DNA of 64,000 bases from Prochlorococcus sp. MIT 1223 (GTDB taxonomy: Bacteria > Cyanobacteriota > Cyanobacteriia > PCC-6307 > Cyanobiaceae), in assembly GCF_034092465.1 (NCBI RefSeq), contig NZ_CP139303.1, forward strand, positions 1,516,865 to 1,580,864. The letters run 5' to 3'. Position 1 is the first letter of the stretch. Each line of letters starts with the position of its first letter. The notes beneath the pieces were generated by a model. That model worked only from the letters and a program-made list of their open reading frames with translations, did no database searches and was not told where the DNA came from. This document shows positions 1-64,000 of this stretch, piece by piece. A program made the translations under genes and the position numbers.

Positions 1-72
1 GATTGGAGTTTCTATATTAACTTTGACATCTTTCCTATAGCTTTATTTATTAAATATTTTTCTTCAAGTTGA

Positions 73-270
73 GTGCTTAAGCTAATGCTATACGAACCAG
101 GAACTAGAGAGTGCCATGCTTTAATCGAATCAAAGAATCGAATTGAAAGGATTATTTTTGACTTAAATGGGATTGAAAATATTGATCATATTAGTGCTCA
201 ATTGTTAGCTATTTATAATCAGTTAGAAGGTATACATCAATTATATAGAAGTAAGAGGAAGTTCGAATAA
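73..270 (+). CDS. hypothetical protein
   Basis: A 65-residue reading frame beginning with GTG, or with ATG at 85. The protein is soluble and mixed in charge, with no signal peptide or membrane segment, and I do not recognise its family. It ends just before the first stem-loop repeat. It could be the tail of a longer decayed gene. Confidence 0.4.
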   Translation: MLKLMLYEPGTRECHALIESKNRIERIIFDLNGIENIDHISAQLLAIYNQLEGIHQLYRSKRKFE

Positions 271-297
271 AGTTCGAATAAATTTTCCTCAAAAAGA

Positions 298-370
298 GAG
301 ATCCCTTGGTATCGCTCAAAGCTCACTCTTCATTAGCCAGTAGTTAACTTCAGTCATATCAAGGGATCTC
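298..370. repeat. dispersed stem-loop repeat, copy 1 (reference copy)
   Basis: Two 15-base arms (298-312 and 356-370) pair with a single G-U. They enclose a loop holding the conserved core CATTAGCCAGTAGTTAA at 331-347. The same core recurs about ten times in the first 31 kb, always between genes. Flanking sequence often carries short doubled units such as TTGCTGGTATTTTGCTGG or TGTGTGAATATTGTGTGAA. The function is unknown. Confidence 0.8.
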
Positions 371-474
371 AGCGAAAATTGTTGCTAGTATGAGCCTTCC
401 TGGAGTGTTTTACTCAAGCGGAAAGCCTACAGTGATTTTAATTGTAAGAATAGATAGATATAACTATTTCAGCC

Positions 475-1950
475 TTGAAGATTTTTAGATTAAAAAAAGG
501 TGCATTGCTCGCTGGCGTTTGTAGTGGTCTTGGGGGGGCATTGGGCGGTAATGCTTATCTCTGGAGAATTGGTTTTGTTATTGGGACTGTAATTTTCCCT
601 TTGTCGTTAGTGATCTATGCTTTGTTGGCCATTTTTCTCCCTATTAAAAGTATTAAGGATGATGGTGGCTTAGTTGAATTATCTGATATTGATTTACCTG
701 AAATAGATCAAAGCCTTGCTAGAAAGGAACGTTGGGAAATAATCAAGAAGTCAGGGATCCCTTTAGGTAGCGGGTCAGATTTATATAAAGGTTCTATTAC
801 ACCTTCTGACTCGATGTTGGCAGATTGGGAAAGACTTATTTTGTTAAGAGGAGCGCAGAATGATCAGGTTGAATATAAAAGTGTTAGTTCAACTGAATAT
901 CTACAAAAGTATAGTGGGAAAACTTGGGGTGAGATTCTTGGTGAATTAACTGGGGGAGCAACTCTTCTTGATGGCAAGCAAACTTGGCAAATAATCGACG
1001 ACAAAGAGGCGAAGCAAGACTTAGGGAAAATGCTTGCTTGCTGTCAGGCAGAGTTGGCGGGAATGTATGCGACTGGAAACGTTCCTGCTCCAGCTTATTT
1101 TGAGAGAGCAGCAATACTTTTTAGAAAAGACAAGTTATATGAAAAAGAAATTCAGGTTTGTGAGTTTTATATCGATTTAATTACTCAATATTGTGAAATA
1201 TCTAAAAAGCTTGGATGTTCAAAAGGAATTAGAAACTGGGATCGAGCGAGAGAAGGATATGTTGACAAGTTTCGTGTTCGTATAGATAAATCTAGAGTTC
1301 TGCTTGAAAAGCAAAGTCAGAAAAAGCTTCAGCCAAAAACAACTAATTCTAAAAAAAAGAAACTAAATCAATCTAAAACTCAATCTTCCATAGAAATAAT
1401 CACTCCTCCAAAAAATTGGCAGATCAATTTAACTTCTGGAGAGTTAATACTAGATGGAGATTGGCAATTTATTCTTGAGGCAAAATCAGAGAAAGATTAC
1501 GAGATCTATATTTATGAGGTTAAAGACTTCCCCAGACTTTTGAAGATTGGCATCGCAAAAGATTCTTTAAAAAGGAAAGAGTCCTATTACGGTGAATTAC
1601 TTTGGAGAAAAACAATGATTAGACGCAATGCAACTTTAGTTGAATACCTATTTATGCATGCTACTTATCACTTGGCTCATAAGTCTCCTCCTAAATGGAA
1701 TGTAGGGAACTTCCAAGAAGATAATGCGCTGGAAGAATTAACGGATTTCTACTCAAAGGTGGGTATGCAGGCAAAAGGTATAACAGAAGTCCGAAAGATT
1801 TCATTGGATGCTGCCATCTCAACAATTGAAAATATTGAGAATCAATTAACCTCAAAGTTTTTAAGAGATGTAATTCAGAATTTTGCAATTTCCACCTGGT
1901 TAGAAGGAGGTAGGTCAACAGTAAGCGTGACGAAAGATCAGAAGTGGTAA
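475..1950 (+). CDS. PspC-domain / GIY-YIG-like fusion protein
   Basis: A 491-residue protein starting at TTG. Residues 1-60 match a PspC domain: a short basic start, a glycine-rich turn and a long hydrophobic segment, as in the phage-shock PspC membrane protein. The middle (80-310) is unassigned and becomes lysine-rich. Residues about 342-395 look like a T5orf172/MUG113 GIY-YIG nuclease-like fold, with YIYEV as the GIY strand, KIGIAKD as the YIG strand and a downstream E-Y-L-F-M-H. Membrane-anchored PspC plus a nuclease-like domain is unusual. The fold call rests on motif pattern only, and nuclease activity is not established. Confidence 0.65.
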   Translation: MKIFRLKKGALLAGVCSGLGGALGGNAYLWRIGFVIGTVIFPLSLVIYALLAIFLPIKSIKDDGGLVELSDIDLPEIDQSLARKERWEIIKKSGIPLGSGSDLYKGSITPSDSMLADWERLILLRGAQNDQVEYKSVSSTEYLQKYSGKTWGEILGELTGGATLLDGKQTWQIIDDKEAKQDLGKMLACCQAELAGMYATGNVPAPAYFERAAILFRKDKLYEKEIQVCEFYIDLITQYCEISKKLGCSKGIRNWDRAREGYVDKFRVRIDKSRVLLEKQSQKKLQPKTTNSKKKKLNQSKTQSSIEIITPPKNWQINLTSGELILDGDWQFILEAKSEKDYEIYIYEVKDFPRLLKIGIAKDSLKRKESYYGELLWRKTMIRRNATLVEYLFMHATYHLAHKSPPKWNVGNFQEDNALEELTDFYSKVGMQAKGITEVRKISLDAAISTIENIENQLTSKFLRDVIQNFAISTWLEGGRSTVSVTKDQKW

Positions 1951-1989
1951 TTGGGAATCCAGCTTGAGTTGTAAGAAGCCCACTTCACT

Positions 1990-2125
1990 TTGCTGGTATT
2001 TTGCTGGCATGGGTTTTGTCGATTCCTTGAGACCGATTGGTATCAAAGGTTTTTAACTTTTCATTAGCCAGTAGTTAATTTCAGTCATATCAAGAGATCT
2101 CCAGGAATTGTGGTGTGTGAATAAT
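1990..2125. repeat. dispersed stem-loop repeat, copy 2
   Basis: The arms are at 2029-2043 and 2087-2101, with the core CATTAGCCAGTAGTTAATTTCAG at 2062-2084. The doubled unit TGCTGGTATTTTGCTGGCAT lies at 1991-2010 and a TGTGTGAATAATGTGTGAA unit follows. The gap 1951-2284 holds only this copy. Confidence 0.75.
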
Positions 2126-2287
2126 GTGTGAATGAGATGGCTACTGGCTTTTAAAGAGATGAGTTAGCGAGGGCTTTTCCCCATTAGGAGGTTTTGACCA
2201 TTTTAAGTTTGATAGCTCACAAAAGATAAACTTCTCCTCTAAATCCGACTAGTTTCTTTTGGAGAAAGGCGCAATCGCATTTAGATG

Positions 2288-2767
2288 ATGAAGGTTTTTA
2301 GATACGTTGCTATAGCAGTTCTGCTTTTGTTTATTCAATTAACGCCTAAACCTGTGATGGCTTGTGTTGAAGGTTTGTCGTGGGGGATGGATCTCTCAAG
2401 TGTAGAGAGCCATCTTGGAGTTTCCTTGACTCCTGTTCAAGAAGATTTAAATAGGGGTCTTTTTGAAGTTAGAGATTTTCAGATGAGCGGGTTACCTGTG
2501 AATAGTCTTCGTGTTCGTGTTGAAGACAAGGATGGGTTAAAACAGCTTGCTTATGAAATGGACTATGAAAACATGACTGAAGTATTAGCGGGCTTAAGAC
2601 ATCGTTTTGGTCCTCCTGTTGGAACAAGCGTTGATGTTGACGGAAGATCGCCTCAACAACAATGGATTTGGCACACAGGAGAAGATGTAATTACTGCAGT
2701 TAAGAGTGAACAAAGACCTTTCTTACTTTCTTATCGACCATCACTTTTAGACCCTTCTTTCCTTTGA
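2288..2767 (+). CDS. secreted hypothetical protein
   Basis: About 159 residues, starting at the second of two adjacent ATG codons. An N-terminal hydrophobic signal sequence (residues 5-24) ends near VMA-C, so the mature protein is probably periplasmic or anchored. The mature part has a regular mix of charged strands and no motif I can name. It resembles conserved picocyanobacterial secreted proteins of unknown function. Stem-loop repeat copies flank it on both sides. Confidence 0.65.
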   Translation: MKVFRYVAIAVLLLFIQLTPKPVMACVEGLSWGMDLSSVESHLGVSLTPVQEDLNRGLFEVRDFQMSGLPVNSLRVRVEDKDGLKQLAYEMDYENMTEVLAGLRHRFGPPVGTSVDVDGRSPQQQWIWHTGEDVITAVKSEQRPFLLSYRPSLLDPSFL

Positions 2768-2893
2768 AAATGTGTGAATATTGTGTGAATGGATTTTGCG
2801 AATTCCTTGTAATCGCTTTCCCTCACTCAAATGCACTTGTTCATTAGCCAGTAGTTAATTTCAGTCATAGTCTGTAATCTTAGCGATACTTGA
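2768..2893. repeat. dispersed stem-loop repeat, copy 3
   Basis: Begins with the doubled TGTGTGAAT unit right after the preceding stop codon. The core CATTAGCCAGTAGTTAATTTCAG is near 2842-2864. The outer arms are poorly paired in this copy. Confidence 0.65.
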
Positions 2894-3010
2894 TGGTTGG
2901 AATGGAGTTGGAATGAAACCTCCTTCTTCCATCTCTTTTCTTTATTCTATTTCAACTAAAATTTTTATTTTCATCAACTAATATTATAAAGTATATTTTG
3001 CATTTATGTT

Positions 3011-3712
3011 TTGAATAATCCAAAAGGTTCTCTAGCACTTATAGGCGATGGGATACGGCATATCAATATTTTATTTGAGAAAAAGTCTTTCTGGCTTGCA
3101 TATCTTCTTTGCCTTGGCTTTTTTGACGTTTTTTCAGCTCTTTATGCAACCACTTATCCTGATAAGATCCTTAATCAAGTAAGGTTAGATTTATATATTG
3201 GAGGCAATTTAATAATATTTTTAGGTGTATTTACTCTTCTTATTATCACTGGAAAAGAGAAGGTTTTCGGGACTCGATCATTTGCTAACGTTTGGAGGGT
3301 TTGGTCTACGCAATTTGTTGCTGGATTTTGGGTTTTGCTAGGAACTTTATGTTTTATAATACCCGGTTTATTATTGGCTATAAAGTATATTTATTCAGCT
3401 GAGATTGCTTTGCTTGAGGAGTCGCGCATTGGTCAGAGTTTGAGAAGAAGTGGCAAGCTTTCTTCTTTTAATGGAGGGAAAGCAGTTCTTTCTTGTTTTA
3501 TTATCTTTATTCTGTACATGTTATTTATATTTGTTATAACCTTTGTTGTCGGATTGATTAGTATGGATACACTAGATAGCTTTGCGATGAATTACTTCAT
3601 AGCAGTAACAGGCACTTTAGTTTCTACATTGCTTTGCACAATTGTTTATTCAGGATATGTTGATGCATTATCTTTTGAGTCTTCTAATCAATCGAAGGTT
3701 TCAGAAAGTTAA
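3011..3712 (+). CDS. multi-pass membrane protein
   Basis: A 233-residue protein from a TTG codon with about five or six hydrophobic segments. The pattern I-P-G-L-L-L-A-I-K near residues 118-126, followed by an acidic/basic loop (LLEESRIGQSLRRS), resembles the DUF975 / glycerophosphodiester-phosphodiesterase membrane-domain group. That family assignment is tentative. No catalytic domain is attached. Confidence 0.6.
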   Translation: MNNPKGSLALIGDGIRHINILFEKKSFWLAYLLCLGFFDVFSALYATTYPDKILNQVRLDLYIGGNLIIFLGVFTLLIITGKEKVFGTRSFANVWRVWSTQFVAGFWVLLGTLCFIIPGLLLAIKYIYSAEIALLEESRIGQSLRRSGKLSSFNGGKAVLSCFIIFILYMLFIFVITFVVGLISMDTLDSFAMNYFIAVTGTLVSTLLCTIVYSGYVDALSFESSNQSKVSES

Positions 3713-3765
3713 AAAGTTGGATTAATTTTTTCTTCAGTATGTGTGAAAATTTTGAGGGATGCTCT

Positions 3766-4161
3766 TCATTTATTTTGCTTTGACCAGTCGCATTGACTTG
3801 CATATCTTTCATAGATGGTTGCTAAGCCTTTATCAACTAAATGTTCTTGAATATTCATTCCATCTATAGATAGTTCAGCCACTGTTCTTCCGTAGCGGTC
3901 TTTGGTAATGCGTCGAATGTCGAGTGTTTCTCCAGCTACTAAACCATTGAGATAATCTCTAGCTGCTTTGGCTGGGATTGGATCTGCCCTTTTTTCTTTA
4001 AGCTCTGGAGTATCGATACAAGCAAGTCTGATCTTTTCTCCAGTGATTGTGGTGCAGGTATCTCCGTCATAGCAATCTTTAATAACTACACTCTCTTTGG
4101 CTAGAGGCTTTGAGCACGCTATCAATATTAAAAATACCGGTATAATTGCTATTCTTTTCAA
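3766..4161 (-). CDS. thermonuclease-like lipoprotein (SNase fold)
   Basis: A 131-residue protein with a lipobox ending at Cys16, so it is probably a lipid-anchored exported protein. The body matches staphylococcal-nuclease-like proteins: YDGDT (calcium-binding aspartates), RLACIDTPE (Arg45, Glu53) and DRYGR (Arg92) supply the Arg-Glu-Arg active-site set. The expected role is calcium-dependent cleavage of DNA or RNA outside the cytoplasm, perhaps for nutrient scavenging (inference). The length suits the single-domain family. Confidence 0.85.
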   Translation of the reverse strand: MKRIAIIPVFLILIACSKPLAKESVVIKDCYDGDTCTTITGEKIRLACIDTPELKEKRADPIPAKAARDYLNGLVAGETLDIRRITKDRYGRTVAELSIDGMNIQEHLVDKGLATIYERYASQCDWSKQNK

Positions 4162-4214
4162 AAGAGAAATAAGGTGTAAATGGACTAGATCAGTTGCTAT
4201 GACTGGTGAAAATA

Positions 4215-4305
4215 TCTGGCTTACTCTTCATTAGCCAGTAGGAAATTTCCTGTTGTGCCATGGGTTCTCAGCGATATTGCGATGTGTGGATGGTGTGTGG
4301 ATGGC
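4215..4305. repeat. dispersed stem-loop repeat, copy 4
   Basis: The core CATTAGCCAGTAGG is at 4229-4242 and the right arm TGCCATGGGTTCTC follows. A doubled TGTGTGGATGG unit comes next. The right arm differs from copy 1 (CCATGGG instead of CAAGGG). Confidence 0.65.
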
Positions 4306-4356
4306 TTAACATTCTCACCCCTATTTCTTTATTCTATTTCAATCCAGTTTTGATTA

Positions 4357-5544
4357 CTAATCCCAACGATTGTATTTACTGATCAACTTCAAACTGTCTG
4401 TGATAAAGGAATATTCAGGTATTGCAGTTGTTGTGAAAGGATTTGGTCCTTTGTTGATCAAAATTACAGCACCCTTCTTACCGTCTTTGCTGATGATAGA
4501 AAGTGAGAGATAACCAATATTCGAGCCACTGTGAGAAATATAGTCACCCTTTGAATCCTCCTGAGCATTTTTATTAACAATAAAAAATCCTAGGCTGCGT
4601 GTCGGCGTTGAACTCGGAATAATTAAAGCTTCAGCTAGTTTTTGATTAATTAGAGTACCTTCTCCTCTGAGTGCACGGGTGAAGGCTAAATTGAAGAGAG
4701 ACAGATCGGTCGCTGTTGTCCAGAGTAGACCTGGGGAGAGGATAGTACTGCGCATTGGGGCTTTTTTATGCACACTGCCATCGCTGTCGTAAGGAATGGC
4801 TATCGTTGAGGAGTCTTCTAGGAAGAACTCGTCGTCAAAAGTACTATTCATCATTTTTGCAGGTTGTATCACTAACTCGTTCATTAATCTTTTGAAAGGT
4901 TTGTCGCCGACGTCTTCAATAGCAGGCTGAAGCACTGAGTAACAGCCATTGCAGTATGCAAACTTTTCTCCTGGTACGTTGGTTACCGTTACTGGGGGAT
5001 TCGTTGCAGGCGGTTTACCATTTAAAAACTGCTTTACCGTCGGCAAAATTTCTTTAGGACCACAGCAACCGTCTGGATAAGGTGAGGTAAGTGCCGCAGT
5101 ATGATTCAGTAGCATCCTAAAAGTAACTGGCACTTTTGCTGTGAATTGATTCTCTGGGATTTTCCAGCTTTTAAGATAACGGTTTACTGGTTCATCTAAC
5201 GCGATTCCTTTATCAGCTAGTAGTTTTACTACGGCTAGAGATGTTTGTACTTTGGTGATTGAATTAGCGGTAAACAAGGTAGACGTTGTTACCTCACGTT
5301 GAGTAATTTTATCGGCTATCCCGAAACCCTTTGCCCAGGATATCTCCCCGTCATCAATTACTGCGATTGAGGCGCCAGGGATATCCATCTCTTGTCGTAG
5401 TGATTCGATTGAATTTTGAAGTCTGCGATTTGACAGGTTTGTTAGAAAGGTTGGTTTGGCAGTAATTGATTTAGCAATGATCAGTAAGAAAAAACCTGAG
5501 CTGGCCACGGTTAATACTTTTACTGCCCATTTATTAATGGTCAT
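4357..5544 (-). CDS. serine hydrolase of the beta-lactamase / D-aminopeptidase family
   Basis: A 395-residue protein with an N-terminal membrane or signal segment (residues 9-24). The class C beta-lactamase-like catalytic set is present: S95-I-T-K98, Y197-C-N199 and a late H-S-G. It probably acts on the outer face of the membrane on a peptide or ester bond. This family includes penicillin-binding, esterase and peptidase members, so the substrate is not deducible. A short sequence like its C-terminus and 3' flank recurs near 15678. Confidence 0.85.
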   Translation of the reverse strand: MTINKWAVKVLTVASSGFFLLIIAKSITAKPTFLTNLSNRRLQNSIESLRQEMDIPGASIAVIDDGEISWAKGFGIADKITQREVTTSTLFTANSITKVQTSLAVVKLLADKGIALDEPVNRYLKSWKIPENQFTAKVPVTFRMLLNHTAALTSPYPDGCCGPKEILPTVKQFLNGKPPATNPPVTVTNVPGEKFAYCNGCYSVLQPAIEDVGDKPFKRLMNELVIQPAKMMNSTFDDEFFLEDSSTIAIPYDSDGSVHKKAPMRSTILSPGLLWTTATDLSLFNLAFTRALRGEGTLINQKLAEALIIPSSTPTRSLGFFIVNKNAQEDSKGDYISHSGSNIGYLSLSIISKDGKKGAVILINKGPNPFTTTAIPEYSFITDSLKLISKYNRWD

Positions 5545-5613
5545 TTTGTCCTTTGTTACCTTTTAAGTATATAAAATTTGAATAGATAGTCCTTGTCCAC
5601 GGTTAAAAGTACT

Positions 5614-5650
5614 GTTTTCATTAGCCAGTAGGAAATATCTTTTTCAGCAA
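5614..5650. repeat. dispersed stem-loop repeat, copy 5 (partial)
   Basis: The core CATTAGCCAGTAGG is present without clear arms. A doubled CTTGCTGGAATTTTGCTGGAAT unit follows at about 5694-5715. Confidence 0.5.
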
Positions 5651-5751
5651 TTGCGAGAGAAGAAGTTAGAGAGATTTTATACGTTTTTTAGGCTTGCTGG
5701 AATTTTGCTGGAATAGAGCCTAGTTTCCCTATCTCATATTTTGCCTCGGCG

Positions 5752-5856
5752 ATGGATGATTTGCTTGAAGTTCACTTAGAAAGTTATGTCCGCTTTGTTC
5801 CTGATGGGACTGCTGATCTTTACGCTAAAAGAAATAAATCTGCTAAGGCTGCATAA
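5752..5856 (+). CDS. small hypothetical protein
   Basis: A 34-residue frame beginning MDDLLEVHLESYVRF, acidic at the start and basic at the end. It stops 7 bases before the start of the next secreted-protein gene, which suggests joint transcription. The family is not recognised. The call rests on position and on protein-like composition. Confidence 0.45.
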   Translation: MDDLLEVHLESYVRFVPDGTADLYAKRNKSAKAA

Positions 5857-5863
5857 TGAGTTT

Positions 5864-6346
5864 ATGAAACGCTTTTTACTTCCTCTAATCGCTGCGCTTG
5901 CTTGCCCCCTTTCTGTTAAAGCTGGTATCCCTGAATCAAGAAATGTATGGATGGAAATTGACTTGAAACCTGGAATTTGGAGAGTAGATACTTCAAATGC
6001 CAAAGCACGTGGGTCAAGCGTCATCGTTGGGACAAGTAGACAACAAGAAAAAGATGAGAATGCAGATGGGTATTGGGTAATGAGTTGGACTGGTACCACT
6101 AAGGTTAATTGCAAGACTTTCAAGCAAACAATTAAGGTCCCAGGACAACTTTTTGGTGGTACAAGTAAAATCGAACCAAACCATATTGGCTATGTTTTGG
6201 CCGATAATCTCTGCTATTTAACTGGAGTAGAAGGTTATACCCCCAACCCGAACCCTCCAGAGTGGGTTGTAAACACAGTTAAAACAATAAAAAGCAAGCC
6301 AATAAAACAAGAGAGCTACGTAACCTCCCCAATGGATATGGATTAA
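5864..6346 (+). CDS. secreted hypothetical protein
   Basis: A 160-residue protein. I chose the internal ATG because MKRFLLPLIAALA...VKA is a clean signal peptide; a frame extension to 5786 would bury it. The mature part has a tryptophan-rich beta-like region (WMEIDLKPGIW) and a proline-rich tail ending SPMDMD. A degenerate sequence ending in the same SPMDMD motif lies at about 7850-7995. In both places a small membrane ORF follows directly, so this two-gene cassette has been duplicated. Confidence 0.65.
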   Translation: MKRFLLPLIAALACPLSVKAGIPESRNVWMEIDLKPGIWRVDTSNAKARGSSVIVGTSRQQEKDENADGYWVMSWTGTTKVNCKTFKQTIKVPGQLFGGTSKIEPNHIGYVLADNLCYLTGVEGYTPNPNPPEWVVNTVKTIKSKPIKQESYVTSPMDMD

Positions 6347-6448
6347 ATGAACCTAATGAACTTCCTTGCTATCGACGCTTCATTAATGATTATTGGAGTT
6401 CCATTGCTAATGATCCTTAAGGGCAAAAAGGATAAAAAGGTGGATTAA
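6347..6448 (+). CDS. small membrane protein (duplicated)
   Basis: A 33-residue protein starting one base after the preceding stop. It has one hydrophobic segment (MIIGVPLLMIL) and a lysine-rich tail. Near-identical DNA recurs at 7996-8079, and a fragment lies at about 11495-11520. The function is unknown. Confidence 0.6.
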   Translation: MNLMNFLAIDASLMIIGVPLLMILKGKKDKKVD

Positions 6449-6452
6449 AGAA

Positions 6453-6695
6453 ATGAAACGCTTACTACTCCCCTTACTCGCTGCTCTTGCATTACCTACT
6501 ACTGCTAACGCAGAGAGCGTTTGGCTTTTAATTCAGCACGATAGGACCAGATATTCAGTGGGAGATGGAATTGCAATGGCAGTTGCTTGGGAAAAAATAG
6601 AGATGTCTGATCTTTCTCAATGTCGAACGCAAGGCAACCTAGTAAAAGAGCACTTTGGAAAGAACACTTACTGGTTGTGCGTCTATGGTAAATAG
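6453..6695 (+). CDS. small secreted protein, ANAES family
   Basis: An 80-residue protein with the signal peptide MKRLLLPLLAALALPTTANA. The mature part begins ESVWLL, contains EKIEM and QC..QG, and ends VC-x-x-GK-like. The gene at 12774-13004 on the other strand encodes a paralogue with the same layout (ANAES-WL, EKIEM, QCEEQG, VC-GK). This is a recurring picocyanobacterial exported family of unknown role. The two cysteines could form a disulfide. Confidence 0.65.
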   Translation: MKRLLLPLLAALALPTTANAESVWLLIQHDRTRYSVGDGIAMAVAWEKIEMSDLSQCRTQGNLVKEHFGKNTYWLCVYGK

Positions 6696-6892
6696 ACGAC
6701 TCAGAACTCTCCTTGTATAGATCAAGATTTTCTCTTTTGATAAAAAGGTACTTTCATAGTTCGGTTGTTACTGGCCGGTTTATTCGTAGTGACCGAAGTT
6801 CGGTGTAGATACCGCATAATTTTCTACGGCTTATATCACCATCCGAAACGACTACTTGTTGCATAGTGAATTTGTTGTTCGCATTCGTAGTG

Positions 6893-7195
6893 ATGTATTC
6901 AGTTACTCGTTTCTCTCTTACTCCTTCTTTCTATCGTCCTGTCTATGTCATCTCTGATAGCGAGATGGTTCAATTAAAAGTTCAACAACATGAAGATGAA
7001 CTTGATTCAGTAGTTGATCAACGAAAGAGATTAGAGGACGCTTATGAGAAGCAGAGAACACATTTGCTTGAGCGAGAGAAATTTATTAAGAGTGAGTTGA
7101 AAGCTCTTGCTCCATCTGCAAGTAATCCTGTTAAAGAAACAGTAGAGAAAGCAGTTGATGCAATTAAAGACACTGCTAAGAAGGTAGTAGCCTAA
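6893..7195 (+). CDS. coiled-coil protein, PVYVISDS family
   Basis: About 100 residues from ATG 6893; a GTG at 6866 would add nine hydrophobic residues. A short N-terminal segment leads to PVYVISDSE. A long charged helix with heptad character (residues 35-85) and an alanine/lysine-rich tail follow. The paralogue at 18220-18468 (-) shares VYVISDS, the helix and ELKALxP. Both probably form coiled-coil oligomers (inference). The function is unknown. Confidence 0.6.
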   Translation: MYSVTRFSLTPSFYRPVYVISDSEMVQLKVQQHEDELDSVVDQRKRLEDAYEKQRTHLLEREKFIKSELKALAPSASNPVKETVEKAVDAIKDTAKKVVA

Positions 7196-7213
7196 GGGTT
7201 GTCTTCACACTAA

Positions 7214-7237
7214 AAAGCCCTGGTTAATCAGGGCTTT
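7214..7237 (+). terminator. Rho-independent terminator
   Basis: A stem of AAAGCCCTG and CAGGGCTTT around a 6-base loop, 18 bases after the stop codon of the coiled-coil gene. Confidence 0.7.
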
Positions 7238-7245
7238 AGCAGTAG

Positions 7246-7365
7246 TTAGACCTCAAGTAGATTGACTACTTTTGGTTTATCTTTTTGTTTTCCGTATTCG
7301 ATATCTGTGAGTTCCTTGGCACATTGTTGAATGTCAATTCGTTGTCCAAAGCCCAAAAGATTCAA
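7246..7365 (-). CDS. possible small ORF
   Basis: A 39-residue frame from TTG, polar and lysine-rich at the C-terminus. The composition is protein-like, but there is no ATG and no recognised family. It may be the tail of a lost gene. Confidence 0.25.
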   Translation of the reverse strand: MNLLGFGQRIDIQQCAKELTDIEYGKQKDKPKVVNLLEV

Positions 7366-7469
7366 CTGAAAATGCAGTTTCCAACTAACTAAGATTCAAA
7401 TGAAGAACTTATTGGCCATTAATTTTAAATGATTTGACCTCGAACTTATTGGCTGAAGTTATGTCTTAA

Positions 7470-7610
7470 CTATAAGGCAGATTTCCCCTGGCCTGACTTA
7501 AGCATAAAGAAAGTTGGTAGTGCTAATAAAATAACCACAGCAGTTAGAAGTATGAGGTTAATGGTGAAGCTGCTGATACCAAGCTCAGAAGACGCTAGAG
7601 CTAAAATCAT
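7470..7610 (-). CDS. small membrane protein, SELGI family (member 1)
   Basis: A 46-residue protein starting MILALASSELGISSFT, then one hydrophobic helix and a short basic tail. Two relatives are in this window, at 34041-34223 (+) and 57435-57602 (-). All share a short A-L-A-x-SE-(L/F)-GI start, F-T-x-(D/N)-LIL and an A-L-P break after the helix. The role is unknown. Confidence 0.6.
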   Translation of the reverse strand: MILALASSELGISSFTINLILLTAVVILLALPTFFMLKSGQGKSAL

Positions 7611-7752
7611 TTAAATAAGAATCAAACCAATTTATTATTAATTGATAATTAGAAAAATAATCCTTGATTAAGAAAACTATAGACAATTCATAGTAAGAAG
7701 GTAGAAATTACACCTTGAAAAGTATTATTTGGTACATGGATTTGCTGTCCTC

Positions 7753-7799
7753 TTCTTTGGGAGCATAAGAGCGAAAGCTAGGAGCCTGTCGCCTCGACT
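7753..7799 (+). pseudogene. tRNA-Pro 3'-half remnant (attachment-site scar)
   Basis: Runs from a CTTTGGGA-like anticodon loop through a decayed T-arm to CCTGTCGCCTCGACT. It shares that 3' end with the clearer fragment at 19874-19920. No 5' half is present. Such scars are left by integrative elements that target tRNA 3' ends. Confidence 0.55.
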
Positions 7800-7849
7800 A
7801 GGTTTAATCGTATCTCAAGATTCGTTTCCTAAGCCTAATTATTGAAATC

Positions 7850-7995
7850 CAGGAAGCCAAGGTCCACAAGACACCCAAGGAAGAGATAAAGATCTGAATC
7901 CGTAAGACAATCCAGCAATTAAAGACTGGTCAATTAAAACAACCCCAGAGACCCAATCTGAACCTTCAATACCATCACCAATGGATATGGATTAA
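7850..7995 (+). pseudogene. degenerate copy of the secreted-protein tail
   Basis: The frame is interrupted by a stop near 7919 and ends SPMDMD-stop, exactly as the gene at 5864-6346 does. It is followed at the same spacing by the duplicated small membrane ORF. It is probably the broken upstream gene of the duplicated cassette. Confidence 0.45.
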
Positions 7996-8079
7996 ATGAA
8001 CCTGACAACCTTCCTTGCTATTGACGCTTCATTAATGATTATTGGAGTTCCATTGCTAATGATCCTTAAAGGCAAATAA
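7996..8079 (+). CDS. small membrane protein (duplicate)
   Basis: 27 residues, nearly identical to 6347-6448 but ending earlier because the lysine-rich tail is lost. The next frame starts at the overlapping ATG at 8080. Confidence 0.45.
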   Translation: MNLTTFLAIDASLMIIGVPLLMILKGK

Positions 8080-8246
8080 ATGACCCCAATACTTGCTTGC
8101 TACTCCCACACAAGCAAACCTTCTTTACGCATTAGGAGGAGGGTTCGTTTTATTAGGTAGTTACTTCTTTGGAAGGCTTGTGACGTTCTTTTTTTCCAAA
8201 AACCCACTTATAAGGAAAGGGAAAAAGGATAAACAGGAGAATTAAA
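8080..8246 (+). pseudogene. frameshifted copy of the 53-residue membrane ORF
   Basis: The DNA is almost identical to the intact ORF at 11521-11682. Changes just after MTPILA shift the frame, so it ends early at a TAG. The rest of the copy is still well conserved, so the break looks recent. Confidence 0.6.
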
Positions 8247-8289
8247 TAAAACGACTACAATTGCTCGATATTCTTCGTTTTTAACAGAA

Positions 8290-8430
8290 ACGGCTTGCTA
8301 GTATTTTGCTAGTATAGATTTTTTCGAATCGCCGAGACCCATTGGTATAACTATCGGTTTACTTTTCATTAGCCAGTAGCGTGGTTCCTGTTTTGCCATG
8401 GGATCTCAGTGAGCTTGCGATGTGTGGATG
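8290..8430. repeat. dispersed stem-loop repeat, copy 6
   Basis: The arms are at 8334-8348 (GAGACCCATTGG) and 8393-8407 (CCATGGGATCTC), with the core CATTAGCCAGTAG at 8368-8380. A doubled TTGCTAGTATTTTGCTAGTAT unit precedes it and TGTGTGGATGG follows. Relative to copy 1 both arms have changed and most of the pairing is kept. Confidence 0.75.
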
Positions 8431-8452
8431 GATTAACATTCTCACCCTCATT

Positions 8453-9388
8453 TTAAGCGGCCAAATTCCTAAACCGTGTGTACTGCGGTTCAAATAACAT
8501 CTTCACAGTACCGAGAGGACCATTACGATGTTTGCAAGTGATTAATTCTGTAATCCCAATATCACATGTATCAGGATCGTAGTACTCATCTCGATAAATC
8601 ATAACCACCATATCGGAATGACTTTCTAGCGATTGTGTTTCTCGTAGATCACAAAGCATTGGACGTTTATTGACTCGACATTCAATATCTCGATTAAGTT
8701 GAGACATCACGATGACTGGAACTTGCAACATTTGTGCCATCTGTTTTAGACGAATCACTATGTCCCCCAATTCTGCATCTCGAGATTCATCGTGGATAAA
8801 CGTTCTACCATCCATAAGTTGTAAATAGTCAATAACTACTAGCCCTAGAGATTTCTTTTCTTGCTCTTGAACCTGCTGACATTTAGTAATCATTTCTTCT
8901 ACTGTGATTGTGGTTTGCCCACTAATGAAAATTGGCGACCTCCCAAGAGCTTTAATGCCTTCTCCAAGGACTGTCCACTCATCTTCTTGAAGTCGTCCTG
9001 TTCTAAGCCTTCCTATTTCAATCCCAACTTCCATCGATAAAAGTCGATAGGTGTATTGCTCTTTACTCATCTCTAAACCAAAGATGCAAACAGGAAGATC
9101 CTGTATCAGAGCAACATTTCTCGCCATGTTTAATGCCAAGGATGTTTTACCCATCGCAGGTCTACCAGCAAGAACAATTAAAGACCCTCTTTGCAGTCCT
9201 TGAGTCATTGCATCGAAGTCGTAGAAATTTACAGGGACTCCATTGGAAGTACCAAGAGAGTGACTTTCGATTTCATTGAAAACTGAGGTAAGGATTTCTG
9301 CTGTCGATTCCAGTTCTTCTGGATGCGGTGTTTGTTCTCTCCCTTGAAGCCCAAGTTTCTTGTTATTCTTCTTCTTCTTTTTAACCAT
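8453..9388 (-). CDS. DnaB-like helicase ATPase domain protein
   Basis: A RecA-fold helicase core of about 311 residues: Walker A GRPAMGKTS, the E-M-S-K segment after the second strand, Walker B VVIDYLQLM, then SQLNRDIE and a DLRETQSLE arginine-finger region close to that of replicative DnaB. It lacks the N-terminal primase-interaction domain of full DnaB (about 450-470 residues in all). It is therefore probably a second, element-borne helicase rather than the replicative one (inference). The N-terminus is a poly-lysine tract. A ribbon-helix-helix gene lies 80 bases upstream on the same strand. Confidence 0.85.
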   Translation of the reverse strand: MVKKKKKNNKKLGLQGREQTPHPEELESTAEILTSVFNEIESHSLGTSNGVPVNFYDFDAMTQGLQRGSLIVLAGRPAMGKTSLALNMARNVALIQDLPVCIFGLEMSKEQYTYRLLSMEVGIEIGRLRTGRLQEDEWTVLGEGIKALGRSPIFISGQTTITVEEMITKCQQVQEQEKKSLGLVVIDYLQLMDGRTFIHDESRDAELGDIVIRLKQMAQMLQVPVIVMSQLNRDIECRVNKRPMLCDLRETQSLESHSDMVVMIYRDEYYDPDTCDIGITELITCKHRNGPLGTVKMLFEPQYTRFRNLAA

Positions 9389-9471
9389 CAAATATTTTTG
9401 GCTGGACTATCATCTAAACCATAAAATTTTGATCTGACTAGAGGAAGAAATACTTAAGCTTAGATTCCACG

Positions 9472-9657
9472 TTAACTCTTTGGATTATCTTTAGCTTCTT
9501 CAAAAATTTCATCGAGAAGCCTCTCCATTACTGCTCCTCTGCGTTCTAGACCCCATTGCTCTTTGAGCTCATCAAAGCGTCTGACGATACGCTCGGGAAG
9601 CCTGATTGTGATTTCTGAATAAGCTTCTTTTTGGCTGTTTTCAGGCTCTTGAGACAT
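9472..9657 (-). CDS. ribbon-helix-helix DNA-binding protein (CopG/Arc-like)
   Basis: A 61-residue protein. EITIRLPERIVRRFDEL gives the DNA-contacting strand and first helix. The second helix (RRGAVMERLLDEIFEEA) follows after the short turn. It would act as a dimer, probably repressing its own promoter and the helicase downstream (inference). Size and layout fit partition or plasmid-copy-control regulators. Confidence 0.8.
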   Translation of the reverse strand: MSQEPENSQKEAYSEITIRLPERIVRRFDELKEQWGLERRGAVMERLLDEIFEEAKDNPKS

Positions 9658-9787
9658 GCCTTGGCCTCATCCAAGTAGGACTAATTACAGGGTTGCATTA
9701 AATAAGGAAACTCGCCATTTTATAAATCCGTCCAGCTTTCAAAATAGGTAATGAAGAGGTGGCAGAATTATTGAAGGAGAATTGCCA

Positions 9788-9853
9788 ATGAGTGAACCTA
9801 ATACTTCTGAAGAGTTTGTTGATTTTTATACCTTTCATAGACTCTTAGATTAG
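9788..9853 (+). CDS. possible 21-residue peptide
   Basis: ATG with an AAGGAG ribosome-binding site 8 bases upstream and a protein-like sequence (MSEPNTSEEFVDFYTF). It stops just before a strong hairpin. It could be a real short peptide or the remnant of a longer gene. Confidence 0.35.
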   Translation: MSEPNTSEEFVDFYTFHRLLD

Positions 9854-9871
9854 AACTACCTCCGCTTTATT

Positions 9872-9921
9872 ACCTCCGCTTTATTACCTCAGCGTAATTA
9901 CTGAGGTAATAAAGCGGAGGT
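9872..9921. terminator. 21-bp perfect hairpin with a duplicated arm
   Basis: 9872-9892 pairs perfectly with 9901-9921 around an 8-base loop. The left arm is preceded by a second copy of its first 14 bases (ACCTCCGCTTTATT). It is a terminator or a protein-binding palindrome. Confidence 0.55.
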
Positions 9922-10076
9922 TTAAATACTCCGGCGTAAAGACGGATTTACTGCAGGCCTCTTTCTCGACTACATAAGAGTAGGGCTTTGATGAGATCCT
10001 TCTAGGAACTCATTGAAAACTGAGGAGACCTTTGCTTTTCAGAAAGGCTTACTGTAAAACAACTAAGATTAAAGCT

Positions 10077-10286
10077 ATGACAAATTCATTTTCAAAAACT
10101 AAATACCTTCAGGGAGATGATTATCACACTAGGCAACGTTCTGAGTTACATAGACGTTATATGGTTTTGGAATCAAAGCGCAATCAATTAGAACATGATC
10201 TAAGAACAGTCAAAGCCTTAATACTCTCAATTCATGGAGAAATGGAGCTATATTTTACTTGTGAACAATTGAAATCTTATCAATAA
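10077..10286 (+). CDS. small hypothetical protein
   Basis: 69 residues from ATG 10077; the frame extends back to a TTG at 10032. It is a single charged helical domain (RSELHRRYMVLESKRNQLEHDL) of likely coiled-coil character. The family is unknown. Confidence 0.5.
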   Translation: MTNSFSKTKYLQGDDYHTRQRSELHRRYMVLESKRNQLEHDLRTVKALILSIHGEMELYFTCEQLKSYQ

Positions 10287-10356
10287 ACAAATAGCTAATC
10301 TAAAATTGCTATTTATCTTTAATACGCACTTTGTATTTCTTGTGTATATTTTTTGA

Positions 10357-10536
10357 ATGGACTCATTTGATCCTGCAATTCAATCAACAGCATCAAGTGG
10401 TTGGGAACCTTTTGTGACATTGGTAATTTTTGCTGCAATAGGATCTTTTTTTCTTGGCGCACTTTTTACGGCTATAACGAAAGGCATGAAAGAAGAAGGT
10501 TGGTTTAATTTGAATAACAATAAGAATGACGACTAA
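10357..10536 (+). CDS. small membrane protein
   Basis: A 59-residue protein with an acidic N-terminus, one membrane helix (residues 19-41) and an asparagine/aspartate-rich tail. The layout is typical of picocyanobacterial single-span proteins. The role is unknown. Confidence 0.55.
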   Translation: MDSFDPAIQSTASSGWEPFVTLVIFAAIGSFFLGALFTAITKGMKEEGWFNLNNNKNDD

Positions 10537-10545
10537 TTAAAGATA

Positions 10546-10710
10546 ATGGCTAAGAAAACAAAACCTTATAATGATTAATTCGATTTTTCTGAGGAACACT
10601 TCAAAAAACACAGCCAAGATGACAAAGATCAACCATATTTTCTTTTTCAAGAATCAAAAACTGCCTCACTATTAATTTATTTCCAGCCTCCTAATAGAAG
10701 GCTTAGATAA
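10546..10710 (+). pseudogene. small ORF broken by an in-frame stop
   Basis: The frame reads MAKKTKPYND, then TAA at 10576-10578. It continues in the same frame with 43 protein-like residues (FDFSEEHFKKHSQ...) to a second stop. The clean continuation suggests a recent nonsense mutation. Confidence 0.5.
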
Positions 10711-10751
10711 ACCTGCATGAAAAGTTGAGCTAGATCCGCTAGAAAGGTTTT

Positions 10752-11063
10752 ATGAACTATCAAATGCTGCTTGAGTGTTATGCCAAGGGAGTAACAATTT
10801 CTAAGGATGAAGCAGAACTTTTAGATATAGAACTTTATTCTCAACTAGAAAGCATAAAAGTATCTAGAACCCAAGGTTGTATTGAAGTGGCACCAGACTA
10901 TATTTGCCAAGCGTCAATGGTTCGTGAAGGGAGTCTTTGGATTGTATGCTTAGCATCCGTTTTAGATAAATTGACTCCACCAGCTTTAGGTAACAAGGCA
11001 AGAGGACCAAAAGTCTTGGAGGCATTGCTCAGGTATGAATATTTAGTTGAAAATCAGATTTGA
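10752..11063 (+). CDS. hypothetical protein
   Basis: A 103-residue soluble protein with no signal or membrane segment. It starts with a helical region rich in Glu and Leu (ISKDEAELLDIELYSQL). The family is not recognised. The ATG is preceded by AGAAAGG. Confidence 0.55.
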   Translation: MNYQMLLECYAKGVTISKDEAELLDIELYSQLESIKVSRTQGCIEVAPDYICQASMVREGSLWIVCLASVLDKLTPPALGNKARGPKVLEALLRYEYLVENQI

Positions 11064-11075
11064 TTTCATCTTCAT

Positions 11076-11261
11076 TTAACTATTGCTCCAGTATTTCAAG
11101 ATTGATAAAATAGTGATCGTAATGACTCCGTATGTCCAGATAGTCCCACTGTTACCGGATAGTCGTTCCATCCATGGAGAAAGCCCTTTGTTTTCGATGA
11201 TTAGGTTGTAGATGAATCCAAGAATTAATAGAGGAAGGATCAGCGCAAGGAAGGGATTCAT
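11076..11261 (-). CDS. small membrane protein
   Basis: About 61 residues from MNPFLALILP, with two hydrophobic segments separated by a polar loop (ENKGLSPWMERLSG). It is divergent from the next small gene. The function is unknown. Confidence 0.5.
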   Translation of the reverse strand: MNPFLALILPLLILGFIYNLIIENKGLSPWMERLSGNSGTIWTYGVITITILSILKYWSNS

Positions 11262-11296
11262 TCGCAATGCCACTGATTACTTCTATTATCTCTTAT

Positions 11297-11461
11297 ATGG
11301 AAATATCTAAGTGGCAACCTTCAGAAGAAGAAAGAGAAGTAATGGAAGTTGTTTGGATGCAAGTTAAATGTGCATGCGAGAAACTAAAGGAAGAAACTAA
11401 TGCGCAAGATGAACACGTCAGAAAGATGCTTCAAGAAATGGCTGATCGTTATTACTCATGA
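11297..11461 (+). CDS. small helical hypothetical protein
   Basis: 54 residues from MEISKWQPSEEEREVM, entirely helical and charged. An upstream ATG at 11267 would add ten hydrophobic residues. The family is unknown. Confidence 0.45.
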   Translation: MEISKWQPSEEEREVMEVVWMQVKCACEKLKEETNAQDEHVRKMLQEMADRYYS

Positions 11462-11520
11462 AACCTTGACCTTATGATAAACAACTAAGCCGAGTGCTAA
11501 TCATCCTTAAGGGCAAATAA

Positions 11521-11682
11521 ATGACCCCAATACTTGCTACGTCCACACAAGCAAACCTTCTTTACGCATTAGGAGGAGGGTTCGTTTTATTAGGTAGTTA
11601 CTTCTTTGGAAGGCTTGTGACGTTCTTTTTTCCAAAAAACCCACTTATAAGGAAAGGGAAAAAGGATAAACAGGAGAATTAA
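11521..11682 (+). CDS. small membrane protein (intact copy of duplicated ORF)
   Basis: A 53-residue protein with one membrane segment (LLYALGGGFVLLGSYFFG) and a basic lysine-rich tail. The DNA from about 11495 to 11683 repeats that at about 8055-8247, where the frame is broken. Confidence 0.6.
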   Translation: MTPILATSTQANLLYALGGGFVLLGSYFFGRLVTFFFPKNPLIRKGKKDKQEN

Positions 11683-11696
11683 ATGAAAGAGAAAAA

Positions 11697-11861
11697 ATGC
11701 TAAAGTCAGATCCGAATTATCCAGAAAACTTCTGGCCGAGAATAATCTTTTTGTTATTCAGTGGAGCTTTTATTTATTGGTTAATGACTTCTCCTAATTC
11801 ACATTCAATATTGTACACATATTTAATAGACCCAATTCAGAACAAACTAAGTTCTTCCTAG
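11697..11861 (+). CDS. small membrane protein
   Basis: A 54-residue protein starting MLKSDPNYPENFWPR, with one hydrophobic helix (residues 15-30). It follows the previous small membrane ORF by 14 bases, so the two are probably co-transcribed. The family is not recognised. Confidence 0.5.
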   Translation: MLKSDPNYPENFWPRIIFLLFSGAFIYWLMTSPNSHSILYTYLIDPIQNKLSSS

Positions 11862-12022
11862 AGCTTTCTCCTTTAAGGATTGCTGACCAAAAATAGAGAG
11901 AAATAAGTGAGAGAACGTTTGAGAAAATTTATATGGTTCGCTGAGAATCTAGTCCTAATTGTTTAGTTCTCTTGAATTATAATTTGTTTGATTATTTAAA
12001 AATCGAAACCTCGTTTAAAACC

Positions 12023-12184
12023 ATGAGAAACCTTTTGGCAAGTGAGAGATCTAAATGGATTTTCGTAATAGGAGTGGTTGCAATCGGGGCAGGCTTTATC
12101 GCAAAAAATGTGATCTCATACCCGACTGAGTGTAGACCTGAAAAGGGTTTGGAAGTAACTCAGTTAATAAGACACCTAGTTTGA
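12023..12184 (+). CDS. possible small membrane protein
   Basis: 53 residues from ATG 12023 with one hydrophobic segment (WIFVIGVVAIGAGFIA). The composition is protein-like, but no relative is recognised. Confidence 0.35.
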   Translation: MRNLLASERSKWIFVIGVVAIGAGFIAKNVISYPTECRPEKGLEVTQLIRHLV

Positions 12185-12185
12185 A

Positions 12186-12388
12186 ATGCAAAAACTACTA
12201 ATCCACTCGGACTTGGAATTGCGGCTATAGGTGTTCTTTCCCCTTACTTCAAGCAAATAGGTTTAGGTCACTTGCCTGGCGACATAATTTTGAAAAGTGA
12301 AAACTCAACCTTTTATTTCCCAGTGGTTAGTTGTATTGCTATTAGTTTGATTGTTTCTATTCTGCTTAACTTTTTCAGATCCTCTTAA
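12186..12388 (+). pseudogene. DUF2905 membrane protein, frameshifted
   Basis: The body matches DUF2905: LPGDI, a polar stretch, then FYFPVVSCIAISLIVSILL and a basic end. The ATG (MQKLLI) is in a different frame from the body, and one added base after codon 6 would restore a full protein of about 67 residues. It was a two-span membrane protein of unknown role. Confidence 0.6.
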
Positions 12389-12489
12389 TGCTTGAATTAC
12401 TGCATCAGTTATATCCGCCTTGGCATATCGCACTTGATTCTGTCCTGCTAATAGGAGTTGTTTCTTATTTCATTTTCGTCAGAAGGTAG
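12388..12489 (+). CDS. small membrane protein
   Basis: 33 residues whose ATG overlaps the stop of the broken DUF2905 gene. One hydrophobic segment ends in an arginine pair. Confidence 0.4.
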   Translation: MLELLHQLYPPWHIALDSVLLIGVVSYFIFVRR

Positions 12490-12509
12490 AAGCAATGATT
12501 GACCAAAAG

Positions 12510-12645
12510 TAAACAGAAATAAGTAAGAGAAAGTTTAGGTAAATCTCTACGGTTCGCCGAAAACGTAGTTTTAGCTTGAAGTTGCTATTTTTATTAGTCA
12601 GTAGTTAATTTCTTTATTCATAGCAATAGATCTCAGTGAAAAAGG
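12510..12645. repeat. dispersed stem-loop repeat, copy 7
   Basis: The core ATTAGTCAGTAGTTAATTTC is near 12595-12614, followed by AGCAATAGATCTCAG. It abuts the tRNA fragment at 12646. The upstream flank (ATCTCTACGGTTCGC) is shared with copy 8. Confidence 0.65.
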
Positions 12646-12672
12646 ACGGTTCGAATCCTGTCGTCCTACTGA
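12646..12672 (+). pseudogene. tRNA T-arm/acceptor remnant
   Basis: GGACGGTTCGAATCCTGT followed by CGTCCTACT looks like a tRNA 3' end, but the 5' side of the T-stem no longer pairs. The parent tRNA is not identifiable. It is probably an element boundary. Confidence 0.45.
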
Positions 12673-12773
12673 TCTTGTAGGATTCTCTCCTTGAGAAGGG
12701 AGGCGGTAGAGAGATCTATGGATTACCTAGTTCCTGGTATTTAAAGTCTTTTAGAGCTTTAGAGTGTTAGTTT

Positions 12774-13004
12774 TTACTTTCCCTTTAAACAAACGAAATC
12801 TAGATTCTCAAATCTATTTGGATCTTTTGATTTCCAATATTTGCCCTGCTCTTCACATTGAGCGATGCTCTCCATTTCAATCTTTTCAAGATAGGCTGCG
12901 CTTTTACGAGCAGCGATTTTTAAAACCAACCAAATACTTTCTGCATTGGCGGGGCTAGGAAGGAAAAGCCCAATAGTTAGGAAAGATAGTAAAAAGCGTT
13001 TCAT
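12774..13004 (-). CDS. small secreted protein, ANAES family
   Basis: A 76-residue paralogue of the protein at 6453-6695: a signal peptide ending PANA, then ESIWL, EKIEM, QCEEQG and a final VCLKGK. The ATG overlaps the stop of the upstream small ORF, so the pair is translationally coupled. Confidence 0.65.
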   Translation of the reverse strand: MKRFLLSFLTIGLFLPSPANAESIWLVLKIAARKSAAYLEKIEMESIAQCEEQGKYWKSKDPNRFENLDFVCLKGK

Positions 13005-13102
13005 CTTGAATTAATTAAAGAGAACACAAGCCCACCAAAAGTAGAACCAACTAATAAAACCACCATTGCTAAGACAATGATTTTGGTAAGACTTCCGATC
13101 AT
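13001..13102 (-). CDS. small membrane protein
   Basis: 33 residues, almost entirely one membrane helix (MIGSLTKIIVLAMVVLLVG...). Its stop overlaps the start of the secreted protein gene in an ATGA arrangement. Confidence 0.5.
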   Translation of the reverse strand: MIGSLTKIIVLAMVVLLVGSTFGGLVFSLINSR

Positions 13103-13114
13103 GATTTTATTTTA

Positions 13115-13240
13115 CTCTCACCAAAACTTAAGAGAATACTTGAGTAAAGGTTGAGTTAATCTCTACGGTTCGCTCAAAGCTTAGTCCACTGCTGAAAGTT
13201 ATATTTTCATTAGCCAATACCTAATCTCTTCATCTCAGCC
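13115..13240. repeat. dispersed stem-loop repeat, copy 8 (diverged)
   Basis: The flank ATCTCTACGGTTCGCTCAAAGC leads to a mutated core CATTAGCCAATACCTAAT at 13208-13225. The arms are weak. Confidence 0.5.
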
Positions 13241-13412
13241 ATGATTTCTTTACTCTTTTTTGCTTTCTAGTTGATCCAGCCCAAGTCTTCAACGTCAGGC
13301 TTGAGATGAAATCAATAAATGAATAGATCGCATCTGACCAAAATCTTTCCTTGCTCTCAACAATTCTGGTCTGGTTGAGAAGTCTAGTAATAGCAATCGA
13401 CTTAAGAGAAGG
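13230..13412 (-). pseudogene. gene remnant without a start codon
   Basis: An open frame of 60 codons with a protein-like sequence (KERFWSDAIYSFIDFISS, then a basic end). It has no ATG, GTG or TTG upstream. It is probably the 3' end of a gene truncated by rearrangement. I see nothing firm in 13413-13552. Confidence 0.3.
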
Positions 13413-13552
13413 CTATTGGGAATCATTCCAACTTTTTATGAATCCATTCTAACTTTGAATAAATAACTAGTGCTACCAAACTGGTTTGCTTTTCTATGGG
13501 GAGTATTCAATCTTTTCCTATAGCTAATTTTGGGAGGGGTATATCTATAATT

Positions 13553-15337
13553 TCAGTTTGAATTTAATTCCATGAATTTATTCTCTAAATTTCTTGTAAA
13601 TAATTCTGAATTGTAAAGTGTTGAGGTTTTTCTTAACTTAGCTAATTGAGATTTTAAGTTTATTAGTTTCTCAGGATTTTCTGCTATATATAATGCTTTC
13701 TCTTCGTATTCTATTTCGCTGTTAGCGATTAGCTCAGGAAGACCAATGGAAGTAAGTATACTTGCAGATACTCTTGCAGCAAAACTCTCTCCAATTTTGG
13801 TCAGGACTGGCAACCCTGACCACAAAGCATCAGAGGTGGTTGTGTGTCCATTAAAGTTAAAGGTATCAAGGCCTAAATCACCAAGAGAATATCTTGCAAG
13901 ATGTTTTTTTAATAATGGCAATTTATTAGCAAAGACCAATCTATTTGGATCTATATTTCTTTTCTCTGCTTCCTTAATCAAGTTTTCCATGGAATATTTA
14001 TTTGATTTATATAACCAAAGCACACTCCCTTTTACCTTTGTAAGTAACCTCATCCAAATATCAAACTCTTTTGGAGTAATTTTCTTATTGGCACAGAAAG
14101 AAGTAAATACAAATCCTTTTTCAGGTAGGTTATATTCTTTGCGACTAATATCCTCCTTACATATTTCTTTTGTATTATCATTGCATTGATAACAACTTGG
14201 CATTCTTATGACCTTTTCGGTGTAAAGACTCTCATATTTTTTAGGTATTATAATTTCATCTGCGATGATATAGTCAATAGTATTAGCTCCAAGAGTTCCT
14301 GGATATCCAAGATAGCTAATTTGTATTGGAGCTACTCTGTAAGAAAATATTTCCATTCTATTATGAACAGTATAACCCATAAGATCAATAGCAATATCTA
14401 ACTTATCATTCCTAGATAACTCAACAGCTTCAACATCATTAAGATTTTTTATATCTTTAAAAATACATCCAGAACTCTTAGCAATCTCAGTATATTTATC
14501 TTCTTTTGGCGCAAATGAGTATAAGTATATTTCAAATTTAGATTTATCATGCAACTTAAGTATTGAGGCCAGTAAATACATGACTGGATGTGCTCTGAAA
14601 TCTGATGAGAAATAACCTATACGAATTTTTTTATTATTTAATTTATGTATTTCCTTTGATTTCCTATAGTATTTCTTCCTATACAGATTCTTAGCTCTCA
14701 GCAATTGTTTTAAGGGATTATCTTCATAATAAAATAATCCGAATGGTTGTGTATAGGAGCCCTCAATTCCAAGATTTTCAATCCAAATATTTTGGGTTTT
14801 TTGATCACTCCAGTCGCAGATTTTTCCTTTAAGAGTTATCAAACGCCACTTGGCATCGGCAAACTTATCATTCAATTTTATCGCTTTTTTATAGAAATTT
14901 ATAGCATCATATAATTCACCAAGATCTTGTAAAATGCAGCCCATATTATAATAGGCTTGTCCAAAATTAGGTTTGAGTTTAATTGCTTCTTGAATAAAGA
15001 ATTTAGCTTCTTTTAAATTACCAAGATCTTTTAAAACTCCTCCTAAGTTTGAATGTGCTATTGCATCATTTGGATTAAGTGCAATTGCCTTACGAATTGA
15101 TAATTCAGCTTCTTTCAATTTTCCATGATTTATTAATATCATTCCATGATTGTTAAAAACTCTTTCATCTTTGAATCCATCTTCTATTAAAAATTGATAA
15201 CACTTTTCTGCTTTAGATGTATTACCTTCTGAATGATATTTAAGTGCTTGAAGTAGTATTTGATAATGATTTTGTTTAGATTTTAAATATGGTACTTTTT
15301 TTTTATGAGATTTACTCTGATCGCCAAACCCTTTCAT
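13553..15337 (-). CDS. TPR protein with O-GlcNAc-transferase-like catalytic domain (GT41)
   Basis: A 594-residue protein. Residues about 20-170 are four to five tetratricopeptide repeats (FNNHGMILINHGKLKEAE type). Residues about 235-590 match the catalytic region of the SPINDLY/OGT family: IRIGYFSSDFRAHPV, APIQISYLGYPGTLG, GFVFTSFC and the sugar-nucleotide-binding NGHTTTSDALWSGLPVLT. It probably adds a sugar to protein or surface material. The acceptor is unknown. The gene is low in GC and stands alone, as island cargo would. Confidence 0.85.
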   Translation of the reverse strand: MKGFGDQSKSHKKKVPYLKSKQNHYQILLQALKYHSEGNTSKAEKCYQFLIEDGFKDERVFNNHGMILINHGKLKEAELSIRKAIALNPNDAIAHSNLGGVLKDLGNLKEAKFFIQEAIKLKPNFGQAYYNMGCILQDLGELYDAINFYKKAIKLNDKFADAKWRLITLKGKICDWSDQKTQNIWIENLGIEGSYTQPFGLFYYEDNPLKQLLRAKNLYRKKYYRKSKEIHKLNNKKIRIGYFSSDFRAHPVMYLLASILKLHDKSKFEIYLYSFAPKEDKYTEIAKSSGCIFKDIKNLNDVEAVELSRNDKLDIAIDLMGYTVHNRMEIFSYRVAPIQISYLGYPGTLGANTIDYIIADEIIIPKKYESLYTEKVIRMPSCYQCNDNTKEICKEDISRKEYNLPEKGFVFTSFCANKKITPKEFDIWMRLLTKVKGSVLWLYKSNKYSMENLIKEAEKRNIDPNRLVFANKLPLLKKHLARYSLGDLGLDTFNFNGHTTTSDALWSGLPVLTKIGESFAARVSASILTSIGLPELIANSEIEYEEKALYIAENPEKLINLKSQLAKLRKTSTLYNSELFTRNLENKFMELNSN

Positions 15338-15677
15338 TGATATAGCAAAAATTTTGAATCCTGCTGATTCTAGTTTCTTTTTTAAGATTAAGTTTTAAAG
15401 TGTAATTATTATAACTTTATTGTCAGTAATTTATTTTATGTATTCGCTAACGCTTGAACTTTGTCTCTTGGCGTCTTCAGAAGTAGGTCACTGCGATATT
15501 TGGGGTATCGCCTTGTTGATGGATCACTACCTCAATTGGCCTTAAAATCTTTTACGAACAGAGGTGCTGCAAGAACTAATTTCATGCAGTTAGTAGAATA
15601 ATTAGAGGATTACACTTCAATTAAAACCTTATTCTTCCATCTATTTCCTTTGTTTTAGCTCAATCAAGTTTCTATTA

Positions 15678-15715
15678 CTAATCCCAAGGATTGTATTTCA
15701 GTTTAGCAAATGTAT
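15678..15715 (-). pseudogene. 3'-end fragment of a serine-hydrolase-like gene
   Basis: Reads (-) as LKYNPWD-stop, close to the KYNRWD-stop end of the hydrolase at 4357. The sequence beyond the stop also matches (ATTACTAATCCCAA). The gap 15338-15776 holds nothing else I can support. Confidence 0.4.
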
Positions 15716-15776
15716 ACTGAGAAAGTGTTGTATAATTCTCATTAAAAGGAAAAGGAATCAGAGAAAAGACAGCAAT

Positions 15777-15854
15777 ATGTGCCAATTCATCCCCAGAGCT
15801 GAAGAGTTAGGAAACCACAAAGGTAATTGGGAAAAAATGTTTGAAGAGGCATGA
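15777..15854 (+). CDS. possible 25-residue upstream peptide
   Basis: ATG TGC to TGA with a purine-rich ribosome-binding region (AAAAGGAAAAGGAA, further upstream than usual). It ends 7 bases before the ClpS-like start. It may be a leader or a coupled small protein. Confidence 0.35.
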   Translation: MCQFIPRAEELGNHKGNWEKMFEEA

Positions 15855-15861
15855 TGGATTT

Positions 15862-16158
15862 ATGGAATTTTCAACGAATTCAACTACGACAGTCTTAGAT
15901 CCAAAGACAACAAAAAAGAAATATCCAGAAGCAAGGATAATAGTTCTAGATGATAACTTTAATACGTTTGAACATGTGGCAAATTGTCTCATGACAATCA
16001 TTCCAGGAATGAGTAAAAAAAGATCATGGGCACTTGCCGTCGAAGTAGATAGTGAAGGTTTGGCGGAAGTATGGAGAGGTCCCCTTGAACAGGCAGAGCT
16101 GTATCATCAGCAACTGATCAGCAAAGGATTAACAATGGCACCAATTGAAAAAACATAA
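15862..16158 (+). CDS. clpS: ClpS-like Clp protease adaptor
   Basis: About 98 residues from ATG 15862; a TTG at 15841 would add seven. ARIIVLDDNFNTFEHVANCL matches the N-degron-binding core of ClpS, with the D-D-x-x-x-x-F and V-x-x-x-L pattern. ClpS delivers N-end-rule substrates to the ClpA/ClpC chaperone. The C-terminal half is shorter than, and unlike, typical ClpS, so this is probably a divergent second copy. Confidence 0.75.
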   Translation: MEFSTNSTTTVLDPKTTKKKYPEARIIVLDDNFNTFEHVANCLMTIIPGMSKKRSWALAVEVDSEGLAEVWRGPLEQAELYHQQLISKGLTMAPIEKT

Positions 16159-16204
16159 ATTTTCTCATTGTTTTTTCCAATAGAGTTTTAGATGACGAGA
16201 CTTT

Positions 16205-16996
16205 TTAATTGATCGCAAACGTCACACCCATAACTGCTGTGATGTCTTTTTGTATTGTACTTGTGTCATAAGAACCCCAGTTACTAACTCTGGTTGAATT
16301 AGGAACAGTGATTTGAAAGACCCCAGTATTTACTTTCTTTACGCTGCCTAGCTCCGAGCCTGTTTCACGGACAATCGCTTCGGCACGAATACGCGCATCT
16401 TTAGTGGCTTTAGCAAGCATGTCTATTCGTTTCCCGGCAAGCTTGGTATAAGTAAATTTGGGACTATTCGATTTTACAAGTACACCTTTACCAAGTAATT
16501 GGCTTATCTTTCGATGCACTTTATTAATGTTGACAACGTCTGTGCTTTCTATCTCTATCCATTGACTAGTTAGCCAATGAGTAGAAATGATTTTACCAGT
16601 TTTATTGTTTTTTGAGACTTGCTTTGACGTTGTAGCAGGGCCTAATTCTACTGTTTGGTAGTCATTTGTCTTCAGGCCATAGCTATTAAGGAAGTTAATT
16701 GTTTTCTTTATAGACTTTATATGGTTTTGATAGGAATCAATTTGAGAAGATCCTATAGTCTGAACTTTGATGTCCCATTTCGCCATATCACTTTCGATAC
16801 GCTCTGTACTTGCTCCAGTAACAGTGATAGTGTCTTCTGCAGGCTTTAGCCCTGAGACTAAGATTTTTGTCGCACTTGTAAATCCGATGAATCCCCCTAT
16901 TGAAAGGATGGACATTGCAAAAACAAGAGGAGGAGTTCTTCGAAATATTTGAACAGAGTTATTGGAGAGGGTCTTCAAAAATGAAAAAGGTTGCAT
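16205..16996 (-). CDS. SIMPL-domain (DUF541) membrane-anchored protein
   Basis: A 263-residue protein. One N-terminal membrane segment (about residues 22-45) leads to ITVTGASTERIESDMAKWDI, the typical DUF541 start. The alternating helix/strand body ends DITAVMGVTFAIN. It should sit in the periplasm. Some family members affect oxidative-stress tolerance, but no enzyme activity is defined. Confidence 0.85.
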   Translation of the reverse strand: MQPFSFLKTLSNNSVQIFRRTPPLVFAMSILSIGGFIGFTSATKILVSGLKPAEDTITVTGASTERIESDMAKWDIKVQTIGSSQIDSYQNHIKSIKKTINFLNSYGLKTNDYQTVELGPATTSKQVSKNNKTGKIISTHWLTSQWIEIESTDVVNINKVHRKISQLLGKGVLVKSNSPKFTYTKLAGKRIDMLAKATKDARIRAEAIVRETGSELGSVKKVNTGVFQITVPNSTRVSNWGSYDTSTIQKDITAVMGVTFAIN

Positions 16997-17227
16997 GAGA
17001 ATAACTTCGAAGTTGTGAGGAAGAAGTTGTAAGTGAAATCAAATCTTCTTTTCTTGGCCTTGATTTATACCCCTAGCTGGCCAATCAATTTTCATTTCAC
17101 CAGGAAGGCACTTCATCGATGTGCCAATCTTCAAGCCGGTTCCTGATCATGCCTTATGTTAAGTAGGCTCGCAATAGTACAAATGATTTTTCTCTCAAGA
17201 GAGTTTGCCTGAAAACTTTCGCTTGAA

Positions 17228-17352
17228 AATTTGTGAATATTGTGTGAATGGATTTTTTAGATTTCGTCTAATCTCTTGGTATGACTGTAAACCATGCCTC
17301 TATTGGTTGTCAGTTGATACTCTCAGTTATAGCAATAGATCTTAGGGTGATT
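17228..17352. repeat. dispersed stem-loop repeat, copy 9 (diverged)
   Basis: Has the TTGTGAATATTGTGTGAATGGA unit at 17231-17252 and the left-arm-like AATCTCTTGGTAT. The core is degenerate (TTGGTTGTCAGTTGATA). The right end AGCAATAGATCTTAGGG resembles copy 7. Confidence 0.5.
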
Positions 17353-17373
17353 GTGTTAATGAATAGACCTTCT

Positions 17374-17423
17374 TAAACAACAATAGGCCTTAATGCTCAA
17401 GCATTAAGGCCTATTGTTGTTTA
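17374..17423. terminator. 23-bp perfect hairpin
   Basis: 17374-17396 pairs perfectly with 17401-17423 around TCAA. No T-tract follows. It could be a bidirectional terminator or an RNA processing site ahead of the next gene. Confidence 0.5.
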
Positions 17424-17473
17424 GTAGCTATTGATACATAATTACCCATCTTTCTAGTAATGGAGAGTGAGTA

Positions 17474-17821
17474 ATGACCATTCAAAAGCCTTTCCATACA
17501 ACTCCTCATGGAGGCTCAATTGTTTGCTTGCAAGGTCTGACTGGCAGAATGTTTAGAGCTTGTTCTTTAAATAAATGTACTTACACAGCAGATCTTCATT
17601 CTGCTAAATCCTATTTAGATTGTATTGAGAATAAAGAGGTTAAATTTCTCCCCTCACCAGTGAATAAAGAATGCATTCCAGTTCAGCGAAAAACAACTCT
17701 TAAGTGGAATGCTGATGGAAGCCTCTCATCAGTTGATATGGTTAGAATTTTAAGTCGCCTTGACAAGGAAAATCTCACTGAGTGTGAATTATCTTGCGAG
17801 TGGGGAAGTGAAAGCAGATAA
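17474..17821 (+). CDS. hypothetical protein
   Basis: A 115-residue soluble protein with six cysteines (two of them in CSLNKC) and no signal peptide. The start is preceded by GGAGAGTGAGTA. The family is not recognised. Two terminators follow. Confidence 0.5.
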   Translation: MTIQKPFHTTPHGGSIVCLQGLTGRMFRACSLNKCTYTADLHSAKSYLDCIENKEVKFLPSPVNKECIPVQRKTTLKWNADGSLSSVDMVRILSRLDKENLTECELSCEWGSESR

Positions 17822-18008
17822 AGAGATTATGTTTTTGAGCAGAACTTGTAAGTTGAATTCCATCACCTTTTAATGTACCTTGACCTAATATTTTGTTGGG
17901 GAGTAATGATCAAAAAGAGGTGTTTATACTCTTTGCGCGTTGTTCTTAGTTGATTATAAATTATATAGGAGTCCTAGCTTGTTGGTATTAAAATAAGAGC
18001 TGGACTCA

Positions 18009-18036
18009 AAGGGGGACATCGAAATACGTCCCCCTT
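18009..18036. terminator. Rho-independent terminator
   Basis: A stem of AAGGGGGAC and GTCCCCCTT around a 10-base loop. Confidence 0.65.
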
Positions 18037-18108
18037 CTTCATGTCTAAAAACATCTTTATTTGGTACTTTTTTGTTGTCATTAACGATATTTATCTGAAA
18101 TTGTACAA

Positions 18109-18136
18109 ATAAAGGGGCCAGAATAGGCCCCTTTAT
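18109..18136. terminator. Rho-independent terminator
   Basis: A stem of ATAAAGGGGCC and GGCCCCTTTAT, so it can serve the (-) coiled-coil gene at 18220 as well as (+) transcripts. Confidence 0.65.
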
Positions 18137-18219
18137 ACCTATTTAGTCACCCCCATTGCTCGACTAGTTCAAAGCCTTAAAACTGAACAGGGCACTTTTC
18201 AGTTTCTTCAGTAGCAATT

Positions 18220-18468
18220 TTAGGTTTGTTTTGCTGGTACTAGTGCTTTGAGTTCTTCTTGAAGTTCATGCTCACGTTCGTCAATGATTTTGATACGTGA
18301 CTGATAGTTCTCCTCAAGTCTTTTACGTGCAGCTTTAAGGTTGTCGAGTTCCTCTTGCCTTTGCTTACTCTTTATCTCCTCTAGTTGACTATCAGAGATA
18401 ACATAAACAGTCCTCATCGGAGAAAAGTATGAGTCGAAGAGAACTGTGTCAAATAACGATGTGTTCAT
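18220..18468 (-). CDS. coiled-coil protein, PVYVISDS family
   Basis: An 82-residue paralogue of 6893-7195. A short N-terminus (LFDTVLFDSYFSPMR) leads to TVYVISDSQLEEIKSK and a charged coiled-coil helix ending EELKALVPA. The function is unknown. Confidence 0.6.
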   Translation of the reverse strand: MNTSLFDTVLFDSYFSPMRTVYVISDSQLEEIKSKQRQEELDNLKAARKRLEENYQSRIKIIDEREHELQEELKALVPAKQT

Positions 18469-18676
18469 GATGTTCCGTGTGGGAATAGTATTATTCTGCC
18501 TCTAATGTTATAAATCAATAATGCTGTAAACCGAAGAAATGCATACGGTAAATATCACTTAAGACGGTTAATAACACTTTGCTTGGTAAGAACCGTACAG
18601 TCTAAATACTTTCGTGAAAGCACTATATGTAATTTATAAGAATGTGTTATAAATGAATTAACCGAATAGGAGGATT

Positions 18677-18841
18677 ATGAAACTAAGAACTCCTTTTACA
18701 GTCTTTCCAAATCCGTTGAGAGATCTTGATTATATTCATGACTTCTCTTATGAATTACCACAACAAAAGCAAGATTTATTTTGGGAAGAGGAATGCAAAC
18801 TTCATCCTGCTAAATCTACTTGTAAGCTCTACGAAGTGTAG
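18677..18841 (+). CDS. small conserved hypothetical protein
   Basis: A 54-residue protein with a strong AGGAGG ribosome-binding site 4 bases before the ATG. It starts MKLRTPFTVFPNPLRDLDY and ends with two cysteines (EEEC...STCK). It resembles a picocyanobacterial family of unknown role. The OsmC-like gene follows almost directly. Confidence 0.6.
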   Translation: MKLRTPFTVFPNPLRDLDYIHDFSYELPQQKQDLFWEEECKLHPAKSTCKLYEV

Positions 18842-18846
18842 ACAAA

Positions 18847-19782
18847 ATTCTTTGTCGTTATTTAGGGAATTTGCATACAGAAGCTCAGCATGTGCATTCT
18901 GGGCAAACACTTAGAACTGATGCACCTGTTGATCATGCAGGGAAAGGCGAAAATTTTGCTCCTACTGATTTACTGGCGACAGCAGTAGGGACTTGTTTCC
19001 TTACGGTGATGGGAATTACAGGAAAAGAAAAAGGTTGGGAATTAAGTGAGATAACAGTGGAAATTGAAAAGAAGATGACAACTCATGGTCCACGCAAGAT
19101 TGAATCTTTATTGCTACAAATTAAAATGCCAAGTGATTTAGCGTTTGATCAATTAAAGGTTCTTCAAAGGGCCACGAAGGACTGTCCTGTTTTGAGAAAT
19201 CTAGATAACTCAATACGAATTAACGTTCAGTGGAATCAATCGAAAAGTAAAAAAAAGATTTCTTTAAACTTTGTCCCCACGAATATGTTTAGGGAAACGC
19301 CTCAAGTCACTTTCTTTGATGCAGGAGTTAAGGGCTCTAATGGATCTGATGTAGTCATTCATCATAGAAGTGCAATTTCTCCTCCAAATGACAATGAAAT
19401 TGAGCAGTATTATGTCCATCATCACCAGGTTGACCACAATTTTGTCTTAGCGGGGAAGCGTACTTTTACTTTGCTCAATCCCGAATGGGAAGATCCTCAT
19501 CATGTGATTTATCTCAACCAAAAAATGGGTGCTCTCCAGATACCTATTGGTACTTATCATCGATCTGTTTCAGGGCCGGAAGGCAGTATTGTATTGAATC
19601 AGGCGGTTAGAGATAGCGATTTCGATCCAACGAAGGAATTTCAGCCTGTTAGTTTGAGACATCAAGCTGACTTGCAGAAAGCAAAGGCAGCCGACCCTGT
19701 TTTCTGGATTTGGGGAGATGGAAAAATCAGAAGATTGAAAGTTGGTGGTATTTCAAGTGGCAAGCAAAATATCACGGCTTAA
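18847..19782 (+). CDS. OsmC-family domain fused to a cupin-like domain; start codon unclear
   Basis: About 310 residues. The first 130 match OsmC-type peroxide-related proteins: TDAPVDHAGKG, FAPTDLLATAVGTC and the late DCPVLRNL with its conserved Cys. The OsmC start motif RYLGNLHTEAQH is encoded upstream of the first TTG (18871), so translation probably begins at the ATT at 18847, or the original ATG has been lost. Residues about 140-300 look like a cupin of the sugar-epimerase-like type (VHHHQVDHNFVLAGKR, PIGTYHRS). The fusion is unusual. Confidence 0.65.
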   Translation: MLCRYLGNLHTEAQHVHSGQTLRTDAPVDHAGKGENFAPTDLLATAVGTCFLTVMGITGKEKGWELSEITVEIEKKMTTHGPRKIESLLLQIKMPSDLAFDQLKVLQRATKDCPVLRNLDNSIRINVQWNQSKSKKKISLNFVPTNMFRETPQVTFFDAGVKGSNGSDVVIHHRSAISPPNDNEIEQYYVHHHQVDHNFVLAGKRTFTLLNPEWEDPHHVIYLNQKMGALQIPIGTYHRSVSGPEGSIVLNQAVRDSDFDPTKEFQPVSLRHQADLQKAKAADPVFWIWGDGKIRRLKVGGISSGKQNITA

Positions 19783-19873
19783 TTTCAATTAGGTTTCCAA
19801 CTTCTGCTGATTCAATTTTTGTAAAAATGCCAATTCTTGTTAACTATTCAAGGTTTGTACTTCTAGTCGAACC

Positions 19874-19920
19874 AGTGCTTTGGGACCACTATGTCGCAGG
19901 TTCGAATCCTGTCGCCTCGA
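19874..19920 (+). pseudogene. tRNA-Pro(UGG) 3'-half remnant
   Basis: The anticodon loop TTTGGGA (anticodon TGG at 19881-19883) is flanked by AGTG and CACT. The intact T-arm GCAGG-TTCGAAT-CCTGT follows, then acceptor strand CGCCTCG and A. No D-arm or 5' acceptor strand precedes it. This is the clearest of the three tRNA-Pro scars. Confidence 0.75.
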
Positions 19921-20001
19921 CTGGAGCCTCAAGTTTTGTACCAGTTAAAAGGTGCCATAAGGGTGCTAAGAAATCTAGGGAATAAAAGCGCTTCTAAATT
20001 T

Positions 20002-20376
20002 CTAATTGAGGGGTTCACACCTTGGCGTACTTGTTTTTTGATTAATTTTGTCGATTTTTGATATATCTAGATCCGAAATCTCTAGCCCATAAAGATCAGC
20101 AATTTTTGTCATAGCGAGACCTTCGGCTCCTACCCATGATTCTGCTAAAACTTTCCAAGTTTTTTGACTGAATTCAACACCTAAGTTCTCATTTTGTTCT
20201 CTCTTTGCGTCCATCTCTAAAACTTTCTTTAAGCCCTCTGCACTTAAATGACTTTTAATTCTTAGGAAAACGATCTCCAACATTGAGTAGTAGAACTTTT
20301 CCATTGCATTGGTATAAGCCCATTCAGCATCTTTTTGAGCTTTCTTGACATCTTCTGCTGTGATCTCTGGCCTCAT
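20002..20376 (-). CDS. helical hypothetical protein (paralogue of 62449-62892)
   Basis: A 124-residue protein, all-helical in character. It shares Y-x-x-x-x-x-x-x-x-IKS-x-LS-x-x-GLKKV-x-E-D, SQK-W and KI-D-YGL with the ORF at 62449. It lies between two tRNA-Pro scars, so it may be cargo of a small inserted segment. The function is unknown. Confidence 0.55.
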   Translation of the reverse strand: MRPEITAEDVKKAQKDAEWAYTNAMEKFYYSMLEIVFLRIKSHLSAEGLKKVLEMDAKREQNENLGVEFSQKTWKVLAESWVGAEGLAMTKIADLYGLEISDLDISKIDKINQKTSTPRCEPLN

Positions 20377-20458
20377 CTCTTTTGTTGTTATATGAGATAT
20401 CTAAATCGTATAGCTTTTTTTTTTTGACGATCTTTTTTTAACCTCTTTTCAAGATTTT

Positions 20459-20503
20459 GCTTTAGGAGCACTAGGTGACAGGTTCGAAGCCTTTCGCCCC
20501 GAT
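20459..20503 (+). pseudogene. tRNA-Pro 3'-half remnant
   Basis: GCTTTAGGAGCACTAGGTGACAGG..., then TTCGAAG and CCTTTCGCCCCGAT: a decayed anticodon loop, T-arm and acceptor strand. It lies 160 bases before the zinc operon palindrome. Confidence 0.65.
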
Positions 20504-20659
20504 CTGTGAGGGATTGTTTCCTTAGGGGGTCCTTTTTTTATTGGGTGAAAAAATTAGGCTAAGGATGGGTAATGGAGGTGGAAGCTTTCTGCCCATGAGC
20601 AAGCTTCTCATTGGCGAGAATTAGTTCACAAGATCAAAACATACTTGCCAATACAAAAC

Positions 20660-20675
20660 GATAATGATTATCATT
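20660..20675. promoter_or_regulatory. Fur/Zur-type operator
   Basis: GATAATGATTATCATT contains two overlapping perfect palindromes (GATAAT-G-ATTATC and AATGAT-T-ATCATT). This matches the classical Fur/Zur pattern. The genes downstream are zinc genes, so the zinc regulator Zur is the likely binder (inference). It overlaps the ATG at 20664, which argues that translation starts later. Confidence 0.75.
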
Positions 20676-20702
20676 AGTTGGTCATTGAATAAGGCTTGGC
20701 CG

Positions 20703-22205
20703 ATGTCGCTTCCCCTAGTAAGATTATTCCCACGAAAACCATTAATTAATAGAGTAATTTTAAGTAACTCTCTTTTAGCTGGAGCAGTATTTTTAACTGG
20801 AATTAGTCAGAGTGTTCAAGCCCAGCCTAGCTCAATAGTTGCTGTTGAACCTTTAACTTGTGATCTTGTTTCTGCAATTTCACTACCTTCGAGCCCAGTT
20901 ACTTGTTTGATTGATAGGAGTCGGGATGTGCATGATGTGAAATTTTCTCCGAGGCAGGCCCAAGCTTTAAATAATGCCAGTCAGATTTTTACCCTTGGGA
21001 CAGAAATGACTCCCGCAATGAAAAAATGGCTGAATAATCCAATAACTGTTGTTGTTGGTGTAAGTGCAATAGAAATTGACGACCACGACGACCACGACGA
21101 TCATTCAGCTTCTAACCACGACGACCACGACGATCACGACGATCATTCAGCTGCTAAACAAGACGAACACGATGATCATGGAGCTGAAGCTTTTGAATGG
21201 GCTGGTGTCTTTGAACTTTTACCAGGGACCTACAAATGGTCTTTTGCAAAAGTCGATGGCGACTATGCGGATCCTGCAATGAAAATGGTCATCCTTAAAT
21301 CTGGGGATATTGAAGCATCAGAAGAGCTTGCTGAAGAATTATTAGAGTCCAAAAATTCAGAAGTTAAACGCAATAATGACAAACTTGTTGCACAGGAAAA
21401 AGCCTATGTCCTTACATTTAATGAGAGAAAAGACAGCACAACATTCAAGGTTGAAATCAAAAAAGCTGGTAAATATGCATTCTTTACTGAGCATATGCCT
21501 TTTGAGTTTGAAGCCGATGAGCATTTCTTTAAAGATGTTTCAGGCGATGATATTGAACCGATAGCTCAAGTTCCAGATGAAGGTGGTGATCATCATCATC
21601 ACCATGATCATGGAGGACTAGATCCACATATTTGGCATGACCCTCATAACATCATCAAGATGGGAAATGTCATTTCTAAAAATCTCAACAAGAAAGTTTC
21701 ATTCTTTGATAGAGAAACTAAAAAAGTTATAAAAGAAAGAACTCAATCTGTTAATTCTATTTTAGAAGATTTAGATCAATGGACTCAAAGACAAGTAGCA
21801 ACAATCCCTTCTAATCAAAGGACGATAGTTTCTAAGCATAAAGCTATGGAATACTATGGGGATGCTTTTGGTTTGAAAACTATTAGCTTATTAGATTTTC
21901 TTGGTCATTCATCGAGTCTTAGGCCTCAGACCATTTCAAAAGTAATAACAGAGCTTAGAGAAGAGAATGTACAAGTTATATTTGCTGAGCAAAAACCTCC
22001 TTCAAAGCTATTGAATAACTTGAGTAGACAAACTTCGACTCCTATCGCAAAACAACAAATTTTTGTTGATGGTTTAATGCTTACAGGAAATACTATTTCT
22101 GTATCTGTTCATAACACATGTACCATAGTTGATTCTTTGGGTGGTTCCTGTAATAAGAAAGCAGGTAATCAACTATCCTATAGGTGGGATTTATTAACTA
22201 ATTGA
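20703..22205 (+). CDS. znuA: ZnuA-like zinc-binding ABC substrate protein with inserted domain
   Basis: About 500 residues from ATG 20703, chosen because 20664 lies in the operator. A basic N-terminus and a membrane/signal segment ending near VQA precede the protein. ZnuA landmarks follow: VHDVKFSPRQ, DPHIWHDP, HKAMEYYGDAFG and IFAEQ. The usual single metal loop is expanded into a DDH-rich tract, a domain of about 125 residues beginning FEWAGVFELLPG, and a second HHHHH tract. That domain recurs in the next protein. It should bind periplasmic zinc. No permease or ATPase gene is adjacent. Confidence 0.85.
   Translation: MSLPLVRLFPRKPLINRVILSNSLLAGAVFLTGISQSVQAQPSSIVAVEPLTCDLVSAISLPSSPVTCLIDRSRDVHDVKFSPRQAQALNNASQIFTLGTEMTPAMKKWLNNPITVVVGVSAIEIDDHDDHDDHSASNHDDHDDHDDHSAAKQDEHDDHGAEAFEWAGVFELLPGTYKWSFAKVDGDYADPAMKMVILKSGDIEASEELAEELLESKNSEVKRNNDKLVAQEKAYVLTFNERKDSTTFKVEIKKAGKYAFFTEHMPFEFEADEHFFKDVSGDDIEPIAQVPDEGGDHHHHHDHGGLDPHIWHDPHNIIKMGNVISKNLNKKVSFFDRETKKVIKERTQSVNSILEDLDQWTQRQVATIPSNQRTIVSKHKAMEYYGDAFGLKTISLLDFLGHSSSLRPQTISKVITELREENVQVIFAEQKPPSKLLNNLSRQTSTPIAKQQIFVDGLMLTGNTISVSVHNTCTIVDSLGGSCNKKAGNQLSYRWDLLTN
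21078..21180 (+). repeat. tandem repeat coding the Asp/His metal tract
   Basis: Imperfect 6-9 base units (GACCACGAC, GATCAC) form two blocks, each ending GATCATTCAGCT. Such a tract can change length by slippage and so alter the metal-binding loop. Confidence 0.6.
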
Positions 22206-22311
22206 AAAGTTAAATCTTTGTTCTTGTGATCTTTCATATTCGAAGTCTCCTAATCAACTATGATTAGGAGACTTTAGGGTTTATTGACTTTACTAAAAAC
22301 TCAGGAGAAAA

Positions 22312-23694
22312 ATGACTATAGAAAACAAAGTCCCTGTTACCATCCTTACTGGCTTCCTTGGCTCTGGCAAAACCACTCTTCTTAATCGGATTCTGAGTGA
22401 AGAACACGGTAAACGAATAGCTGTAATCGAAAATGAATATGGTGAAGTTGGTATTGATCAGGGTCTGGTCATTAATGCTGACGAAGAAGTCTTTGAAATG
22501 TCCAACGGTTGCATTTGCTGCACCGTTCGTGGTGATCTGATTCGAGTATTAGGCAACCTCATGAAGCGACGCGATAAATTCGACTATGTGTTGGTTGAGA
22601 CAACAGGACTTGCTGATCCTGGCCCTGTTGCTCAGACATTTTTTATGGATGACGAAATCCGTAATGAATTTTCTCTTGATGGCATTGTTACTCTTGTTGA
22701 TGCGGCTCATATTGATCAGCAACTCGGTCGAAGTGATGAAAGTTCTGAGCAGGTTGCCTTCGCAGATGTTCTTGTCCTAAATAAAACGGATTTAGTTTCT
22801 GATGAATCTCTTGATATTCTTGAATCACGGCTACGAGATATGAATCGTATGGCTCGTGTTGTGCGTAGTAAGCAAGCTGAGGTGTCTATTGATACTGTGC
22901 TAAACCTTAGTGCTTTTGATCTAGATCAGGTGTTAAAGCGTCGCCCCACTTTCCTTGAGCCAGAATATCCATTCGAATGGACAGGTGTCTTTTCTCTTGA
23001 GAAAGGTCTTTATGAACTTAGCCTCGAAGACGGACCTGATCCAACTATGTCGCTTGTCGTTCTGGAAGGTCAGGGGATTGACGAAGCAGCTCTTAATATT
23101 GGTGCAGAATCTTGCGTAAGACTATACGCTGACTCTGCGGAACTTCTTTATCCAGAAAGCACAATTCCAATCGGAAAACATGTGAGTCTTCAGCTTCAGT
23201 CGAATGGGCGTAAGTCTTTCTATTTAGAACTTCAAAACGCTACTCATATTGGGCTGTTTACTCAGCACACATCTGAGGAATTTGATATAAAAGTATTCCG
23301 TGTTGATAGTTCAATTACTTCAACTGCAATTGATATCAAAAATGAATTTATGGTTCAACCTAAAGCTGAGCGTACTTGGGTTGCAGAGCATGAACATGAT
23401 GATGAAGTGGGATCAATTGCTATCGAGCGATTAGGTGATGTTGATCCAGAAAAACTCAATAAGTGGTTGAGTCGTCTCCTCTCAGAAAAAGGTGTAGATA
23501 TATTTAGGACGAAAGGATTTATAAGTTATGCGGGTGAGTCCCGACGAATGGTTTTTCAAGGGGTTCACATGCTTTTCACTGCTCAGCCTGATAAAGAGTG
23601 GGGAAGTGAACCACGCCGCAATCAATTAGTGTTTATTGGTCGAAATCTTGATGAAGAAGAAATGTCTAGGGAGTTCGATAATTGCCTGGTATAG
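22312..23694 (+). CDS. COG0523 (CobW/ZNG1-like) GTPase with inserted domain
   Basis: A 460-residue metallochaperone-type GTPase. Walker A is GFLGSGKTT, the metal motif is C-I-C-C (NGCICCTVRGD), and NKTD gives base recognition. Residues about 222-345 hold the same domain as the ZnuA-like protein (FEWTGVFSLEKG, DPTMSLVVL, LFTQHTSEEF). It sits where family members usually have a His-rich linker. The CobW C-terminal domain (from about residue 355) closes the protein. The putative role is GTP-driven zinc delivery under zinc limitation. The stop overlaps the WD40 start by 13 bases. Confidence 0.85.
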   Translation: MTIENKVPVTILTGFLGSGKTTLLNRILSEEHGKRIAVIENEYGEVGIDQGLVINADEEVFEMSNGCICCTVRGDLIRVLGNLMKRRDKFDYVLVETTGLADPGPVAQTFFMDDEIRNEFSLDGIVTLVDAAHIDQQLGRSDESSEQVAFADVLVLNKTDLVSDESLDILESRLRDMNRMARVVRSKQAEVSIDTVLNLSAFDLDQVLKRRPTFLEPEYPFEWTGVFSLEKGLYELSLEDGPDPTMSLVVLEGQGIDEAALNIGAESCVRLYADSAELLYPESTIPIGKHVSLQLQSNGRKSFYLELQNATHIGLFTQHTSEEFDIKVFRVDSSITSTAIDIKNEFMVQPKAERTWVAEHEHDDEVGSIAIERLGDVDPEKLNKWLSRLLSEKGVDIFRTKGFISYAGESRRMVFQGVHMLFTAQPDKEWGSEPRRNQLVFIGRNLDEEEMSREFDNCLV

Positions 23695-24755
23695 AAGCCT
23701 TTAGTCCAAAGGGCATGCTTCACAAGGGGTGGAGTGCTCAAGTTGAGGACTATGCCATTACATGCGGATGGGTCCTACAAGGTAAAGCCTTTTTGGTGGG
23801 CGACTCTGTAGGTGGGATTTATGCATTTGAGGGTAAGTCTGGAGATGTTATTTGGAATAAAAAGGAGGTACATAAGGGCGGATTACTTGCAATGTCTATT
23901 CATCCTGATGGAAATTCTTTTTCTACTGCAGGCCAGGATGGCCAAGTTTTGATATGGGATAGCAAAGAAGGTCAGTTAAGTAAGGTTTTGGATCTTGGAA
24001 AAGGTTGGGCTGAGAATATCAAATGGTCTCCTGACGGCAATTTCTTAGCGGTAACTCTTTCCAGATACGTCTATGTTTTCTGTGCTAATGGTCAAGAGCA
24101 ATGGTGCTCAGGCGAACATCCAAGTACAGTCAGTGCCATTGAATGGTCGAAGTCGAATGAACTGGCAACTGCATGCTATGGCCGAGTAACTTTTTTCGAC
24201 GTAGTTAATAAAAAGGTGAATCAGAAATTGGAATGGCAAGGTTCACTAATCTCTATGGTGCTGAGCCCTAATGGTGACATTGTGGTTTGCGGTAGTCAGG
24301 ACAATTCTGTACATTTCTGGCGAAGGTCAACTAATCAAGACTCAGAAATGACTGGCTATCCTGGTAAACCAAGCCAACTGGCATTTGATCATAGTGGCAC
24401 GCTTCTAGCTACAGGAGGGAGTGAAATAGTAACGGTTTGGAGTTTTCACGGGAATGGTCCTGAAGGTACAGTCCCAGGCCAATTAACTCTTCATAATGAT
24501 TTTATTTCTAGTCTTTCTTTTTCTCATAACGGAATGTTATTGGCTTCAGCAGCGAGGGATGGTTCGGTTTTTGTGTGGTTTCTCAATAATAACGGTCAAG
24601 GTGATCCAGTAGGAGGTGCATTTGCAGGAGAACTTGTTAGCCAAATTGCATGGCGACCTGATGACTGCGCTCTCGCTGCCGTGAATGCAAAAGGAGGGAT
24701 TATTATTTGGGATTTTAAAGTGCGTACTGAAACATCTGCCAAAGGATTTGCATGA
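23682..24755 (+). CDS. WD40 repeat beta-propeller protein
   Basis: A 357-residue protein with about seven WD-type repeats (SIHPDGNSFSTAGQDGQVLIWD, ASAARDGSVFVW, GGIIIWDF) filling nearly its whole length, so it is probably a single propeller without a catalytic domain. No signal peptide is seen, so it is cytoplasmic. It overlaps the GTPase gene, and the tight coupling suggests a partner or scaffold for zinc delivery (inference). Confidence 0.8.
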   Translation: MPGIEAFSPKGMLHKGWSAQVEDYAITCGWVLQGKAFLVGDSVGGIYAFEGKSGDVIWNKKEVHKGGLLAMSIHPDGNSFSTAGQDGQVLIWDSKEGQLSKVLDLGKGWAENIKWSPDGNFLAVTLSRYVYVFCANGQEQWCSGEHPSTVSAIEWSKSNELATACYGRVTFFDVVNKKVNQKLEWQGSLISMVLSPNGDIVVCGSQDNSVHFWRRSTNQDSEMTGYPGKPSQLAFDHSGTLLATGGSEIVTVWSFHGNGPEGTVPGQLTLHNDFISSLSFSHNGMLLASAARDGSVFVWFLNNNGQGDPVGGAFAGELVSQIAWRPDDCALAAVNAKGGIIIWDFKVRTETSAKGFA

Positions 24756-24837
24756 TTAGACCTTGTCTAGTGTGAAATAGTCCAATTATTTTTGCCTTGC
24801 ACAAAACTTCTAAGACGCGCTTTGATATCAAATGATT

Positions 24838-24915
24838 TGTGATGTTAGACGCTTGCTAGTATGGCTTTCTAGAAAGTGCTGAGATCCCTTGATAGAGTTG
24901 ATTGTTCGCTTCTTC
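24838..24915. repeat. partial stem-loop-repeat-like sequence
   Basis: CTTGCTAGTATGG and GAGATCCCTTGATAG resemble the flank unit and arm of the dispersed repeat, but the CATTAGCCAGTAG core is absent. The gap 24756-24979 holds nothing else. Confidence 0.35.
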
Positions 24916-24979
24916 TAGTGCAATGCTTAGACAGAAGTTCTCAGTCAAATCCTATTTTTAAAAGCATCTATAAAAATAA

Positions 24980-25852
24980 ATGATCGATCTCAAGCGCAAC
25001 GGAAAAAAAGAAATTGTAAAAGCAACTGGAGTGCGTAGTAGAGAATCGTCTTCTTATACCCCAAATCAAACCGCAGATTTCAAAATTAGTAGAGGTCGTT
25101 TTTCTAACTTCCTGAGTTGCAAACGTTGCTTCTATCTAGACCGAGTAATGGGTCTTGATCCTCCTGGAACGCCAGGTTGGACACTCAATGAAACTACTGA
25201 CTTTCTACTGAAAAAAGAGTTTGATGAGTGCAGAGAATCACAGACACCACATCGTTTATTTGTCCCTAACGGATTGGGTCATGTGGTTCCTTTTGATCAT
25301 CCAGAAATGGATAACTGGAGGAACTCTCTTCATCGTGGATTGATGCTCAGACACAAAGAGACAAGCATCATTTTGACGGGTGGTGTAGACGATATTTGGC
25401 TAGATACAAGAACTAAACAATTGATAGTTGTGGACTACAAATCTCAGGCAAAGAATGGACTAGTAAGCAAACAGGAATATCTAGATGATCCATACCATGA
25501 GGGATACAAACTTCAAATGAACTTCTATGCCTACCTTCTTAAAGGCATGGGATTTGATGTTCATCCAACGTCTTACTTTTTAGTGTGTAATGCCAAGAGA
25601 GATGGTGATGGATTCCATAAGACGATGAACTTTGATGAGTACCTCGTTCCCTACAATTGGACTACTGATGGACTGGAAGATCAAATTGATGAGATGGTTG
25701 ATTTGATGAATCAACACGAAATTCCTGAACCTAATGAATGTTGTAAGAACTGTGCTTATGCCGATCAATATGCAAAAGCAGTTCATCTAACAAGTAACAG
25801 TGGCGCTCAGAGTATTCAAAGAACACTATTTTCTTCAGCAGATGAGATATAA
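24980..25852 (+). CDS. PD-(D/E)XK nuclease, Cas4/RecB-like
   Basis: A 290-residue protein. FSNFLSCKRCFYLDRV near residue 42 is the entry motif of the RecB/Cas4 group. GGVDDIW followed by LIVVDYKSQ supplies the D...D-Y-K active site, and LQMNFYAYLL is the QxxxY-like motif. Cysteines near the start (SCKRC) and end (CCKNC) could hold an iron-sulfur cluster, as in Cas4/AddB. No cas genes are nearby. It is probably a repair or recombination exonuclease (inference). Confidence 0.8.
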   Translation: MIDLKRNGKKEIVKATGVRSRESSSYTPNQTADFKISRGRFSNFLSCKRCFYLDRVMGLDPPGTPGWTLNETTDFLLKKEFDECRESQTPHRLFVPNGLGHVVPFDHPEMDNWRNSLHRGLMLRHKETSIILTGGVDDIWLDTRTKQLIVVDYKSQAKNGLVSKQEYLDDPYHEGYKLQMNFYAYLLKGMGFDVHPTSYFLVCNAKRDGDGFHKTMNFDEYLVPYNWTTDGLEDQIDEMVDLMNQHEIPEPNECCKNCAYADQYAKAVHLTSNSGAQSIQRTLFSSADEI

Positions 25853-25890
25853 TTTAGTTTAGATATTCTTGATAAAGAAGGTTCTTTTTA

Positions 25891-27807
25891 ATGTGTGGCT
25901 TTGTTGGAGTTATATCAAATCACTCTACGCCAGTAAAAAAATTAAAAGAGGCACTTAAGATAATTAATTATAGAGGTCCGGACTCGTCTGGCATATATCA
26001 AGATAAAAACGTTCAATTAGGATTTAATAGGCTATCGATACAAGATATCAGTGATGCAGGAGATCAGCCGATGGAATCTTTTTGCAAGAGATATATTATT
26101 GTTTTTAATGGAGAAATATATAATTACAATGAAATAAAAAAAGCATTAGATAAATCTAATAAATCTTTCCAATGGAAATCAAAAGGTGATACAGAAGTCC
26201 TTTTGAATTGTATAAAATATAAAGGGTTAGAAGAGACACTTAAAATAATAGAAGGAATGTTTGCTTTTGCTCTTTGGGATAAATTAAGAAATAAAATATA
26301 TCTATGCCGTGACCATTTTGGACAAAAACCTTTATTCTATTCTACTGAAGACTTTGAGGGAGAAAAATCTATTCTTTTAGCTTCTGAAGCAAAAGCTTTT
26401 ATTCCATATAAACATAAACTTGAAGTAGACATAAAAAAAGCTTTCCCATCATTATTTCTAACCGGTATGCCTTTGGAAGGATCAATTTTTAAAAGTGTTA
26501 AAAGTATTCTTCCTGGTACATACATACAAATAGATGTAGATACTATTTCAATAGAATCTGTTACTGAATACTTTCATCCTAGCTCATTAGTCGATGAAAA
26601 TAAATATAATTATTACTCTAAAAGATCATTGAATGATCTAACTGATGAGTTAGATTATTTAATGAATCAATCAGTAAATAAACATTGTATTTCTGATGCT
26701 GGAGTAGGACTTTTATTTAGTACTGGAGTTGATTCTAATCTAATTACAACCTACTTAAGTAATGATAAGAAAAAGAAATTATATCATGCTTCATCATCTT
26801 CTACAAAGCTATTTGGATTCCCTCAGAAGATAGCATCTCTTAATAATTTAAATCTAGTCTCTTTAAATGTGGATGAGCCTAATCCTATTTATCAGCTCCC
26901 AAAACTTTTATGGTCATATGAAGAACCTAATAAATTAGAAGGTCTTATCCTTTCACAATTATGCAAGCTATCGAGATTAGATGGTATTAAAGTATTGTTA
27001 TCAGGCTGTGCTGCTGATGAATTGTTCGGTGGGTACAGTTACTTTAGTGGGATGTGTTGGAACCAAAGAATTAATCAAATTTCTAAATTTATACCATTAG
27101 GTCTTATCCTTAATAAATTATTCTCTACCGAAGCACTTGCTTATGGATGTTCAGAACATTACAATCTATATTCACCTACTTCTTTCTCAGCAATCACACC
27201 ATTACTTGCTTATTCATTAAAAGGAGATGAATTAAATAATAACTTTACTAGGGCTATGCAAAGCTATTCATTTATTAGCTCTAGCTTGGAGAGGCATGCT
27301 AATTCTTTTCTTTTAGATGAGATATCATCTAGATTACCTAGGTTTTTGTTACGGAATGATCGTTTTAGCATGATGGAGTCTATAGAATTAAGAGTACCTT
27401 ACTTAGATCAAAAGATTGTATCTTTTGCTGTGAATATTTCTTCGTTAAGGAGAGGGAATCCATTTAGTCTAAATCACTCAAAGAAAGGAAAGATACTAAT
27501 AAGAAAACTTATAGAAGATAAATATAAGGGTAAATTTAGAATGCAAAATTTCCCTAAGAAAGGACCTACATTTAATTGTGATAAGCAATTAGATTTAGCA
27601 GTTGGATCTTGCGAATTTCATCATTTGAGTAATCTGCTTGGAATATCTAGAGATTCAATTGCAAAACTCATGGGTATAGGTGCTTATGGTTCTAGTTTCT
27701 CAAATAGGACAAAATACTCTTTTCTTTCTTTTGAGTTGATTATGATGATGTATGAGTCATCTATGAGTATAAATGAAGTTGAAAATTATCTTTTCGAGTT
27801 AATCTAA
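25891..27807 (+). CDS. asnB: glutamine-hydrolysing asparagine synthetase-like protein
   Basis: A 638-residue protein. It begins MCGFVGV, so Cys2 is the glutaminase nucleophile after Met removal. NYRGPDSSG and FNGEIYNY complete the class II amidotransferase domain. The ATP pyrophosphatase loop reads STGVDS instead of SGGxDS, and a later LSGCAADELFGGY is standard. It may amidate asparagine or a surface-sugar precursor. The two methyltransferases on the opposite strand downstream suggest the latter. Confidence 0.85.
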   Translation: MCGFVGVISNHSTPVKKLKEALKIINYRGPDSSGIYQDKNVQLGFNRLSIQDISDAGDQPMESFCKRYIIVFNGEIYNYNEIKKALDKSNKSFQWKSKGDTEVLLNCIKYKGLEETLKIIEGMFAFALWDKLRNKIYLCRDHFGQKPLFYSTEDFEGEKSILLASEAKAFIPYKHKLEVDIKKAFPSLFLTGMPLEGSIFKSVKSILPGTYIQIDVDTISIESVTEYFHPSSLVDENKYNYYSKRSLNDLTDELDYLMNQSVNKHCISDAGVGLLFSTGVDSNLITTYLSNDKKKKLYHASSSSTKLFGFPQKIASLNNLNLVSLNVDEPNPIYQLPKLLWSYEEPNKLEGLILSQLCKLSRLDGIKVLLSGCAADELFGGYSYFSGMCWNQRINQISKFIPLGLILNKLFSTEALAYGCSEHYNLYSPTSFSAITPLLAYSLKGDELNNNFTRAMQSYSFISSSLERHANSFLLDEISSRLPRFLLRNDRFSMMESIELRVPYLDQKIVSFAVNISSLRRGNPFSLNHSKKGKILIRKLIEDKYKGKFRMQNFPKKGPTFNCDKQLDLAVGSCEFHHLSNLLGISRDSIAKLMGIGAYGSSFSNRTKYSFLSFELIMMMYESSMSINEVENYLFELI

Positions 27808-27880
27808 TTATGCGGAATATTTTGTTTAGCTAATCAGTTTTTATTTAAGATTTTAATAAATTATTAGTAAAAGTAACTAT

Positions 27881-29020
27881 TTAGACTTCGATAATACATT
27901 CAAATTGTTGTGATGAAACTGGACACCTTTTCCAGCTTGATATCAAACCTTTGTAATCTTTTAAACTGCAATTAATAGATTGATACTCTTTCGATTCTAA
28001 TAAAGGGAAAAAATGTGTAAATGGAAAAATATCAAAGTATTTAACATTTCCAGATAGGTTATAATCTAATATTGTTTGATTATTAGACCAACTATAGAAG
28101 GTATTTTTCAGATAGTATGGAGATGAGGAAACTCTATTTACAATATGCTTTAATTTGGAATTTTTATAAAGCTTTGAGTTTATATATTCTTTAAAGTGTA
28201 TAGAACTCATCTCACCAAGTGATACATAATTGCAGCATAAGTCAAAGGATTCATTTGATGCTATTTCAAATAAATGTGCTGGTACTAAATTAATTATATT
28301 TCCTTCAAAGGATAAAGAGTCCGTAGTTTTATTAATAATATTTATCTCTTTGTCTTTAAAAATACTTTTAATATAATATGCAGCGAGGGGTATGTTTTCA
28401 CCTAATTCTATAAGAGTATAGTTTTTACTTGGATATGTTTCAGCCAAGAGGGATATAAAGCCACCATAGCAACCTCCAATATCAACTATAGAATGAATAT
28501 TTTTCATTGTTTCTTTCCCTAATGTGAAAAACAAGCGTTCTCTTAGGTAAAGATATCTTAGCCATCTTAGATTCCATTTAAAAGTAGAATCAAGCTTCAT
28601 TATTGGCGGATTACCAATATCATTAATTGATTTATTGTAATTTGAAACTCCTAATTGAGAACGTTTATATTGTGAATAATTCCACATAATCCAATCTCTT
28701 TCAGCATAAGCAAAGGGATGCAAATATTTTAGAAGACTTCTAATAGTGTATTTAGAAATATTCTGAAATCTGTTTTTGCCTTTCAGGCACTTATATCCAT
28801 TAAGCGAATGCATTTCCCCTATAATAGAATTACTTTCTGGATGACGAAAGTTCAAAAGAAAGTCTTTGCATAATGATTTATCTTCTAATATACTTCTTTG
28901 TTTTAGAATTCTACTTTTGTAACTGCGTTCAATATTTGATAGGTATGAATCGTCTGTAAAACTGAATAGTCTAGAAGATAAGCTTTTTAATATTGAAGAT
29001 TTAGAATTTATAGTGAACAA
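27881..29020 (-). CDS. putative sugar/surface O-methyltransferase
   Basis: A 379-residue protein. Residues about 190-240 carry a SAM-binding fold (IVDIGGCYGGFISLLAETYPSK, TLIELGENI). A long N-terminal helical region precedes it. The layout is like putative sugar O-methyltransferases in surface-polysaccharide clusters. It is convergent with the asparagine synthetase gene, and its (+) end lies 30 bases from the next methyltransferase on the same strand. Confidence 0.65.
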   Translation of the reverse strand: MFTINSKSSILKSLSSRLFSFTDDSYLSNIERSYKSRILKQRSILEDKSLCKDFLLNFRHPESNSIIGEMHSLNGYKCLKGKNRFQNISKYTIRSLLKYLHPFAYAERDWIMWNYSQYKRSQLGVSNYNKSINDIGNPPIMKLDSTFKWNLRWLRYLYLRERLFFTLGKETMKNIHSIVDIGGCYGGFISLLAETYPSKNYTLIELGENIPLAAYYIKSIFKDKEINIINKTTDSLSFEGNIINLVPAHLFEIASNESFDLCCNYVSLGEMSSIHFKEYINSKLYKNSKLKHIVNRVSSSPYYLKNTFYSWSNNQTILDYNLSGNVKYFDIFPFTHFFPLLESKEYQSINCSLKDYKGLISSWKRCPVSSQQFECIIEV

Positions 29021-29050
29021 ATTAATAAGAGAGTTAATTAATTATAGTAA

Positions 29051-29749
29051 CTATTTTATTGCTAAAAAGCCTTCAAAACATATAAATTTATATATACTCA
29101 TAACATCTTTGAATCCAGCCCTTTTTAATAAATCCATATTCCCTTTATGTGAGAAGGGTTCAAGTACTCCCTTCAAGCTTTGTGCTTTTGATAAGATGTT
29201 TTCGGCAGTATAATTTTGCTTGACTTTATACTCAGTATAAATTTGAGTCATGTAATCTTGAAACCTTGCATCGGGCGCCCGCACTTTCTCAAACATAAGA
29301 AAACTAGACCCCCATTCTAGTGATTCATATATTTTAGAAATAATATCTTGCCTACAAGCTGTTGGTATAAATTGCATAGTATAGTAGGAAGTTATAAACG
29401 ATGACTTTTCAAGACTAATGTCTCTAATATCTGAATTTATAAAGTTAATTTGATTATACTTTCTTTGACTATCTTTACACATCTCTTCTACAGGCTCTAT
29501 TCCTATTAATTCGAGGTTTTTTTCTAAATGTCGTTTATGTAAATTTCCTAGAAATTTCCCAGAAGAAGATCCTATATCATAAACTCTAGAATTTTGACTG
29601 CAAAAAAAATCACTAGTCCATAAACCTAGGTCGTGTGTAAGCTTGTAGCATGGAATAGATCTTTCTATATGTGTTTCAAACTTATCTAACGGTATATCCT
29701 CAAAAGACCAAGAAGCAGAACCTTTTTTTATATTTTCGCCTAAATTCAT
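29051..29749 (-). CDS. class I SAM-dependent methyltransferase
   Basis: A 232-residue protein. VYDIGSSSGKFLGNL is motif I, LELIGIEP motif II and SFITSYYTMQFI motif IV. The later FEKVRAPDARFQDYM resembles the CmoA-type carboxy-SAM synthase / tRNA-wobble group, so a tRNA-related role is also possible. It is upstream of, and probably co-transcribed with, the methyltransferase at 27881. Confidence 0.7.
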   Translation of the reverse strand: MNLGENIKKGSASWSFEDIPLDKFETHIERSIPCYKLTHDLGLWTSDFFCSQNSRVYDIGSSSGKFLGNLHKRHLEKNLELIGIEPVEEMCKDSQRKYNQINFINSDIRDISLEKSSFITSYYTMQFIPTACRQDIISKIYESLEWGSSFLMFEKVRAPDARFQDYMTQIYTEYKVKQNYTAENILSKAQSLKGVLEPFSHKGNMDLLKRAGFKDVMSIYKFICFEGFLAIK

Positions 29750-29768
29750 TTTTCAGAATCAGATGATT

Positions 29769-29807
29769 TAATTGCTCTAGCGTTGATCATCATCGTTAGA
29801 GCAATTA
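29769..29807. terminator. hairpin
   Basis: 14-base arms at 29769-29782 and 29794-29807 pair with one G-U. It is AT-rich at the base and lies just upstream of the (-) methyltransferase. Confidence 0.4.
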
Positions 29808-29864
29808 ACTAATTATACGACTATCTCAGCTCGCTTTCCTTCTATGCTTGATGAATCTTCTTGC

Positions 29865-29975
29865 TATAACTTTGTTGGAATAGATTTTCGCGAATCGCTG
29901 CTCTACATAGGTATAAGTTGTAGCTCAATTTTTATTAGCCAGTAGTTAATTTTATTCATATCTATGGGGTTAGGT
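29865..29975. repeat. dispersed stem-loop repeat, copy 10
   Basis: The core ATTAGCCAGTAGTTAATTT is at 29935-29953. The left arm ACATAGGTATA and right arm ATCTATGGGG pair through CATAG/CTATG, a pairing different from copies 1 and 6. A TTGCTATAACTTTGTTGGAAT unit precedes it. Confidence 0.7.
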
Positions 29976-30033
29976 CTAAAAGAGCGGCTTATTTAAAGTC
30001 TTCTAATTTTGATAATTGACGAAGTCTTTAGTT

Positions 30034-30102
30034 ATGTCAGATAAGAAGAAGAGAAAGAATTGTACAAAGAAGAAATATCCAGCCTGGAAGGGCGGTAAAT
30101 GA
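30034..30102 (+). CDS. possible 22-residue lysine-rich peptide
   Basis: ATG to TGA encoding MSDKKKRKNCTKKKYPAW..., strongly basic, with no clear ribosome-binding site. It may be chance. Confidence 0.25.
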   Translation: MSDKKKRKNCTKKKYPAWKGGK

Positions 30103-30139
30103 ATTTGTCATGGTCAATAGGGTCTTCCTAAAGCGGTTT

Positions 30140-30300
30140 CCTTTAAGGATTACTAATCAAAAGTCAAGTGAAACTAATGAGAAAAGGTTTGAATAAAGTT
30201 TCCTCAAAACATAGATTCTTTGTGATGACTAAAGCTCCACTTTTAATGAGCAATTAGTTAGGTTCTTGTCATGCCATTGGGCCTCAGCGAAGAATACTTT
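30140..30300. repeat. dispersed stem-loop repeat, copy 11 (diverged)
   Basis: The flank CCTTTAAGGATTACTAATCAAAA matches 11872-11890. The core is mutated (AATGAGCAATTAGTTAGG), and the right arm ATGCCATTGGGCCTCAGCG follows. Confidence 0.5.
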
Positions 30301-30413
30301 TGAGGTAGAGCTCGAAAAGCCTGTAAATGCACTTTCTAGTCAAGTAAAGGATTGCATGAAATGCTTACTACTTCTCTAAAAAGCTTTATCATCAAACTAA
30401 CTTTGAACCTGCA

Positions 30414-30566
30414 GTGAAAAAAGTTCTTCCAGTAGTACTTGCTCTTTCAATGATTCCTGTCCCTGTACTTTCTTGGGGTTGGGGAGGAGCTGATGGCGAT
30501 TGCCCTTATTCGAAGAATAAAGCAAATCAAGAGAAGACAGAGCAAGTGGACGAGCCAGATCAGTAA
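30414..30566 (+). CDS. small secreted protein
   Basis: 50 residues from GTG. The signal peptide KKVLPVVLALSMIPVPVLS leads to WGWGGADGDCPYSKNKA and an acidic tail. The composition resembles a picocyanobacterial exported family. It stops 3 bases before the transporter start. Confidence 0.55.
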   Translation: MKKVLPVVLALSMIPVPVLSWGWGGADGDCPYSKNKANQEKTEQVDEPDQ

Positions 30567-30569
30567 GTT

Positions 30570-31436
30570 TTGTTTGGGATTATTTCTGCGTTAGGAGCTG
30601 CCAGCTCTTGGACATATGCTTGTTACTTATGGAGAAAGCAGACTAAATATCTCTCTGCTGCACAAATAAATATAACGAAAAATATAATTGCTTTTATTAT
30701 ATTCTTTCCCATTATCTTAACTTTTGACTTTCAATCTAGTTTTAAAGATATTTTTATTCTTTTTTTAAGTGGAATTATAGGAATTTCTGTAGGTGATACT
30801 TTTTATATAATATCTTTAAAAAAAATAGGTACACGCCGTACTCTTACTGTTGAAGCTCTTTCTCCCATTATTGCAACATTTTTAGGGTCAGTTTTTATGG
30901 AAGAGATACTTCCTTTTAAGGTATGGGTAGGAGTTTTTATAGTAAGCATTTCTTTGGTAGGTGTAGCTTTTCAGAAAACCATAAATACTCAATATATTAT
31001 ATCAAATAAAGATAGAAAAGAAGGTTTTATTTTTGCTATTTTTTCAGTATTATGTGCTGTTATTGCTGCCGCTTTATCGAGATCTGTACTCACACAATCT
31101 GATCTAAACCCATTTCAAACTACAGAAATTCGTTTACTTGGAAGCGTTTTTGCTCTCCTTCCTTTCCTAGGGAAAAATTTGACTTATTCAATTAGAATGA
31201 TTCCTTTGAAAATTAAGCTTAGTCTTTTGTTTGCAACATTCTTGGGGACAAATATAGGCATTTTATTGCAGCAAAATGTTTTTAAATTATTGCCTATTGG
31301 ATTAGGTTGGACACTTTTAAGTACTTCTCCAGTAATGGCACTTTTCCTTTCAGGAATGGAAGGAGAGGAGGTTACTTGGAAAACATATCTATTAACTGCA
31401 ACGACAATATTAGGCGTCGGAATAGTATTCATTTGA
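30570..31436 (+). CDS. EamA/DMT-family transporter
   Basis: A 288-residue protein with about ten membrane helices arranged as two repeated EamA halves (GIIGISVGDTFYI...EALSPIIATFLGSVFMEE and the second LSTSPVMALFLSG). It starts at TTG right after the small secreted protein. DMT members export metabolites or amino acids, and no substrate can be read from the sequence. The gap 31437-31988 shows nothing I can support. Confidence 0.8.
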   Translation: MFGIISALGAASSWTYACYLWRKQTKYLSAAQINITKNIIAFIIFFPIILTFDFQSSFKDIFILFLSGIIGISVGDTFYIISLKKIGTRRTLTVEALSPIIATFLGSVFMEEILPFKVWVGVFIVSISLVGVAFQKTINTQYIISNKDRKEGFIFAIFSVLCAVIAAALSRSVLTQSDLNPFQTTEIRLLGSVFALLPFLGKNLTYSIRMIPLKIKLSLLFATFLGTNIGILLQQNVFKLLPIGLGWTLLSTSPVMALFLSGMEGEEVTWKTYLLTATTILGVGIVFI

Positions 31437-31988
31437 GAATTACTCAGCATCTTGTTCTTCTTTCTTGATTAAGCCTGAGTAAAACCTATAGGGGCTTTTG
31501 GTTCCGAAAGTTTGAAAAGAGTTTGAGCAAGATTTAGTCCTTGCTTCTAATCCCTTGCTAGAGAAGCAGTCTCACTCTTGATGGACCAGAATTTAATTAA
31601 TTCTTTCCCCGCGTCCTGACTGGTATATGGGAAAAATTAGTGTTTGTGAATTTTGCGTAAAACGAGCGGTCTGCTAATTAAGTCTGTTGTTTCATCTATT
31701 TCCTCTTACCTGGAAACACTTTCAGACTTCCTAGGATTTTACTTTACTTAGATTCTGGCTCTTTTCTAAATCAGGCTAGGGAAATCTAGTTCTAGTCAGG
31801 TCTGAGGTTAATCTGCAGCAAGAAAGTCTTTCCCCCATATCACCTGATATTACTGCTTTTCGAACAGTTGTATCTTTTGTAGCATTTAAAGTGCTGTTGA
31901 ATTTGCTTCATATCTCATCTTTATATGTTAGGGTTTAAGCGCATTTATGAAATAACGAACTGCTTTTTAGTTTTTCATATCAAAGATT

Positions 31989-32723
31989 ATGACTTCTTCA
32001 AAACAACAAGAAAATATAAAAGAACAAATATCTTGTAAATTAGTTTCTGAAATAATTAGAGATCGTATTAAATCTAATGGTGCAAGATTTCATGCTAATG
32101 ATAATATTTCAGATTATATTCTACCTGGAGAGCTTGAAACTCTTGAAAAAGAAGTTGCTACTAGAGTAAAAGATTTACTTAAGACATTATTAATCGATAT
32201 TGAAAATGATCACAATACTCAAGAAACTGCTGAAAGAGTTTCTAGGATGTATTTAAATGAAGTATTTAAAGGAAGATATTATCCACAGCCTAAAGTAACT
32301 AGCTTCCCTAATGATAAGAGTTTAGATGATATATATACTTTAGGTCCAATAAGTATTCGTTCTGCATGCTCTCATCATATGGTTCCAATATTAGGAGATT
32401 GCTGGATTGGCATTAAACCAGGGGATAAAGTTATTGGAATTTCAAAATTTGCAAGAGTAACTGATTGGGTTTTTTCTAGGCCACATATTCAAGAAGAGGC
32501 TGTCATGATTCTCGCTGATGAAATCGAACGTTTATGTGAACCAAAAGGTTTGGCAATTCTTGTAAAGGCTCAACATTATTGTATGAAATGGAGAGGGATC
32601 AAAGAACCAAATACTAGTATGATTAATACAGTAGTTAGAGGTGAATTTCGAACTGATAAATATTTGAAACAGGAATTCTTAGATCTTGTTAAGCAACAAG
32701 CCAATCCTTCTAATAGCTATTAG
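31989..32723 (+). CDS. folE: GTP cyclohydrolase I
   Basis: A 244-residue protein. The zinc ligands C127-x-H129 (CSHHMVP) and C198 (HYCMKWRG) are present, with the active-site H-H pair and the R-V-x-x-M early motif. The family opens the guanine ring of GTP to give dihydroneopterin triphosphate for folate or pterin synthesis, or the first step towards 7-deazapurines. No queC/D/E genes are adjacent. Sequence drift from the family consensus (DWVFSRPHIQEE) suggests a paralogue. Confidence 0.85.
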   Translation: MTSSKQQENIKEQISCKLVSEIIRDRIKSNGARFHANDNISDYILPGELETLEKEVATRVKDLLKTLLIDIENDHNTQETAERVSRMYLNEVFKGRYYPQPKVTSFPNDKSLDDIYTLGPISIRSACSHHMVPILGDCWIGIKPGDKVIGISKFARVTDWVFSRPHIQEEAVMILADEIERLCEPKGLAILVKAQHYCMKWRGIKEPNTSMINTVVRGEFRTDKYLKQEFLDLVKQQANPSNSY

Positions 32724-33081
32724 AAGAGTTGTCTCTGTAGGAAGAATTTTTATCTATTAAATAGATTCTGCTTTTAATTCATCTTTTTTAGTTATTAAAT
32801 CTGTAGTTTTTAAGGCTTGATTACGATCATCTTTCTTCATTAGAACATGAATTACCTAAATACGTAATTACTTTTCTAAATCACTTAAGGAATTTCCTTC
32901 CTTAATTGGCATTATTTATCCTTCAATTGCTTTATGTTTATAATTTAATTAGAGAATTTTCTTGTTAAAAATCTGCGAATAGATTTTTTATTTTCTTTAC
33001 CTGATAAACCTCTCTAATTACAAATCACTTTTTCTCTTTATGACTGAGAGGTAAATGTTTGAATATGTGGCGCAGTCATTT

Positions 33082-33276
33082 CTACGTTTTATCTTCTTCT
33101 TCAAATTGTTGGTACTTCTTTCTTAATCGTTTGTATTCCTCGTGGAGGCCTCCTAGTTGCCATGAATCTCTAAAACCTCTTGGTCCATCTACGAGGAGTT
33201 TTTCTACCTCAGGTGGATGCCTTTTCATTCTCAAGAACTCTTGCTGCCACGAGGTGTCATTCCATTTAGTACTCAT
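33082..33276 (-). CDS. small hypothetical protein
   Basis: 64 residues from MSTKWNDTSWQQEFL, charged and helical, with W/R-rich segments (GPRGFRDSWQLGG). I preferred it to the opposite-strand frame because its composition is protein-like. The gap 32724-33081 has no firm gene. Confidence 0.5.
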   Translation of the reverse strand: MSTKWNDTSWQQEFLRMKRHPPEVEKLLVDGPRGFRDSWQLGGLHEEYKRLRKKYQQFEEEDKT

Positions 33277-33434
33277 TGTTATCACTACTTTTGGATTAGT
33301 ATTGTCTAACTAATACTTATTTTGCTACTTATATAAAATAAAAAGATAATTTAAATATATTTATTAATAGTTCTGATTAATTATTCTTGGTAAATTTGAT
33401 ATAAAATATATTTAAATCTTTTTATTCATTGATT

Positions 33435-33644
33435 ATGGGAGAAGCCAAAAGAAGAAAAGACTTAGGATTGCCACCTAGAGGAAATCAAAGAGAATTGCCT
33501 TCGCTTGATAAAGAATCTATACAAAAGAAGGTTAGATCTACGTTATATAAATATCCAATTATTCCATTTCTTTTTTATGGTGCTGCAATATTGAGTCTTG
33601 TTGGAGGGGCGTTTTATGCGATTAAACTCTATAAATTGATCTAA
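33435..33644 (+). CDS. DUF2839-like small membrane protein
   Basis: 69 residues from the second ATG. MGEAKRRKDLGLPPR is the cyanobacterial DUF2839 signature, and a single membrane helix (IPFLFYGAAILSLVGGAFYAI) ends the protein. The function is unknown. Confidence 0.75.
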   Translation: MGEAKRRKDLGLPPRGNQRELPSLDKESIQKKVRSTLYKYPIIPFLFYGAAILSLVGGAFYAIKLYKLI

Positions 33645-34040
33645 TAAATAAAACAAGACTTTTTAATTTTTTTTGATGGGTTGTTTAAGGGTTTTTAACT
33701 ATAATTTTTTTGATAATTCTCAAAAGGTCCTTTTATCTGAATAAAACTTTATGTCATCAAGCATTCACAAGATAAATGCGTTGCTCATTAAATTATCTAA
33801 GCCAAAAGGGAAGAGAACTTTTCTTTTTCTTTGAAAAAAAGCAAAATTTAGATTTTTAAATCTATTGGTATCTTTTGATTGGCTACGATCGCTAGACAGA
33901 ATGTTGCAACCTGAGCTCATCTCCGCCTCAGGCGATAGGAATATGGGGCTAAATATTACAAAAGCAGCTGATAATGTTTACATACAGCTAGAGCAATAGT
34001 TACAGGGGCTATTAGTTTGTTGTTGCCTTGGAGAAACTCA

Positions 34041-34223
34041 ATGCTTATTTCCTTATTTGCTCTAGCTCATTCTGAATTTGGTATAGGCCATTTCACTACT
34101 GACTTAATACTTGTGATCTCATTTGCGGTTGTGACTGCACTACCTATGTCATTTCTAAGGCCCCGCATCAAAAAATGGGAACAAGCCGGAGTCAAGAGCT
34201 CTATTTTTACAAGAAACTCTTAA
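34041..34223 (+). CDS. small membrane protein, SELGI family (member 2)
   Basis: 60 residues from MLISLFALAHSEFGIGHFTTD, chosen to match the starts of the relatives at 7470 and 57435. The helix LILVISFAVVTALPMS and the tail VKSSIF are nearly identical to the 57435 member. I see no gene in 33645-34040. Confidence 0.6.
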   Translation: MLISLFALAHSEFGIGHFTTDLILVISFAVVTALPMSFLRPRIKKWEQAGVKSSIFTRNS

Positions 34224-34476
34224 TAAGACATTGCTAAAAACTAAATATTAAACTTTTACAAATAATAGAAATTTACTTGCAAGCTACTGAGTCATGGTGC
34301 TTATGAATTCCTAGTTCAAAGCTTTGGTCCAGGCCTATTTCTCTGATTAGTATCTTTAGTATTTTGAATAGTTTTGGCTCAAAGAAGCTGGCATATTCAT
34401 AATTTGCGTAAACAATCAAAATAGACACCCTGACTCCTTCATATATGACATCCTTTAATTAAACGCTCTCACAACA

Positions 34477-34866
34477 TTGACTTCTGATTCACAGCAGATA
34501 GAGGCTCTTATTAAAGGTTTTGCAAATAGAGCTGAAAACAAGTCTTTTTTGATCTCTAATGTTACAGAGGATTTTTTAGCTGTTAGACCAAGTGGTAACC
34601 CTATTACTGCAGAAGCTCTTGTAGGAATGTATAGCAATGCGGATTTGATTGTTGAGCTTTCTGAATTGGTAAAGATTCATCGACTAGAAGAGTATTCAGA
34701 TTGGGGGTTTGCGGCTTTCACCTTGAAAGAAGCATTTAGTTATAAAGGAGAGCAAAACAATGATTTATCAAGTTATTCAATGATCTTTAAGAAAATAGAT
34801 GGGAGTTGGAAGATTTCCTGGATGCAACGATCATCTGGTACGACAGATCTTTCTACTTGGCACTGA
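34477..34866 (+). CDS. SnoaL/NTF2-like protein
   Basis: 129 residues from TTG. An N-terminal helix pair leads into a curved-sheet pattern (DFLAVRPSGNPITAEALVGMY, ending FKKIDGSWKISWMQRS) typical of NTF2-like folds. It could be a small-molecule isomerase or a binding protein. No catalytic residues stand out. Confidence 0.6.
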   Translation: MTSDSQQIEALIKGFANRAENKSFLISNVTEDFLAVRPSGNPITAEALVGMYSNADLIVELSELVKIHRLEEYSDWGFAAFTLKEAFSYKGEQNNDLSSYSMIFKKIDGSWKISWMQRSSGTTDLSTWH

Positions 34867-34883
34867 TAAGTAAAAGATAAGGA

Positions 34884-34907
34884 GTCTGAAAAATTAGTTT
34901 TTCAGAC
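34884..34907. terminator. Rho-independent terminator
   Basis: GTCTGAAAAA and TTTTTCAGAC around TTAG. It is usable from either side. Confidence 0.7.
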
Positions 34908-34968
34908 GAAAAGAAAGATTCTCATTAAAAATATCTAATAGATTTACTGGATAAAGAATTGAGCTGGA

Positions 34969-35127
34969 TCAGTGATAAATGCGATTACTTATATTACAGA
35001 TACCAAATTGCAAGCACTCCATTACCTCATCATTTCTTACTTGCTCTTTGGAAAAATGTAATCTTTCAGCAAGCTGTTTGAGAACACTTCGAGCAGCTAT
35101 TTCAACTGCCTCGGAAGATAAAGACAT
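34969..35127 (-). CDS. small hypothetical protein
   Basis: 52 residues, MSLSSEAVEIAARSVLKQL..., helical, with a cysteine pair in ECLQFGIC. The composition is protein-like. The family is unknown. Confidence 0.5.
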   Translation of the reverse strand: MSLSSEAVEIAARSVLKQLAERLHFSKEQVRNDEVMECLQFGICNISNRIYH

Positions 35128-35267
35128 AATTAATCTCATAAACACCTTCTACTAGATCTACTCCTTTAGATGACAAAATAGCTAGAGAGTATTAATACTG
35201 GTTTAACTTACAAGTTCAACGCGTAAGAATTTGGCCAGTTAATATTTAAATTCCTCGCGAGAAAGTT

Positions 35268-35456
35268 TTGTACGATCCTTCTATTGGACAAGAATCCCTT
35301 ACTAAGATTGATGCTATAGGGGTTTTAGTAGGACATTTTGTTTTTGCTATAGCAATGACATTATTTCTTGATTGGAGCTGGATACCTTTAACAGCATCAG
35401 AAAAAGAAAGTGGAAGATCTTTGGTCGATATCAAAAAAGGATGGGGTTGGGATTAG
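35268..35456 (+). CDS. possible small membrane protein
   Basis: 62 residues from TTG, with one hydrophobic segment (GVLVGHFVFAIAMTLFLDW). There is no good ATG. It is kept because the tail looks like protein sequence. Confidence 0.35.
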   Translation: MYDPSIGQESLTKIDAIGVLVGHFVFAIAMTLFLDWSWIPLTASEKESGRSLVDIKKGWGWD

Positions 35457-35548
35457 AAATTGTTCCTCATTATTTCCCCTTGCTTTCCTCCTTTCACTAG
35501 ACTTATCATTTGGAGCTTTTATGTTCATGAGAAAGAGAACACTAAATC

Positions 35549-36028
35549 ATGACTGATAAACAAGAAGTACATTCGAACAATCAATGGGAGCAAATAGAGG
35601 TGCTTGGTTTGCTTGATGTAAGAAAAATAGCTCCTGAGAGGTTGTCCAATGGCCATACTAGGCCTAATAGATTTATAAAGGATTTAGATAACCCACCTAT
35701 TAAGCACTATATAAATAGGAAGGAATCTCCTGTGAGAAATATTTGCGAAGACTTCACTACTAGAGAAGAGGCAATTAAGATGTTTGATAAGTTACTTTGG
35801 GATTCTTGGAATGCGTGCGATGCGATGGAAGAGTCAGCGCGAGAATGGTTTGCTGAGAGAGTAAAGGAGTACCAAAAGGGATGTCTAATTGACCTTATTT
35901 GTGATTGTCGAAGATTTAGAGGCAATGATGCTCAAGTTGGCCTAGGAAGTTCAGCGCATCCTTCTGATTGTCATGGCTATACATTGAAGAAATATATTGA
36001 ATTCTTAGCACAGAAATCTAATAAGTAG
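35549..36028 (+). CDS. hypothetical protein with a DUF4326-like end
   Basis: A 159-residue protein. The C-terminal third GCLIDLICDCRRFRG...DCHGYTLKKYIE resembles the L-x-C-x-C...CHG pattern of DUF4326, where cysteines and histidine probably bind metal. The N-terminal part is unassigned. It is convergent with SelO, 22 bases away. Confidence 0.6.
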   Translation: MTDKQEVHSNNQWEQIEVLGLLDVRKIAPERLSNGHTRPNRFIKDLDNPPIKHYINRKESPVRNICEDFTTREEAIKMFDKLLWDSWNACDAMEESAREWFAERVKEYQKGCLIDLICDCRRFRGNDAQVGLGSSAHPSDCHGYTLKKYIEFLAQKSNK

Positions 36029-36050
36029 AAGACGGAATACTGATCTTCTG

Positions 36051-37766
36051 TCAAGATGAACAACTATAATGTGATATACCTCCCGCGTTGAAGAACTCCT
36101 TAGGTTTTCGACGGTTGTACTTTGCCTCTATCTCCTCTGACTGCTGCTCGTAAGGATTGCTGAAAACATTCTGGAGCTCATTAATGAGGCTGTAATCACC
36201 TTGTTCAGCCTTTTCATACGCGGGAGCGATTAGCCACTCACGCCAGGTGTACTTGGGATTGATGCTTTTCATCGCTGTGGAGGCCACTCTGAGATTACTT
36301 GATTCATTAATTTGATTTCGCCATCGTTGAAGCCAGTTGGCCCACTGAGCATCAACTTGCTCTGAGCTTGGTAGGTAAAAGCTTTCTTTCAAGTCTGTGA
36401 CTTGCTCTGGAATATTGGACAGCTTTCTGAAAAATATTGTGTAGTCTACCTTTGAGACAACTATGAGTTCTAGGAGTTCGTTCACGAGTATTTCGTTATA
36501 ACGTGTTAACCCGAGTTTCGTTGCCCACATCATCTCGAGTTCTTGCCTCATGACTTCGGAGAAGCCATCTCGGATCTCATCAAGTCTTGTTAAAGCTTCT
36601 TTGTTACCGATGAGCAGAGGTCGAATAGCAGCACAGAACATCTGAAAATTGGCTTCGGCCGCAATTGGTTGATTAAAGAATGAGAAATGGCCTCCTCCTC
36701 CTGTCCAGGGTTGAAATCTGGGATCGAACAGTTCGCAGAATCCGAAGGGACCGTAGTCTAAAGTAAAACCACCAGCAGAACAGTTGTCACTGTTGAAATT
36801 GCCCTGGCAGTAGCCAACTCGTATCCAATTGGCTATTAGTGAAGTCAGTCGCCCACGAAATAAAGAGGCTAGTTCGACCACTTGATAGATAAAGCTAAGA
36901 TTAGGATCAATGAATTCTTGGTAATTTCGCTTGATGAGATGCTTCACGAGCATCTGCAGTTCGTCGAGAGCCTCCAGATGCTCGTTGCTGTTTGCACGAC
37001 GGGCAAACAGCTCAATCTGACCGACGCGCAAAAAGGATGGTGCAACACGTGTAGTAATTGCTGTTCGACTGTTTATCACAGTATCAGGATCGATAGAGAT
37101 GGAATCCTTGGTATACCAGGGTCTTCGTACGGTTTCCGAACGAGAAGCATATAGTGTCAGAGAGCGTGAGGTAGGAACTCCTAGAGCATGCATATACTCC
37201 TGTGCTAGAAATTCACGCGCGCTTGAACGGAGTACAGCGCGACCATCGGCACCACGGCAGTATGGCGTCGGTCCTCCTCCTTTTAGTTGTAGCTCCCATC
37301 GCTTACCGTTGAAGAGACCTTCGAATATTGAAATTGCTCGTCCGTCACCGTACCCGTTACCTGTTCCAAATGGACACTGTTGTATATATTCAGTCCCATA
37401 TATGGATAAGGCATAACCTGTTGCCCAACCAATCGAACGCATTGGCTCTTTTGCTACGGTAATGTCTCCTGAAAATAGACGAGAAAATTGGTCGTCGAGA
37501 GTAAGATCATGACTTAATCCCAGTTCATTAAATAAGGCTTTGCTGTGCGAGATGTATTCCGGCGATGGAATAGCAGTGGGGGTCACTGGTACATAATGAC
37601 CGGAGAAGACTTGTCGAGGGTAGTGGTCGCGACCATCCCTCGTTGCATTTGGATCCACTTTTAAGGAATCCATATATGAATAATCGACCCGTTGTAAGAA
37701 CTCAGCGAAACTCCTTGTTGTTGAAGGTTCGAACGTGGGTGATGTGGATGAGGTAGGACTGGTCAT
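36051..37766 (-). CDS. selO: SelO/YdiU family protein adenylyltransferase
   Basis: A 571-residue pseudokinase-fold enzyme. [31 protein letters not shown] is the family signature with the phosphate-binding Lys and Arg. [13 protein letters not shown] holds the N-x-D metal site, and the protein ends SCSS, near the conserved redox cysteine. SelO transfers AMP to protein hydroxyls and is linked to redox stress. The gene seems richer in G+C than its neighbours, which may point to a different history. Confidence 0.9.
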
Positions 37767-38069
37767 TAATTGTCGCTAAGGTTGTGGACTTTCTGGTTAT
37801 TTGAAAAATAAAAACTGAATTAGAATTTTGGACGTGCTTGCTCTAAAATTATCAAATTAATGTATTACACCTATCTTTGTATTCATTTTAAGGACTTCAA
37901 TATCTTGTGGATGGTTTCTGTCATATCAAGTGATTTGGATTAATTCCTAAGAGTTAATAAACTCTGAAGATAAGACATGCGAGAGATTTCCAGTTGGCTT
38001 ATATTTCTTTAGTGTATTCTAAAATTACGAGTAGGGCTACTAAGGGTATTCATCCTTAATAACAACCTT

Positions 38070-38399
38070 TTAGCAATTATCTCTTAACTCCCTCCATTTA
38101 TTTAGACCAGCTTTAATATCATCTGTTTGATATGCATTCCCACTAACTTTAAAAGCTTTTATCAGTGATTCTGTGGCTTCGACCCCGTAATTAGCAGCTT
38201 TTCTTTGTCTAGCACAAACCCTTTCACTGGCCCCTTTCTTGAGGTCTGTTTCTACTTCTTTTAATAATTTGCTTGCCATTTCTTGTTTTTTATAAAAGTC
38301 ATGCATGTATAGTTCAAATTCAGTATTAGCATGCACTGGCAATAATGAAATAAAGCCAGCCAGAGCAAGAAGCAGTGGTAGTAGTAATAATCGTTTCAT
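38070..38399 (-). CDS. small secreted protein
   Basis: 109 residues from MKRLLLLPLLLALAG, a clear signal peptide ending VHA. The mature part is helical and charged with cysteines at RVCARQ and the last residue. The upstream extension of the frame would hide the signal. I see no gene in 37767-38069. Confidence 0.6.
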   Translation of the reverse strand: MKRLLLLPLLLALAGFISLLPVHANTEFELYMHDFYKKQEMASKLLKEVETDLKKGASERVCARQRKAANYGVEATESLIKAFKVSGNAYQTDDIKAGLNKWRELRDNC

Positions 38400-38448
38400 G
38401 CTTGAATTATGCCGCTTTAGATATCTTGTTGCTTTATTAATAAGACTT

Positions 38449-39054
38449 TCAGTTGGAAAATTTTTCCATCTGAGCAGATTGGGAACTTGTTTGAACCACC
38501 TGGGCAAATTGTTCTTTTTCCTTTAATTTAATTTCACATTGAAGTACTGCTAACGCCTCATTAGGCAGACCAAGGAAGATGTCTAGCACCTTATTGCCAG
38601 TGGGAGGGATCATCGCAATACCTACGAGTGTTGCTTTCCCATCGTTTTGAAGAATTAGACCTTCTTCTTCATGAAGCTTACCTTTTACTTTCCCTGTCAC
38701 GAGAGTTGTTTTGACATATAAATGAGGGAAGCGAAATATAGAGCTAATACTAAAAATAAATCTTGATTCAAATCTCAATAAAATCTCTCCAGTGATTAGA
38801 TCTATATTTCCTTCAAGTTTATCCATAGCCATTTCTATCCTTAGTCCAGGAACTAATGGAAGATATAAAAATTTTGTTGTTCGCCAAGTAAGTGGAGGAA
38901 TGGAAAATGTTTCAGATGAAAAAACTACTTTCTGAATATTATTTCTCTCCGTTGGCAATAAAGTTGCTACCCCTCCTCCTCCTCGGGCATCATAGTCAAA
39001 TGGTGGATATGAGCCAATGACTAATCGAGATCCTTTTAGACTTTTAAGATACAT
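38449..39054 (-). CDS. conserved cyanobacterial-type hypothetical protein
   Basis: A 201-residue soluble protein with a beta-strand-rich core (GNIDLITGEILLRFESRFIFSI, LYVKTTLVTGKVKGKLHEEEG) reminiscent of a lipid- or ligand-binding barrel. No family name can be given with confidence. Confidence 0.6.
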   Translation of the reverse strand: MYLKSLKGSRLVIGSYPPFDYDARGGGGVATLLPTERNNIQKVVFSSETFSIPPLTWRTTKFLYLPLVPGLRIEMAMDKLEGNIDLITGEILLRFESRFIFSISSIFRFPHLYVKTTLVTGKVKGKLHEEEGLILQNDGKATLVGIAMIPPTGNKVLDIFLGLPNEALAVLQCEIKLKEKEQFAQVVQTSSQSAQMEKFSN

Positions 39055-39128
39055 AGGATTTAAGTTGAATGCTTAATTAGATAAAGCTTTAATGGAAATC
39101 TCTAGGTTCTTGATTTATATGTAAAGGC

Positions 39129-39308
39129 CTATTTCTTTAAGAGTTTGTCTAGTCTTTGCTTTTGATATGTTAGTTGATTTTTTCGAGTATGGGTTGTGTT
39201 TTTTGCCACTCTTCCATTTTGCAGCATATTTGCGATCCACCACACTTGTAGCCCCGCAAAAACAATACTCAAAGTAGCCAAAGGAATTGTGCCTGGTCTT
39301 ATCTCCAT
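39129..39308 (-). CDS. small membrane protein of an overlapping trio
   Basis: 59 residues with one membrane helix (residues 9-29) and a basic, glutamine-rich tail. Its start overlaps the end of the gene at 39299 by 10 bases. Confidence 0.5.
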   Translation of the reverse strand: MEIRPGTIPLATLSIVFAGLQVWWIANMLQNGRVAKNTTHTRKNQLTYQKQRLDKLLKK

Positions 39309-39445
39309 CGAGTTGTCTTGGGTTCGTTCTTTCCCATTTTCTTTAATAGGATAATTACACTTGTAATAGCCAGAGGAGTAACGATTGATTCATTGAAAAG
39401 TAAATTCTTAATATCAGGATCTAATTCTCTCTGATATTCGATCAT
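39299..39445 (-). CDS. small membrane protein of an overlapping trio
   Basis: 48 residues (MIEYQRELDPDIKNLLF...) with one hydrophobic segment and a basic tail. Its ATG overlaps the upstream stop (ATGA), suggesting coupled translation. Confidence 0.5.
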   Translation of the reverse strand: MIEYQRELDPDIKNLLFNESIVTPLAITSVIILLKKMGKNEPKTTRWR

Positions 39446-39546
39446 TCTTTTTGTTTTTTAAGGCTAATTCTTTTAATCATGTTGCTAGTACAGACAAAAT
39501 AGTCAATTACCCCAATAAACAGTCCAAATGCAATCAGGTTTGGCAC
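39442..39546 (-). CDS. small membrane protein of an overlapping trio
   Basis: 34 residues from GTG: one helix (IAFGLFIGVIDYFV) and a basic tail. It is first of three overlapping (-) frames. The gap 39055-39770 holds only this trio. Confidence 0.4.
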   Translation of the reverse strand: MPNLIAFGLFIGVIDYFVCTSNMIKRISLKKQKE

Positions 39547-39769
39547 TATCCCTCAAATAATTTGCGCCTCACCACAAACAAGAATAATGACTATCACAAA
39601 TACTCTGCTCAAATTATCCGCAAAATACATTTATTTAAATATAGTTTATGCCATTAATAATATAAATTTAATTAGATGAATTTTAGAATTATAGGAATTA
39701 TTACGTTTCTACAAATTTTCCTCTAGATTCAAGTTTAAATAAAGTATTGATTTGTAATCCAAAGAATGT

Positions 39770-40015
39770 TCATGCTGCTTCGCTAAATTGCTGCCTCAGT
39801 TCTTCCCAGCCATTGAGTACTAGCTCATTCCAAGTCTCAAGCGCTGGGTCGAAATGAACTTTTCTTCGATTAATAAGGCTGCAAGGAGTACCACTGGTAG
39901 TAACACTCCATTTATCCATATAGATTTGAGGAAGTCTTTGCAGAGATGTTGGATCTTTGTGAAAACGCAAGAGTAATGTTTTGCTTGGATCAATTAACCA
40001 GCCTTCGAGAATCAT
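39770..40015 (-). CDS. small hypothetical protein (paralogue of 59621-59887)
   Basis: An 81-residue protein with the pattern GWL-(I/V)-x-P...LxF-KDP...Y-x-DKWS...W-(N/H)-EL-x-x-x-GW, shared with the gene at 59621. It is soluble. It is a picocyanobacterial family of unknown function. Confidence 0.55.
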   Translation of the reverse strand: MILEGWLIDPSKTLLLRFHKDPTSLQRLPQIYMDKWSVTTSGTPCSLINRRKVHFDPALETWNELVLNGWEELRQQFSEAA

Positions 40016-40050
40016 AATTAAGTAGCTCAGGTAGGGGATTCAATTTGTTT

Positions 40051-40341
40051 CTATAATCTTGCAAGCCACATTGAACACTTACTATTTAAATGTTTCCCAT
40101 CAGGTATTAAACAATGTTTTGTTAGACATGTCAGAAGTGTTCGTGAGTGTCTGTCGCATATATGGCTGAAGTGGTAACAGGTCATGCAAACGCAAGCTGA
40201 ACGTGAGTGATTGAGGACTTCTTCTTCGATATATTCCCACTCTTCGGCGTCTTTCGAATATTCCTCTTTTGAGAATACTTTTTTGGTGAGATGCGGAGAC
40301 ATTGGCCAATTCCTATGGGCGAATAAGTAGGTGAAATCCAT
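40051..40341 (-). CDS. cysteine-rich hypothetical protein
   Basis: A 96-residue protein. CVCMTCYHFSHICDRH, then C-L-T-K-H-C and K-C give at least seven Cys plus several His, a zinc-ribbon-like arrangement. I preferred this frame over the two overlapping (-) frames because the Cys/His spacing is ordered. Confidence 0.5.
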   Translation of the reverse strand: MDFTYLFAHRNWPMSPHLTKKVFSKEEYSKDAEEWEYIEEEVLNHSRSACVCMTCYHFSHICDRHSRTLLTCLTKHCLIPDGKHLNSKCSMWLARL

Positions 40342-40571
40342 TCCTCAGCTTTAAAAACAGCATACGGGGAGGCTGAAACAGTCATCTGCTTGTTAGTAGT
40401 ACAAATATACTAGCAACGTATTTAGTTGGGTGTCAACACTTTTAAGTTGCTCATTAAGTAGCCTGATTGCGACTAGTCGAAATACTCCATGAATTATTTT
40501 TAGGATTGTTTGCTAACTAGATATGCCGATTACAACGATTAAATAATCCTGCTATGAAAATATGTGTGAGA

Positions 40572-40997
40572 TTAAATGTCTTCTACTCTTGATTGCCTTT
40601 TCTTTTTGACTTCCCCGCGTTTCTTTTTTGAATCAAGTCTTCTTCTTTGAGATGCTTTAGTTGGTTTTGTTTCTTTCCTTTTTTTTTCAGGTGGTTTTAG
40701 TCCATATCTAATAGCCGAGACTAGCCTTGCTAAAGCTAATTCTCGGTTTTGATATTGAGTCCTTTTGTCCTGAACTGCGATGCAGATATATCCATTAATG
40801 ACTTTATTTTTTAGTCGATTATTAATACAATTTTTTTGAAACGGAGTAAAAACCTTTGAGTTCTTAAGATTAAAAATTATCTCTACTCTGCTAGAAACTT
40901 TATTTACGTTTTGACCACCCGCGCCAGAGGAGCGAGAGAAGCGCCATTGAATTTCATTTTGCGGGATGACTAATTTTGAATTAACTGTTAAATCCAT
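40572..40997 (-). CDS. arfB: peptidyl-tRNA hydrolase ArfB (ribosome rescue)
   Basis: A 141-residue protein. SSGAGGQNVNKVSSRVEI holds the GGQ catalytic loop of class I release factors without a stop-codon-recognition domain. A long lysine/arginine tail (residues 108-138) would enter the empty mRNA channel. It releases nascent peptides from stalled ribosomes. Confidence 0.9.
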   Translation of the reverse strand: MDLTVNSKLVIPQNEIQWRFSRSSGAGGQNVNKVSSRVEIIFNLKNSKVFTPFQKNCINNRLKNKVINGYICIAVQDKRTQYQNRELALARLVSAIRYGLKPPEKKRKETKPTKASQRRRLDSKKKRGEVKKKRQSRVEDI

Positions 40998-41004
40998 TTT
41001 TCGT

Positions 41005-41109
41005 TTATTTCTTTTTCTCTTTCCCTGCCAAGGGCCCAGTAAATAGCAAAACTAACGTTAAGCTCACTAATCCTAAAAATAAAATCCCATTTAATAATTG
41101 ATAGTTCAT
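41005..41109 (-). CDS. small membrane protein
   Basis: 34 residues: a single helix (LLNGILFLGLVSLTLVLLF) and the tail GKEKKK. It lies 7 bases upstream of arfB on the same strand. Confidence 0.5.
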   Translation of the reverse strand: MNYQLLNGILFLGLVSLTLVLLFTGPLAGKEKKK

Positions 41110-41147
41110 TTAATTGAACAAAATTAGACTCCCTGTACACCTAAGAC

Positions 41148-41489
41148 TTATTTACCCATTGCTTTTCTTAGTTTTTCTGCTTCACCCATACCTTCCATAA
41201 TTGTGAAGGTTGCGTTTTGAGTCGCTGCATTTCGTATTATTGATAACTCTTGATACTCAGTAGACTCGTAAGCTTCAACTGCTTTACTCATTGATGGAAA
41301 TTCGCAAATAACAGCCATATTGGCACCTACTGTCTGCTCTTTCCCAACTGGCTCAGTATCTTTTGCGAAGATTTCTCCGCCAACCTCTTTTAACCAAGGT
41401 CTTACTTTCTTGACATATTCAGAAAAAAGTTTTTGATCAACAACTTTTGAAGTTGAGATCCAATAACCTTTTGCACCTTTTTTATCCAT
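41148..41489 (-). CDS. DUF1330 protein
   Basis: A 113-residue dimeric-barrel-type protein. KGYWISTSKVVD, YVKKVRPWLKEVGGEIFAKD and VICEFPSMSKAVEAYES-x-EY follow the DUF1330 pattern. Its biochemical role is not established. Confidence 0.8.
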   Translation of the reverse strand: MDKKGAKGYWISTSKVVDQKLFSEYVKKVRPWLKEVGGEIFAKDTEPVGKEQTVGANMAVICEFPSMSKAVEAYESTEYQELSIIRNAATQNATFTIMEGMGEAEKLRKAMGK

Positions 41490-41641
41490 AAATCAAATAA
41501 AGAACTGGGATCGTTTTCTTCTTAGACATTACCAAAACCATTTATTTTATCCACTAGAAGCAATGTCAGTTAGGAAGTAATGCGGATGGAATATCTATTC
41601 CTAATGGCTATATTGCTGATAGAAATGGTAGGAACTTTCTT

Positions 41642-41800
41642 ATGGTTACAATCGACTCTCAATTCAGTAATTCTAAGAGAATTGACCCTATAGATGATTA
41701 TCTCGAATGCATCACTTATTGTTCAGTTGAGAACTTTGCTGACGGAAACGACTGCCAAACAATTTGTATGGAAAGACATCTTCAGGGTAATTACTTTTAA
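41642..41800 (+). CDS. small cysteine-containing protein
   Basis: 52 residues from ATG 41642. The frame is open back to 41556 without an ATG. It contains ECITYC and DCQTICMERHL, a pattern I associate with small picocyanobacterial proteins of unknown role. Confidence 0.5.
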   Translation: MVTIDSQFSNSKRIDPIDDYLECITYCSVENFADGNDCQTICMERHLQGNYF

Positions 41801-41953
41801 TCTATAAATCGTTCAAACTATTAGTTCTTAATGATTGCAAGCTCAATATTTTCTACCATCGTCTGACGAAAAACAGTCTTTTTTGTTATTTGAAATTAGA
41901 TTTAATTATAAACTTAGTGCTTAATAAAGGTCTTTTGTGAGAAGCACTGTCTC

Positions 41954-42223
41954 TTACTCATTCCAGACTGTCTGCTCGAAACTGGCCAAGTCAACATCAT
42001 GAGTAGCTATCCAGTCTCCATTCGCTTCTAGAAACTTTTCAATGGCGCCAGGAGGGTGCTGGTGAATGACAATAACTTTCTTCGCATCTTGCTTACTAAC
42101 TCCTCTATACAAAGGCTTTATTTCGTATTCATCATGCCTTTTCTTGGCTTCATTGCTATCAAAGATTGAAGACCATTGGCCAAATGTCCCATTGATTTTG
42201 AAAATAAAGACTGTTGTTTCCAT
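41954..42223 (-). CDS. DUF3764-like protein
   Basis: An 89-residue protein, METTVFIFKINGTFGQW..., with the ferredoxin-like strand order and KKVIVIHQHPPGAIEKFLEANGDWI. It is convergent with none of its neighbours and probably co-oriented with 42306. The function is unknown. Confidence 0.6.
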   Translation of the reverse strand: METTVFIFKINGTFGQWSSIFDSNEAKKRHDEYEIKPLYRGVSKQDAKKVIVIHQHPPGAIEKFLEANGDWIATHDVDLASFEQTVWNE

Positions 42224-42305
42224 GAATACGTATGAGGTTGATTTTTACTAAAGCATTCTCTTTAAAGAATTGCTTTGGTGAGGACTAGGACGCAGTCCTT
42301 TGGCT

Positions 42306-42614
42306 TTACTCGGAGGCGTAAATTTTCTTTGCGGCTGTAACAAACTCTTTATCGGAGAAAACGGCCTCCACCTCACACATGCACCCAAATCCTTTGATCC
42401 AAGGAGCAGCATGTTCCCACACTTTACTTATGTCAGTTGCTTCAGCTACGAAAGAACCGGTTCCGTTTAGAGGATTAGTTACACGCCATAGCACTCTGAA
42501 ACCTTCCGTTTCGTCAGCCGGTGCACCAGCTTCTAGATACTCCAGAAACTTTTGACCACCTGCGAAAGATGATTCCTGCGTTGGAAATGCCCAGTCAAGC
42601 TTGAAGAGAGCCAC
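42306..42614 (-). CDS. DUF3303-like protein
   Basis: A 102-residue protein of dimeric-barrel type. FRVLWRVTNPLNGTGSFVAEATDISKVWEHAAPW matches the DUF3303 style. The role is unknown. Confidence 0.6.
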   Translation of the reverse strand: MALFKLDWAFPTQESSFAGGQKFLEYLEAGAPADETEGFRVLWRVTNPLNGTGSFVAEATDISKVWEHAAPWIKGFGCMCEVEAVFSDKEFVTAAKKIYASE

Positions 42615-42860
42615 TTCTATTAAAAAAATATATAGAATATATAACTCATGTTTGATGAATTTGATGTGTGCTTCAATGCTTCTTCAGGTAATCAGAACTT
42701 CAAAAACGAAAACCTATCTTTGTAGAACTAGAGTTTGAATGTCCCACCGGTTGATGTCAGACTCTCAAAAGCCAGGTAACTGAAAGATTGTAATTTTTAT
42801 TTTGCTCGTTACATGCCCCCTATGATTCTGTGAGTTTTCAATGAGTTCTTTTATTTAAAG

Positions 42861-43838
42861 TTATTTATTAAGGTATCTTGCATTTAAGTGATATTTAAAA
42901 AACCCTAATAAGAAACCAATTGTTCCACCAAAATCAAGGGCAATACCCACAATTGGCAACCAAATAATTAAGTATGGATTATCTCTAAACATCTCTAAAC
43001 CATTTGATTTTTTTATTGGAATTAGGTATCCCCTAGATAGTATATATACATATAATAATTGAATTATGGAAGTTGGAAATAATCCAATAAAAGTAAATAT
43101 TAGTAGTAATATTAATAAATAGTAATATGGAGAAAAGTGGTATTTAAGCCCCACGGTTGCCCTTGTATAATTTATCCTTTTATATAAAAGAAAACTTATT
43201 TTGTTGGCAATATTTATACCATTATACTTGACAATAACACTAGGATTTATACTTCTTTTAATCCCTAACTTCTTTAATAAAAGTGGCCAAGCGATGTCAT
43301 AACCTGCTCTTCTGTTTTCAATAAACATTCCAGTCTTCTCAAAGATTGATTTTTTTACAAGTGTTGAGGGTATACAAGGCATTCGTTTTTTGTAACCATA
43401 AGTTTGAGCAACTGCCGCTTGGTCTATACTCCCTATTCCTTCTAAATAGACTTGCCCTGATACTATTTCTACCTTTTTATCTTGTATATAATTCCATTGA
43501 CTCTCTATCCAATTTAATTCAAAGAGAAGTCCACAATCCATAAAAGCTACCCAGCTACTTGTGCAATTCTTTATACCAATATTTTTTGAGGAGGATGGTG
43601 TATTACTTCCTTCAAAAATATTTAGGAACTTAGTTTGATAATTATTTTGATTCTCTCTAATCCAGTTGTCGATTGTTTCAGAAGTTTTATCTGATGATGT
43701 TGAATTTACAAAAATAACTTCTCTTGGCATCTTAGATTGCCTGCTGATTAGATCAAGAGTAGTTTTTATTGTTTTATTTTCATTGTAATAAGGGAAAACA
43801 ACTGTAATATCTAGAAGCATTTTATAAAGATTTTCCAA
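42861..43838 (-). CDS. family 2 glycosyltransferase
   Basis: A 325-residue protein. VVFPYYNENKTIKTTLDLI and a central D-C-G (MDCGLLFE) fit the nucleotide-sugar-binding fold. Two or more hydrophobic segments at the C-terminus anchor it to the membrane. It is probably in surface glycan synthesis. A nucleotidyltransferase gene lies upstream on the same strand. Confidence 0.8.
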   Translation of the reverse strand: MENLYKMLLDITVVFPYYNENKTIKTTLDLISRQSKMPREVIFVNSTSSDKTSETIDNWIRENQNNYQTKFLNIFEGSNTPSSSKNIGIKNCTSSWVAFMDCGLLFELNWIESQWNYIQDKKVEIVSGQVYLEGIGSIDQAAVAQTYGYKKRMPCIPSTLVKKSIFEKTGMFIENRRAGYDIAWPLLLKKLGIKRSINPSVIVKYNGINIANKISFLLYKRINYTRATVGLKYHFSPYYYLLILLLIFTFIGLFPTSIIQLLYVYILSRGYLIPIKKSNGLEMFRDNPYLIIWLPIVGIALDFGGTIGFLLGFFKYHLNARYLNK

Positions 43839-44008
43839 TTATCTTATAATTATATCAGCATCAGTGTTGAAAGTCCCCAACGTATAATTTACTTTTGCTT
43901 CTAATTAATATATATACAGGTGCACCTATTTGTATTCACTTATTTTTATAATCATTTCCTATAATATATTGATTATAGTTATAAAAAGTTTACTTTACCA
44001 AGCTAAGT

Positions 44009-44698
44009 TTAGGGTGTAATTCCAATACTTTTGATATTTTTCTCTGCCAACTCAAGTTCTTCGATAGTATTAACAGTAATATGAATACCTTCATGCTTAA
44101 ATCCATTTAATTGCTTCTTCTTGACTAACAAACTTAATAAATCCTCGAACTTGTCGACTTTTGTTAACATCGTTATAATTGATTTATCGCAATATATATA
44201 ACCAATATTGATCCACTTATCTAATATAGGCTTCTCTTTGAATGAACAAATCATTCCGCTACTGTCAAATTCCATTAATCCAAACTGACTTTTCAGTGGC
44301 CATACAGTAACGGTTGCATTTCCAGGTTGTTTTTTATGATGCGCTATTAAATTGTCTATATTTACATCTGAGAGTGTATCTCCGTAGAAAATTATAAAAT
44401 CTCCTTTGATAAGCTTTGAAGCTTCTTTTATTCGTTCTATTATATCTACATCTCCTGAATGAGATGTAAGTATCTCTAGGTTTGAATGATTTTTATTTAT
44501 ATAGTCTTCTATTTTATTTGATTGATAACCTGTTGCTACAATTAATTTTTCGATATTATATTTATTTATATGATCAAAAATATAACCTAGAATTGGCTTC
44601 TTATTTATTTGAATTAGAGGTTTGGGAATGGAATTTGTTAGGGGTTTTAATCTCTCTCCTTTTCCACCGCATAGTACTAAGGCTGTTATTGATGACAT
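44009..44698 (-). CDS. sugar-phosphate nucleotidyltransferase
   Basis: A 229-residue protein. VLCGGKGERLKPLTNSIPKPLI is the nucleotide-binding and catalytic signature, and FIFYGDTLSDVNI carries the metal-binding Asp. It lacks the C-terminal beta-helix of GlmU-type enzymes. It would make an activated sugar for the neighbouring glycosyltransferase (inference). Confidence 0.85.
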   Translation of the reverse strand: MSSITALVLCGGKGERLKPLTNSIPKPLIQINKKPILGYIFDHINKYNIEKLIVATGYQSNKIEDYINKNHSNLEILTSHSGDVDIIERIKEASKLIKGDFIIFYGDTLSDVNIDNLIAHHKKQPGNATVTVWPLKSQFGLMEFDSSGMICSFKEKPILDKWINIGYIYCDKSIITMLTKVDKFEDLLSLLVKKKQLNGFKHEGIHITVNTIEELELAEKNIKSIGITP

Positions 44699-44829
44699 TC
44701 TATTTATTTTATTTTATAAACCTTACAATAGAGGAGTTATTTTTTTTGTCGATTGGTTACCTTCTTGTTCCCAAAGAATTCATTAATCAGGAAAGGGGAA
44801 AAAGAGTAGGTAAATCCGAAAAAGATACT

Positions 44830-45096
44830 TTACTTACTTCGACCTTCCTTTGAACCAAGCCATGAAGTAGGGCCCAGATATGGTTCTGGACCAAAAAGAT
44901 CATCAATTTCTTGCGGAGACATTGAGCTAGTTGACTCTTCTTCTTGTGAAAATGCTATGTCTCTATTTGTTGTGATCTCGTTAGAAACTTCTATTTCTTC
45001 AATTTGATTTATTGATAAATCGATTTCTTGTGCCTTAATGGATACAGGTAGCGTAATGAGAATTAGTGTAAGACAAGTGCTAAGAAATAACCTCAT
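44830..45096 (-). CDS. small secreted acidic protein
   Basis: 88 residues with a signal peptide ending IKA. The mature part is acidic, then PQEIDDLFGPEPYLGPTSW and a basic end. The family is unknown. Confidence 0.5.
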   Translation of the reverse strand: MRLFLSTCLTLILITLPVSIKAQEIDLSINQIEEIEVSNEITTNRDIAFSQEEESTSSMSPQEIDDLFGPEPYLGPTSWLGSKEGRSK

Positions 45097-45253
45097 TTTC
45101 TCTCCTTATTGAAATTTGTTTTTTCTGAGAAACCTAAAATAGGTTTTGATTAATACTAAATCTATTAAAGAGAAGAAGTCTTCTCTTTTCGATTCTTGGA
45201 ATAAATATTTAATTATCTACTCTGTCTTAGTGGGGGAAAATTATTTTATTTAA

Positions 45254-45385
45254 TTATGTAAGGCCAGAATAGAAAAAGTACCATGTAAAGACAAATCCGT
45301 TTAATAAAACAGCTAATGAACCAACAATTATTTTGAATCTTGTGCCAACTTCTATTGAAGAAGAGTCAGATTTTAGCTTAGGCAT
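45254..45385 (-). CDS. small membrane protein
   Basis: 43 residues, MPKLKSDSSSIEVGTRF, then one helix to the end. The ATG follows an overlapping rejected ATG. Confidence 0.5.
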   Translation of the reverse strand: MPKLKSDSSSIEVGTRFKIIVGSLAVLLNGFVFTWYFFYSGLT

Positions 45386-45420
45386 TCATATATTCCTTTA
45401 ATAAGTATATTATGCACATT

Positions 45421-45666
45421 TTAATCTTCCTCAAATCTTTTATTTAGATTTTTACTATAAGGTTTTGGTGGAAAAAGCCTATTGATCTTTGCCTCTTGCA
45501 TTTTTCTTTTTTTCTCTTCGTCTTTAATCTTACCGAAACTATTTCTAACAGCATAAGCGATAAAGATTGAATTGATAGCACCGAATAAGACAATTACTAA
45601 GACAACTGTATTTAGTCCTGCAGGAGAACTTAGATATTCGGTAATAGAGTCAGAGCTTAGAATCAT
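45421..45666 (-). CDS. small membrane protein
   Basis: About 81 residues from MILSSDSITEYL; an ATG five codons earlier is possible. One membrane helix (TVVLVIVLFGAINSIFIAYAV) and a charged, basic tail (DEEKKRKMQEAK). The role is unknown. Confidence 0.55.
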   Translation of the reverse strand: MILSSDSITEYLSSPAGLNTVVLVIVLFGAINSIFIAYAVRNSFGKIKDEEKKRKMQEAKINRLFPPKPYSKNLNKRFEED

Positions 45667-45823
45667 ATATTCAAAATCCACTTATTCTCTGGAATTGATT
45701 TAATATAGACTGAAAAAGATAATTATCCAGGACTTCACTTGAACACCTAGATTTCATAATCCAGTAAATAAATACTCCAGAAACCAAAAGGATTATTAAG
45801 GCTGGCCAAAAGTGTTCTGCTCA

Positions 45824-45964
45824 TTATCCATCTAGCCTATCTGCATAGTCCCTTAGTATTTCGGCCATTTTTTCTGGTGGTATTTCTTCTTGATATGTCC
45901 TGCATAAATCAAAGAAATTGTTTAAAAATTCCTTAATGGTTCTTTGGCTTTTAGGTTCAGTCAT
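45824..45964 (-). CDS. small hypothetical protein
   Basis: 46 residues, MTEPKSQRTIKEFLNNFF..., helical and acidic. Its start overlaps the end of 45957-46211 by 8 bases. Confidence 0.5.
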   Translation of the reverse strand: MTEPKSQRTIKEFLNNFFDLCRTYQEEIPPEKMAEILRDYADRLDG

Positions 45965-46211
45965 TGTTTCTTAGCTTTGGTTCATGCACTGCACCATTGC
46001 AAACAGCTACAGCTAGAGATTCTTTTTCTAGCTTCTTCAATCCTGTTAATCTTGAGGATTGGTTAATCCATAGCACTGTGTTATCAAGACACCGATTCCA
46101 ATAGGCTGAATGCCTGGAGATAGGTATTAATTCGAAAGCAATAGTGACTAGAGCAATCGTCGAAGTTATTAAGCAATATCTCATAGCTTGCTGACTTTTG
46201 ATTGGAGACAT
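45957..46211 (-). CDS. small membrane/secreted protein
   Basis: 84 residues; a start at the internal MRYCLITST is also possible. One hydrophobic segment (CLITSTIALVTIAFELI) precedes a polar C-terminus with two cysteines. It is coupled to the next small gene. Confidence 0.55.
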   Translation of the reverse strand: MSPIKSQQAMRYCLITSTIALVTIAFELIPISRHSAYWNRCLDNTVLWINQSSRLTGLKKLEKESLAVAVCNGAVHEPKLRNND

Positions 46212-46401
46212 GTGATTAGACTTTTACCTATAATGCCGTTCCAATAAACTTTTTCTAGTACTTAGAAAATCAAAAAACATATACCAAAACTTATAAGTAT
46301 TTTAAAATACTTTCGTGAAAATCAGAGCTAAAAAGAAATAGGTACAAGAAGATTTTTATAGAGATTTCACTTATCGTCTTTTATACAGAGAATAGACCCG
46401 A

Positions 46402-47148
46402 ATGAAGAGATGGGCGTTTCACCGTCTAATGCTGATAGACCTTGCTAAGCCATGGCTTGCCTCGATGATCTCTTTGGCAACGCTTTTTATTCTGGGAGCA
46501 TTTGGTTATCGAGTGACTGAGGGGTGGGATTGGGGCGATTGCCTTTGGATGGTACTTATAACAACTACCACAATTGGGTTTGGCGAAGTAGAGCCACTTA
46601 GTCAAGCAGGAAGAATCGTAACTGTTTTGATTATTGGAGGGGGACTTATTGTTGTTCAATTAACTCTTCAAAAATTTGTTGGCTTATCTGAATCAGGTTA
46701 TTTTCGAAAGATGAGAGAGTTAAGGTTTAGAAGAGTTCTATCGCGAATGACTAATCACGTAATTATTTGCGGCTATGGCCGTATCGGTAAGGAGATTGCA
46801 GAGCAATTGCAATCAAAGGGTATATCAATTCTTGTGATTGAGTTAGATCCAATCGTCAAGAACAAAGCTGAACAGAGAGGGTTAAAGGTTTTGCAAGCAG
46901 ACGCAACTCTCGACGAGACATTGCTTTTGGCTGGAATTAAGACATGCAAAAGTCTTGTTGTAAGTCTATCTAATGACGCGTCCAATCTTTATGTTGTTTT
47001 AAGCGCAAAAGGTATTAACGCAGAATGTCGGCTTATTGCTAGAGCTGAGAGTGAAGAGGCCTCTAATAAACTCAAACTAGCAGGAGCAAATGTTGTGGTT
47101 AGTCCTTATGTTGCTGCTGGGAGAACAATGGCAGAAGCTTCTATTTGA
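46402..47148 (+). CDS. potassium channel with RCK/TrkA-N domain
   Basis: A 248-residue protein. Two membrane segments enclose TTTTIGFGEVEPLS, a variant selectivity filter (TIGFG). Residues about 110-235 form a Rossmann fold (HVIICGYGRIGKEIAEQL, VIELDP, GLKVLQADATLDETL). The RCK domain normally gates the pore in response to ligand. It would tetramerise in a membrane. Confidence 0.85.
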   Translation: MKRWAFHRLMLIDLAKPWLASMISLATLFILGAFGYRVTEGWDWGDCLWMVLITTTTIGFGEVEPLSQAGRIVTVLIIGGGLIVVQLTLQKFVGLSESGYFRKMRELRFRRVLSRMTNHVIICGYGRIGKEIAEQLQSKGISILVIELDPIVKNKAEQRGLKVLQADATLDETLLLAGIKTCKSLVVSLSNDASNLYVVLSAKGINAECRLIARAESEEASNKLKLAGANVVVSPYVAAGRTMAEASI

Positions 47149-47303
47149 TGGATTTAAAATTCTATTCTTAATACCATTATGGATTTACTTGATAATGGTA
47201 TGACTCTCAAGTCAGATAACTTCTAAAAGATATTCCTTTGCGTATCTTTTAACTTTACTGAGTTGTTTGATTTTGCTATGAGAAGAGAAGAGATCAGTAA
47301 TTA

Positions 47304-47561
47304 ATGCTTCGCAAACATGAGAAAGAGGCCCTTGTCTCTTTATTCCTTTTGTCTTTTGGTGCTGTATTTTGCTTAGACCGTTTTTATGAAAGCGGAGTTG
47401 GTGAAGGCTTGCTAGGGCTTTTAGGAGTTTTGATCGCATTTTTCTCGATAATCGGAATTGTTATTTGGGCTATTTTAGTTTTTGCAAAGATGTTTCGACT
47501 ATTACGTAAATTTACAGAAGATGAGGAGATTCCTAAAATCACAGGATCTTCAAAAGATTAG
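47304..47561 (+). CDS. small membrane protein
   Basis: An 85-residue protein with two hydrophobic segments and an acidic end (TEDEEIPKITG). The role is unknown. Confidence 0.55.
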   Translation: MLRKHEKEALVSLFLLSFGAVFCLDRFYESGVGEGLLGLLGVLIAFFSIIGIVIWAILVFAKMFRLLRKFTEDEEIPKITGSSKD

Positions 47562-47618
47562 TTTTTCGAGACAGTAGTTAGTTCATCTAATAGATCAATT
47601 AATTGTAAATATACAGTT

Positions 47619-47846
47619 TCATTTATCTTCTTTATTACTTTGAACTATTCTCACTTCTTTAATTAAGCGATCTTCAAGCTGTTGACTAATTAAGCCGAGT
47701 TTCCCGCAGTGAACTATATCTTCAATGGGTTGTTTCTCTCCTGTGTATTTGTCTAACCAACCTTTAACGCACTCTATACAGGCAAGTGATTTTAACTTTT
47801 GAGCCAGATCTGCTGATTTTTGTTGCTCAATTTCGATTTGGTTCAT
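47619..47846 (-). CDS. small hypothetical protein
   Basis: 75 residues, soluble and helical, with CIECVKGWLDKY as a Cys pair. The family is unknown. Confidence 0.55.
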   Translation of the reverse strand: MNQIEIEQQKSADLAQKLKSLACIECVKGWLDKYTGEKQPIEDIVHCGKLGLISQQLEDRLIKEVRIVQSNKEDK

Positions 47847-47988
47847 AGCTCCTTCCTAGTCGTGATAGTTGTGCTCAGCATGAAATCAATTAAATAAATA
47901 ATACTGGTGTTTAAGCAATTAATTTGCAAGTGGATTAAGAACGAAGAATTTGGCTATATATTTTATTAGGAAATGCTGAGATCTTTCT

Positions 47989-48144
47989 ATGCCTTTAATC
48001 GTTACCCCTGCACAAGACAAGACTAATGGAGTTGGTCAAACTTTTAGAAAAATAACTATAACTTTAGCGATTTTTTTACCTTTTTCAGCTCTTCTTGCAA
48101 CGCTTGTTTGGGGATATATGCATGGTTTTAGTAGCTTTTATTAG
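47989..48144 (+). CDS. small membrane protein
   Basis: 51 residues: a polar start (MPLIVTPAQDKTNG) and then one long helix ending WGYMHGFSSFY. Confidence 0.5.
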   Translation: MPLIVTPAQDKTNGVGQTFRKITITLAIFLPFSALLATLVWGYMHGFSSFY

Positions 48145-48247
48145 ATAATTACGTCAATTGGATAGGCTATAACTTTTCAACGGTTCCAATAGAGGAGTTG
48201 ATTTCGACTTGAGTATTACACTTTAAGTTTAAGATATTCAGAATTTT

Positions 48248-48658
48248 ATGGATCCTACTTTTGCTTGGAGTCTCTGTTGTTCCGCGTGCGTCATATTGAT
48301 CTCCATTGGGCCTCTAACTTATGCCAGAGTTAAGGCCGGTTATTCCGTAGATAATATGGGAGCTCCTAGAGCTTTATTTGATCAATTACCTGAGTTTGGG
48401 AAAAGAGCTGTTTGGTGTCATCAAAATTGCTGGGAGAGTTTTACTTTTCATGCTCCAGCATGTATTTTATGTCTCCTTGTAGGAGCTGTATCTCCTTTGA
48501 CTGTTGTGGCGGCATGGATTCATCCGCTTGTAAGAGTGATTTATATATGTGTCTATGTTGGAGATATTCCCACAGCTAGAGGACTTTGCTGGGCGATAGG
48601 CATTATTTCTTCTGGGCTCCTTTATAAAGCAGGTTTAGATACTTTACTCACTTATTAG
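48248..48658 (+). CDS. MAPEG-family membrane protein
   Basis: A 136-residue protein with four hydrophobic segments. WCHQNCWESFTFHAPA is the MAPEG loop with its conserved E and R-equivalents, and HPLVRVIYICVYVGDIPTARGL the conserved end. Bacterial members are poorly defined. It overlaps the convergent dehydrogenase gene by 4 bases. Confidence 0.8.
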   Translation: MDPTFAWSLCCSACVILISIGPLTYARVKAGYSVDNMGAPRALFDQLPEFGKRAVWCHQNCWESFTFHAPACILCLLVGAVSPLTVVAAWIHPLVRVIYICVYVGDIPTARGLCWAIGIISSGLLYKAGLDTLLTY

Positions 48659-49593
48659 TCCATATCTTCAGCCCCACTAGCAAGATTAGATGTTGTTGTA
48701 TTTGTAATTCGTTTAATTGAGCGCCTTAAGACAGAGATATCCTTATCTTTGTAACCTTCTTTGAGTAGCACTTCTTCTAATTCTTTTACTTTGGATGTTA
48801 TGGGAAGTGTTAGTCCTGAATCTTTGGCTGTCTTTAAGGCAATAGATAAATCTTTATGATGTAGTTGCAACTTGAAGCCTAATGGATACTTATCTTGGAG
48901 CATAGATTGTGCACGATTGCTAAGTGCCCATGAGCTTCCAGCACCTTTTTTCAGGGATTCAATAACTTTGTCCATAGGCAATTTTAATTCCTCTCCTAAT
49001 GCAATTGCTTCTGCAACTGCTGCGTAACTACCTGCAACTAGTATTTGATTAATGGCTTTTACTTCTTGACCTTTACCTGTACTTCCAAAAGGATATACAG
49101 CATCAGCAATTGCACTGAGAATGGAAGCTATTGTCTTTAGGAAGTCTTCATTAGCTCCTAGAAAAACTGTAAGACTACCTGCCTTGGCACCTTCTGTTCC
49201 ACCAGTTACTGGAGCATCAACATAAGTAATATTTTTACTAGAGAGTTGCGCTGCAAATAACCTTGCTTTACTAGGACTAATAGTTGACAAGTCAATTATT
49301 ATGTCACCTGACTTCATACTACTTTCGGCTCCCAGATTACTGAAAAGAATATCCTCTACGGCGTTTTCATCGCTGACACAAATCATTAAAACATCACATC
49401 CTTTAGCAGTCTCTCTAGGAGATGAGCAAGGAATGGCACCTTTCAACTCCTCACTGTTTTCTGCTGTTCTACTTCTTGTATGAACTTTTACTGAAAAACC
49501 AGCTCTAATTAAGTTGGCTGCTATTGGTAGGCCAATTGAGCCTAGGCCTATAAATCCCAAACAAGGTTTGGAATTTATATTATTCCTGTCCAT
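48655..49593 (-). CDS. 3-hydroxyisobutyrate-dehydrogenase-family oxidoreductase
   Basis: A 312-residue protein. GFIGLGSIGLPIAANLIRAG is the NAD(P)-binding signature, and DAPVTGGTEGAKAGSLTVFLG is the substrate-binding motif. The catalytic Lys lies in GQEVKAINQI. It is probably tartronate-semialdehyde-reductase-like or a related beta-hydroxyacid enzyme. The substrate is not assignable. Confidence 0.85.
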   Translation of the reverse strand: MDRNNINSKPCLGFIGLGSIGLPIAANLIRAGFSVKVHTRSRTAENSEELKGAIPCSSPRETAKGCDVLMICVSDENAVEDILFSNLGAESSMKSGDIIIDLSTISPSKARLFAAQLSSKNITYVDAPVTGGTEGAKAGSLTVFLGANEDFLKTIASILSAIADAVYPFGSTGKGQEVKAINQILVAGSYAAVAEAIALGEELKLPMDKVIESLKKGAGSSWALSNRAQSMLQDKYPLGFKLQLHHKDLSIALKTAKDSGLTLPITSKVKELEEVLLKEGYKDKDISVLRRSIKRITNTTTSNLASGAEDMD

Positions 49594-49673
49594 TGAATCT
49601 TTTCCTCTTTAAAGAAGAATTTTCTTAGTTATGGCAGTAATTCCGATCATGAGCAATTATCTAAGCCAATGAT

Positions 49674-50331
49674 TCATTTTAGACGAAATACAATTAAAAG
49701 ATTATTGGCAGGCATTTCAATAATGTCATGTTTTGCAAATCCATTTTTGAGGCTTAATTCGATTACTTCGTTTAAATCTCGAACCCCCCCAATATGGGTT
49801 TTGTTTTCTTAGCGAACAATCAAAAACCCTGTTGCTATGACTTGTGTGTCGCCCATCCTTTTTGAATGGGCCATAAATAATTAGTAGATGCCCCTTCCTT
49901 AAATGATTTTGAGCTTCTTCAAATAGAGCTTTAGTACAATCCCAAAAAGATATGTGGAGCATATTGATGCACACTATTGCTTTAATAGATGATTGAAGTT
50001 TTAGACTTAGTTGCCAAGGCCTTTTCCTTACATTTAAATCTATAGGTTGAGCCATTCTGTTCTGTAACCCTTCGTGCTCAATCCATGCTGAAATGCTTTC
50101 TCTGCAACATGAATCTGGATCACTGGCTTGCCAATTGATAGAGGGGAAAAGCTTTTGAAATATAACCCCATGCTCGCCACTCCCACTTGCTATTTCTAGA
50201 ACAGATCCACTTTTGGGAAGAAGTTTTGCAAGTTCTTCTCCGATACATTCTCGGTTCTTTTGAGTTGCGGGGTAGAAGAGTCTTTCGTCGACACCTTCTT
50301 TGCTTGCTTTGTTCTTGTTATTAGTCAGCAT
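49674..50331 (-). pseudogene. DUF938 methyltransferase, frameshifted at a C7 run
   Basis: The family features are VLEIASGSGEHG and LLIIYGPFKKDGRHTSHSNRVFD. The frame breaks at a run of seven C (49784-49790). With six, the protein would continue WGVRDLNEVIELSLK... to a stop at 49674-49676. I chose the ATG at 50331 because it overlaps the stop of the upstream gene. It is a recent mutation, a switchable tract or a sequencing error. Confidence 0.7.
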
Positions 50332-50494
50332 ATCCATCATCATCATCATCTGATTGAATTCTCCTAGGTGCATCACCGGTTTTCTCATACCATGGATGTA
50401 CATAGGCTTCTTTATCCGAATAGACCTCACTCTTTAACTCTGTTAACAAGTCCTCTAGTTCTTGAATAATTCTTTTTAGATTGCCTTTTTTCAT
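50321..50494 (-). CDS. small hypothetical protein
   Basis: 57 residues: a helical start (MKKGNLKRIIQELEDLL), a tyrosine/tryptophan segment and the acidic tail QSDDDDDGYAD. The stop overlaps the DUF938 start, so the two are coupled. It is protein-like throughout. Confidence 0.6.
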   Translation of the reverse strand: MKKGNLKRIIQELEDLLTELKSEVYSDKEAYVHPWYEKTGDAPRRIQSDDDDDGYAD

Positions 50495-50597
50495 TATTTA
50501 ATTGTAAATATAAATATATTCTAGGACTTCTATAGATAAAAATGTCTAATTATTGAAGAATCAAGTTGTTTAATAATTAGCCCTATAGCTAGCTTAC

Positions 50598-50801
50598 TCA
50601 TTTTAGTTTTTTCTTGTCAATCTTTATATATGCTAAATAAATAATTATAGATAAAGTAAATAAAAATGCATATTCATGAATTAAATTACTTATGAAGTAA
50701 GCAATTATGGGAAGGAAGAGGAGTCTTTTTGTGGCCATCTTCTCTTCGCAAGAAAGAGACTTCCAATCTAAATAGCGTTTCCATTGAAATACCCTTTTCA
50801 T
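50598..50801 (-). CDS. small membrane protein
   Basis: A 67-residue protein with a basic start (KRVFQWKRYLDW), two hydrophobic segments and a lysine-rich end. Confidence 0.5.
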   Translation of the reverse strand: MKRVFQWKRYLDWKSLSCEEKMATKRLLFLPIIAYFISNLIHEYAFLFTLSIIIYLAYIKIDKKKLK

Positions 50802-51061
50802 TTAACGTATAAGAATACATATATTATTACACTACTTAGACTGCTTTTAAAGTATTACTAGTATGAGTTTTTGCTTGTTCTAAAATATAAGAACAATGCT
50901 TTATTTAAGCCACAAGTTCTTTTCTTGTGGTTTGAATTTCTCTTGGTATTATATGATTGCTTTACAAAGTCATTCTATGCAATACATTAGGCGTAAAATT
51001 TCTTAAAAATCTTGTTAAGATTAAGGCAAGATTTAAAACGTTTTCCCAGTTTTACTTAACC

Positions 51062-51193
51062 ATGCTTAATAAATTAGAATCAATTAAAAACTGGTTTTTC
51101 GAGCTAATCGAAGATGCTTTAGGCGAAAAGACAATGAAGAAATATAAGGATGAAATAGATAAGAAAAACAAAACTTCAGAAAAAGATGACTAA
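51062..51193 (+). CDS. small hypothetical protein
   Basis: 43 residues from MLNKLESIKNWFFELIEDALG: an amphipathic helix then a very charged tail. The longer frame back to 50957 is not protein-like. Confidence 0.5.
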   Translation: MLNKLESIKNWFFELIEDALGEKTMKKYKDEIDKKNKTSEKDD

Positions 51194-51229
51194 TATTTGT
51201 CTATATTTATTATTAGTGGCCTTTTTTTA

Positions 51230-51415
51230 ATGACCTCAGCTACAGCAACAAAACCAGCATCAAAGAAGATTTTGATGCATAGGCATCAATCCCTTTATGC
51301 CTCTATGCAATCAAGGTTTGCCTCGGCAAAGCTAATTCAGAATTTAGGTTCTTCAAATGAAGGTGTGCAATTTAATTTTGTCAGCAAATTACGAAATGCT
51401 TACGGAAGAGATTAA
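51230..51415 (+). CDS. small hypothetical protein
   Basis: 61 residues from MTSATATKPASKKILMHRHQ, basic. Its stop is followed by a 12-bp hairpin. Confidence 0.45.
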   Translation: MTSATATKPASKKILMHRHQSLYASMQSRFASAKLIQNLGSSNEGVQFNFVSKLRNAYGRD

Positions 51416-51442
51416 AGAGTAATGACATTGCTCTTTAATCTC
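51408..51442. terminator. hairpin
   Basis: GAGATTAAAGAG and CTCTTTAATCTC pair around 11 bases, overlapping the stop codon of the previous gene. Confidence 0.5.
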
Positions 51443-51506
51443 TTGCTATTGGAGAGACTGTAAGTAAAGAAAAATCTCTTGAGTAATTACAATTTACAAC
51501 CGACTT

Positions 51507-51626
51507 ATGGAATTCCTGCGATCAAATGATCTTTATCATTGGCAACTTTGGACTCCTCTCATAGGAGGTATATTTCTCTACCTTGGACTGAACCTTCGAA
51601 TTGTAAAAATTGAGGAAGACGAATAA
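51507..51626 (+). CDS. small membrane protein
   Basis: 39 residues with one helix (LIGGIFLYLGLNL) and an acidic end. Confidence 0.45.
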   Translation: MEFLRSNDLYHWQLWTPLIGGIFLYLGLNLRIVKIEEDE

Positions 51627-51824
51627 ATGCAAATCTTTTAGTCTATAGATTAGTAAAATTATTGAATAGTTTGTTTGACTTTTGGAAAATTTAATTAATT
51701 TTTTGCTGTAGACCCTAAACTATATTTATATAAAAGAACTTGTCAGATTCTTCTTTGTTTACTCCATAGTAAGTGATTAATTTAATGTATGAACCAAACT
51801 TAAAGAACTATGCTTTGATTTCTT

Positions 51825-52148
51825 ATGATATATTTGTTTTTATATACCTCAATTATTGCTCTAATTTGGTTTACCTATCGCTTCGGCTGGCTAGAGTCTA
51901 TAAAAATAATTCTTAGTGTATTAATACCTTCTGTATTGATCATTGCTTTTAATGTGAAAGTGGGGAGATTACTTTTCAAAAGTCCAATAGTGGGATTTTT
52001 AAGTATTCTTCCTTCCACATTTTTTATATATCGCTGGTCTCAAAACCTTGTAGGTTTAATTCATAGTTGGATTGATCAAAAAGCTAATGAAGATAAAGAC
52101 TCAGCTAATGTAGTTGAGGCAGAGGTTATTTCGAAAGAGGATGCTTAA
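51825..52148 (+). CDS. membrane protein
   Basis: A 107-residue protein with about three hydrophobic segments and an acidic tail (NEDKDSANVVEAEVISKEDA). The function is unknown. Confidence 0.55.
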   Translation: MIYLFLYTSIIALIWFTYRFGWLESIKIILSVLIPSVLIIAFNVKVGRLLFKSPIVGFLSILPSTFFIYRWSQNLVGLIHSWIDQKANEDKDSANVVEAEVISKEDA

Positions 52149-52166
52149 AATATATTTGGAAACAAA

Positions 52167-52256
52167 ATGACTCTTACAACGCCTTTGATGAGTGATCCTT
52201 CACCTATGTTAACTGGAATTTCATGGATCTTGATTTTAAAAAGAAATACTAAATAA
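52167..52256 (+). CDS. possible 29-residue peptide
   Basis: MTLTTPLMSDPSPMLTG... with a hydrophobic middle and a lysine/arginine end. Support is weak. Confidence 0.25.
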   Translation: MTLTTPLMSDPSPMLTGISWILILKRNTK

Positions 52257-52352
52257 GAATTTGAATCAATTAATTACTTAAATAAATTAAAGAGTATTGA
52301 TTGAAATTATAAAATGACTTCTGCTGGTGTAGGTGTAAAGGAATTTCATATG

Positions 52353-52796
52353 CTATTCCTTTGCGCCATGTGTTGCACAGGGCATCCATAGGGTTCCCAT
52401 TTTGTGAACGCCTAAACATCCAATCTTTTTAGCTTCTTCTTCAGCTTTGGCTCTCGTATAGTAGCCATATATATTTTTAGATTCTGAAATATCTTTACTA
52501 TTTAATTGTTGCTGTAGAGCGGTTCCTTCGGGACTCCAGACTTTTAGTCCCATCGTAGTTATTCCTGCAGAGAATATCCCCATGCCTACTATTGAAGCAT
52601 TAATTACTCCCATAGCTACGACACCAAGTGATGCGACTCCCATGGGAATTATCCCTATAGATATAATTCCCATGGGAACAATTCCTATAGATATGAAGCC
52701 AAGAGGTGCTATCCCAAAGGCAATTTTTTTTGGACTAGTACCACAATGAGAACTTTCTTCTGATTGTGGTTGGTTAGATTGATTGGGTGTAGTCAT
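52353..52796 (-). CDS. glycine pentapeptide-repeat membrane protein with DUF3721 end
   Basis: A 147-residue protein. Residues about 33-82 are about ten five-residue repeats with Gly first (GFISI, GIVPM, GIISI, GIIPM, GVASL, GVVAM...). The C-terminal 45 residues match DUF3721 (GCLGVHKMGTLWMPCATHG), shared with the lipoprotein next door. The repeats could form membrane helices or a narrow solenoid. The DUF3721 Cys/His set suggests metal binding (inference). Confidence 0.65.
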   Translation of the reverse strand: MTTPNQSNQPQSEESSHCGTSPKKIAFGIAPLGFISIGIVPMGIISIGIIPMGVASLGVVAMGVINASIVGMGIFSAGITTMGLKVWSPEGTALQQQLNSKDISESKNIYGYYTRAKAEEEAKKIGCLGVHKMGTLWMPCATHGAKE

Positions 52797-52802
52797 AGGT
52801 TT

Positions 52803-53021
52803 TTATTTGTGGGAACCATGGCCATGGATGCCATGCTCCTTGCATGGCATCCATTTGGCACCCATTTTGTGAGCACCTGTACAGCCAAAATCTCTAGCAG
52901 CTTTTTCTGCCTCGCCTTTTGTATCAAAAATAGTCGGAACACCGCTTTCCTTTGACGCAGTGCCGCAACTAATTAAAAGTGATGCAGTAGAAAGAATTAG
53001 TATTAGTTTTTTGACGTACAT
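52803..53021 (-). CDS. DUF3721 lipoprotein
   Basis: About 72 residues from MYVKKLILILS. The lipobox LISC gives a lipid-anchored Cys. The mature part is DUF3721: GEAEKAARDFGCTGAHKMGAKWMPCKEHG followed by a His-rich tail. It lies 6 bases upstream of the other DUF3721 gene and is probably co-transcribed. Confidence 0.75.
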   Translation of the reverse strand: MYVKKLILILSTASLLISCGTASKESGVPTIFDTKGEAEKAARDFGCTGAHKMGAKWMPCKEHGIHGHGSHK

Positions 53022-53251
53022 GAGATCTAACAAATAGTTTTATGATAGCTGGAATTTTAGGATTGGCTCTAATTCAAAATAATCTGATTATTATCGTTGA
53101 ACTGATTATTATATATTTTATGCATATTTTAATTGTAGATTTTCTATGATTTTTCTACTAATAATTTGAAATCATTAATTTAATTAAAATATTACTTGTT
53201 GCATTATCATTTGTTTGATTAGAGTCTTAGTATTAAATAAATTAAAAAAAT

Positions 53252-53626
53252 ATGAACAGTAAAAATGTTCTTGGGACTCCTCTTCAGCTATGTAACTGCA
53301 ATCCCATGACAGGTTGGTTTAGAGATGGTTCATGTAGTTCAGACGTTAGAGATCTAGGTATGCATACAGTCTGTGCTGTTATGACAGATTCATTTCTTTC
53401 TTATAGTAAGGCACAAGGTAATGATTTATCTACTCCTATGCCTCAATATGACTTTAAAGGGTTGAAATCAGGTGATCGCTGGTGTCTATGTGCGCCTAGA
53501 TGGAAAGAAGCTTATGATGATGGGATAGCTCCAATGATAATCCTTGAAGCAACAGACTTTAGTACATTGGAGATTATAGATTTAGAAATATTAAAGGAAT
53601 TTGAATATAAAAATATTGTTAGATAA
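53252..53626 (+). CDS. DUF2237 protein
   Basis: A 124-residue protein. NVLGTPLQLCNCNPMTGWFRDG, HTVCAVMTDSFL and GDRWCLCAPRW are the family signature, with four conserved cysteines. The function is unknown. Confidence 0.85.
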   Translation: MNSKNVLGTPLQLCNCNPMTGWFRDGSCSSDVRDLGMHTVCAVMTDSFLSYSKAQGNDLSTPMPQYDFKGLKSGDRWCLCAPRWKEAYDDGIAPMIILEATDFSTLEIIDLEILKEFEYKNIVR

Positions 53627-53949
53627 TAAAAGAATATATATAATTAATTAAGCAATTAATTCTTTGATTTATTTTAATTTATTTGCTATGAAACTAAACA
53701 TTAAAACAATCTTATGCTAATACTTTTAATTATCACATTGATTGCCTAAAATTAGTTGTATTATAAGCTTTAAAGCTTCATTCTCAGATTTTAGGCTCTA
53801 TTAGGTAAAAGAACTCATCGATGATGATCTCAATGCTTCCCAGTTTAAATTGAAGAAAAGATAACTTATGTATCTTTAGAAGAAGATATAGATGACTTTA
53901 ATGAAGCTTATCGCTTGATTAGTAAAGAAGGTCTCATCTTGCAAGAAGA

Positions 53950-54312
53950 ATGAACTACTTTAATGCACTTTTAAAGAGGATTTTGATTGCAGGTGTAATC
54001 TTACTTAATTTTTTCTACCCTTTTGATGCTGTAACTTCCGTTGAATCGGTCAACTGGGAAAAGCTCGCTCAAACAAGTGATAAATTACAATTTATAGATA
54101 CAGAAAGTATAAAGTATAAAAAAGGAATACTTTCATTTTTGACAAGGTTAGATGAGGTTACACCTGAAAATAACGAAACAACATTTGCAAAACCATATCT
54201 TCTTCAAGTAGATTGTGACAAGCGACTATTTAAGAATAACGATTCAGATTGGCAGTCTTCAAGAGGAAATAAATTTATGACAGACATAGTAATAAATAGT
54301 TGCAGCTATTAA
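53950..54312 (+). CDS. small secreted protein
   Basis: 120 residues with an N-terminal hydrophobic segment (residues 8-26). The mature part W-x-x-L-A-x-T...IDTESIKYKKGILSFLTRLD resembles surface-adhesin-E-like small proteins. Two late cysteines are present. The gap before it (53627-53949) holds only an unstarted fragment. Confidence 0.5.
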   Translation: MNYFNALLKRILIAGVILLNFFYPFDAVTSVESVNWEKLAQTSDKLQFIDTESIKYKKGILSFLTRLDEVTPENNETTFAKPYLLQVDCDKRLFKNNDSDWQSSRGNKFMTDIVINSCSY

Positions 54313-54452
54313 ATCTTTTTAAATAAATGTTATGTATTCATAAAAGCATTACTTGCCTAATCATACGCTGGCTTTAGCGAAAATTGTATTGTTAATTACG
54401 TATATTTGAATTGATTATTTGAGAACTTCTCTTGAACTTTATTTCAGCTAAG

Positions 54453-54674
54453 ATGTCTTTAGCGATTGCCTCTTTCAGTATGTCTTCCAGAGAGAACAAA
54501 GCACTTAAGTCTTTGGAGGTTACTTTAGACTATGCCCTAGAACGGCTTAACGACTTAGAGGGCAAGGATAGATTGTCTTTTGCTAATGAATATAAGGAAT
54601 GGTTAGCAGATGATGAATTAAAGGAGCAAGTTTGGTTTTTCACTATTGCCAGTAAAAAGATAGAGACTGATTGA
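54453..54674 (+). CDS. small hypothetical protein
   Basis: 73 residues from MSLAIASFSM, helical and acidic. An upstream TTG would add seven. The family is unknown. Confidence 0.5.
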   Translation: MSLAIASFSMSSRENKALKSLEVTLDYALERLNDLEGKDRLSFANEYKEWLADDELKEQVWFFTIASKKIETD

Positions 54675-54857
54675 TTTGAAATAATATATAATTAAATTCA
54701 AATTTTTATATAGATTAAGATTTTTGATTACTGCTATTTAAGTTTCTTTATAGGGTATTTAGACTGCTTGCGCATTTAGAGCATTTCCACCCCACCCCTA
54801 GAAAAATAACTCTACTTTCGCTATATTATAGAAAAGTTTCATAAAGGAGGTGATCCA

Positions 54858-54959
54858 TTGTCGCATCTACCAATCGGTCAGGATTCAATGGGATTAAAAT
54901 CTGTCGACAACTTATTGACTTCTGCCTTGAAAGGTTTTTATATTAATAGGTTTATATAG
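54858..54959 (+). CDS. 33-residue micro-ORF behind a full-length anti-16S ribosome-binding site
   Basis: TTG start, MSHLPIGQDSMGLKSVDNLL..., stop TAG. Fourteen bases just upstream (54843-54856, AAAGGAGGTGATCC) are the exact complement of the conserved 3' end of bacterial 16S rRNA, with the TTG 8 bases from GGAGG. A TATATT box lies at 54822-54827. Two hairpins follow. An alternative is a fragment of reversed 16S DNA. Confidence 0.45.
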   Translation: MSHLPIGQDSMGLKSVDNLLTSALKGFYINRFI

Positions 54960-54978
54960 CTTTAAGCCTATTAATATA
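54939..54978. repeat. hairpin over the micro-ORF stop
   Basis: 12-base perfect arms (TATATTAATAGG / CCTATTAATATA) enclose the stop codon of the 33-residue ORF. Confidence 0.5.
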
Positions 54979-54980
54979 TA

Positions 54981-55011
54981 AAAGGGCCATTCACAAAGTG
55001 AATGGCCCTTT
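54981..55011 (+). terminator. strong Rho-independent terminator
   Basis: A 14-bp perfect stem AAAGGGCCATTCAC / GTGAATGGCCCTTT with an AAA loop and a short AT-rich tail. Confidence 0.8.
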
Positions 55012-55192
55012 TATATACAATGATTGGATATGTCAATATTAAATAAATTTCTCTTTAAGCTTACTTCCTAAATATTCATCCTTTAAGATATAATTAAACT
55101 TATAACTATTTAAAAGCTAGTTATTCTATCACTGGGCATTAACAATATGATTTACTTAAGTAACGAGAATCTACTTTCAGTACCTTAAATTC

Positions 55193-55555
55193 ATGCCTAT
55201 AGATAACAAAAAAGAAGGCTTCTGGTCAGTGATAGAGGATTTAATAGAGTCAAGTGAAATAAAGTATAAATCTGGAGACTATAAGGGTGCAATAGATGAT
55301 AAGCTTAAAGCAAGAAAGTTTATATCAGATAATTCAAATATAATTAATCTTAAATCGAAGTTTAAATCCTTGATAAGGGATTTAAATTGCAATAACGTAA
55401 AATATAATTTAATAGACGATTATAAAACTAAGATAGATGAAACCAAGAAATTAGAGATAATTATTCAATTAGAAAATTTAAGCAAGGTCAAATATGATTC
55501 TGGCGATTATAAGGGTGCAATAAGAGCAATGAGAAGGTCGGAAAAATATTATTAA
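55193..55555 (+). CDS. TPR-like repeat protein
   Basis: A 120-residue soluble protein. Two copies of I-K-Y-x-SGDYKGAI separated by about 75 residues are the start of TPR-like helix pairs. It is probably a small protein-interaction module. Confidence 0.6.
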   Translation: MPIDNKKEGFWSVIEDLIESSEIKYKSGDYKGAIDDKLKARKFISDNSNIINLKSKFKSLIRDLNCNNVKYNLIDDYKTKIDETKKLEIIIQLENLSKVKYDSGDYKGAIRAMRRSEKYY

Positions 55556-55571
55556 TTACAGATAGCTAGGG

Positions 55572-56408
55572 TTACCATATAGAATTGAAAGAGTATATAC
55601 CATTAATCCAATATTCATTATTCGTAAACCAAACTAAGAATGCCGATAAACATAAGAAAGGTGCAAATGGTATATATTCGCCTATCTTTAATTTACCAAT
55701 TACCATAAGTGTTAATACAATAATAAATGAAAGTAGAAAAGACAGGCTTATAGTAATTAGCCAGCCTTTTAATCCAAGTAACATTCCTAGTAGAGCTGAA
55801 AGTTTAATATCGCCTTCCCCCAATGCTTTTTTCCCTATTATATGTTTCGCTATGTATGCGATGATTAAAAAAGAAACATATCCTAAAAGCGAAGCCACTA
55901 AGTAGTTAGATAATGCCGTTATTGTTTTTAGAAAGTTTGTATTTATAGAGTAGAAGAAATTGCGTACTATCGCTAATGAGAAAGCAAATCTAAATGCCGT
56001 TTCTGGAACCCAAAAATATTTCAGGTCTATTATCGTAAAAAAAATAAGAATAGAGCTTATTATCCAGCTTTCTAAAATTCTAATATATTGAGGATCTCTA
56101 TAAATATCATTTTCAGTATATAAGCTTGAGATCATAACTATACAAGAACATGCAATTTCTACAGATTCTGGATTCAATCTTATAAACCTATTTGTTCGTT
56201 TTGCGTTGTCTTTAGCAAATAACTTTACTTCACCATCTTCTATTTCTTTACTGCTAAGAGATATTTTATTTCTTATTAAGCCCGTAAAAATATTTGAAAC
56301 TGATTGATTCTTAGCCCTTCTAAATGAAATTAAATTGATAAACTTTCCTACATAAATACCAATTAAACCTCCAGCTATTAATATAAAGTATCCTGTTAAT
56401 TTATTCAT
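55572..56408 (-). CDS. prepilin-peptidase-like (A24) membrane protein
   Basis: A 278-residue protein with about seven hydrophobic segments. The two aspartates are in IIDLKYFWVPE and ALGEGDIKLSALLG, the family's catalytic pair. The N-terminal methylase half is reduced (KFINLISFRRAK), and the usual CxxC zinc pairs are absent. It may cleave type IV pilin-like leaders without methylating them, or be an island paralogue. Confidence 0.75.
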   Translation of the reverse strand: MNKLTGYFILIAGGLIGIYVGKFINLISFRRAKNQSVSNIFTGLIRNKISLSSKEIEDGEVKLFAKDNAKRTNRFIRLNPESVEIACSCIVMISSLYTENDIYRDPQYIRILESWIISSILIFFTIIDLKYFWVPETAFRFAFSLAIVRNFFYSINTNFLKTITALSNYLVASLLGYVSFLIIAYIAKHIIGKKALGEGDIKLSALLGMLLGLKGWLITISLSFLLSFIIVLTLMVIGKLKIGEYIPFAPFLCLSAFLVWFTNNEYWINGIYSFNSIW

Positions 56409-56514
56409 TTATAACTAATGTCCTAAGTGCTGATTAATAATATGAGAATTAATAGATATGATTGACTAATGATTCTCATTGATAGGCCGCTCAAGAAGAA
56501 TAGTCATAAATGTA

Positions 56515-57058
56515 TCAGACGACTCATTTTTTAGCTGCAGCAGGTATGGTCACTTGGGCGCTCGTTGAATATTTTAAAGCAGGAAAAGCTACTGCTGTTG
56601 AGATGGCAACTGGAGCTGTAGCTGGATTAGTAGGAATTACTCCAGCTAGATGAGTGATTATTGGATTTATTACATCTATTCTTTGCTTCTTGGCCGTTAA
56701 GTTAAAAGTTAGGCTCAAATTCGATGATGCGCTAGATACTTTTGCTGTTCATGGAGTAGGAGGAACCTTTGGCGCATTGCTGGCAGGAGTATTTGCTAAA
56801 GCTGAATTAATTTCTTCTTACCCTGCCGCAGAAGTTCTTTTAGATCAGGGGAGGATAGGTTTAATCATTGGTCAGTTAGAGGCTGTAATTATTGCTTATG
56901 GAATTTCTGCTGGGGACACTTTATTAATTGCTTTGCTCTTAACGAAATTTGGATGTGACTTTAGGCTCACAAAAGCTCAAGAAGAGATTGGTTTAGATAT
57001 GAATGAGCATGGAGAGGAGGCTTATTCAGAGAAGATAGGTTCTCCGATGATAAGTTAA
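56515..57058 (+). pseudogene. amt: ammonium transporter (Amt) C-terminal remnant
   Basis: Reads TTHFLAAAGMVTWALVEYFKAG...ATGAVAGLVGITPAR, then TGA at 56651, then in the same frame VIIGFITSILCFLAVKLK...DTFAVHGVGGTFGALLAG. Both parts are Amt. About ten residues are missing at the junction, and the first half of the gene is absent. Confidence 0.8.
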
Positions 57059-57176
57059 TTGATTTTTAATATTTCTTTCGCGACTCTCTCTGAGACTTAT
57101 TTAGCCGACTTGTTTTCTTGAAAAGGATAAATAGTCAAAAATTTAAATTTATTCAATTTCAAGGAATAATTTGACC

Positions 57177-57236
57177 CCATACCAAAAATACGTCATAGTA
57201 CACAAGTACTATGACGTATTTTTGGTATGGCTTTTT
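57177..57236 (+). terminator. 25-bp perfect hairpin terminator
   Basis: 57177-57201 pairs without a mismatch with 57206-57230 around ACAA. CTTTTTT follows. The length is exceptional. Confidence 0.8.
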
Positions 57237-57434
57237 TATTCATTGCCCTTGCTGCGCAAAGTCTTCTTCTTGTTGACTTTGAGCTAATTTCAGACAGTCA
57301 CTAATGTTTGATATTGATAAAGTAAGAGCACTAAACTTGCTCTAGACACCTGAGCGAACACAGTGCTAACTAATTTGCAGGCTTAATTGAGCTTCGTTTA
57401 TTCAAGTTAGATAAGCATAATTAATAAAAATAAA

Positions 57435-57602
57435 TTATCTATCGAATACTGAACTCTTTACAGCTTCCTCTTTTATATGCGGCCTTAGTAAAGACATTGG
57501 AAGTGCTGTCACTACAGCAAATGAAATAACTAGTATCAAGTCTGAGGTGAAATGACTAATACCTAATTCAGAGTGAGCAAGAGCTAGAACAAATCCTGTC
57601 AT
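57435..57602 (-). CDS. small membrane protein, SELGI family (member 3)
   Basis: A 55-residue protein, MTGFVLALAHSELGISHFTSD, then LILVISFAVVTALPMSLLRP. It is close to the 34041 member. The gap 57603-58228 is AT-rich, and I see nothing in it. Confidence 0.6.
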   Translation of the reverse strand: MTGFVLALAHSELGISHFTSDLILVISFAVVTALPMSLLRPHIKEEAVKSSVFDR

Positions 57603-58228
57603 AATCCTTCAATAGAAACAGAGCTACTTTACGAGTTCGAAGTATCAAATGTTCTTTGCCTTAGTAAAAATTATCAATCTAATTTTTTCTTTGAACTTTA
57701 GTTGTTTTATAAAATTACTTTTTAGTAAGTCCATAACGCTTTAGCTTGTTTAGCGTAATCTACTATTCATAATTCTATTCTCTTTCTTGGCTCTATTATT
57801 TAATATTAGCGAATATCTAAACACTAAGGTGTAATACATATTTTGCTATTATACTTTAGCCATTATTTGTCATTCGGAGTTGTTGTACATATGGCTTTCT
57901 GCGCTTTTTAGTCAAGACTATGCTCAATTCCTTTCTCATGTTTGATCTTGATGCACTTATAGGTTAGTAAGTCTTTTAGTTGATAAATACTCTTAATATT
58001 TTTGATATGCAGAATCTTTATAACTTATAGATAGCCTTTCGTATTTTATCTATAAAGTAAATATATCCTTATATCTAAAACTCATTTCTTCTTCATTCAT
58101 ATCAATAAACCATTTTTTAGAAAGGACTTTTTAATTTTATTAGTCCCTGTGTCTATTTATCTATAAATGTAATTAGTCAATTCCATTAGCTCTATCTATA
58201 GTCATTATATATAAAAGTATATTTGCAG

Positions 58229-59536
58229 ATGAGACTATCTTCAGGAGGTATTAGGAAGACCTTGGGGCCTGGGATCTTGCTTTCAGGAGCATGTATTGGT
58301 GGATCTCACTTGATGTCTTCAACAACAGCTGGAGCCAGGTTTGGATTCTCCTTAATTGGGTTAATACTGATTACTAACTTATTAAAATATCCTTTTTTAC
58401 TAGTAGGCACAAGATTTACTTCCGCTACAGGGCTATCCCTCCTAGAGGGATTTAAAATAAGAAATCCTCTTTATTTACCGATATATCTCATTGTTAGTTT
58501 AATTACAGGAACATTTACAATTGCAGCTGTTAGCTTCGTCTCAGGTGTTTTATTAACAAATATACCAGTATTTTCTAGATTCCCAGCTATGGACTTATCA
58601 ATAGCTGTTCTAGTTATAAGTGGATTGATTCTATTAATAGGTCAATATAAAGCCTTAGACAGGATATCCAAAGTATTGGTTCTTTTACTTGGTCTTCTTA
58701 CATTATTTGCTCTCATATCATTGTTAACTAATGGGGCGTTGGATGCTGTTGATAATAGTTGGATTAATACTGAACCTAGCCCTTGGAGGCTTTCTAACTT
58801 ATCTTTTTTGATTCCCTTAATGGGATGGATGCCTGGTCCAGTTGAATTATGTGTTTGGCCTTCTCTTTGGATGTTTTCAAGATCAAAAGATACTAATTAC
58901 AGGCCAAATATCGAAGAGGCAGAATTTGATTTTAACCTTGGCTATGTAATAACTGTAATAACTGCAATATTCTTTGTAGCTCTTGGTGCTTTAACAATGT
59001 ATAAAAGTGGTGATTTAATGATCTCTGGTACTGGTGTTTCTTTTGCTCAGAACTTAATACGTCTTTATACCTTATCTATTGGAGGTTGGGCTAAGTGGAT
59101 TATTATCCCTGCATCTTTTGCTGCAATGTTTAGCACAACACTAACTTGTTTAGATGCCTACCCCAGAAGTATATCTTCAATACAAGGACTTTTATCTGGT
59201 CAAGATCAAGGCCATGGAGAATCAATTCCTGAGAGAAAACGTTTGCAAAAGTGGATTGTTTTACATATATTCGCTGCATTTATTGCCCTTTTGATCGCGC
59301 GTAGTGGGGGCATAGGAGTTAAGGATTTTGTTTTCACTGCAATGACAGGTAGTTTTCTTACTGCCCCAGTATTTGCTTGGATGGCAATGGATACAATTAA
59401 TAGCCCTTTAGTAGACAAAAATTATCGATATGACTATTTCATGAGATGCTTATGTTGGGCAGGTTTACTATTCTTAAGTTTATTCAGTGTTCTTTTTATT
59501 GCGCACTCATTCTTTGGATTGGGATTTTCTTCCTAG
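58229..59536 (+). CDS. divergent Nramp-type metal transporter
   Basis: About 435 residues with about eleven hydrophobic segments. GPGILLSGACIGGSHLMSSTTAGARFG aligns with Nramp helix 1, but the metal-binding D-P-G-N is replaced by G-G-S-H. The helix 6 M-P-H reads M-P-G (GWMPGPVELCVW). The fold is kept with altered metal ligands, so the substrate may not be Mn/Fe. The start is ATG 58229; a TTG lies two codons earlier. Confidence 0.75.
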   Translation: MRLSSGGIRKTLGPGILLSGACIGGSHLMSSTTAGARFGFSLIGLILITNLLKYPFLLVGTRFTSATGLSLLEGFKIRNPLYLPIYLIVSLITGTFTIAAVSFVSGVLLTNIPVFSRFPAMDLSIAVLVISGLILLIGQYKALDRISKVLVLLLGLLTLFALISLLTNGALDAVDNSWINTEPSPWRLSNLSFLIPLMGWMPGPVELCVWPSLWMFSRSKDTNYRPNIEEAEFDFNLGYVITVITAIFFVALGALTMYKSGDLMISGTGVSFAQNLIRLYTLSIGGWAKWIIIPASFAAMFSTTLTCLDAYPRSISSIQGLLSGQDQGHGESIPERKRLQKWIVLHIFAAFIALLIARSGGIGVKDFVFTAMTGSFLTAPVFAWMAMDTINSPLVDKNYRYDYFMRCLCWAGLLFLSLFSVLFIAHSFFGLGFSS

Positions 59537-59620
59537 GCTTAATTAATTTTTTATAGCTATTTTTGTTGCTTTTCCTTGACTTCCCTTTTTGACAAATAGT
59601 ATTTGTATTATGTTATTTAA

Positions 59621-59887
59621 ATGATAAAGATGCAAATAGTCGATGAATTGCCATCAGGTTGGCTTGTTTCTCCTTGTGGAGAACAACTGGTTCTTTTCAT
59701 TAAAGATCCCATGTCACCCGATAACTTACAAAAATATTACCTTGATAAATGGTCAGCCTTCAATGGAAATAGAAATAAATTTAAATCTAGAAGAATATTT
59801 ATAGAAAATGAAGCAATTAAAATTTGGCATGAATTAATAAATAAGGGCTGGAATAAATTTGAAATAAGAACTCATAATGTAGCTTAG
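59621..59887 (+). CDS. small hypothetical protein (paralogue of 39770-40015)
   Basis: 88 residues with the shared GWL-V-S-P...FIKDP...YYLDKWSAF...W-H-ELINKGW pattern. It is convergent with the aminotransferase gene. Confidence 0.55.
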   Translation: MIKMQIVDELPSGWLVSPCGEQLVLFIKDPMSPDNLQKYYLDKWSAFNGNRNKFKSRRIFIENEAIKIWHELINKGWNKFEIRTHNVA

Positions 59888-59918
59888 ACTGTACATATAA
59901 AATCTAAGTTTCTAGTCC

Positions 59919-61097
59919 CTATAGCTCTTTTAATACTTTTAAAAATGTATTGGAAACAATATCAATATTTTTAGTTGAGAAGTGAAGAGGAAGTCTTAGA
60001 TCAAATACTTTAGATAGATTTTTTCTAGTATTTGGTAGTTTTATACTGCTTGTATTGATGAATTTCCAGTTTTGATATAGACGGGCATTACTGTTATTTA
60101 TTCCTCCAAAATAGCTTATAGGAATTCCAGATCTATTTAGTTCTTCTTTAAGCCTATCTCTAGAAGATTCATCTAAATTAATTCGCATTTGAGCTGAGTC
60201 TCTAACTGGCCTTATATTTGCAGAACTATTATTAAATGTAATTAAAATATCTTCTTTAAGATTCTCTACAATTCGATCATAATTTTTATTTACCTTTGTA
60301 ATAGTTGATTCAATATTATTGACTTGAGGTATTGCTAAAGCAGCTGTTAAATTATTCATTCTTACATTAAATACGGGCAGCTGATTTTTATAAAGCTTTG
60401 CAATTTGCTGATCTTTAGAAGAATGTAAAAGATAGTTATTCTCATAAGAACCTGACATGAAAACTGATTTCCAATAAATATCTGGGTCGTTAGTTACGAG
60501 AACACCTCCTTCCCCGGCATTAATTATTTTGTATGATTGAAGTGAGTAAACTCCAGCAATACCAAATGTACCAGCATGCTTACCTTTCCATGTAACTCCT
60601 AAAGCATGTGCAGAATCTTCAATTAAGATTATCTTATGTTTTTTGCATATTCTTACTACTTCATCCATGTCACATAAATGTCCACGCATATGAGAAAGTA
60701 AAAGATATTTTGCTTCTGAGGAAATAATTTTTGCTTCTAAATCCACTAGATCAATGACATAACCCTCTGTTATATCTATAAGTACTGGCTCTGCTCCACA
60801 TTGAACAACAGCGCTAGGTACGGCTGTAAATGTGAAGGCCGGTATGAGAACTTTTGAATTGGAATTTACTCCAGATGCTTTTAAAGCTAAGAAAATAGCG
60901 TTTGTCGCTGAAGAAACCCCGAGAGCAAAAGAACTATTTACATAGGAACATATGGTTTTTTCTAGAATATTTACAGGACTATCAGCATTCTTAAATTGAT
61001 ATCTAAACAGTTTTTTAGTATAAAGAGCTTCTTGAACTGATGAGCTAACAGAATTTAAATCCAATTCTGCTTCCCAGCAAATTTCTTTTATTTCCAT
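59919..61097 (-). CDS. DegT/DnrJ/EryC1-family aminotransferase
   Basis: A 392-residue PLP enzyme. GVSSATNAIFLALKASGV binds the cofactor phosphate, LIEDSAHALGVTWKGKHAGTFGIAG contains the Asp pair, and SYKIINAGEGG holds the Schiff-base Lys. The family transaminates keto-sugars for amino-sugar synthesis. No partner sugar genes are adjacent, so it is probably detached surface-glycan cargo (inference). Confidence 0.9.
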   Translation of the reverse strand: MEIKEICWEAELDLNSVSSSVQEALYTKKLFRYQFKNADSPVNILEKTICSYVNSSFALGVSSATNAIFLALKASGVNSNSKVLIPAFTFTAVPSAVVQCGAEPVLIDITEGYVIDLVDLEAKIISSEAKYLLLSHMRGHLCDMDEVVRICKKHKIILIEDSAHALGVTWKGKHAGTFGIAGVYSLQSYKIINAGEGGVLVTNDPDIYWKSVFMSGSYENNYLLHSSKDQQIAKLYKNQLPVFNVRMNNLTAALAIPQVNNIESTITKVNKNYDRIVENLKEDILITFNNSSANIRPVRDSAQMRINLDESSRDRLKEELNRSGIPISYFGGINNSNARLYQNWKFINTSSIKLPNTRKNLSKVFDLRLPLHFSTKNIDIVSNTFLKVLKEL

Positions 61098-61235
61098 TAG
61101 TAAAGTATGCCTAATTAATACAGTAATGAATTTGTATAAGGATTGCTATTTTAGAAAATATTCTTCTTTGATATTTGTTTGCACTTCTCCCTTAAAGGAC
61201 AGAGAATGTCTTGGAAGCCCATTGAAGTATTACAA

Positions 61236-61529
61236 ATGCGACTTTTATTGATTTTCTTAGTAATTCCTATTCTCCTCAGCAGTTGCTCTACAAAAGTTGA
61301 GACAGACAAATTAGAACAAAAATTGGGCGAAAAGAACCTAGGCCCGGAAAAGCCAGAACTAAACCTTGAAAAGTCTTCTAAAGGGATTGATCTGAAAAAT
61401 AAAATTAAGATAAAAGAATTTATAGAACCTGTTGAAAAATCAGATCTAGATAAAGTCGATGAATGTATTGAATCTCAAGAAATAAAAGGCTTGCCTATAT
61501 ATGAATGCACGAAATTTCTTAAACCCTAG
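61236..61529 (+). CDS. small lipoprotein
   Basis: 97 residues from MRLLLIFLVIPILLSSC, a lipobox with the anchor Cys. The mature part is charged and helical, with two cysteines near the end (CIESQ, YECTK). An upstream ATG would spoil the signal. Confidence 0.6.
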   Translation: MRLLLIFLVIPILLSSCSTKVETDKLEQKLGEKNLGPEKPELNLEKSSKGIDLKNKIKIKEFIEPVEKSDLDKVDECIESQEIKGLPIYECTKFLKP

Positions 61530-61622
61530 TCTGCGAATCAAAATGCAAGATCTTTCAATCAATAAAATTCATTAGACACATAAAATTTTTCAAGGACAAT
61601 AGTAATGAAATGAATAGTTGTT

Positions 61623-62357
61623 TTGACTAGAGATTTTTCCCATAGAGTGGAAGAGCTTCAAGTGCTTGGATGGTCTGAAGAAGGAGCTAGAATTTATTCT
61701 GAAGAGCTTCTTGAAAAAAATTATTTTCCAAACATTTTTTCTGGGAATGAGTTTTTAATTGCTATTGCGGTAACTATTTTCTCAATACTTGCAATATCAG
61801 TTTATTTTATAATGAAATATAAAAAAGAAAGGTCTATAATATTTAATACTTATCAAGATTATACTGAATCAAGCAAAGAAGCTGTTGTTGAATCAAGCAA
61901 AGAAGCTGTTGTTGAATCAAGCAAAGAAGCTGTTGTTATTGTTACAAGTGACATAGAGATAAATACAAAAATTGATAGAAGCAAGCAAGAATATAATCTT
62001 GTTTATGATCTCTTGATTATTTTTCAAGCTACAAAGGTTGATACAGATTTAATTTTAAGACATATACTGCTATTATTCCTTCTCTTGATTGAATTTATAC
62101 AAGATTTGCCTAATTTGATTTCTTTAAAAACTGAGGATCTAGATGGTAGATTAATTTCAAATTCAGTAAACTCTTTTTCTAATGAATCAGAAAATATTAA
62201 ATTTGACGAAAGAAAAAATATTTTAATGAAAAAGAAAAATATTGAATTGAAAAGATTATTAAGGGGAGTGCCTAAGATTTCCCGTTTAAATAAAAATCAA
62301 TTAGTTAATAAAGTATTAATGATGGAGTTTCGGAAATACTATCCAGACTCAGTTTAA
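61623..62357 (+). CDS. membrane protein with ESSKEAVV repeats and SAP/Rho-N-like end
   Basis: 244 residues from TTG. One membrane helix (residues 37-60) is followed by three exact ESSKEAVV repeats. A helical middle ends in LKRLLRGVPKISRLNKNQLVNKV, which resembles SAP or Rho-N nucleic-acid-binding modules. The C-terminal module would lie in the cytoplasm (inference). Confidence 0.6.
   Translation: MTRDFSHRVEELQVLGWSEEGARIYSEELLEKNYFPNIFSGNEFLIAIAVTIFSILAISVYFIMKYKKERSIIFNTYQDYTESSKEAVVESSKEAVVESSKEAVVIVTSDIEINTKIDRSKQEYNLVYDLLIIFQATKVDTDLILRHILLLFLLLIEFIQDLPNLISLKTEDLDGRLISNSVNSFSNESENIKFDERKNILMKKKNIELKRLLRGVPKISRLNKNQLVNKVLMMEFRKYYPDSV
61866..61937 (+). repeat. 24-base tandem repeat x3
   Basis: Three identical copies (61866-61889, 61890-61913, 61914-61937) code ESSKEAVV in frame. 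Perfect identity suggests recent expansion. Confidence 0.85.
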
Positions 62358-62448
62358 CTTATTGATCTTTTCGTATTAACTATATTAAACTCGTTAAAAC
62401 TGAGGATTTTAATTAATAATACAATAATTTGAATATATAAAATACTAT

Positions 62449-62892
62449 ATGAACCGACTGATTGAAGAACAGTTAATATATGTATTAACTAAAAAAATTT
62501 TTCAATCGCAAGACTTGCAACTTTATCTGATGGAACTATCTCCGGAACAATTCGCAAAGAAATGTCGTGATGAGGCATTAAGAAAATATCAAGATGAGCA
62601 GCAGAAATTTGCATTGCAAATGATGACTATGGGGTATTACAAAATTAAATCACTACTTAGTGAGTCAGGATTAAAAAAAGTTTCTGAGATTGATCACAGA
62701 AGGGAGCTCGACCTTGAGTTTAATAAGGAACTGAGTCAAAAGATTTGGGAAAGCACCGAAGAGGCTTGGAGTGCAGCCCTTGGTCAGCTAATTATTAAAA
62801 TTTCAGATGTTTACGGTTTGAAAGTTGGATATGATATAAGAGCTGAATTACCTAATGAAGAAGATGATAATAAGTTAGACTTCTATGTTTAA
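62449..62892 (+). CDS. helical hypothetical protein (paralogue of 20002-20376)
   Basis: A 147-residue protein sharing IKS-x-LS-x-x-GLKKV-x-E-D, LSQK-W and the final (I/S)-D-x-YGL with the gene at 20002. It has a longer N-terminus (ELSPEQFAKKCRDEAL). The function is unknown. It is convergent with the DUF1499 gene by 1 base. Confidence 0.55.
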   Translation: MNRLIEEQLIYVLTKKIFQSQDLQLYLMELSPEQFAKKCRDEALRKYQDEQQKFALQMMTMGYYKIKSLLSESGLKKVSEIDHRRELDLEFNKELSQKIWESTEEAWSAALGQLIIKISDVYGLKVGYDIRAELPNEEDDNKLDFYV

Positions 62893-63294
62893 TTATGACC
62901 TGTCAACGATCAATGTCATTTTTTGACCAATATTATTAACCCTATTTTTATTTACTCCATTATCACTAATTCCTACCCTTGACTCTGATCTAATCTCTAT
63001 ATTATTATCTACTAGCATTATTTCAAGATCATCTATATATCTCATCCATCTTGTTTTTGCTTCAGCATGTAGGTAATAATTATTCTTTTCAATAATTGTA
63101 GTTCTAGGAGTTTCTTCTATTATTTTAATAGCTTCATCAAAAGCTTTTCTCGAGTCATTAACTACCCAAATTTCTTTTATACAATGAGAATGAGTTATAC
63201 ATTCTTTAAGTTGACTTTGTGCAGCTGTAGTTTTAACAGGCACTTCCATAAATATAATTAAGCAGAAAACTATTAATATTAGTAATTTACTCAT
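62893..63294 (-). CDS. DUF1499 secreted protein
   Basis: About 133 residues from MSKLLILIVFCLIIFM with a signal peptide. AFDEAIKIIEETPRTTIIEKNNYYLHAEAKTRWMRYIDDLEIML and the later RSESRVGISDNGVNKNRV fit DUF1499. The role is unknown. Confidence 0.75.
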   Translation of the reverse strand: MSKLLILIVFCLIIFMEVPVKTTAAQSQLKECITHSHCIKEIWVVNDSRKAFDEAIKIIEETPRTTIIEKNNYYLHAEAKTRWMRYIDDLEIMLVDNNIEIRSESRVGISDNGVNKNRVNNIGQKMTLIVDRS

Positions 63295-63510
63295 TCTGTT
63301 TTTTTGATTTATACTAGTGTTGCAGACTCTAAACCATAATGAATGATTCAATTTTCTTTTGATCTCTTTATCTCCTGATTTCCTGTTTCTTTCTAGTTAA
63401 GGAATCAGCGCTAAAGGTTTTTTATGGCTAGCTTATTGCAAATCAATAACAATCAGGTAGGCAAACAATAAAACAGGACCTAAAAATTATAGGAACTATG
63501 AGCATCGATG

Positions 63511-64000
63511 ATGTCTGAGAAACAACAGATTATCCATTATTGGAAATTGGCTAAGCTTGTAAGGTCTTCAGAAGCAAAGATAGCTTTTTTCGATGAAAAT
63601 GAAGAAGCTTTTTACTTAGATGTTCCTCAGGGAGAAGAATTTGAAAACTGTAAATATTCTTTTTGCGAGGAGAAAGCTTTGACACCAGAGGACGCTGAGG
63701 ATCTTCAAGATAATTCTTGGGCCTCTTTCCCTAATGAATTTAAAGTATATGCTTTTGATTACTGTATTTCCGGAGGCGTTGCATATGAAGCAATTGATTC
63801 TCCAGTAACCATCGATCAGATTGTTTCTTTGGTCTCAATAGAAACTCTTAATGAAAAAATAGAAGACCAAGGTTTAATGCTTTCTGAAGCGGAGGATGAT
63901 GTGATGCTGATCTTAGAAAAGAAGTTGAAAAAATTGGGGATATCTGCCACAGAAGATGATCTTTGTGATGCAACAAAGAAATTGCTGCAGGATTTAAGAG
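63511..64000 (+). CDS. hypothetical protein, cut by the window end
   Basis: ATG followed by 163 open codons to the last base, starting MSEKQQIIHYWKLAKLVRS. It is acidic, with four cysteines in the visible part. The reading frame is clean and protein-like throughout, but I do not recognise the family. Confidence 0.6.
   Translation, partial: MSEKQQIIHYWKLAKLVRSSEAKIAFFDENEEAFYLDVPQGEEFENCKYSFCEEKALTPEDAEDLQDNSWASFPNEFKVYAFDYCISGGVAYEAIDSPVTIDQIVSLVSIETLNEKIEDQGLMLSEAEDDVMLILEKKLKKLGISATEDDLCDATKKLLQDLR

Follow-up and report, generated by a model that had tools for sequence, protein, structure and literature searches.

A conserved 33-codon micro-gene with a 13-nt Shine-Dalgarno match in Prochlorococcus-type cyanobacteria

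An ORF of 33 codons in the 64-kb window (the whole stretch of 64,000 nucleotides of Prochlorococcus sp. MIT 1223 DNA analysed here) raises the question what so small a gene does with a ribosome-binding site that matches the 16S rRNA tail over such a length. The first-pass annotation had offered a highly translated peptide, a small RNA that titrates ribosomes or a fragment of reversed rDNA. The match was examined against the genome's own 16S rRNA, whose 3' end ...GGATCACCTCCTAAC is read as GGCTGGATCACCTCCTAACAGG. A full 14-base match had been reported; AAAGGAGGTGATCC is present at 54843-54856, as a single copy in the 1.80 Mb genome, but its two leading A's are unpaired with the 16S tail. With GGCTGGATCACCTCCTAACAGG as the 3' end, the complementarity is therefore 13 nt, namely AGGAGGTGATCCA, which extends to the last base before the TTG start, and no longer complementarity to the tail was found within the window. 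The predicted duplex with the 16S tail has an energy of -24.8 kcal/mol, whereas the 43 window ORFs of at least 120 aa average -8.2 kcal/mol, with -17.0 kcal/mol as the strongest. The Shine-Dalgarno (SD) sequence is indeed far beyond a normal ribosome-binding site, as had been claimed. GGAGG is followed by 7 nt and TTG, which places SD and start codon at a functional spacing.

Around the ORF, the elements of a putative short transcript were found (Table 1). The promoter-like box noted in front of the SD is kept in the orthologues as TANNNT, at about the same distance in 37 of 39, where shuffles gave 28 on average and 36 at most; it is mostly within GCTANNNT, and G(C)TA precedes it in most of them. 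GTTT is conserved in most orthologues about 20 nt 5' of the start codon. The correctly spaced TTG ORF was confirmed, and so was the double hairpin, one part over the stop codon and a second, strong one (fold z = -7.6). In 39 orthologues, 339 of the 351 pairs of the stop-codon hairpin are formed, a count biased upward since similarity was used to place the 3' arm, and a G-C/A-U exchange is seen at the inner pair; the 40-aa orthologue group has not retained this hairpin. At the terminator position, the aligned orthologues have a hairpin and then a T tract, the T tails of the relatives being longer than that of the window copy. The terminator scanner called no terminator at the micro-gene, which is probably explained by the T run inside the stem.

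Table 1. Features of the micro-gene, in window coordinates
Feature	Position	Strand	Basis
-10 box TATATT (GCTANNNT)	54822..54827	+	Sequence and orthologue conservation; candidate promoter
Short 5' UTR GTTTCATAAAGGAGGTGATCCA (putative)	54836..54857	+	Conserved GTTT; transcription start predicted
AGGAGGTGATCCA, perfect 13-nt complement of the genome's 16S 3' end	54845..54857	+	16S comparison, duplex energy, orthologues
33-codon ORF, TTG start, LSHLPIGQDSMGLKSVDNLLTSALKGFYINRFI, TAG stop	54858..54959	+	ORF reading, peptide profile
C-terminal module ALKGF(x)INRFI and stop	54924..54959	+	Amino-acid selection; present on other tiny ORFs
Stop-codon hairpin, ATTAATAGG (54942-54950) with CCTATTAAT (54967-54975)	54942..54975	+	Folding, orthologue pairing
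Terminator hairpin AAAAGGGCCATTCAC-AAA-GTGAATGGCCCTTTT, could act in both directions	54980..55012	+	Sequence, folding; predicted

The distribution of the gene was determined in 300 sampled genomes of the picocyanobacterial family. The SD pattern search matched 79 of them, and 74 remained when five matches (L151-L155) were rejected as unrelated coding sequences. The gene occurs in one copy per genome, mostly in genomes of 1-2 Mb. As genomes matched by the pattern have the SD by design, an independent search was made with a profile of the peptide, and the 69 genomes with a full-length match (E below 1e-7) were all in the SD list as well. The SD core GGAGGTGATCCA was exact, with TTG directly after it and a variable base before it, in 25 of the 26 orthologues that were parsed correctly and counted among 28 loci fetched by the profile. 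The sole exception, GGGGGTGATCCA, is an A to G change that preserves a wobble pair, and one genus likewise has the wobble-preserving GGAGGTGATTCA as its SD. No genuine copy was found in the cyanobacterial sample outside the family. Because neighbours and strands differ between the genomes, a role as leader peptide or as attenuator for a gene downstream was rejected; no downstream gene is common to the orthologues. A known protein family was also rejected, since Pfam, NCBIfam and PDB contained no relative of the 33-aa peptide; a literature text search for peptide or DNA words gave nothing relevant. Judged from these comparisons, the locus apparently is a conserved, previously unannotated and free-standing 33-aa gene of Prochlorococcus-type cyanobacteria.

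The coding constraint was followed along the ORF in the 39 orthologues of 33 codons. Pairwise differences at codon positions 1, 2 and 3 were 0.023, 0.032 and 0.210 in codons 23-33. The variation in the last 11 codons (ALKGFIINRFI*) is almost exclusively at third positions, with AGG/AGA/CGA, AAT/AAC and ATT/ATC/ATA alternating, and therefore the ALKGFxINRFI peptide end is under amino-acid selection. In the last eight codons of the 40-codon group, pairwise comparison gave 72 synonymous and 0 non-synonymous single changes, the pairs compared not being independent. ORFs of 30, 32, 33, 35 and 40 codons carry the tail in frame. With frame-preserving indels and amino-acid selection, the C-terminal codons, and these only, behave as those of a coding small ORF. 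The periodicity and the mainly or exclusively synonymous change argue for the translated peptide that the first-pass annotation had considered. The differences were 0.116, 0.109 and 0.146 in codons 2-12, which are conserved and hardly periodic, and 0.424, 0.316 and 0.429 in codons 13-22, which have no periodicity. Codons 2-22 are thus without clear coding constraint, and some of the conservation may reflect selection on the RNA.

SD block and tail also occur apart from each other. Five genomes keep the SD block and the N-terminus and have no tail; the tail-less cyanobacterial versions retain the SD, the start and the CAGGAGUCAA/UUGRCUCCUG hairpin, followed by a T run in several. The tail, on its side, is found on different tiny ORFs without the SD block, for example MLTRLFAHLSIKSLLKAKGFIINRFI, and the SD is therefore not needed for the tail's role. 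Tiny or short ORFs of this kind ending in (K/E)(G)FIINRFI were seen at L280, L281, L282, L283, L290 and L291. The FIINRFI tail mostly occurs as a single copy in a genome and, with few exceptions, stands at the stop codon; in one relative (L290) the ORF continues past the motif (INRFIKSNATPVV). The SD-less tail ORF of genome G131 adjoins a flanking block that also borders the SD gene in genome G032, which suggests one locus with a changed 5' part. A hairpin in the middle of the ORF was not claimed for the tailed cyanobacterial group, where the own partner had no advantage over exchanged ones (-9.8 vs -10.2).

With moderate confidence, we propose a free-standing small-protein gene that would be strongly initiated and would function through its C-terminal peptide. 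Transcription from near 54836 would give a short mRNA, some 175 nt long, that would capture 30S subunits through the extended, start-proximal SD helix; the helix would make up for a weak start codon, TTG, and for the structure of the body, and the ORF would be translated. The working part would be the conserved (L)KGFIINRFI, acting by first choice as a complete small protein or a docking tail and, less likely, inside the ribosome at completion.

Ribosomes of Staphylococcus aureus have been seen structurally to accommodate extended start-proximal SD helices (PMC13009471). As at the window locus, the helix is lengthened toward the start codon, and it serves UUG and GUG starts there and TTG here. 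In S. aureus the extensions are shorter and genome-wide, whereas here there is a single full-length site, and the SDs of the other genes tested are weaker. RNAIII/delta-hemolysin and SgrS/SgrT, dual-function RNAs cited in PMC2518516, have RNA- and peptide-level constraint in one small transcript, as the present locus does; no target-pairing region is known for the locus, whose conserved RNA element is the ribosome-binding site. Another comparison is with Yfr6 of Prochlorococcus MED4/SS120, a short-lived RNA of 239-244 nt with a conserved 33-aa ORF from nt 97, encoded beside a ligase gene or purK/yfr7 (PMC1242208, PMC2518516). Both are conserved 33-aa ORFs in Prochlorococcus, but the window ORF starts about 22 nt from the predicted transcript start and not at nt 97, and the ligase gene and purK/yfr7 were not recognised among the ORFs read near the micro-gene. 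In anatomy and neighbourhood the two differ.

The main product could instead be the RNA, a structured molecule with an exposed 16S-tail complement that would bind 30S subunits and titrate or sense free ribosomes, as CC2171-type RNAs might; we consider this rather unlikely. It draws on the alphaproteobacteria, whose start block AAAGGAGGTGATCC-NTGTC is the same as the cyanobacterial one. The exact start-block pattern had at least 120 matches in 84,980 species genomes, and those listed were nearly all from alphaproteobacteria, plus a few from Prochlorococcus; among sampled alphaproteobacteria, 57 of 289 genomes matched with at most one mismatch. Their usual layout is CAAC...GAAAGGAGGTGATCC-NTGTC, followed by an ORF, in most cases 14-35 codons long, and by a GC-rich terminator. 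Nine of 20 loci were CC2171 (Rfam RF01867, a Caulobacter sRNA) by Rfam's cut-off, many others falling below it. In favour of an RNA product, GAAAGGAGGTGATCC-NTGTC hardly varies and occurs just once in 14 of 15 genomes, and the ORF body has no periodicity (0.193/0.203/0.205 at the codon positions), has indels that ignore the frame and gave no sign of coding selection. The pairing of codons 2-7 with the pre-terminator stretch is stronger for own than for exchanged partners (-13.3 vs -10.7 kcal/mol), and this helix agrees with the Rfam structure. The SD, start and hairpin kept by the tail-less cyanobacterial versions point the same way. The clear amino-acid selection on the cyanobacterial tail speaks against it, and one mRNA species could hardly titrate thousands of ribosomes unless extremely abundant. 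NTG is always at the fixed spacing that translation needs, but the search patterns demanded this spacing. The alphaproteobacterial loci have no shared neighbours.

Pairing of the SD with an internal 16S mimic that would sequester it was significant in alphaproteobacteria, where 55 of 102 beat 95% of shuffles against 13 in the reversed control, and not in cyanobacteria. In CC2171 copies of the Bradyrhizobium/Rhodopseudomonas type (L089, L337, L339, L351), the ORF contains TCACCTC, which is complementary to the SD of the same copy; CCAGCGAG, further on, could pair with TCACCTC in place of the SD, possibly as a two-state switch. In Azospirillum (L033, L044, L052, L085, L086, L116) the start block precedes an ORF of 57-59 aa with a signal-peptide-like N-terminus and no short peptide.

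CC2171 and the window locus resemble each other as short free-standing transcripts (a predicted one in the window) with AAAGGAGGUGAUCCA, an NTG start, UC-N-(C/U)AU, a structured body and a terminator. The 5' block AAAGGAGGUGAUCCA-NTG-UC-N-YAU is present at the window locus, but the RF01867 covariance model gave 36.3 bits (E = 2e-6) against a gathering score of 75, and the locus is not a member by this measure. None of 10 Prochlorococcus-type genomes was over the cut-off, and other Prochlorococcus copies scored far lower or were missed. The closing helix of codons 2-7 with the pre-terminator stretch is not formed at the window locus, where its pairs are non-standard in the model alignment, and the consensus fold of the cyanobacterial orthologues differs from the CC2171 fold. 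The CC2171 type has no conserved reading frame in alphaproteobacteria, whereas the cyanobacterial gene has strongly periodic C-terminal codons and a conserved peptide end. The two groups have in common the 16S complement, placed in exactly the same way, and TC-N-YAT behind the start codon, and a similar working of the two start blocks is plausible.

Phage origin of the micro-gene was rejected, since no phage sequence was similar to it and the longer exact pattern had no match in viral contigs. The shorter pattern occurred in 22 viral contigs. In about half of them it goes with one and the same 65-aa phage gene and in a few with other genes, and some contain CC2171-like copies of the alphaproteobacterial type. 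In L338, L341, L342, L344 and other viral contigs, the 65-aa gene (LSTTVFDVLN...) starts from AAGGAGGTGATCCATTGTC. This independent use of a full-length SD shows that such SDs arise by convergence too. As the CC2171 model also refuses the cyanobacterial copies, common descent of the start blocks is not assumed.

A doubtful alternative is nascent-chain arrest, in which the strong SD would load ribosomes and KGFIINRFI would stall them at the stop codon, reporting on ribosomes or occupying them. In stop-codon arrest peptides such as TnaC, conserved residues are placed at the stop. Here too, strong conservation is limited to the last residues before the stop, the same residues end unrelated tiny ORFs at the stop, and a hairpin overlaps the stop codon. 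On the other hand, a terminator follows directly and no downstream gene is shared, which leaves no obvious regulated target; the relative with INRFIKSNATPVV runs on beyond the tail, and a C-terminal docking motif would give the same picture. We are similarly sceptical of a one-per-genome RNA class of alphaproteobacteria and Prochlorococcus that would engage the 16S tail at the start codon as its conserved role, sensing or buffering free 30S subunits, and to which Prochlorococcus would have added a C-terminal peptide holding the ribosome at the stop. A reversed ribosomal DNA fragment or a chance match can practically be dismissed: the 13 nt are identical to the reverse complement of the 16S 3' end, but alignment to the reverse complement of the 16S gene shares only these, with no wider 16S homology, the genome has no second similar site except the hairpin arms' own complements, and the micro-gene is conserved across 74 genomes.

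The small-protein gene that we favour would be an unannotated gene in a very abundant group of marine phototrophs, with an exceptionally long natural SD match. The SD is nearly unchanged across genera, though the other window genes tested have much weaker SDs. In alphaproteobacteria, an Rfam 'non-coding' family has a perfect translation start at its core, so that ribosome binding by such RNAs becomes testable, and the modular FIINRFI tail is a concrete new peptide to test.

Three neighbouring places in the window were also observed. Two adjacent ORFs at 56510-57058 resemble, by eye, parts of an ammonium transporter gene that may have decayed. At 55193-55555, a 120-aa ORF has a repeated KYKSGDYKGAI-like motif and no Pfam match. 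On the minus strand, the protein encoded at 52353-52796 has GLTT repeats and, after them, a DUF3721 domain.
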